A DNA stretch of 36,255 nucleotides from positions 90,638 through 126,892 of the forward strand of contig KQ964467.1 in assembly GCA_001566745.1 (NCBI GenBank), given 5' to 3'. Shown piece by piece: positions 1 to 36,255 of this stretch. Position 1 is the stretch's first letter; each line of letters opens with the position of its first letter. The notes under the pieces were generated by a model. The model was not told where the DNA came from. It saw nothing but the letters and a program-made list of their open reading frames with translations, and did no database searches. The DNA is from Conidiobolus coronatus NRRL 28638 (Eukaryota; Entomophthoromycota; Entomophthoromycetes; Entomophthorales; Conidiobolaceae). The position numbers were made by a program, and so were the translations under genes.

Positions 1-1228
1 CATATATAACTATAATTGAAAATTATCTATGCGACCATCTCAAGAATAAATAATAAATATAATAAACAAATTTATGGTGAAGAATATACTTATAATCTTA
101 AATTAGTATATTTACTAAAACTATGTACAAAGAAACCGTGCTTTATTAATTTATAAAATAAGCATTATAGTATATCTGCAAAATATGATATTCAATATAA
201 AAAAATTGGTATAGAATAAATTAAGAATATTAAATGTCATATATTCATTTATCTTAATAACAGAAAATGGGTATTTAATGCTAGAAAGCTTAAACATATT
301 TAATATATATGTTTAAATTATTATAAAATTTTATCTACAGCCGTCCAGAGCGAGGTAGTAAAGTGCAAAGTTTTTAGCTATACGCATATAGCAAGATTAC
401 CACTTGTGCACCCTTAATAATCTCAACCGACATCTTTCGTGCAAAAATACAACTCATAGACGAAAAATAGTCAAATGAATCACCACACCAGGGTATTTGC
501 GGGCAATTGTGAGTGTTTATCTTTGTAAAGATTTCATTTAAAGTTAAATTCACAGTGTTTAATAGTCATCGCTTTTATTATACTTTATCTAAATTAATAA
601 ACATTATTCTATACAGCTATCTACCTAGTTAATAGCACTATTATCTCCAAAGAACCAACGCATTAATTGAGATCTTATTGGACAATCTGAATACGACAAT
701 GGTAGCAATCACAAGACGTAAAAAGCTTAGTATTCTAATATTTAATTAAATTTTCTATAAACACTCTATTATAAGATCAAATAAATATACTTTGAAAACA
801 TTTTATACATTGCAACAGCCAATGCAAATAATGATATTATAAATCATAAACTTGGATTTTAGCCATATATCATTATTAGATTAGATCATTAAATAGAACA
901 CGATAGACAGTTTGTGGCAAGTAAACCTTTTAATATGGCTGATTATCAAGAAAACTTTTTATCAAATAAAATTGATCAATTAATGCTTATCTTTTCATTT
1001 ATTGGATAATTTTTAATTAATTTTGAGAGTGTCCAATCAAATTGGTTTGAATATTGGCTGATTCTTTAAAATTTAAAATGAAATCTACCTAAATAAGCTA
1101 ATTTTCATTACAATAACCTTTATTAAATAATCATTAAGTAGAGTGAAACAGCTTATAAAAGTATATAACTATTGTCAATAGGTTATTCTTTAATACTTTT
1201 TCTACGATTTTTATTGTAAGAGTTAATA
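1..1228. other. AT-rich intergenic region, no gene seen
   Basis: No coding region, RNA gene or clear splice pattern was found. A locally GC-richer patch at about 335-520 stands out from the AT background and shares short blocks with 14930-15040 (see findings). The last 80 bases contain a TATA-like element, listed separately. Confidence 0.6.
1154..1160 (+). promoter_or_regulatory. TATA-like box upstream of the first secreted protein gene
   Basis: TATAAAA lies 69-75 bases before the ATG at 1229, a plausible distance for a short 5' UTR. In such AT-rich DNA a chance match is possible. Confidence 0.4.
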
Positions 1229-2119
1229 ATGAAGTTCGTTTATTCTAAAATTTGGATAGCTGTTGGTTTGCTATCAAACCTACATTTGTCACAGAGTACT
1301 CATGAGCATCATCTTGTGCCTAGTACAACAGCGGATAGTATGGCTACCCCAACTCCAGATAGCTATGATGATTATCACCAGCAAAATCCTCAAGTCCCAC
1401 GAGGTTCTCGAGGTTCTAAACCATCTCAAGAAAATCAATTGCCTCAAACTCCCATAAATCAATCATCATGTGCAGATTCGTGTTCTGGAGTTAATTATAT
1501 TCCTTGTATGGCAGAATGTGGATTTCCTGATTATATGAGTTTAGATAGGTTAATTAGAGGTGGAGGACTGGAAGCATTGATGAATAAAGTATTTGGAAAT
1601 GATACTTCTATTGATACACCTGGGTATACTTCGTCGTCTAAACAAAGGCAGATTGATACAATGTCTACAGGTAAGAATACAATGGAAAGTGCAACATATT
1701 CTCGTAACAAATCAGAGAGCCACAGTAAAACAATTCGCCCTATGAAATTGACGCCAACTTCCCTCAATCCGTATGATATTACAACTAGAACTGATTTGTC
1801 TCAAATTACAGTAGAAACTTACGATTTGTCTTCAGCAGCAACTAGATACACTAGTAATACAATTAGTACAACTCCAACTGGAACTACAGTATCGGGAACC
1901 TCTTTAGCTTCAACAACAACTGATTCCACACTAAGTGGAACTCCAACATCTAAGACCGCTATCACTGTTACCGAGACGACCAAAGCTACTACTAGTGGTC
2001 AAAAGACAACAACCTTAGCATCTGGATCCCTATCCCTATACAATCAAAATACCAATTCAATTCGCGTCTCTTCAACTTATTTAATCTTTGCAGTTTCGAT
2101 ATTAATCGTAAACTTGTAA
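1229..2119 (+). CDS. Secreted Ser/Thr-rich surface protein, probably GPI-anchored
   Basis: This single-exon gene encodes 296 residues. The N-terminus is a typical signal peptide (basic MKFVYSK, then hydrophobic to about residue 22). Residues about 81-97 hold four cysteines spaced C-x3-C-x7-C-x3-C, compatible with a small disulfide-linked helical hairpin. From about residue 175 the chain is Ser/Thr-rich, as in O-mannosylated stalks of fungal wall proteins. The last 15-18 residues are hydrophobic and end in ISILIVNL-like sequence without a charged tail, which with the small residues just before suggests a GPI-attachment signal. No enzymatic domain is recognised. From family knowledge such proteins sit on the plasma membrane or wall; the exact role is unknown. 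Start chosen because the signal peptide begins at this ATG. Confidence 0.75.
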   Translation: MKFVYSKIWIAVGLLSNLHLSQSTHEHHLVPSTTADSMATPTPDSYDDYHQQNPQVPRGSRGSKPSQENQLPQTPINQSSCADSCSGVNYIPCMAECGFPDYMSLDRLIRGGGLEALMNKVFGNDTSIDTPGYTSSSKQRQIDTMSTGKNTMESATYSRNKSESHSKTIRPMKLTPTSLNPYDITTRTDLSQITVETYDLSSAATRYTSNTISTTPTGTTVSGTSLASTTTDSTLSGTPTSKTAITVTETTKATTSGQKTTTLASGSLSLYNQNTNSIRVSSTYLIFAVSILIVNL

Positions 2120-2363
2120 TCTTTTAGGAATATTTTACAATAGTAATAAAAATAGTTTTTTAAATCATTTTATTATCTAAATATATTAAGATCAGTAAAA
2201 ATTTTATTAATATTAAAAAATTAAAGATGTGCTTACTATCAAATTACCTATTAAACTATAATGTTTATTATTTTGCATTTACTGATAGGAATATTAGTTT
2301 TTAACGATTTATTATAAATACCTCGTAATATTTCAATGCCAATATTTATAAAACTAGTTGATA

Positions 2364-2624
2364 TGAGTAATTCTGGTTAATTTGATTCAGTTTTGTATGA
2401 GTTCAGTTCAAAATTTTAACCATAGTATAAGCAAGTTTTTGGCGTTTATAGCGATAATTTAAAAGAAATTAGCTTATAATATCATATTAAAACGCTGTTT
2501 TGTTAGCTTTGACTAATAAAAGATATTTTTTATACGCTTTAAACATATAAAAAAACAAAATATTGTAGATTTGACCTATAAAAAATTTAGGTCAATTTGT
2601 CCTCGTTTTAACCAGAATCAGTCA
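2364..2624 (-). mobile_element. MITE-like element, copy A (261 bp)
   Basis: The left end reads TGAGTAATTCTGGTTAA and the right end, on the opposite strand, TGACTGATTCTGGTTAA, forming terminal inverted repeats that match at 15 of 17 positions. Both ends are bordered by TA, as expected of a Tc1/mariner-type target duplication, although TA is common here. The reverse complement aligns along its whole length with the copy at 29311-29565, including the interior around GCTAATTT and AATATGATATTAT. There is no coding capacity, so it would be non-autonomous. Strand is given relative to the 29311 copy. Confidence 0.7.
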
Positions 2625-3074
2625 TATATTCTCTATTGTTAGTAGTGTAATAATACATTTTGCAAAATTTCAGCTTCTTGGCAATAAAAAATAAGTAAAA
2701 AGAATATTTGGCAATTAATTTAAAGTTTTTAGATAGCTAAAATATTAGCTTTCTTCTTTATATTCGCTCATATAGAGAATGTTATTTGTAATTTGAGACC
2801 ATTTGATATTAGATATCAACGGTATGATTAAAAAGCTGCATATTTTATTGAAGTTGTAATTAGTTTGGTGTTTAAATATTTTTTGTATATTTAATATACT
2901 TATATTTTTGCATTATGATAAACAAATTATTGTATCTATTTTAAATCAATGTATCTTGTTAAAGTTATTATATTCAACTATGCTATATTATTATTTGGTT
3001 TGTATAAGTTGAAATGCAAATATTCATACACCATATAAAAGCAAAAGCTTTCAAAAGCTTAAGTGAGAATTTAA

Positions 3075-3272
3075 CCAATAAACATCAATTAAAAATTGAG
3101 CAATAATCCATCCAATAAAAACTCTCAGCTAGATTTTAAGATACGAAAAATTGATTGGCTATGGATTACTCAACCAAATTACTATTCACTCACCCATAAT
3201 AATTAACCCAATCACCAACCAATCAATAGAAACTCAGAAACGCGATAATTTTATGTTTTTTATTAGTCGCGT
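3075..3272 (+). promoter_or_regulatory. CTF18 promoter block: CCAAT boxes and paired ACGCG boxes
   Basis: CCAAT boxes occur at 3075-3079, 3112-3116, 3154-3158 (reverse), and as CCAATCA at 3208-3214 and 3219-3225. Just downstream are ACGCG at 3240-3244 and its inverse CGCGT at 3268-3272. ACGCG is the core of the MluI cell-cycle box bound by MBF/Mbp1-type factors in ascomycete yeasts, and CCAAT is bound by NF-Y/HAP. CGCG is rare in this AT-rich DNA, so a pair 100-130 bases before the start of an S-phase gene suggests G1/S control. This is inference from motif and position. Confidence 0.5.
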
Positions 3273-3372
3273 TTAAATTTAAAAAATTATTTTAAAATAG
3301 TGTATATATTTAAAGTATAGCTAATAAGCATAAAATATCTAGCTAATAAATAAGAATAAAAATAAAGAAAAT

Positions 3373-6300
3373 ATGGGAGACAATTTCGATCCAAATTATA
3401 ATCCCTTATTAGACGATTTATTCAATAACCCATTTGATATACCTAATTCTACTCAAGATGAGACGATAAAAGAAAAAGACTCTAACACTCATCATGGAGA
3501 AACCCAAGCTCAGACGGAAGGCTCCGATTTACTCTCTTTTTCAAATATTATGAATTTAAATTCTTTTACTAGTATTCAAAATTTAGAAGTAAATGACGAA
3601 GATAAATACAATTGGGAAAGTCAAAAAGCTCAGGAAGATGAGGAACAAATCGAAGCTTTTAAAGATCCAACAACAGAGCCTTTACAAGATTGGGAAGTTT
3701 TTCAAAAAGAATTAGACTTTGAACTACAAGAGTATGAAAGACCTCTTTCTCAAGAAATGCACCCTGTTGAGCCAGAAAAAGAACCAGAATTTGATATAGC
3801 AGATATGGAAGTAGATCCAGTAGTTATTCCAGATCCTGCTGATGAGTTACCTAAGAATGCTTATTGTAAACCACCTGAAGATAAACCATATTTTATGGCA
3901 AACACTAGCAAAGATCAACAACTATTTATTCCTATGCTTTCTCGTGACTATTTTGATAATCATCCTAACAAAGGATCAAAACCTAAACCAATTGAGGGAC
4001 AGGGTTATATAGGTGAAAGTATATATAGAATAATACAAAATATTGAGGATAATGGTCTTCTTTTCCAATCCAAGTTAGAGGATAATGAAAATTACATGCC
4101 AATGGTAGATAACTCAAAGTTATGGGTTGATCGCTATAATCCAAAGGAGTTTATTGATTTAACGGGTGATGATAGATTAAATAGAATGGCTTTGAGTTGG
4201 CTTAAGATCTGGGACTTTTGCGTATTCAACAAAAGAATCCAAATTGGAACTACCGTCAATAAGACTAGCTTTAATTCAAAGTTCAAAACTCCATTCATTA
4301 GTTGGGAAGATCAATTAGTACCAAATGTAAGTAGTTTAGGGTCAAAATCTGGATATTTGCTAACTTTTTATTAGAAAGATGATCCTTTAAAGAGGCCAAA
4401 TCAAAAAATATTAATGCTTTGCGGACCTCCAGGCTTAGGTAAAACTAGTTTAGCCAAGATTATTGCTAAGCACTCCGGTTATGAGCCATTAGAAATCAAT
4501 GCTAGGTAAATTTAAACTATTATAATATGAAAAAAGCTAACAAGATTTAGTGATGATCGTACTGGAAATATGGTTAAAGATAAAATTCAATCAGCACTCG
4601 ATACTCAAGGGTTTAAGAAGGATAGTTTGCCAAAATGTATTATTTTAGATGAAATCGATGGTGCTTCTAGTCAGGGTGGAAGCTTTGTAAATATACTATT
4701 ATACTTTAATACTTTTACTAACTGGTGATTTAGAATTTAATTAAAATGCTAGTTCAGTTGAGTAAGAACAAAGAAGTAGATCCATTAAGTAAAACATGAG
4801 TTTTACCCCTATAAATCTATAACTAATTGATTTAATATAGATAAACCAGAAAAAAAGAGGAAAAGAGGCATAGAATCCCTAAATTTAACCAGACCAATAA
4901 TTTGTATTTGTAACGATCAGTAATAATTCTACTTATAAAATAGTTTTTATATTAATAATTCTATTAACTAGGTTTGCTCCTGTACTTCGTGAACTTCGCC
5001 CTAACTGCTTAATATTAAACTTTAAAAGAGCTACAAACTCTACACTAACAGCTCATTTGAAAAGTATTTGTGAAACCGAAGGAGTTGAGGTTAATAGATA
5101 TACACTCTCTACTTTAGTTGATTTATGTGATGGTGATATCCGTAATTGTTTGAATAACCTTCAGGTAATTAACAATATAAAGATCTCGTACTTAGTCTAA
5201 TATCTTTATTTTAGTTTTTATCAGATAATCCAACAAGAACAATTCACCCTCATATGGTAACTCAAGGTCATATGGCTGTTAAAAATATCCAACCATCTCT
5301 CTTTACCGTTTGGGACTCTATATTCAATCTACCAGATTGGAGAACTCAAAGAAAGGAATCTTTCCAAGTTACTTTAGATCAATCTGGAAATATCGGTAAT
5401 TATATAAAAAGTTTAATTCTATTGAGTAACTAATTCTTGATTTTTAGTTAAATCTAAGAGAAGTTTAGATAGATTATGGTACTTAATTGGGAGCTTTGGT
5501 AATACTGATAAAGTTATGGAAGGTATTATAGTCAAATATAAACCACGAATTTATATTAATTGAAAATAGGGATCTTTGATCACTTCTTATCCTCAAGATA
5601 TATGGATCTATACTTGACTAAACTGGATACAGCATACGAGTGGCTCGGTTTCTATGACTCTATAAATACTCAGATCAACTACCATCAAAAGTTCGAACTC
5701 TACGACTATTTGCCTAGTTGTGCTGTTCAATTCCACTTTTTATTCGCTTCAGCTGTAAAAGTTAAATTAGAGTTCCCTAAGTTAGAAAGACAAGTAATTT
5801 ATTTTAATTATAATAATATACTTTTATTAATTAATATTATATAGTTTAGAGAATCGGGATACACCAATAAAAACTTATTAAAGAGTTATATTGCTAACTT
5901 ATCAAAACCAATGAAGAGAAGTGGTCCTTCCAATAGTAGTATAATACAAGATCAATTATACTATTGGTGGTTAATATTAAATCCTTGTAATTTGGAGGTA
6001 AGATAATATAAAAAATTGCAGAATATAAAATTATTAACACATAAATAGATACATACAAATCATTTTAATAAGAATAAGATTTCACCATTTGAAGCTTTAA
6101 CAGAATTAATGGTTGATATGAACTTATTTTATAAGCATATTCCAAGTGAGAATAGTAACTTAATGTTATACAAAATAGAACCGTAAGCTAATTAAATATT
6201 ATTTCATATAAATGCTAATAAATCTTTTTAGACCTATTGATGACTTGGTTCAATATCCATCCCTTCCAGAAGAATTGTATAATAAGCAAGCAGCTCAAAC

Positions 6301-6850
6301 TAACACACTAAAGCCAGATGTTATTAGTCAAATCAATCAAAAAGTAATATAATGCCAATTTAATTCTAACATTATTAACTTTTTAATTATAGGTTGAAGC
6401 ACATCGTATTAAACAAATGGAGCAGAATACATATGTTAAAAAAGCAACTCGACAAATTAACAAGAGAGAAGAGTTTAATATGTCTCAATTTTCACAACCT
6501 CAAAGAGTAAAAAACTTTACAATAATATTACATATTTCATACTAACTATTCAATTATAGCCTCAGTTATTAACTCAACTTCAACCAAAATCCTTATCAGA
6601 ACTACTGCCTCAGCCCGAATTAACAAGATCTCAGAAGTTTAAAAATTTCTTTAAAAGAAAAGCTCCAACCGTGCAAGCTTCTCAAACTTCATCCCAAAGT
6701 GGAGGAGATATTATTAATGGTGGAGAACCACCCATGAAAAAACAGTTAAAGACAAATCCTAATATTGGAGCCTGTGACGTTTGGTATAAGCATCAAGAAA
6801 AGTTTACAAATGCTGTAAAAACGAGGGTAACTATAAATGATTTCTTTTAA
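3373..6850 (+). CDS. CTF18: Ctf18-like alternative clamp loader large subunit, 14 exons
   Basis: Spliced product of about 943 residues. Introns: 4327-4374, 4506-4550, 4687-4733, 4789-4840, 4920-4971, 5165-5214, 5396-5447, 5523-5569, 5794-5844, 5998-6048, 6183-6231, 6344-6392, 6507-6559; the total stays in frame. Ctf18 is the large subunit of the Ctf18-Dcc1-Ctf8-RFC complex, which acts on PCNA in the nucleus during replication and cohesion establishment. After an acidic N-terminal third come WVDRYNPKEF (about residue 252), Walker A GPPGLGKT (335-342), Walker B IILDEIDG (about 390), a sensor-1-like ICICND and GDIRNCLNNLQ, all AAA+ clamp-loader motifs. The C-terminus, WYKHQEKFTNAV then TRVTINDFF, matches the conserved Ctf18 tail that binds Dcc1-Ctf8. 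The start is the first ATG of the long first exon, after the promoter block. RFC1 is excluded by the lack of a BRCT domain and by the tail. Confidence 0.9.
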
Positions 6851-7004
6851 TTAATTGAATTAATTATGGTATAATAAATAAATCTAATACAATAATATAA
6901 ACACATAACTAATGATAATTGAGTTTAAATTATAAAGCCTCTATTAAAAATATAACAAAAAAGTTATTAAGGTTGTATTAACCAATATGATAAAAAAATT
7001 TAAA
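6851..7004. other. Spacer between CTF18 and tRNA-Asp
   Basis: AT-rich spacer. A run of seven A at 6992-6998 reads as seven T on the minus strand just past the tRNA end and would serve as the RNA polymerase III terminator. Confidence 0.5.
6992..6998 (-). terminator. Pol III oligo-T terminator of tRNA-Asp
   Basis: Seven consecutive T on the minus strand, starting six bases after the discriminator base of the tRNA. This is the standard RNA polymerase III stop signal. Confidence 0.7.
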
Positions 7005-7076
7005 CTCTCCGACTGGGAATTGAACCCAGGTCACCCGCGTGACAGGCGGGTATACTCACCACTATACTATCGAAGA
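7005..7076 (-). tRNA. tRNA-Asp (GTC)
   Basis: 72-nt intronless tRNA. The 7-bp acceptor stem TCTTCGA pairs with TCGGAGA (one G-T pair). The anticodon stem CCCGC/GCGGG encloses loop CTGTCAC with anticodon GTC at 7041-7043 (complement strand). The T arm is CTGGG-TTCAATT-CCCAG and contains the B box; TAGTATAGTGG in the D arm is the A box. The discriminator base is G, as usual for tRNA-Asp. CCA is not encoded, as in eukaryotes. Confidence 0.95.
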
Positions 7077-7518
7077 TTAAATATTTTAATTTAAATTGAA
7101 TTTTACCTCCACTAAATTTTATATTTTATATTACCCATAACCCTTTTTTGAATTTAATTTTTATTAATGATGTAACACTTAATAAATTATTTTTTTAATA
7201 ACATTAAATTATTAATTACTTCACCACTTTTATTTCTTTAACTTTAAACTATTAAATAACAACATTAATTATATAATTGAATTTAATAATACCAATATAC
7301 ACTAGGAATCTGATAGTCGATATATATTGAGATATTATATTTTATATTTATATAATACCAATTTCTAAAAATTCTAAAAATTTATTATTTAAAATTTGTG
7401 ACTATTTTAAAATAAACTAAACTTATATATATAAAAGTATGGTAACTAACAATACTAATAATAAATTTTATATTAATTTGTATTTTTCTTTAGCTTTATA
7501 AAAGTAACAATATACATT
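7077..7518. other. AT-rich upstream region of the membrane protein gene
   Basis: No gene. TATATAAAAG-like elements lie around 7425-7437 and TATAAAAG at 7497-7504. A possible 5' UTR intron runs from GTAACT at 7442 to TAG at 7493; it contains TACTAAT, but rather far from the acceptor, so it is only a candidate. Confidence 0.4.
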
Positions 7519-8256
7519 ATGGCATTTATAAACCGCTCCGCGCTCAGTAGTTTCATAGTTCACCCACTTTCAAGCTTCCACATTCTCCTCTTCTCAGGCG
7601 TTATATCCTACTTCCTGCGAAAAATGCTTGAACCTCAGTTCTCCGCTATAGGTCACTCTTTAATCCTAATCTCTCTACTATCCGTCTGGCTTGGTATGAT
7701 CTTAAGTATTTCATTTATGGAATCTTGGGTAAAATTTCTAGCCCCAAGTATAACCCTACTTTCAGGTGTAGATGCTGGTAGACACGTATTTAGTGTGTTA
7801 AATAAGTGTGAAATTGTTGTTGTTGTTGCATTATTACACTTGTTGGAAATGCAGTGGAGTTCAGTTCAATTACAAGATGCTTATAATAAGTTGGACTTGG
7901 AATGGTTACATTTATTAATTTTGTTACCTATCAGTTTGGTCTGTTTTTTACAAACTTGTTGGTTATTGCCAGCTTTGTTGAGTAAAAGCCAACAAGTTAT
8001 TGCTAATGCTAGTGGACCTAGTAGTAATAGTAATAGCGGTGGTAATACTAATACTACTAATACTAACACCAACACCAACACCAACGCTACAAGAAATTTA
8101 AGCAGTGGAAGAGGCGGTAGTGGAGGTAGATCATTTAGTCACTCCCTTTACGTGTTAACAGAAATTGTTAAAGTTATTAGCTTAACAAGTTCACTAAGTT
8201 TAATTTATTTTTCTATTGTTCAATACGTTAAGCAATTAGCTTTAAATCCACATTAA
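7519..8256 (+). CDS. Uncharacterised multi-pass membrane protein
   Basis: Single exon, 245 residues. About five hydrophobic segments are visible: roughly 18-35, 44-66, 95-110, 128-153 and 212-236. Between the second and third lies a polar, conserved-looking stretch, MESWVKFLAP then GVDAGRHVFSVLN and a following acidic E, the kind of signature that defines a family; I do not recognise it with confidence, though TMEM205/DUF4149-like proteins share a similar arrangement. Residues about 165-205 form a low-complexity Asn/Thr/Ser/Gly loop (NTNTNTNTN), probably cytosolic or lumenal linker. No signal peptide beyond the first membrane segment and no catalytic motif. It converges on the minus-strand neighbour, with 77 bases between stop codons. 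An endomembrane location is inferred only from hydrophobicity. Confidence 0.7.
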   Translation: MAFINRSALSSFIVHPLSSFHILLFSGVISYFLRKMLEPQFSAIGHSLILISLLSVWLGMILSISFMESWVKFLAPSITLLSGVDAGRHVFSVLNKCEIVVVVALLHLLEMQWSSVQLQDAYNKLDLEWLHLLILLPISLVCFLQTCWLLPALLSKSQQVIANASGPSSNSNSGGNTNTTNTNTNTNTNATRNLSSGRGGSGGRSFSHSLYVLTEIVKVISLTSSLSLIYFSIVQYVKQLALNPH

Positions 8257-8333
8257 ATTAAGCATTTATTAAATGTAAGTCAAATTAAAATAAAATAATG
8301 AATGAGAGTTTTATTAAAGTAAAAATAATATAA

Positions 8334-11300
8334 TTAAACTTTACCCTTAAACTTAACACTGCTAACGTATTGAGCCCTAACTAACTTTAATAAATTCTGT
8401 CCATGGGGACTTATCCAGCTCAATACCTTCTTTAAACTGAAATCTTCATCTCTCTTACCACCTCCACTTAATTGATTACTACAAGTTTCTAAAATTAAGA
8501 AAATATTAAACCAGCCCTCAAACTCACTAGTTAAATTCTTATTAATATAACTTTCTTCAAATAATCCTTCTGGAGTATTTTGAGCAGTTCTATTAGTGAA
8601 AACTTGACTGAATTCTAATCTTTGATGAATTAATTCAGTAAGGACATTGCTAATAACTAAGTTGTAGGATTTTGTTAAGTCTTCAGTGTAGCATTTAGTA
8701 GGTAAACTAGTTAATATAGGTGAAATAATTAAATCTACACGGGTCCATCCATTTAAGTTGAATAAAATAATCCAATTTTGTACTAATTCAACTAATATAA
8801 CTTGTAAATTAGTTAATTGAATAAGTTTGAAGTGGAATTTGATAATTCTAATTAATAACTTGGTGATCTTATGGAGTTCTTCAACCTTAGATTCTTGCTT
8901 CAATAATTGCTGGATTAACTGGAGTACAGAGTTGATTATGGTTTGATCCAATTGATACTTAGCAACACCTAAACTATTATAAATAAACTCTAAACTGGGC
9001 AAGGTTAAGCTTTCCCTATTAACGCTATCCATACAAGTTAAATTACTTAAAACTAAATGATTTATAGTTGAAGTAATTGCCCTAACCTTTAAACCCTTCT
9101 TATTGCTGGGATCATCTAATAGCCAATCGTTCAATAATTGTAAAGTTGATAATAATTCGTCTAACTTGAAGCGGTAACCAATTTTTTGTAGAATTGAACT
9201 AACGCTTTGTTCTAATTGTTCATGATTCATTAAGCGACTGAGGTTAGCACCAATTGTACTCATTTGTTCAATTAATTTAGTGTTTATGATGTGAGGATTT
9301 GCGTAGTGGTAGATTAATTGGATCCAGTTAACTAATTGATTGAGCTCGCTACTAGGTACTAGCTTAGTGTTTAAACTGAATAATACAAGTTTGCATTGGA
9401 TTAAGTTTAACACGGATTGGAATAAGAGCTGACTTAATAGAGGGTAACTGGTAAAATTGACTAGACTTTGAATTAACTGAGTTATTAATTGGTTTAAGCC
9501 AGTTGAGTCTCTTAATTTACTGAGTCCAGAGTACATTCTAAGTGATTTGAGGGAGTATTGAGAGTAAATTACTTTCTCCAAAAACTCAACCACCTTCAAT
9601 ATATCTCGAGTTAATAAAGGTAATTTAGTTTCCATAGCCTTAACATCGCTTTCAGCTCCATCAAATTCGAAAACTTCTTCATAGTTGGATAAAATATCGT
9701 TAATTCCAGCTAATTGAGAATTGATGGTCTTTTCGTATTGGGTTAAGTCAATTTCACTCATAAGATTATTGTTATAATAGTTCAAAATTAACTTAACGGG
9801 AACCTTACTAATTAACTCTGACTTAATTAAACTTGAGTTAAAGTTTGCATTTAAATTTAGTAGAATGTTACTCATTAAGTCAAGCTTTAAACTATCGTAA
9901 GCTACACCCTCACTATCAGAACCATGTTGATTAGGTAATACCAAATTAATTAAAGTTTCATCGTTGACAAGAGCTTGAGTAGATACAAAAATTCCAAAGG
10001 TATGAATAAATGTTGATGTTAATTTTTGTCTTAATTCGTACCATTTGGTGAAGTCTTTAATTTTACTCAAAATGGGAAGCGTGCAGTTTAGTAAATTGTT
10101 GAAACCTTCAAACTTAATTAATTTACTAGCTTGAGCCTTTGATAATGAATTTTGAATTGGATTTAAAGTTGATATGATTAAATTAACAAACTCTACCAAT
10201 TCTCCATCGCTATCATCGTTACTGATGGCGGCATAGTTTAACTTTATGAATACCAATATAATATGAATTAAGTTAATCAATTTAACCTTTAAACCATCTG
10301 GGATTAGATTTGAGGGTAATTTCTTTAAGTTTGAAAACATTAACTCAAAGAATTTAACCTGGTCCTTAAATAATTTGCTATTTGATTTAATACCCTTGAT
10401 ATTAGCCTCTAATTCTCCAATTTTAGTCAAGTCTAAAGTATCTAAATTTAACCAAGATAACTTCTCATGCTTGTAAGAAGCTTCTGAGGCTTGGTTATTT
10501 AACACGGTTTGAATGAAATTTTCACGGAAGTATACTAGTCCCTCTTGAGTTAATTTTAACCAATAGTGTAACCAATAATAACTTAATTTATCACCCTCTA
10601 ATTGATATTCTGTAAATGCTGAGTCATTACCATTACTAAATATTAACTGTCTGTTGAGAATGGATTTTGCTAAATTATCTATAATACCGCCAACAACTTC
10701 AGAATTTGAGCTATTTGATGAGCCTATTAATAACCCTGAGTAGATGGTATTCCAACTGGCTTTGTTACTTAATTGATGCCAGATAGCTTCGTTGTAATTG
10801 GTGTCTAAGTTACTTAACAATATCTGACCTTCTCCTTCGCCATTACCCAATTCATCGGATTTCTTAGTCAACTCAACTTGACTTAAACAAAAGTTGAATA
10901 ATTCAACCAAAACGGAATCCTTTTGACCTTCTAATATTATTAAATCGCCAAATTGAATAATAACTTTAAGAACGATCAATTTGCCTAACTTGTTATTTAA
11001 ATTAATTTTTTTAGACATTTCCTTAATAAGGTTGTATAAGTGGCGGAAGGTTATAGGGCTGGTTGATGAGGGCCAAGAGTTAAGGTTTGTAGTGGTTAAT
11101 GTTAAACTGAGTAATTGTAGGCTATTGATGAAATTGATATCAGATTGAGTATTATTATCGTCTTCATCAAATAATTTAGAAATCTTTTTTAACTTTGATT
11201 TGCAATGATCGTCATCCTTTAACTTATCTTCAGACCATTTGAAGTTAGGGATGAATACCTTTTCAATAAATCTATCAAAATGTCCTTTCAAATGCTCTTT

Positions 11301-13289
11301 AACTTCTCCTTTATCCAAACTACTAACAATTGTAGACCAAATATGTGTTAACTGGCTGACAATATGTAATTGATGAGGTAATCCAGTATCTGATTTACTC
11401 TCCCCTAATCTATTTAATAATTCGGCAGTTATAGGCTCTAATATAGCGTCTAATTGATGAATATTAGTGCTTTCGTTTAATACTGTGTATAGATTGGAAA
11501 TGAACTTTGGGTTGAATAAGATGCTTAAGGAATCTGATTGGACTAACTTTTGAGATGTTATACTCTCAACAAGGGATTGTGTGCAGAGGTCTAATTTACG
11601 AATTCTTGAGTAGTTGTTAATTAAACTTAATGCTAAATCCAAAGCTCCAGGATACTTTGTTATTAAGCTTAAATCCCACATTTTAGTTAACTTTGAATCG
11701 AATAAACTGGGGTTTAAGTTGATTAAGTTTGAGTAACAGATTAGACAATTATTTAAACAGATGGATAATTGATCCTTTGTGGGTAAATTGAAGAGCTGAG
11801 AGCTTGAAGATTGTTCGATAATAGTGATTAACTCGATATACTCGTTTAACAAAGCTTCTCTATCTACTAGTTGAGTTACTCCCAAGGTATTGGTGAATAA
11901 GTTTAAGTCCTTCAAAATCTTAATAATATTGGATGTGGCTTCAATACTCAAATTAATACATTCCAATTGACTTTGAATCAAAGCTAAACTTTCTGAACTG
12001 CTCTTTTTAACCTTTTTACGTGGCATTTCAACGGAAGCTTTGTAATCACTAAATAATTCATTAACCTTAAGGTAAGGATAGGTTAATTTAATTAATTTGA
12101 AAGCAAGAGGGACTTTGAGGGCTTTAATGTGATCCTTTTCTGATTCGGTAGTATCTTTGCAGAATAATTCTAACCAGATGGGTAAGGATTGGATAGAACC
12201 TAATTTTAAGATTATGCTAGCGTCTTCTTCAGAATCATCTGAGTCTGATTTGGAATTGATATTAGTTTCTAATTTTTCAAATAGTTTAGCATGATAACTT
12301 TGCTCATTATTATCACTTTCTAATTCAATAGCATGACGATAACCATTCAATTGATCTGTAGGGAAAAATACTAATTGCAAGTAAACCTTGAATCTATCAA
12401 GGAATCCATTAATGATTTTGGATTCAGAATTATTCAAATAATAGAATAATTCTATTAAAGGATTCATTAAGTGATCGATTACTTGGTTAAAGATTAATTT
12501 GTAGTTTTCTTCCCATTTTACCATTTTAGTGAGTAAAATAAGGCCAGATTCGAGTAAAGAGATAAGGATTAATAAGTCGATGTCTTCTAATTTAGCGCCT
12601 TGTTTGAGTGTAATGGATAGTGTAGAAATTAAACTTTTAACGAGGTCAACATGGGGTAATTTTGAAATTTCGAAATATGGAGCGGTTTTAGGTAAACTCA
12701 TATTATTGTGAGCCATCCATTTAAAGTAAGATTTTAAAGTGTAATCCAAATATCCAGCTAATTTTCTTAATTTTGACCAATTTTCGATATCTTGGGTTAA
12801 TTTGTGATTAATGAACTTAATACCACCTAATAAAGGTAACATTAAGTGGTGTTTGTTTAATGATAATTTGAATTTTTCAAGTTCTAATTCACCATTAGGG
12901 CCCAAATTAGTGATTACTTGATCATTGTCGTTGAACTTGAAGCCTTTCCAATTTACTAAAACCAATAAAGTATCCCAAACGGAAGCTTGTAAACACCAAT
13001 TTACATTCTCTTCCTCTTTAGCGTTGTCATTATCTTCGCTAACTAATTCCCAATTTTCAACATCCCCCTTTGTACTGGATTGTAATAAATTAGTTAAAAA
13101 AATATCTAAAATGGTGCTATTAGCGTGATGAATAGAAGTTTGTTGAGGGTTTTTCCAGCTTGTTTTTAAGGTATTTAGGTAATTTGATAACTCTTTGCCA
13201 CCGCTAGAAGGACCTTTTTTAAGGTATTGTGTCAAGGAAGTTCCGGATAGTACTTTTGAGTTAATAGTATTACTATTGTTTGATGGCAT
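8334..13289 (-). CDS. Large helical-repeat protein, probable Urb2/Npa2 ribosome-biogenesis factor
   Basis: Intronless gene for 1651 residues. The chain is Leu/Ile/Asn/Lys-rich and almost entirely helical in character, as in an ARM/HEAT-like solenoid, with no signal peptide or membrane segment. Acidic patches occur near residues 75-95 and 350 (SDSDDSEED), and a basic PRKKVKKSSS around residue 423 could be a nuclear localisation signal. The extreme C-terminus, LLKLVRAQYVSSVKFKGKV, resembles the end of Urb2/Npa2 family proteins, which act in the nucleolus on early 60S pre-ribosomes. Yeast Urb2 is about 1170 residues and the human protein about 1520, so this is at the long end. Identification rests on overall character and the tail, not on catalytic motifs; Urb1/Npa1 or another large solenoid protein is the main alternative. 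The start follows a long AT-rich region and gives MPSNNSNT. Confidence 0.55.
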   Translation of the reverse strand: MPSNNSNTINSKVLSGTSLTQYLKKGPSSGGKELSNYLNTLKTSWKNPQQTSIHHANSTILDIFLTNLLQSSTKGDVENWELVSEDNDNAKEEENVNWCLQASVWDTLLVLVNWKGFKFNDNDQVITNLGPNGELELEKFKLSLNKHHLMLPLLGGIKFINHKLTQDIENWSKLRKLAGYLDYTLKSYFKWMAHNNMSLPKTAPYFEISKLPHVDLVKSLISTLSITLKQGAKLEDIDLLILISLLESGLILLTKMVKWEENYKLIFNQVIDHLMNPLIELFYYLNNSESKIINGFLDRFKVYLQLVFFPTDQLNGYRHAIELESDNNEQSYHAKLFEKLETNINSKSDSDDSEEDASIILKLGSIQSLPIWLELFCKDTTESEKDHIKALKVPLAFKLIKLTYPYLKVNELFSDYKASVEMPRKKVKKSSSESLALIQSQLECINLSIEATSNIIKILKDLNLFTNTLGVTQLVDREALLNEYIELITIIEQSSSSQLFNLPTKDQLSICLNNCLICYSNLINLNPSLFDSKLTKMWDLSLITKYPGALDLALSLINNYSRIRKLDLCTQSLVESITSQKLVQSDSLSILFNPKFISNLYTVLNESTNIHQLDAILEPITAELLNRLGESKSDTGLPHQLHIVSQLTHIWSTIVSSLDKGEVKEHLKGHFDRFIEKVFIPNFKWSEDKLKDDDHCKSKLKKISKLFDEDDNNTQSDINFINSLQLLSLTLTTTNLNSWPSSTSPITFRHLYNLIKEMSKKINLNNKLGKLIVLKVIIQFGDLIILEGQKDSVLVELFNFCLSQVELTKKSDELGNGEGEGQILLSNLDTNYNEAIWHQLSNKASWNTIYSGLLIGSSNSSNSEVVGGIIDNLAKSILNRQLIFSNGNDSAFTEYQLEGDKLSYYWLHYWLKLTQEGLVYFRENFIQTVLNNQASEASYKHEKLSWLNLDTLDLTKIGELEANIKGIKSNSKLFKDQVKFFELMFSNLKKLPSNLIPDGLKVKLINLIHIILVFIKLNYAAISNDDSDGELVEFVNLIISTLNPIQNSLSKAQASKLIKFEGFNNLLNCTLPILSKIKDFTKWYELRQKLTSTFIHTFGIFVSTQALVNDETLINLVLPNQHGSDSEGVAYDSLKLDLMSNILLNLNANFNSSLIKSELISKVPVKLILNYYNNNLMSEIDLTQYEKTINSQLAGINDILSNYEEVFEFDGAESDVKAMETKLPLLTRDILKVVEFLEKVIYSQYSLKSLRMYSGLSKLRDSTGLNQLITQLIQSLVNFTSYPLLSQLLFQSVLNLIQCKLVLFSLNTKLVPSSELNQLVNWIQLIYHYANPHIINTKLIEQMSTIGANLSRLMNHEQLEQSVSSILQKIGYRFKLDELLSTLQLLNDWLLDDPSNKKGLKVRAITSTINHLVLSNLTCMDSVNRESLTLPSLEFIYNSLGVAKYQLDQTIINSVLQLIQQLLKQESKVEELHKITKLLIRIIKFHFKLIQLTNLQVILVELVQNWIILFNLNGWTRVDLIISPILTSLPTKCYTEDLTKSYNLVISNVLTELIHQRLEFSQVFTNRTAQNTPEGLFEESYINKNLTSEFEGWFNIFLILETCSNQLSGGGKRDEDFSLKKVLSWISPHGQNLLKLVRAQYVSSVKFKGKV

Positions 13290-15752
13290 GATTAATAAAT
13301 ATTATTTGTATGATTATATGTTAGTATTCTATTTAGTTTATAAAAGTCTATTATTATTTTTCTATTTCTATAGTAGTTTTTTAGTTTAAATAAATTAATG
13401 CGCTTTGAGTCTGATCTGCTTAGGGTGTTAATAAATCATTAAAATAAACTTATTATTATGGGATATTTATTAATAATCTGGATTTATTAGTACTAAATGG
13501 GGTAATGATTTCAAATTATTTTATTTCTTTATTTAAACAAATAATCAATTTAGAGCAACCTAGTCCACTAATTATACTCCCATAATAAATTAATTATAGT
13601 TGATTTATAATTAACCAATAGGAGTGCTATAATTTAGAAAAATTTTAATTAATTAAAAACTAAGATGTCATAAAACAATTATTATTAAATTATTAGCTAA
13701 TTATTATAAAACTATTTTCTAAAACTTTTATTAAAAAATTATAAATATAAATATGAAGCTCAGGTATATAAATATCATAAAGCTTGAGAAAGATAATAAT
13801 AAGTTTTAAAAACTTTATAAACTCTAATATAATTATAATAAATATCATTTCAAATAAATATGTATATTTTATATATATTATCGATTTTGTTAGTTTAGAG
13901 AATTGGTTTTATTGCACTTTGTAGTAATTATGTATAAACACTCATATATATGTGCGTATATAAGCGTAATCTAGTCAATTTATTCATATTAGCAAAAAAT
14001 AATAAAATCTCAAATATTTTTTTACTAAACTCTTTTGAAGACTATAATTGATAATTTTAATTTTATTAAGTTTTGTGATTAAAAAATTTGTATTATAAAA
14101 ATCAAACACACAACACACAATGTACGCATTATATTAGATGACCTATATCATTATATGAGCCCATTAGAATTAAAAAAAACCTCGTTTTAGTAATAATCAA
14201 CAAAATAATTATATTTAAAAATAAACTTTGGTTAATATAGCTATTAATGGATTAATAAGATGACTTAATTATAATATGCTATTTAACGATATTTCATTTA
14301 AAATAAATCAGCAAAATTTCTCTAAAAAATGCACTTTTAACTAACCAACTTTTAATAATATAATTGCTTCTTATAATATATCATTCTATATTTTTGAATG
14401 CTTGAAATAAAAATAAAGAATAATTTCAACTATTAGTCTTATAAGTAATTGAAATAAATTATTCTAATTTTATATAAAAAATTTATTTAACTTAATATTG
14501 CTTATAAGCTGATTTTTTTGAACTTTGATATTATTTAATTTGCGTTAGTTATTATAATGTATATAATAATTAAGAAATTTATTTAAAGATTTTCATGTAT
14601 TGAGTGGATTTTATCAATTTGGATAAATATGATAAAGTGGTAATTATTAAAACTCTGCAAGTTTAGCTTTAAATTGTAATGCTTACGGAGAAACACTCTT
14701 GCAGCCATACGCTAACATTCCAAACGTGCCTATCATTTGCCTATGAGTTATCTTTTTGCATGGAGGATGTCTGCTGAGGTAATTATTACGCATGAGTGGC
14801 AATATTGCTATCCACATATAGCTAAGAAATCTGTCCTATATTAACTCTTCCTAAAGGGTCTTAGTTGAATTCCATAACAATATGAACAATTTATATTAAA
14901 CATCAATGTTTAAATTAAAGATATACTTACTGTAGTTAATGTGAGCGAGTAGCTCTGTGCAGCATTTTTAGCTCTTCTATATCTGATCTAGCTTTTTGAG
15001 ACGAAATTGCATACTATGCACATATGCTATAATGATTGATTAATTAATTTACAGAGTATAAACTCTTTAGACATGATTTTTTGTAAATCAATAAATTTTC
15101 AATTAACTTTTATTATTGCAATTTTATACCATAAGAATATTTTTGAAGCAATGTTTTGTTTATTCAAGTTTATCGATTTTTTCTAAATATGCATTAAATG
15201 GATTATTTTACAGCAGTTTCTATATACTGGTATAAAATCAAATAGACCTATGCGCTATAGCATATAAATGATATTTATTTATCCGAAATATCTTGAATAA
15301 ATGAGATAAGCTATAAAAAAATTTCCTAATACTATACCTATGAATATTAGATTGATAAACCCAAAAGAATAATTATGTAATGGCTATCGTAAACATTAAA
15401 TGAGTCAATATTTGGAAAAATATTGCATAGTTTCATGTAATCAATTGTTTGCTCAAAGGAGAATTAGTAAGCTACTCAAAGTTTTGATAAAAAATAAGCC
15501 ATTTTAACATCTTATATAAACAAATAACTAGTATTAATGCTATGTCATCTTAAGTTATTAACTATGCTCTGATTATTAGTTTATTTGTAATAAGATTTGT
15601 AATTTAGCATATATATTAAAAATTTAAGCGCTTTTTCTACCCCTGATATTAAAAATATGAGTATACTTGAGTAATTCTACTTGAAATATTTACAAAAATA
15701 TGCACTAAATATTAAATAATTTAAATTGCTTTTATAATAAAAACTTATTAAA

Positions 15753-15854
15753 CTTAAGCTTAAGCAGCTTTCTTATTATACAAGTTAAACTTGAAAAAAT
15801 CTAATCCCAAAAGAATTAGACATTGTCAATATAAAATAGGATATATATTGACAA
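15753..15854. repeat. Cluster of four short inverted repeats
   Basis: Four palindromic units follow each other within 102 bases: CTTAAGCTTAAG at 15753-15764, CAAGTTAAACTTG at 15781-15793, TCTAAT/ATTAGA at 15800-15805 and 15815-15820, and the perfect 11-bp pair TTGTCAATATA at 15823-15833 with its complement at 15844-15854 (10-base loop). Function unknown. Confidence 0.55.
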
Positions 15855-16564
15855 ATAAATTTAACCTAATCGTGGCAACTTTCAAATTTATAAAAAAATT
15901 ATCAAGTTTTGAACCAGAATAAATTTGAAAACAATGATACTCATTATTTTATTGGCTAATTCGCGTATTTTTCTTGATTTTTAGTTAAAAATTTTGAGTA
16001 AATATTTGAATTTATTTCTTAAAATGGAATAGCTGGAATCAAGTTTAATTTGGATTTTTGCCAGTTATGAATTAATTATGCAACTAAAGTTGAAATTTTA
16101 AGTTTAACATTATTGATTGATGGTTTCAAATGTATACTCCAGAGATAAGTGATATAGTGTATGAAAAACTATTTCCTTAAAGATATCAATATTTATATTT
16201 ATAAGCATCGATTTTGATGAATAGAGTGCATATGTTTATATTATAATTATGTGATATCTTTAAGCATCCTGAAATACTTATCTAATTTATCGATTTATTT
16301 TAAGCCTTCACCTTTTAGTATTAACTTGTATTGCTAACAAATTGATATGGTTCAAGTCTCAGCAGCATAAAATATTAATAATAAGGATAATTTTGTCTCA
16401 TTTTCCACATTTTTTAAAGCTGTAAAAGGGATGATGGTCTAGAAATTACTCCTTCATTTAATGTAAAATTTAATTTCTTGAGTTTATTATAGGAGTCGTT
16501 TATTTATTAACATCTACCCTCCTTCGTAATTATGCGCAAGATTAAATAGCATACTTATCAATAG

Positions 16565-16572
16565 TATATATA
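16565..16572 (+). promoter_or_regulatory. TATA-like element of the first repeat-protein gene
   Basis: TATATATA located about 70 bases upstream of the ATG at 16641. Position is plausible; sequence composition makes a chance match possible. Confidence 0.35.
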
Positions 16573-16640
16573 CTATACGCCAATATCAATTAACAGTACA
16601 AACTAATTTATTTTTTAATTTAATATTTGGCTTAGGAATA

Positions 16641-18032
16641 ATGTATACCTTTAATCTGGTTCAATTGGCCATCATTGGGCAAGTTTATGGGAGCTATCAA
16701 GTTACGGCTCCAACTACTAATGCTTACCCAGTAGCTTCTCCAACCACCCAGCAGCCATCTCCAGCATACCCAGTTATCACTTCTGCACCTGCTGGATACC
16801 CTACTGCTTCAAAACCCATTCCATCCTATCCAGTTCAACAGCCTCATGGTCCAATCAACTATCCAATTCTCTTACCTCCTGCCCCAATCAACTATCCCAT
16901 TCAACTTCCCCCTGCCCCAATCAACTATCCAGTTCAACAACCTCCTGCCCAGGTCAACTATCTAGTGCCCCCTAATCAAAACCATCCCAATGGAAATCGT
17001 AAATGTCACAAAGTTACCAAAGTATTTGATGTATGTGAAGGAGATCAATATCCTCATTTTAATTATCCAGCTCGCGATGATCATTATCGCGAAATTAGAT
17101 ATAACCAAGGGCTACCAACAGTATATGTAACTTTACCATGTGGTGTTCCAGTCCCAACTCATTACCCTGTCCAGCACAGCCCAATTCCTCCTCCACCTCC
17201 CCCACCATCAGCCACTAATCCACCAGCTTCTCATCCTGCAGTTGAACATCGCACTCACACTCATCCTGCCGTTCCTGTTATTCCTTCTTATCCAGTTATA
17301 CCCGCCACTACTCCTTGTCCCACTCTCACTGTAAAAGTTACTTCTGTTGTTTACCATACAGCTCAAGCAACACCTTGCACTACTGCACCTAAAGTTGTTC
17401 CAACTTACGAAATCAAAACCACTACACCATGCACAACCACACCTGCCCCAGTTCCAACTTATCATGTTAAGCATACAACTCCAGTCCATGTAATCAACTA
17501 TAGCACTACTACTCCTTGCACTACTACACCTGTCCCAATCCCAACTTATCAAGTTAAAACCACTACACCATGCACAACTACACCTATCCCTGTTCCAACC
17601 TATCATGTTAAACATACAACACCTGTTTATGTAATCGACTATCGCACTACTACCACTACACCTTGCACTACTACACCTAAAGTTGTTCCAACTTACGAAG
17701 TCAAAACCACTACACCATGCACAACCACACCTGCTCCAGTTCCAACTTATCAAGTTAAAACCACTACTCCAGTCTACGTAATTAACTATACCACTACTAC
17801 TACTCCCTGCACAACCACACCTATCCCAGTTCCAACTTATCAAGTTAAAACTACAACCCCAGCCTATGTGATTAACTATACCACCACTACTACTCCCTGC
17901 ACAACTACAACTAAACCAGCTCCAACTTACCAGGTTCAAACCACAGCTCCTGCTTATGTAGTTAACTATAGTACCACTACTAATGCACCTTATCTAGTTA
18001 ATTATAACACTCAACCCGTTCATTATGCTTAA
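16641..18032 (+). CDS. Secreted Pro/Thr/Tyr-rich repeat protein (extensin-like), paralogue 1
   Basis: Single exon, 463 residues. A signal peptide covers about residues 1-18 (cleavage near VYGS/YQV). Residues 25-112 are short repeats built on YPV and INYPI/V. Residues about 121-132 hold KCHKVTKVFDVCEG, a Cys pair (C-x9-C) also found in the next gene. After a short PPPPPPP run, residues about 225-450 are imperfect repeats of a unit like TTTPCTTTPxPVPTYxVK with VYVINY, each with one Cys. There is no hydrophobic C-terminal tail, so no GPI anchor is expected. The composition, with regularly spaced Tyr in Pro/Thr context, suits an O-glycosylated, cross-linkable wall or extracellular matrix protein. 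Codons end in C more often than in the housekeeping neighbours, suggesting strong expression or repeat-driven composition. Function is inferred from composition only. Confidence 0.8.
   Translation: MYTFNLVQLAIIGQVYGSYQVTAPTTNAYPVASPTTQQPSPAYPVITSAPAGYPTASKPIPSYPVQQPHGPINYPILLPPAPINYPIQLPPAPINYPVQQPPAQVNYLVPPNQNHPNGNRKCHKVTKVFDVCEGDQYPHFNYPARDDHYREIRYNQGLPTVYVTLPCGVPVPTHYPVQHSPIPPPPPPPSATNPPASHPAVEHRTHTHPAVPVIPSYPVIPATTPCPTLTVKVTSVVYHTAQATPCTTAPKVVPTYEIKTTTPCTTTPAPVPTYHVKHTTPVHVINYSTTTPCTTTPVPIPTYQVKTTTPCTTTPIPVPTYHVKHTTPVYVIDYRTTTTTPCTTTPKVVPTYEVKTTTPCTTTPAPVPTYQVKTTTPVYVINYTTTTTPCTTTPIPVPTYQVKTTTPAYVINYTTTTTPCTTTTKPAPTYQVQTTAPAYVVNYSTTTNAPYLVNYNTQPVHYA
17300..17990 (+). repeat. Tandem repeat array inside paralogue 1
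   Basis: DNA and protein repeats of the pattern TTTPC-TTTP-x-PVPTY-x-VK alternating with TTPVYVINY. Copies are imperfect and two unit lengths alternate. The biased codons also leave the opposite strand open, producing a spurious antisense reading frame. Confidence 0.8.
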
Positions 18033-19906
18033 CCAAGTTTTCTAATCAAAGCATATTAATTTAAATATTAATTAATTAATAGCCTAATATCTAATTTCAA
18101 GTATTATCCGAATAAATAATTTATATTTTTTATTAAAAATGAATTTTAAACGTGCTAATATTAGTAAAAATTTAATTAAGTATTAACTTTTTTATTAATA
18201 AAGCTTATTGAAGTTATTTTATTAATAAAGTTAATGATTAACTAAAATTTTAAAGCTGAATATAAATCAGCTTTCGTAATAATTCCTAATTTAGTTATAA
18301 TACTCGAAAAAAAAGTAATTTTATATGCTAGATAAACTTAGTCAAAATTGAATTAGTATGTTGATAATAATCAACCTTTTTAACTAAAAAAATGCTTCAA
18401 AGTTGTATCTACCAAATTTGAAGATTGTTAATATTTGAGTTAATTAAATTTTTTCTATACAATTTCTATTATTAGAAATTGGTCTAAAATGTGAATCTTT
18501 GCCTAATTTTGACAATAAATATATATTTCGTATTTCAAATATATTACTAATTAGTATAGTCTGCATTGTACTAATATTAATTTTTAAATTTATCTAATTT
18601 ATCCTAGCTCTACCAAGATTTAAAAGAGTAATTAAAACTTTTGTACTTTATTGCTGATTGAAAAATATTTAAACTAAATCATTTAAACTTAGCATTGGTT
18701 AATATATGTTTTCAAAAGTTTATTATAGATAATGAGTAGATATTTTTAGATTAAAGAATTCAAAATAAGGCAATTATTTGCAAATTTAATCTCAAGAAAA
18801 AATCGAACTTCAATTGAATTAAAAATGATAAACTAATAAACTACAAGGGATTTCCCCAGAATGGCTGCATTTTTCTCTCCTTCAATCACCAAGCATTCAA
18901 CCTCCATCCTTCTCCAAAAAATGTATCAAACTTGAAGTAAAAAAGCTATTAATAAATGCGCGATATGCAAAAATATAATATTTTCCTATAATTTTAAACT
19001 TAATTTGTTTTTTATTGTTTATTATCACATTAGCTTGAGCTTATTATTGATTTAGTCATAGTTGAAAAAAGTAAAGTATATTGAATTCCGTTGCCACTTT
19101 GGTATAAACTGTTTAATTGTTGCAATTCAACTGTTAATTGGAGATAAATTTACGCTTGGATCTATTTATAAAATACAATTAATCGGGAGAAAATCTCTTT
19201 TAACATTAATCAAGTCAGTTAGTAAATACAATATCACATCCTGATAGCCATCCAAATGCATCATTGAATTATTAAGCCTTGGTTTTTGCAACTCATCTAA
19301 CCTATAATAGGATGTATCGGTTTAAGCCAGTATGATCAGGAAGTATAAAACAAAGCAAATTAAAGTCCAGGGTAGCGATATTGTGTATTTATTCTCCTAT
19401 TTACTTGTAGGAGTAGCTCGTTATTGGGATAATTTTTTTGTTTGTTGAGAAATTTAAATATTTTAGTTCAAAAATCTATAATTAAATTCTTTTCCCTAAA
19501 TTCAATACTTATTACAATTGGACAGCTTCTAAATTTCAGCCAATCAATTTTTCAAGTTGGAAGGAGAGTATTTGTAGTCGTGTTAGTAAAAAGGGACTGT
19601 TGGTCAAAGTAAGGAGTTAAATGGATAGGAATATTTTGAAAAAATCTACTAAACTACCCCACAACATTTGGCAATCGATTTATAGGCACCCCGCTACATT
19701 AAAGAAAGGAGTATACACTAACCTTAACAATTCATCTATTATATAAACCCACCTGCTCGCTTGTTAATTACTCAGATCCAAGTGATTTCGACAAAAGTAG
19801 TTCATTTTTAGTTATCATTCACCTAACACTGGCTGTTCTCTGATCAACTAAAAAATAAGTTAAATCTCTAAAAATTCAATACCTAATTTAATAGTTAATT
19901 TATACA
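18033..19906. other. AT-rich intergenic region between the two repeat-protein genes
   Basis: No gene is supported; a 60-codon frame near 19062 has no recognisable features. A pyrimidine-rich stretch occurs at about 18865-18920. A CCAATCA box lies at about 19541 and TATATAAA at 19740-19747, about 160 bases before the next ATG, both plausible promoter parts. Confidence 0.5.
19740..19747 (+). promoter_or_regulatory. TATA-like box of the second repeat-protein gene
   Basis: TATATAAA followed by CCCACC, about 160 bases upstream of the ATG at 19907, in a locally GC-richer segment that makes the match less likely to be chance. Confidence 0.45.
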
Positions 19907-22213
19907 ATGTCGATGCAACGTCATATTTTATTCAATTTATTGTGCTCTCTGATCACTGCTCAAAATGGACCTGCTTATCCAACAGTAGCATATCCTGCTT
20001 CAACCACGACTAGTGGATATTTGACAAGCAGTCTCCCCATTAAAAGCAGCAGTCCAGTAATTTCAAGCTACCCAACTAAGCCAACATCAGCTTATCCAAT
20101 TGACGATGAAGAAGACTGCGAAGAAGACTTGCCTTCACCACGTTACCTACCAGTCACTCATCAACCTCCTTCCAATGCACATGGGCCAATTATGCCTAAA
20201 TGGGATAACTATTCTCCAGTATGGGCCAATGACTACAATCGCCCTCCTCCAAGAGGTCAATACCCTACTGTAAACTACCCACCAGTCATACCTAGTCACA
20301 CTCTGACTTATCCAGTGCAGCCCACTGCATATCCCAAGAACCCTCATCATCAGCATCAACCAAGTAAATGCTTTTTAGTCACTAAAGTATACACTGTCTG
20401 TGAAGAAAACACTCCAACTTACTATCCTCCTCCCCCACCACCAGCTCCTGCTACTTCGCACTATGTTCCTCCCCCACCACCACCTCCAGCCCCTGCTACT
20501 TCTCAATATGTACCTCCTCCTCCTCCACCGGCACCTACTACACACTATATTCCTCCTCCTCCTCCTCCACCGCCAGCCCCTGCCACTTCACACTATATCC
20601 CACCACCACCACCAGCACCTGCTACCTCGCACTATGTACCTCCTCCTCCTCCACCAGCTCCTACTACCCAAAGATATATCCCTCCTCCACCCCCTCCAGC
20701 TACTACCCCTTGCGAAGAAACAACGAAGCCTGTCATTCCATCAGCAACTACCAGATCATATGTACCTCCTCCTCCAACATACCCTACTATCCCAGTAATT
20801 CCTACAACTACCACTAAGCCATACGTCCCTCCTCCCCCAGTATATACTACTACAACTGGAGTAATCCCTTCATCAACTACTAAGCCCTACGTCCCTCCTC
20901 CACCAGTATATACCACTACCACTCCCTGTGAAACCACTACAAAACCATATGTTCCCCCTCCACCAGTATATACCACTACAACTGGAGTAATTCCTTCATC
21001 AACTACTAAGCCCTATGTTCCTCCTCCACCAGTATATACCACTACCACTCCTTGTGAAACCACTACAAAGCCAGTGATTCCTTCATCAACTACCAAATCA
21101 TACGTACCTCCACCTCCAGTCTATACTACCACTACAGTATCAGTGATCCCTACAACTACCACTAAGCCATACGTCCCTCCTCCACCAGTATATACCACTA
21201 CAACTGGAGTAATTCCTTCATCAACTACTAAGCCATACGTTCCTCCACCACCAGTATATACTACTACTACTCCTTGTGAAACCACTACTAAGCCAGTGAT
21301 CCCTTCATCAACTACCAAATCATACGTTCCTCCACCTCCAGTTTACACTACCACTACAGTATCAGTAATCCCTACAACTACCACTAAGCCATACGTCCCT
21401 CCTCCACCAGTATATACTACTACCACTCCCTGTGAAACCACTACTAAACCAGTGATCCCTTCATCAACTACNNNNNNNNNNNNNNNNNNNNNNNNNNNNN
21501 NNNNNNNNNNNNNNNNNNNNNNNNNNNNNNNNNNNNNNNNNNNNNNNNNNNNNNNNNNNNNNNNNNNNNNNNNNNNNNNNNNNNNNNNNNNNNNNNNNNN
21601 NNNNNNNNNNNNNNNNNNNNNNNNNNNNNNNNNNNNNNNNNNNNNNNNNNNNNNNNNNNNNNNNNNNNNNNNNNNNNNNNNNNNNNNNNNNNNNNNNNNN
21701 NNNNNNNNNNNNNNNNNNNNNNNNNNNNNNNNNNNNNNNNNNNNNNNNNNNNNNNNNNNNNNNNNNNNNNNNNNNNNTAAATCTTACATTCCTCCCCCTC
21801 CAGTCTATACTACTACTACAGTATCAGTAATCCCTACAACTACCACTAAGCCATACGTCCCTCCTCCACCAGTGTATACTACCACTCCCTGTGAGACAAC
21901 TATTACTAAACCATCAGTTCCTACCTACACTGTAAAGACTTCATCTCCTCCACAATCTTACCCTGCACATACAACACAGGTTAACCATAACTACCCCACT
22001 ACCACACCATGTGAAACCGGAAACGGATCAACCCCTACTAAAGCATATGGTAACAATAACAACAACAACAATGGTTACCCAGTTAAGGAAAACAACACCT
22101 ATAACAATAACGGCCACTCCTCTAATGGAAATAACTCTTATGACAACAACAGTCACGGTTATGGCAACAATGGCTCCAATGGAAATCAAGGATATGCCAA
22201 CAAAAAGTACTAA
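19907..22213 (+). CDS. Secreted proline-rich extensin-like repeat protein, paralogue 2 (contains assembly gap)
   Basis: Single open frame of 768 codons, 102 of them unknown. A signal peptide is likely at residues 1-19. Residues 20-75 carry AYPV/SYPT-type repeats like paralogue 1. Near residue 154 is KCFLVTKVYTVCEE, matching the Cys-flanked VTKV motif of the upstream gene. Then come seven blocks of PPPPPP-APATSHYVP type, followed by at least eleven KPYVPPPPVYTTTT units joined by GVIPSSTT, VSVIPTTT or PCETTTKPVIPSSTT linkers. The C-terminus (about 710-768) is Asn/Gly-rich (GNNNNNNNGYPV) with no GPI signal. Pro-tract plus Tyr blocks resemble plant extensins, by convergence, and suggest a cross-linked wall or adhesive protein. 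True length is uncertain because of the gap. The start is the first ATG; a second ATG two codons later would keep the same signal peptide. Confidence 0.8.
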   Translation: MSMQRHILFNLLCSLITAQNGPAYPTVAYPASTTTSGYLTSSLPIKSSSPVISSYPTKPTSAYPIDDEEDCEEDLPSPRYLPVTHQPPSNAHGPIMPKWDNYSPVWANDYNRPPPRGQYPTVNYPPVIPSHTLTYPVQPTAYPKNPHHQHQPSKCFLVTKVYTVCEENTPTYYPPPPPPAPATSHYVPPPPPPPAPATSQYVPPPPPPAPTTHYIPPPPPPPPAPATSHYIPPPPPAPATSHYVPPPPPPAPTTQRYIPPPPPPATTPCEETTKPVIPSATTRSYVPPPPTYPTIPVIPTTTTKPYVPPPPVYTTTTGVIPSSTTKPYVPPPPVYTTTTPCETTTKPYVPPPPVYTTTTGVIPSSTTKPYVPPPPVYTTTTPCETTTKPVIPSSTTKSYVPPPPVYTTTTVSVIPTTTTKPYVPPPPVYTTTTGVIPSSTTKPYVPPPPVYTTTTPCETTTKPVIPSSTTKSYVPPPPVYTTTTVSVIPTTTTKPYVPPPPVYTTTTPCETTTKPVIPSSTXXXXXXXXXXXXXXXXXXXXXXXXXXXXXXXXXXXXXXXXXXXXXXXXXXXXXXXXXXXXXXXXXXXXXXXXXXXXXXXXXXXXXXXXXXXXXXXXXXXXXXXKSYIPPPPVYTTTTVSVIPTTTTKPYVPPPPVYTTTPCETTITKPSVPTYTVKTSSPPQSYPAHTTQVNHNYPTTTPCETGNGSTPTKAYGNNNNNNNGYPVKENNTYNNNGHSSNGNNSYDNNSHGYGNNGSNGNQGYANKKY
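20815..21930 (+). repeat. PPPPVYTTTT tandem array with 222-bp higher-order unit
   Basis: Units of 22, 23 and 29 codons combine into a 74-codon (222-bp) higher-order repeat: the PCETTTKPVIPSSTT block begins at 21050 and again at 21272. Copies are nearly identical at the DNA level, which explains the assembly gap within the array. Confidence 0.85.
21472..21777. other. Assembly gap (306 N)
   Basis: 306 undetermined bases inside the repeat array. The flanks are in the same repeat register: ...ACTAC on the left joins TAAATC on the right exactly as the other ACTACCAAATC copies do, so the missing DNA is probably a whole number of repeat units. The stated length, a multiple of three, may be an estimate. 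Confidence 0.95.
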
Positions 22214-25200
22214 TAGCTGATTAGCTCATTAGAGTTAAATACTCACTCATCCATGCTATAATTTAATATTTAAAAAAATATCATTCAATCATCTATTACC
22301 ATACTATCATACTATAATAAACTATTTTATATATTTTAAATTAATTTGATAATTTTATTGATTTTTAATTCAAAAGATATGATTAATGCTTTCTGAATGA
22401 AATAATTTTTGATGAAAACTTGCTAAAATTTAAAATAGTTTATTCTGGAACTTGTGAACGAATAGAATTTATGTATGTAATAATTGCACTTGTAAATATT
22501 ATATTATACTCTAAGCCTTGAAAATATAATCATAATAGATTTAACTGATAATAAATTAACTAATATTCTAATTAGTTAGATCCAATTTTCATTTAATTGA
22601 ATACAGTTAGTTAACATAAATTCGATAAATATTTTAAAGTTGCTCAATACAATCGAATTAAGCTCAAATCATGTTATAACTATTTTAAGCACTTTTATTC
22701 TTTATATTTACCAAATTAATCAAAAATGACTAAATGTTTTCATCTTTTTATTTTTAACTTAGCAGAGTGAGAATAAAGTAAAGAATCCAAATTAGCTGAG
22801 TAAAATTAAAAATTAATTATGTTTTTTACCAATCTAATAACCAGCTTAATTTGCGTGTTATTAGCTCTTAACTAGCAATAAGCCTACTACTTTATAGAGT
22901 AAGGCTTTTGTTACCAGTTTTGTTACTTAAAGCTAATTTAAGATCTAACATCCTAAATCTAACCCTATTTATATTTGTAAAAATTTAAATCCAGCCTTTT
23001 TATATAGCTATTTGCATTATAATTAACAATTAGAAAACAATATCGATAATTATGATCATAAAAAACTGACGATTTAGCTAACTCATTTTGCTTGATTATA
23101 AATAGTTAGATTAAGCTGTTATTAAAATAACTTGAATCAGATAGTTGATAAATATTTGAGCGTAATGATAATTATATGATTTTTTTTGAGAAAAATTAAC
23201 TTTATTTGATTGCTATTTTTACAAAACTAGGAATTTTAATTGTTCTAATTTAATGAGTAATGTGTAGAACATAGAAATAAATAGATTTATAACTATATTA
23301 TAATTAAAGCCAACTTGCTCTAGTAAAGCCCAGGTATTAGCGAAAAAGTATAGTTAAAAGTAGCAATACACATATAATATTAAAATCGAAGATACAATCC
23401 AAACTCTATTCTAATTACTAAAAAGAAGGCTAACTCATTCCAAAACGAGCATATCACCTTGAAACGAATGAATTAAATTGGCTAACTGATCACCTTTACC
23501 TAATTGAATAAACTTGTTATGATTTCAGCTTTTTACTGAGGGGAGCCAAACAAGCTAGGGTTCATTTCCGTATTTGGAAAGAGACATGGATCAGTGATCC
23601 ATATTGTTAATTTTGGAGCATCAAAATCAACAAAAGTATCGTGTTTTTATTATTGATCAGAGCAAAGGGTATCAACAAAAAATCGTTGCTTGTTAGTTGC
23701 ACTTGTTAAAAAGCACTCTAAGAATTATCTGTTACAAGAACGATTACTTGTATATGTAACTATTTTAATGCATTTACAATTTTAATTCCTCAAAATTGGT
23801 GGATAAGAATAAATTAACCAGAATTTAAACTTGTAATATTAAAATTCAATGAATACTCAATTAATTAATTGTGTTTCAATATGCTATTCCAAATATTATA
23901 CACACTTTATTAAGCTATACGAATAAAGATTACTATAGGCAGGCTACAATCAGTTGAAATTAAGTGATCTTGATCAATCATTTTACTGATTTGGAATATA
24001 TACTAAATTTGGAGAGAGGATGAGACAATCCGCTCAAATCCTTTGAAATCTCAAACCGGTAACTAGTAACTCTATTCCATTTATTGCCAATTTCAGCATT
24101 ACCATCAAATTTAACAATCAATAAATAGTAGTATTTGTACTACAAACTTCCTTATTTGAGAACTCAAATAGCAATCATGATTCTAAGCGCGGATTTGGAC
24201 TGGGCAGTACACTTTCTCCAAACTCTTCTCACATCGGAATTAAATTGCTCATTAAGGAAATTTATTTTTATATCGAAATGTGTTCAAGAAATATCCGATT
24301 TGACCAAAATCATAATTAAGCTAGAGTTTGTTCTTAGTAATAAACTGAATAGCTCAGATAATTTAATGATGATCCTTAATATTACATATATCCAAGTATG
24401 GATATGACTGCTACTCATATAAAGTATCTACAGGCTTTTTATATCCCGATACCGTCTTTCAAATCTAAAGTATAAAAAATTCATAGTAAAACCAAGTCTT
24501 ATTAACTTGCAGCGATCATTTGGAAATCCTGTCAATGGTAGATCACAAATAAAAGTTTATGGTTATTTTAGTTTTGATAAACTATTTTAAATCAGCCATA
24601 AAATCTATTAATAAGAGAATGTTAGTAAGAATTTTGAATATGCTAAACTTAGATGTAATTAATAACACGCTTTAATTGCTTCAAGATACTAAACAGATTG
24701 AATCTACAGAAAACTTTACCACCTTAAGATTCATCTATTTCACCACTAATTCATCGTTTTTTGAATTTGCATGATAATCAATCTGAGCTTTGAAGGTGAT
24801 GCATTAAATTTAATCATACAAATCTGATTTGCTCTTTTACTAATTTCGTATGGAGACTGTGTTTTATTTTTTGTGATTTACATATCTGAAGCAGGCGATC
24901 ACATCGTGACCAGATATTTTGTAACTAGCAAGATCCACTTATTTTATATTCATCAGTGATTGACGCTCACTTCTGAAGAATACAATACAAAGTGCTCTGG
25001 ATCCAGATACTAAACTCTGTCGTGATAATATTATTAGCTCAAATAGTGAAAGCTATAAAATCGTGATATAGCGTCTTAAATATTTAGTCTCAGGCACCAG
25101 GGTATATTGTACTTTTAGATAATATTATATTAAATGGATCAGCTTATATGTGATATACACTTGAATCTAATATCGATTATTGTATTAACTGAAATTCAAA

Positions 25201-25799
25201 AATTTCTATTTTAAAAAAGTTTAGATGCGTGTATTAGTAGTGAGTTCTATACGGAGTTTAAGATAAACTACTGTTTTAACTTAATTAATCTGCTGTATTT
25301 ATTCTCTAGCATCATAATCCTTTGCTACAAGTAAACCCCATTAAAAGTAGCTACCTAATCAATTTTAGCACTCTCAAATACTCCATAGTTAAATAACCTG
25401 TATTATAAAGGCTATATTATATTTTGTTATTGAAATAAGCGCAATATTTCATCTATATTGCTAGTTATTTAATAATAAAAGGTATATCAAATATCAACAG
25501 CATTAAATATTTTTATACAGTTACTTTTTAATGTACAAAATCAGCGATATTGCCATCATATCACATGAATAAAAACAAATTAAGAATTCTAAGAAATGTG
25601 GATAATATGTTATGGTGTGAGATTAAAACTGAATTCAAATAGGTACAAAATATAGTCTCATTAATATGTCATTTTCAGTGAAAGTACATGGGTAAATAAG
25701 CGTAATAAGCGGTATAAAGTATAAAGTTTGTATTTTATATGAAACTAAAATTATTTATAAACAAAATATATGGAGTGTGTGATCGGTTGAATGCTATAT
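22214..25799. other. 3.6-kb AT-rich region without a recognised gene
   Basis: No coding region is supported; a 90-codon frame at 24135 lacks family features and is treated as chance. A perfect 17-base palindrome lies at 23586-23602. AAATTAACCAGAATTTAAAC at 23811-23830 resembles one end of the MITE-like family, with no partner end found. The segment 23430-25120 is slightly less AT-rich than the flanks, without a readable signal. Confidence 0.5.
23586..23602. repeat. Perfect palindrome ATGGATCA-G-TGATCCAT
   Basis: Eight-base arms around a single central G. Possible binding site for a dimeric factor, or chance. Confidence 0.5.
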
Positions 25800-26946
25800 T
25801 CAATTACGAAGATAGTAGTCTTCATGGTAAGATTGGTTGTAGTTTTGGCGATTTCGATTTTCAGGTCTTTGAGAAGTAGTTGGTGTATCAGGATTTAGGA
25901 TGTTACTAATAGAGGAGGAAATCCTGTTTTGAGAAGAGGAAATTGGTGGATTTAAATACTCTGGTAGGGGAAATGAGGGGGGTTGAAGTCTATATCTGCC
26001 AGTCATGGTTAATTGTTCAACTTCAGCCTCAGGTACAAAGCTAAAAGGCCTTGAGTTTGAAGATGTGGGACGATCGTTATTATAACTCAATAAGTGGTCT
26101 ATTTTAGTAGGAGGAGGCTGGTTATAAATAATTTCGCCTTCGGAAGAGGAAGAAGAATTTTGAAAAGTGTAATTTTTTGTGTACCATTAACCCAAGTCTC
26201 AGGCTGCTCTCTGGAAGGATGATCTCTGCGCTGTATATTAAGAGATGATTGCATTTGAGCAGAGCGGAGCGATGAAGGAAGTGTTAGAGTTTCAGTCTCT
26301 ATTTGTGGGTGCATAGTAGGAGGTGGCTTTGTAACAACTGGAGGTGTAGAATTTGTGGGCTCATTAGGGTATAATAAAAATACTCCTCGTTTAGAAGCTC
26401 TAGGTTGGCGTTTAATTTTTGCGATTAAATGAGGTTGACCTTGAACAAAATTTTGATGAGCAAATGAAGAGAAATTGTTAGGAGCTGTTCCTCTCAGTTT
26501 TCTACCGTCAGAAGTACGCTTAAAGCCATAGAGCTAAGTAAATAATTAGTATTTGTCTAAATAATAATAAAATAATCTTGTTACGTTTAGCTGACGAATA
26601 AAAGAAGTGACAGAGGAGTTATTAAAGCAATTTGGCAGAGTGTATTTTTCAAACCGGTCATAATCAGTTATCAAAAAACTTTTTCCTTCAGAGTCCCACT
26701 GAAGAGTATTGCATCTAGGGTCTTCTACAGTTCTAAATAAATAGCTTTAATACGCTAAAAATACCATAAATAATAAGCTACATACTGGTAAAGTCTACTT
26801 ATGAAAGCAGATTTGTTGGTTTTGATTATGTTGTAGTCATTACTAACAAAAAAGTTGAGATTTGGATCTGCGTCGCCCTGTTTCTCAGGATTTGATGCTG
26901 TAAGGTTATTAAAAGAGAGTTTGCTAATATGAATTAAGTCTCCCAT
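25800..26946 (-). CDS. HSF-type DNA-binding transcription factor, three or four exons
   Basis: Exons 26946-26786, 26732-26585 and from 26533 to the TGA at 25800. Intron 1 (26733-26785) starts GTATGT; intron 2 (26534-26584) has a TACTAAT branch site. The joined exons give a complete HSF DNA-binding domain at about residues 46-150: SAFISRLYQ, then LQWDSEGKSFLITD, LPNCF, TSFIRQLNLYGFKR and HQNFVQGQPHLI. Heat-shock-factor-type proteins bind GAA-type repeats in the nucleus. Downstream the protein is Pro/Ser/Thr/Asn-rich and apparently disordered, with no HR-A/B coiled coil and no receiver domain, so it is neither a canonical Hsf1 nor a Skn7. Near 26138-26184 the reading frame changes: either a 47-nt intron (donor GTACAC, no good branch site) or one base missing in the six-base homopolymer at 26173-26178. 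Predicted length is about 331 or 347 residues respectively. Confidence 0.85.
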
Positions 26947-27155
26947 TTGAAAGTAAAGAAAGAAAAGTAAAAAGTAAAAGCAAAAAGAAGGAAGGTGGGT
27001 TAGGGATATTCAGATACTCGATTCAAATCGATGCAAATGAGTTGCAATTTTAAATAGAAATTGATGGGATTTACTAGATTCTTTTTGGCAAACAAGTTAA
27101 TATATAGCTGATGGCTGATCATTTAGGTAAGATTTTGGTTCTTGCTCCCACCCTC

Positions 27156-27435
27156 CCAATCAGCTCATGAGTTTAAGATTCGGATGATTTATCCTGGTTC
27201 TACCTTCCAATATAGGTCAACCAATCAAACGCGCATGATAGCTAATATTTATTATAGAATCCAATCATACTTATACAAAATTAGTATTATCCAATCACTA
27301 CTAAAACAAGCAAGAAGATCATAATGAAATCTTTCAATCCCGCGATTCACTTTTATTATAAAAATCCCCTATGTTCGCTTTATCTGGTTCAAATTAATTC
27401 ATATCAAATTTGCCCTCCCCACTTTTATCCAATCA
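27156..27435 (-). promoter_or_regulatory. CCAAT-box cluster upstream of the HSF-type gene
   Basis: CCAATCA occurs at 27156-27162, 27221-27227, 27261-27267, 27291-27297 and 27429-27435, plus CCAAT at 27207-27211. All are in the same orientation on the plus strand, 210-490 bases upstream of the minus-strand start at 26946. CCAAT is the NF-Y/HAP site. An ACGCG core also occurs at 27229-27233. Confidence 0.45.
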
Positions 27436-28477
27436 CAGATTTAATTCTCCCCTAAGTTTTATGATCTATTTGATTTAACAAACTTTTCTTAGGTCACTTT
27501 AGCTTAACTGGTGTTTATTACAGTTGTCGCTGTTAGCATTGCTATAGCAGACACATCGATCGGCATCAGCTAGTTAAAACTACAACCAATTGAGGTCATG
27601 TTAGTATGTATGGCTATATACTAAATAATAGCCCTCAAAAATCAAATTTGAGCTATCCAAACTACTAATAAGAATTTCGGATTTCTATAAAGTCAATATT
27701 ACTCCCAATTCTCGATATAATAATGATGTTTTCATAGTTTCCTGAGCATTGTCAACCAATCACCATAGTTGAATGTTAGCTTTTTGTTCTCAAAATAGCA
27801 CATATTAGGAACAACGTGTTAACCATTCATGGTTTGCTATAGGCTTTTTAGAATGTAGCATAGTACTTGCTTCATACTATTTTTTTAATTCGTGAACTTT
27901 AAGCTATTCAAATTTAGTTATTGTATTGCTAAATACTCTAGTTTTACAACTTTAATACAAAAATCAATATAGAATTTCCGTTTTTAAATTTTTCTCTAAT
28001 TAATTTTATTAGACCAATGATAAAACGCTATTAATATAAATAAGTTAGATAATGTTTAAAAACTAAAAGTTGCAAATGGCACTTATGCGAAACTTGTGAA
28101 ATTTCAAAGTGCTAATTAACTTGAGTTAAGATAAAAATCTTAGTACAATAATCAAGGTAACCTAAAAAACTTGAACTCCATTATATATATTTCTTTATTT
28201 TACACATCAACAAATACAAGTGTTACAATATTTACTAGCATAAATTATCAAAATATATTCCAATTTTTGTGAAAATAAATCTTATATATCTAAGCTTTTG
28301 CTCATATTAACAATAAGCTATTTGAGATTGGACTTTAATTACCTATTATGACTAGTTTTAACCTATAATACGCCTATGAAAGTAAAGCTCTTGTGATATA
28401 TCAGCTAAGGTTGCAAATTTCATCATGTTTTTTATGCAAGTAACGTATAAAAAAGCATAAGAAATTATTCCATGATC

Positions 28478-28499
28478 CGTAGTGACAATATCTACTACG
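28478..28499. repeat. Short hairpin CGTAGT/ACTACG
   Basis: Six-base perfect stem at 28478-28483 and 28494-28499 with a ten-base loop; the stem extends by AT/AT past one bulged C. No RNA family recognised. Confidence 0.35.
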
Positions 28500-28667
28500 A
28501 TTATCTTGGTTCATAATTCTGAAGATATTTATACAAATAAATCACTTAACAATGCTATAAGACTTGGATAATCGCAAAAGATATCCTCATTGGTAAGAAA
28601 TTAAGAACCAGGATTGGCTGTGTTCGCTTATAATAAATTTAATTCAATTAAAAAACCCAATAAATCC

Positions 28668-28681
28668 ATAATCCGGATTAT
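28668..28681. repeat. Perfect palindrome ATAATCCGGATTAT
   Basis: Fourteen-base perfect palindrome centred on TCCGGA, in AT-rich DNA where CCGG is uncommon. Confidence 0.45.
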
Positions 28682-29310
28682 TTATTTACTATGAGTTGAA
28701 AAGATTATTAAAATATATCTTTAGAAGTAGCTATATAGCCAATGCTTATTGTTTAACAATATTATTACTAGCTGCAGCTGGATATATTGCATTGATAAAC
28801 AAGATATAACTCTATATGCTATACAATCCATTTCAAATTGATTGAGGACATATTATTTGCATAATTAAAAATAAACTGTTTAATTCAAATAAATCAATTT
28901 TAGGTATTGACTATATGCCAAAAATATACAGATTTTTATGCTAGAAAATATTCTGGTTAATATTCGTATAAAAATTATTTTTATAATTTGAAAGTATAAA
29001 ATACTGATATTATCGAATAGCTAATCTATACTTAAATAGCGGTTTACCTCAATTGTATAAATATGATAACTTAAATCGATCTCAGAGTGCTCATGGGCGG
29101 ACTCAGACAGAGAGTGGCCTAAAGTTAATTATCATATATAATGCGATCTATATCTATTACTAGCATAAAAGGTGTGGATTTAGCTACTTATGTCGAAAAA
29201 TGATTAAAATTTATCATCAAAAATACACACTTCATGCTATTAACTGGATCTATATTACATTATAGTTTAAAGCCATATACGCCAAGCTTCAACTCGCATT
29301 ACTGAATGTA

Positions 29311-29565
29311 TGGTGATTCTGGTTAAATTGATGAAATTTTGTCAAATTTTTTATAGCGCAAAGTTACGATATTTTAGATTTCAAGTTGTTTAAACCTTAT
29401 TAAACAGCTATTTTTATTAGTTAAAGTTGATAGCATAATTTGCTAATATGATATTATTAAATTTGCTCTTTTGAAATATGATTACAAGCGCTAATTTCTC
29501 TTATATTAAAGTTAATTTAGAACAGAATTTACACAAATTTGAGTCAAATTAACCAGAATTACTTA
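29311..29565 (+). mobile_element. MITE-like element, copy B (255 bp)
   Basis: The left end is TGGTGATTCTGGTTAAATTGA and the right end, on the opposite strand, TAAGTAATTCTGGTTAATTTGA, bordered by TA on both sides. The interior aligns along its length with the reverse complement of copy A (shared TTTTTTATAG, TTTATTAGT, AATATGATATTAT and GCTAATTTCT blocks) and with the left two thirds of copy C. No coding capacity. Confidence 0.75.
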
Positions 29566-31958
29566 TATGCAATAAATATAACAATCAATCTGAATCGAGA
29601 AAGCGTCTTAGCTGTGATATCTAATTATATACCTTATGATCTAAATTAAATTTCTAAAATTAAAGTAAACTATTTAAAACGATTTAGAAATGAGTAGCAA
29701 GTATATTTTAATATCAGATCAAAAAAAATTTATATACATTATAATCTACTTTTTTGCAATTATATCTTGCTATAGAGTGAATCAGGTTTTATAATATTAT
29801 TACATCGCATGCATTAGCTGTTTCATCCTATTGATAGTCATACATTCACGAAAAATGAAAAAAATAGTATGTCTTTTAATAGTGTTTTATATTAATAGTA
29901 ATTTTGCGTAAAAATCAAAAAGAAAGATAATAAATATAGATATTTTAATATTTTAGTTTTATTTAAAAAAATATAGCTTATTAAATCAGCTCAAGTAACC
30001 AGAATTGTGTGTCAATAGTTAATTTTTTTCATTATTAGCAAGTTATAGAATTTAAAGATTATCTTATAACTTTATATAAAAATGAAAAACAGCAATAATT
30101 AATATGTATTAATATTACATTGACCAATCAAGAACTACGCCTCTAACTACTAAATATTTAGATTGGTTAATTTAAATGGCTATCTATATATAAAAAATTG
30201 ATTTATTATTTTGTATTGAGGTCATATTATACTTCAATTAATGCAGCTTAAGTTGGCCTCTTGTCCCGCCTCACCTTGCCAAGTATAAAAATGAAATACA
30301 CAACGCATTCAAATTGGCTTAACTCCTATTTTTCTTGAATTGAAAAATTAATTAGCTGATTGAAGTAACTAAATTTTGGACAATCAGTAAACAAATAGAA
30401 ATATTAGTTCTGTAGTTTGTTCACTGGCATTATATTGTTAAATGGCTATAATTAAATTATAGTCGTATTTCTAAATTTAGCTAATACCTCATATTAATGT
30501 GTGTAAACTAGGAGCGCATTATGGTAAACTTATAAAATATTACAAATTATTCTGTAATAAAATTTGCATAGTTTGGTTTAATTTTAGATATTATTCGGTT
30601 AATTGAATAAGCCAGTTAACTATTTCATTCATAAAACTATCCCCCTTAACCAATTTGAAATGTATAATATGCAAAATTTAATACAGCTTTATTGGCTGAA
30701 TATATTAAATCATTAAATTAGAGTGTATATCAATTTATTGAGGGTTCTTTCAACTGAGCCGATCACTCATGAACTCATCTAAAAGTTTTGCAGTATTCAA
30801 ACTATTATATGGAATTTGAATAGATTTATAATATAAACATTTTGGTAACTCAATAGACGGCTATAATAATGACAATAGGCTTATTTTGAGCTCAAGATTT
30901 GAAGTTCTCTGTAATAGGATATATGTAAGCTTTCTATAAAAAGCAACTATAACAAATCCGGACTTGCACAACAACCTCTGAAATTTGAACATAACTTGAA
31001 TTAAACCACTTTCACTCTAACCAAAAATTTACTCCTATCTCTAACTTGTTAAATATTATTTTTCTATTCACACCTGTGTTAATTATTAAATGGAGCCACT
31101 GCTATCCTAATTTGATCATTTTTTATCTTTTAATTTTGATCCATTTACAAAATGGACTTCTATCTAAAAATATTTACTTGAGGGTAAAGTGGATAAAATT
31201 CAAAGATAATGGTTTGATTATGTGGTGCTTGACTGTGTTCGCATATTATTAGGTATGCTATATATTTAAGATTTATACCACAGCTTGAATATTGAGAAGA
31301 TTGGGCGTTTGTTTTTATTCAACTGGATATAGCTTAGGAGACTTAGTAGCCAATATCAATAAATTTCTAATTAACCAAAGTATTAATTTCATCCAAAAAA
31401 ATCCTGCATTACACCAAAAACTAAGCACATTATTTTTCATGAATAAAAATAGTTAATGATTTGTTACTTTTTATGGACTTAGTTTAATTAACATTATAAC
31501 CAGAATCTGATAAATTTAATAAAATGAGAGATTGAAAGAGGTTATACTCTAACCAAAGAAAATATCAACCTACGCTATTTTAAAAACTTTTAGTTTATAA
31601 GCACTAGACAAATTTAGCGAAGGAAGCTATAAGAAAATAGTTTAATATTAGGTGTTATTACAGTAAAAAATCAATTGTTTTTTATCTATGCTGTGATACT
31701 GGTTCTCATTAAATTTTAGTTTTTTTTAGATTACTCTGTGTCAATTTAATTGCACTTAATCAGCGATCCAAAAAGTTATTTTTGGACATTAAAATTTTGG
31801 ATATTTTTGCAAATTACTTGGGAGATTAAATTGTTTATAAATGATATTTTTTTGGTAAGCGTGCGATACTTGATAGGTGTCTTAATATTATCTAACATCT
31901 ATTCCGATTTCAGTTAAAATAATTTACATCTATTTTAGAACTATCAATGATGTATATA

Positions 31959-32198
31959 TGGGTGATTATGGCTTAATTGAAGAAATTTTATCCAAAAATA
32001 TTTAAATAAAAAATTTGCAAATTTTTTGATTTTTACATGATTAAAGTCTATTGAGCAATTTCTTTTGCTAGCTAAAGTTGATAATATAGTATTTTAATAT
32101 GATACTATTATCAATTCCCTATTAAATAATGACTATACACGATGAAAACTCGGTTATAAAAAATTAAAAATTTGAAACGAGTTAACTATAATCTTTCA
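31959..32198 (+). mobile_element. MITE-like element, copy C, degenerate (240 bp)
   Basis: The left end TGGGTGATTATGGCTTAATTGA and following GAAATTTTATCC align with copy B, as does the interior GCTAAAGTTGATA...AATATGATACTATTA. The right end on the opposite strand, TGAAAGATTATAGTTAA, is a decayed inverted repeat. TA borders both ends. The most diverged of the three copies. Confidence 0.6.
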
Positions 32199-33453
32199 TA
32201 TATAGTTTTAAGTGTCAGAATCTTATTACAAATACGATCAATACTTTATTTTTAAAATTGTTTCTATGGATTTTATAAAAGATAATACATTATTCTATTG
32301 TTAAATAGATACTATAAATTATGGTTTATAAAATAAGATGCTAGATCTATTAATGTAATTTATATTTTAACATACTTAGTTCTCATTTCTAATTTTAAAA
32401 GGTTTACACTGTATTTTTAAGATTTGTTATTCTTAATAACTAAATTTAGAGCTAGTTTTATTGAGTATATTTGTCTTTTAATACATTCACTATTTACTTC
32501 GATTATAGAAATTAAAATCATAACCCCATTCGTAATTTTATTTTATTATTAATATAACCTTTTATACAACTCCAATATCTTGAATAATTATTTATAACTC
32601 TAAATTTGCAAAGTTTATTATAAAGCAGAAGTTTAAAGTTAATACCTGTATATAAGTCAGCTTATTTCATTATTTAATACTTTAATATCAATCTATGCTA
32701 ATTTATTTATCTAAAATTATAAAAACACTCATAATTATATAATATAGACTATATAGACTATCTCAATAATAGCATTAACGATTTATATTTATCAATTTAA
32801 AATACTAATCTTATAATAGAATATATATATATATATGCATACTTATATGAATGTAAGCAACCTATTGCAATGAACATAGTATATATAGTCAGCAGCTTGA
32901 ATGAGTTTAATTTTTTGTATTTTTGCTACTTGATTTAAACTAAATGGAATCAAAGCACTAATATTGTTATATAAAAAATCTCCAGATTGTTTTTAGATTA
33001 AATCTATATAGGTTGAATAGTTTTTTAATGGTTTTATTGTTGCCCCGAAAACTTTGAAAGATAAAAAAATAATATTTAATATATTTTGCTTTGTTAAAAT
33101 GTTGCCAAAAACTATGAGTCGGCAATGCTTAATTAAAATTTATTATCTGCATTTTTATAGCGAAATATATAATTAAAAACTCTAGTTGATATATGATATA
33201 ATTTCACAATTATATATTATTTTTATTCAAGTCTAGTTTATTTGATTTATAAGATACAATTTGAATAATATTACAAAGCTAATATAAAACTAGTATGTTT
33301 TAATGTTAAGCTCTAATTATACAATTTAACAAAAGTTTTGAATTTGTAAAGTTTTGCATGTTTAATAATAAATAAAAGTTTATAGTAGCATATGATACAA
33401 GTAAAGAAATCATAGCTGTATCTATTAAATAATAAAATATACATATATCGATT

Positions 33454-34839
33454 CTATGAAGCTTGTTCAAGCGATTTGATCTGATTGAGTGAGATAACAT
33501 TAGCATTAATATTATTATACATAGTTCTCATTCTATCCTCAATTCTACCTTTCTCTCTAACAATAGTCAAAGCAATCCCTGGGCGTCCATATCTTCCGGT
33601 TCTACCTGATGTGTGCAAATAATGAGAGGGAGTTTTTGGTAAACCTACAAAAATAACGAAATCAACGCTTGGAAGGTCAATACCTCTAATTAGAGTTTCT
33701 GTTCCAATTAATACTCCTGGCTTTTCTATTTTATGGTCGATAGATTGTGCTTCTACACCAACAGCTTGTAATTGTTGAATTATTTTGGGACAACTTAAAG
33801 TATCCTTAACAATTAGCATAGTTGATTGTGAAGTAGGTTTAGATTGTATAATGTTAGCAATTTGTTGAATAAATTTATCATCAAGTTCATCAGTTGTAGT
33901 AGGCTCAAATTCTTGCTCTGAAATAAGACTACTCTTTGCACTTTCGTCTTTGCTCATATCTATATTTCTTATTCCTTTTTCGGTAACTAATAAACAGATG
34001 TGTCTAATATTAGGTGGTGATTGAGAGGTACTAACACCATCAATGAATAAAGGACTAAACATCATATGATTTTCTCTAAAATAATGCCTAACTGGACGAT
34101 TTAAAGTTGCTGACATGGCAGTAATTGCAGGTAAATGTTTAGTAGCCTTTGCAGGATCTTGCTTTTCGGCACCCTCAAAAATTTTAGAGAGTAAGAGATG
34201 AGTTGGTGAAGGGTGTCTTAATCTGTTCTTAATTTTAGATTGTGTTGAATATCTTGGAGGAAGATTAAGAAGTAAATCAGCTTCGTCCAAAACAAGCCAT
34301 CCTAATGTTTTCCACATAGAGCTATTAGCGTTATACATATCCCATGCCATTTTGGGAGTACTAATTAATAATCTTGGTGGAGTGTCTAGAAATCTGCGTA
34401 TCTGTGTCTCTTCAGTGAGTTTATCCTTATAAAGAACTTGAACTTGATGGTGAATGTGTGTAGAAGGAATTAGGCCCTCAAGAAGTAATGTGGCCCAGTT
34501 ATATATCTGAAGCGCAAGTTCTCTGTTGGGTACCAGGAAAACTCTGGTAAGTTGCTTTGGCATAATTCTCTTTTCTTCAATATATCCTGAATTTACCAAA
34601 CCAATTATAGCGCCTAGTGTCTTACCCGATCCTGTAAAATCTCTGAGTATAACAGGGTGTTTTGAGTCCAAGGCAGGAACTAAAGCGGATTGAATGGGAG
34701 TTGCTTGTGAAATATTAAACTTTGTTTCCAAGTTATTTAATATATCAGCATGCAAATTGAGTGTCTAAAGAAAATAATTAGAAGTTATATTTATAAGTTA
34801 AAATTGTAATTTACATGAAACCTGTGCAAGTGTCTCCAT
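33454..34839 (-). CDS. DEAD-box ATP-dependent RNA helicase, two exons
   Basis: Exon 1 (34839-34822, METLAQ) joins exon 2 (34764-33454) across a 57-nt intron with branch TTCTAAT, acceptor TTTCTTTAG and a weak donor GTTTCA; about 442 residues. Motifs in order: Q motif (ATPIQSAL), I (TGSGKT, about residue 50), Ia (PNRELA), Ib-like (STPKM), II (DEAD, about 164), III (SAT, about 223), V (TLIRGIDLP) and VI (HTSGRTGR, about 392). The family unwinds or remodels RNA using ATP. The protein is little more than the two RecA-like lobes, without an obvious mitochondrial presequence or extension, so the substrate cannot be assigned; a mitochondrial-ribosome helicase of the MRH4 type is one possibility. Motif Ia has Asn instead of Thr and motif VI has Thr at the usual Arg after His. 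It ends with TAG. An additional upstream exon cannot be excluded. Confidence 0.85.
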
Positions 34840-36255
34840 ATGCTTATCGGTCTGATATTATAATTTAACGCATTAATATTTGAAAACGAGTTTACTATCA
34901 TTATTATTTTTAATATATTATAAAAAATTAATCAAAAAACCAATTTTTGAGTTGAACTGCATGTATTTAATTTTTACAAACTATGAAATATAATTATGGG
35001 ATTATAATTTTAATTGTAAAAAAAGTCTTAGTTTATATTTATAATAGATGATTTAATGTCAATATTTATTACTTTTATAATATATTTAATGGTTTCATAT
35101 TAGATTGTTCATTCTATACCATTAAATTAGTTAAAATTGAGATATTTTGCAGCATCTAAGCATCTCCTTATAGCTTTATTTGTACTATACTCTAAAATCG
35201 AGGTAATTATATCTAAATGGCTAAAAACGTGCACAAGGGAGACACCTTCTCAGAGTTGTCATAATATAACCTAAGCTGATTATTAACAATATAAGCTTGC
35301 AATATAGCTAAACTCATTAATACTAAACTAAAGTATAATCTGGATTAAATTATAGAAATTAAATACTATAAACAATTTCTATAGTAAATATGTCAGTTTA
35401 GCTATTCATTTAGACAAGCGCAAGCTTGCAAATTAATAGCTAGCAAGTCTTACTTTCTAAAAAATCGAATTTAAACTAAAAAAAACTCACATTTTTAAAT
35501 ATAAATAAAATTATTTTAATTGAAAATAAATATATAAATAGAATGAGAGTGCTATAGTTCAACATTAGGCATACTTTATCTAAGACTGCTTTAAGCATTT
35601 TAAGTTTATTTATTATTAATAACTAAATTTTAAATATATATTATCTAATTTCGATATATATCCTAACTTTTTGAATATTATTAGAATGAATTATAAAATA
35701 CCAATAAGCTTTTACATAGACTTTTATTAAAGTTAATAGATTCACATTGAATATTTACAAAAAAAATTCATAAAATGGTACTACTAATATATATTTAAAT
35801 TATAGAATAAAATATAGCTTAATAACAGATATATATCATTACTTTCAAAAGAGATATAGAAGCTTTATTAAAAATATGTTGACAAAACATCTGTTATATA
35901 GCATTAATTTAATTTATAAGCGAAGCTAAAAGCTTAAAATATGGTTAATTAAATATAAATTAAACAATATATGACAATAAAGAGCATTAGCAGTGGGTAG
36001 TCTTTACTATTTAGTATGCTCCTTGTATAATGCAATATATACTAAATTAATATAGAGAATATTCTTTATATATATACATATTTATTATTTTATTGTTATT
36101 ATATAAAAATTCAGCGATTTATCTTTGTATATTTAGTGAGTATAAATACAAAATGTATATAAAAATTTTAATATTATAAACTAAATAATCATAATTAAGC
36201 TATTAAATAAGTTTTTAATTAGTCTCTTAACGTTATATTACAAAAAGTTACTAAT
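34840..36255. other. AT-rich upstream region, no gene seen
   Basis: No coding region or RNA gene. A small GC-richer patch at about 35195-35265 includes, on the minus strand, GTGCACGTTTTTAGC, which resembles blocks at 373-388 and 14956-14971 (see findings). Confidence 0.5.

What the first reader, a model, noticed from the sequence alone, without database searches (positions are those of the whole stretch)
29311..29565. A short TIR element family (MITE-like) with three full-length copies in one window
Copies at 2364-2624 (reverse), 29311-29565 and 31959-32198 share ends of the form TGAGTRATTCTGGTTAA, TA borders, length 240-261 bp and alignable interiors. They have no coding capacity. Full-length similarity between copies 27 kb apart on opposite strands argues for transposition rather than chance. 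Additional one-sided end matches near 15911, 23811, 28949, 29994 and 31496 hint at older fragments. The ends do not look like the CAGT ends usual for Tc1/mariner, so the family may be undescribed.
Basis: partly seen in the sequence, partly recalled or inferred. Interest (0 to 1): 0.75.

Follow-up and report, generated by a model that had tools for sequence, protein, structure and literature searches.

The report
High-copy MITE family in a fungus
The three short sequences are copies of a real, high-copy family of small non-coding jumping DNA elements in what looks like an early-diverging fungus; the kind is well known, but the enzyme that moved this family was not found.

Summary
Copies at 2364-2624 (+), 29311-29565 (-) and 31959-32198 (-) belong to one family. 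In the window's own genome (17.5 Mb, 186 contigs), three query copies found 120 distinct places (lower bound). The terminal repeat TGAGTRATTCTGGTTAA matched 577 times, the reversed control 6: very roughly 360-380 copies.

Borders are sharp: TA|TGAGTRATTCTGGTTAA...TTAACCAGAATYACTCA|TA. Of 110 copies with both ends, 83 have TA on both sides and 97 are 250-269 bp. In 77 of those 83 the TA sits in A-TA...TA-T. Two copies interrupt sister copies at an ATAT, giving paralogous empty sites.

It is a MITE family, most likely moved by a Tc1/mariner-type transposase that duplicates TA; a 4-bp ATAT duplication is not excluded. No such transposase was found, but only one of five profile searches had a working control. 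No longer element was seen in 60 short regions fetched around exact ends; three of these cannot be judged. Copies are old: median 17% from consensus, closest pair 3.4%. New member of a known kind.

The parts
2364..2624 (+). MITE copy A, full length (261 bp); TA at 2362-2363 and 2625-2626
   Evidence: Profile match 1-266, E 4.8e-71 (A is among the sequences of the profile); its 40 scored genome places are 82-100% identical, itself included, mostly full length
29311..29565 (-). MITE copy B, full length (255 bp); TA at 29309-29310 and 29566-29567
   Evidence: Profile match 2-262, E 1.2e-53 (B is among the sequences of the profile); other genome places 73-87% identical
31959..32198 (-). MITE copy C with a ~20-bp interior gap and degenerate ends (240 bp); TA at 31957-31958 and 32199-32200
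   Evidence: Profile match 38-266, E 5.5e-36; the other 39 of its 40 best genome places are 78-85% identical
23632..23825 (-). possible decayed copy: exact end core at 23815-23825 plus weak body similarity
   Evidence: Profile 8-213, E 0.041; core exact. Weak.

Best explanation
[quoted passage not shown] Shown: many copies with coinciding ends, in both orientations, TA on both sides in most, and empty sites in sister copies. Inferred: each copy was moved as DNA by a transposase made elsewhere that bound the repeats, and was inserted at ATAT, most likely duplicating the central TA. Inferred with less certainty (about 0.6): that transposase was of the IS630/Tc1/mariner class. The family was amplified over a long time in several subfamilies; the copies compared show no very recent burst.
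For: Genome matches: 42, 44 and 46 alignments from copies B, A and C, merging to 120 distinct places on 69 contigs. End motif 294+283 against control 3+3. Column conservation falls from about 86-95% to below 60% just outside ATATGAG...CTCATAT (60 copies). TA on both sides 83 of 110; TA in the outer flanks 14%. 97 of 110 copies 250-269 bp. Agreement between flanks is highest at the two positions of a TA duplication (z 2.5 and 2.3; next highest of 81 cells 2.0). Nested insertions L073 and L117 fall at host ATAT, profile 65-68 and 200-203. A third, weaker empty site: flanks of L020 match L037 across the junction at 74%.
Against: No transposase of a TA-targeting class was found: DDE_3 0 matches (control rang), DDE_1, Transposase_1, HTH_Tnp_Tc5 and Plavaka 0 matches (controls did not ring, so absence is not shown). 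The ends do not begin CAGT. 27 of 110 copies lack TA on both sides, by mutation, small indels or misplaced ends. The base outside each TA is nearly fixed (A...T in 77 of 83), more than a plain TA target would give. Of three copies whose flanking dinucleotides match but are not TA, two (L115, L042) also fit a 4-bp duplication.
Confidence: 0.88

Rival explanations
1. The same kind of element, but moved by a transposase outside Tc1/mariner that makes a 4-bp ATAT duplication, with the element running from GAG to CTC.
For: The outer A and T are nearly fixed (77 of 83 copies), and ATAT is a palindrome, so 2-bp and 4-bp duplications give the same letters in most copies, including both nested cases. 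71 of 110 copies fit a 4-bp duplication exactly, two of them with other letters than ATAT (L115 ATGT, L042 AAAT).
Against: All 6 copies with TA on both sides that deviate at an outer base disagree with a 4-bp duplication, and L044 (TT on both sides) disagrees too; the best flank agreement is at the TA positions only, with modest z. Mutation after insertion could blur both.
Confidence: 0.15
2. A PIF/Harbinger-moved MITE; the genome has one intact DDE_Tnp_4 plus chromodomain reading frame (L125).
For: One DDE_Tnp_4 place, E 8.6e-9, 551-aa frame with a Chromo match.
Against: No end of the family in the 3453 bases of L125 (the domain match with about 1.5 kb on each side): the best end match is 4 of 17 off, the best body match E 0.19. 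PIF/Harbinger makes 3-bp duplications (recalled); the usual flanks are ATA left and TAT right (77 of 110), which is no 3-bp repeat for symmetric ends.
Confidence: 0.06
3. A repeat spread by duplication of chromosome segments or by a retroelement, not by DNA transposition.
For: Copies cluster, and several abut one another.
Against: Joined flanks of 106 full-length hits, searched against the fetched loci and window only, matched another place across the junction in one case (L020/L037); the remaining near-identical pairs are the same or overlapping genome places fetched twice. Inverted ends, TA on both sides and nested empty sites are not those of a retroelement.
Confidence: 0.02

Closest known systems
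Stowaway-type / Tc1-mariner-related MITEs
   Same: TA duplication, short, non-coding, inverted ends, high copy, uniform length (general traits as in passages of PMC4054914 and PMC4495683)
   Different: End sequence differs from the CAGT ends of the Tc1-like elements in PMC4054914; no mobilising element identified
Submariner MITEs of Pandoravirus salinus (PMC4495683, passages seen)
   Same: 243-bp consensus, TA duplication, paralogous empty site as evidence
   Different: 30 copies and ~100-bp inverted repeats there, with a related (inactive) Tc1/mariner element in an amoeba; here hundreds of ends, 17-bp inverted repeats, no partner found
mimp elements of Fusarium (recalled, not tested)
   Same: about 200-bp fungal MITEs with TA duplication, moved by a Tc1/mariner element (impala)
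   Different: mimp ends begin CAGT and mimps are in Ascomycota (recalled)
IS630 and Tc1 target choice (recalled)
   Same: TA duplication inside a preferred palindrome (CTAG; ATAT-containing)
   Different: Target preference alone does not show membership

Membership tests
MITE | many copies of uniform short length | tested here: met
   97 of 110 copies 250-269 bp; 120 distinct places and 577 end matches
MITE | terminal inverted repeats with sharp borders | tested here: met
MITE | target site duplication | tested here: met
   TA/TA 83 of 110; nested empty sites L073, L117; TA against ATAT not fully separated
MITE | no coding capacity | tested here: met
   Longest frame overlapping copies A, B, C is 26, 36 and 27 aa; elements 223-311 bp, mean G+C 22.5%
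MITE | related autonomous element | tested here: inconclusive
   none recognised in 60 fetched end regions of about 180-900 bp (44 full MITEs, 10 cut by N, 6 partial or composite); 3 of the 10 show no body before the N (L061, L096, L119) and cannot be judged. 7 of 7 ends with an unusual next base were MITEs, four of them places already fetched
Tc1/mariner superfamily | TA target and duplication | tested here: met
   a 4-bp duplication remains possible
Tc1/mariner superfamily | DDE/D transposase of the family with the same ends | tested here: inconclusive
   DDE_3 0 matches with working (prokaryote) control; DDE_1, Transposase_1, HTH_Tnp_Tc5 0 matches without working control
Tc1/mariner superfamily | CAGT ends (Tc1-like elements, as in passages of PMC4054914) | tested here: not met
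   ends are TGAGTRATTCTGG; recalled: not a defining feature of all branches
PIF/Harbinger | 3-bp target duplication (recalled) | tested here: not met
   left ATA against right TAT in 77 of 110; no 3-bp repeat for symmetric ends

The most novel reading that the evidence does not exclude
The family was moved by a transposase of a lineage not represented in the profiles tried, with an almost obligatory ATAT target (perhaps a 4-bp duplication), and that transposase has been lost from the genome while several hundred copies remain.
Probability: 0.1. Interest if true: 0.5.

Novelty: new member of a known kind. Interest (0 to 1): 0.33.

Why it matters
It documents an old, high-copy MITE family in an AT-rich genome of a poorly sampled fungal lineage, with borders and target defined well enough to annotate it and to use copies as insertion markers. 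It also suggests that some scaffold gaps are unresolved MITEs (10 of 60 fetched end regions run into N). The mechanism itself is ordinary.

Tried and rejected
Rejected: chance similarity; segmental duplication (within the sequence held). A longer element in the window between the half ends at 28949, 29996 and 31497: the inward regions have no full-length relative in the fetched loci. For the four single regions the best match was 58 bp, E 1e-4; for the whole stretch, besides copy B's relatives, 41 bp, E 2e-7 (rows of 99% identity or more were not printed). In L001-L060 and the window, 88 of 92 exact cores lie in recognised copies and 4 outside (3 distinct places, two of them in the window). 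I leave these half ends unexplained. End motif in viral contigs: 0. In prokaryote genomes: 25 single hits, fewer than the roughly 60 I would expect by chance for this motif in 257 billion bases (my arithmetic). Paper searches: end strings 0 papers; five of the other seven listed 1-4 papers, none seen in the listings to concern this family, and two listed none.

Rows dropped before counts: 137 full profile hits became 126 after removing same-strand duplicates and N-containing copies, 113 after requiring both ends within 4 mismatches, and 110 after removing second-strand readings of L021, L099 and L040. The 126 sequences are 121 distinct copies: five near-palindromic ones were read on both strands, which inflates the largest distances. 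One search merged pieces within 20 bp, which may join abutting copies.

Full report
Host. The window is contig C49:90638-126892 of a 17.5-Mb assembly in 186 contigs. It is AT-rich (23-31% G+C in 15 of 18 two-kb steps). Its DEAD-box protein has a 95% unnamed match from Logan; the best named relatives are mostly Glomeromycotina at 30-37%. An RPB2 of the genome is 99% identical to a JGI metagenome protein; the other listed matches (best 120 of 7986) are 66-81% identical, mostly over about half the length, with non-Dikarya fungi prominent near the top. So it is a fungus, probably outside Dikarya; I could not name it.

Observation. A profile built from genome copies finds exactly these three in the window at E<=1e-3. 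No frame longer than 36 aa overlaps them.

Family size. Genome searches with B, A and C gave 42, 44 and 46 alignments; each call scored only 40 of 351, 413 and 320 first-look candidates, so these are lower bounds. They merge to 120 distinct places on 69 contigs. The end motif with up to 2 mismatches occurs 577 times, against 6 for the reversed control. In copies with both ends, 171 of 226 ends reach that threshold (114 of 144 in L001-L060), so 577 ends correspond to roughly 360-380 assembled copies. The sample was chosen by similarity or by its ends, so this is rough.

Borders and target. Conservation is about 86-95% at ATATGAG and CTCATAT and falls below 60% beyond. In 110 copies with both ends, 83 have TA/TA, and 77 of these 83 have A before and T after. 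TA makes up 14% of outer-flank dinucleotides. Agreement between flanks is highest where a TA duplication predicts it (z 2.5 and 2.3); the signal is modest because most copies are identical there. Two copies interrupt sister copies: L073 at host ATAT (profile 65-68) and L117 at host ATAT (200-203). This indicates that the outer A and T belonged to the target. Because ATAT is a palindrome these cases cannot tell a TA from an ATAT duplication. Six copies with TA/TA deviate at an outer base and none fits a 4-bp duplication. Of three copies with matching dinucleotides other than TA, two (TG, AA) fit both models and one (TT) fits only the 2-bp one. I therefore favour TA but do not exclude 4 bp. A third empty-site case, L020 against L037, is a 74% similar flank crossing the junction; the matching stretch of L037 lies in no frame of 50 aa or more.

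Age and structure. 126 aligned sequences (121 distinct copies) differ from their consensus by 11.7% at least and 16.9% at the median; the nearest neighbour is 12.7% away at the median and 3.4% in the closest pair. Subfamilies are visible in the ends: 15 of 110 copies have an end GAAAGATTCTAGTTAA exactly. Some copies are near-palindromes, such as L021, whose 89-nt arms are 85% complementary. Several copies abut each other sharing the border TA, for instance in L023, L041, L045 and L051.

Source of transposase. I fetched 60 regions of about 180-900 bp around exact ends outside the first 60 loci; one search lists only the first exact ends, about a hundred of the 577 matches, and about five listed ends were not fetched at that stage. 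44 regions hold a full MITE, 10 are cut by runs of N and 6 are partial or composite. None shows a longer element, but in three (L061, L096, L119) the N begins right behind the end. Seven ends with an unusual next base were all MITEs, four of them at places already held. DDE_3 gave 0 matches with a working prokaryote control. DDE_1, Transposase_1, HTH_Tnp_Tc5 and Plavaka gave 0 without one, so absence is not shown. Of the six transposase families searched, only DDE_Tnp_4 matched: one frame with a chromodomain and none of the family's ends in the 3.4 kb around it.

Conclusion. A MITE family, shown by size, ends, flanking TA and empty sites. The Tc1/mariner class of the mobilising enzyme is inferred from the TA target. 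Five end strings are in none of the papers searched; no library of repeat families was available, so I do not claim that the family is undescribed.

Noticed in passing
L125:862-2517 (G000 C85 near 42245-42697): A 551-aa intact frame joining a DDE_Tnp_4 (Harbinger-type) domain and a C-terminal chromodomain; the only DDE_Tnp_4 place reported in the genome.
   Followed up: partly
L021, L093, L110: MITE variants or neighbours with long inverted arms (72-113 nt, 74-85% complementary), perhaps products of aberrant transposition or of inverted neighbours.
   Followed up: partly
L061, L062, L063, L071, L084, L088, L096, L101, L112, L119: 10 of 60 fetched end regions run into N, so some scaffold gaps of this assembly may be unresolved MITEs.
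   Followed up: partly
P0122: A protein filed under Puccinia striiformis PST-78 (PSTG_15491) scores far higher against this fungus's RPB2 (1705 bits) than those of P. triticina and P. graminis do (1266, 1260), which suggests a contaminant contig from a relative of this host.
   Followed up: no
window 16641-18032 and 19907-22213: Two frames rich in Pro/Thr repeats with hydrophobic starts (by eye), the second interrupted by a run of X/N; possibly cell-surface proteins.
   Followed up: no
window 29996-30006 and 31497-31507: Exact end cores RATTCTGGTTA without a recognisable element body; unexplained.
   Followed up: partly
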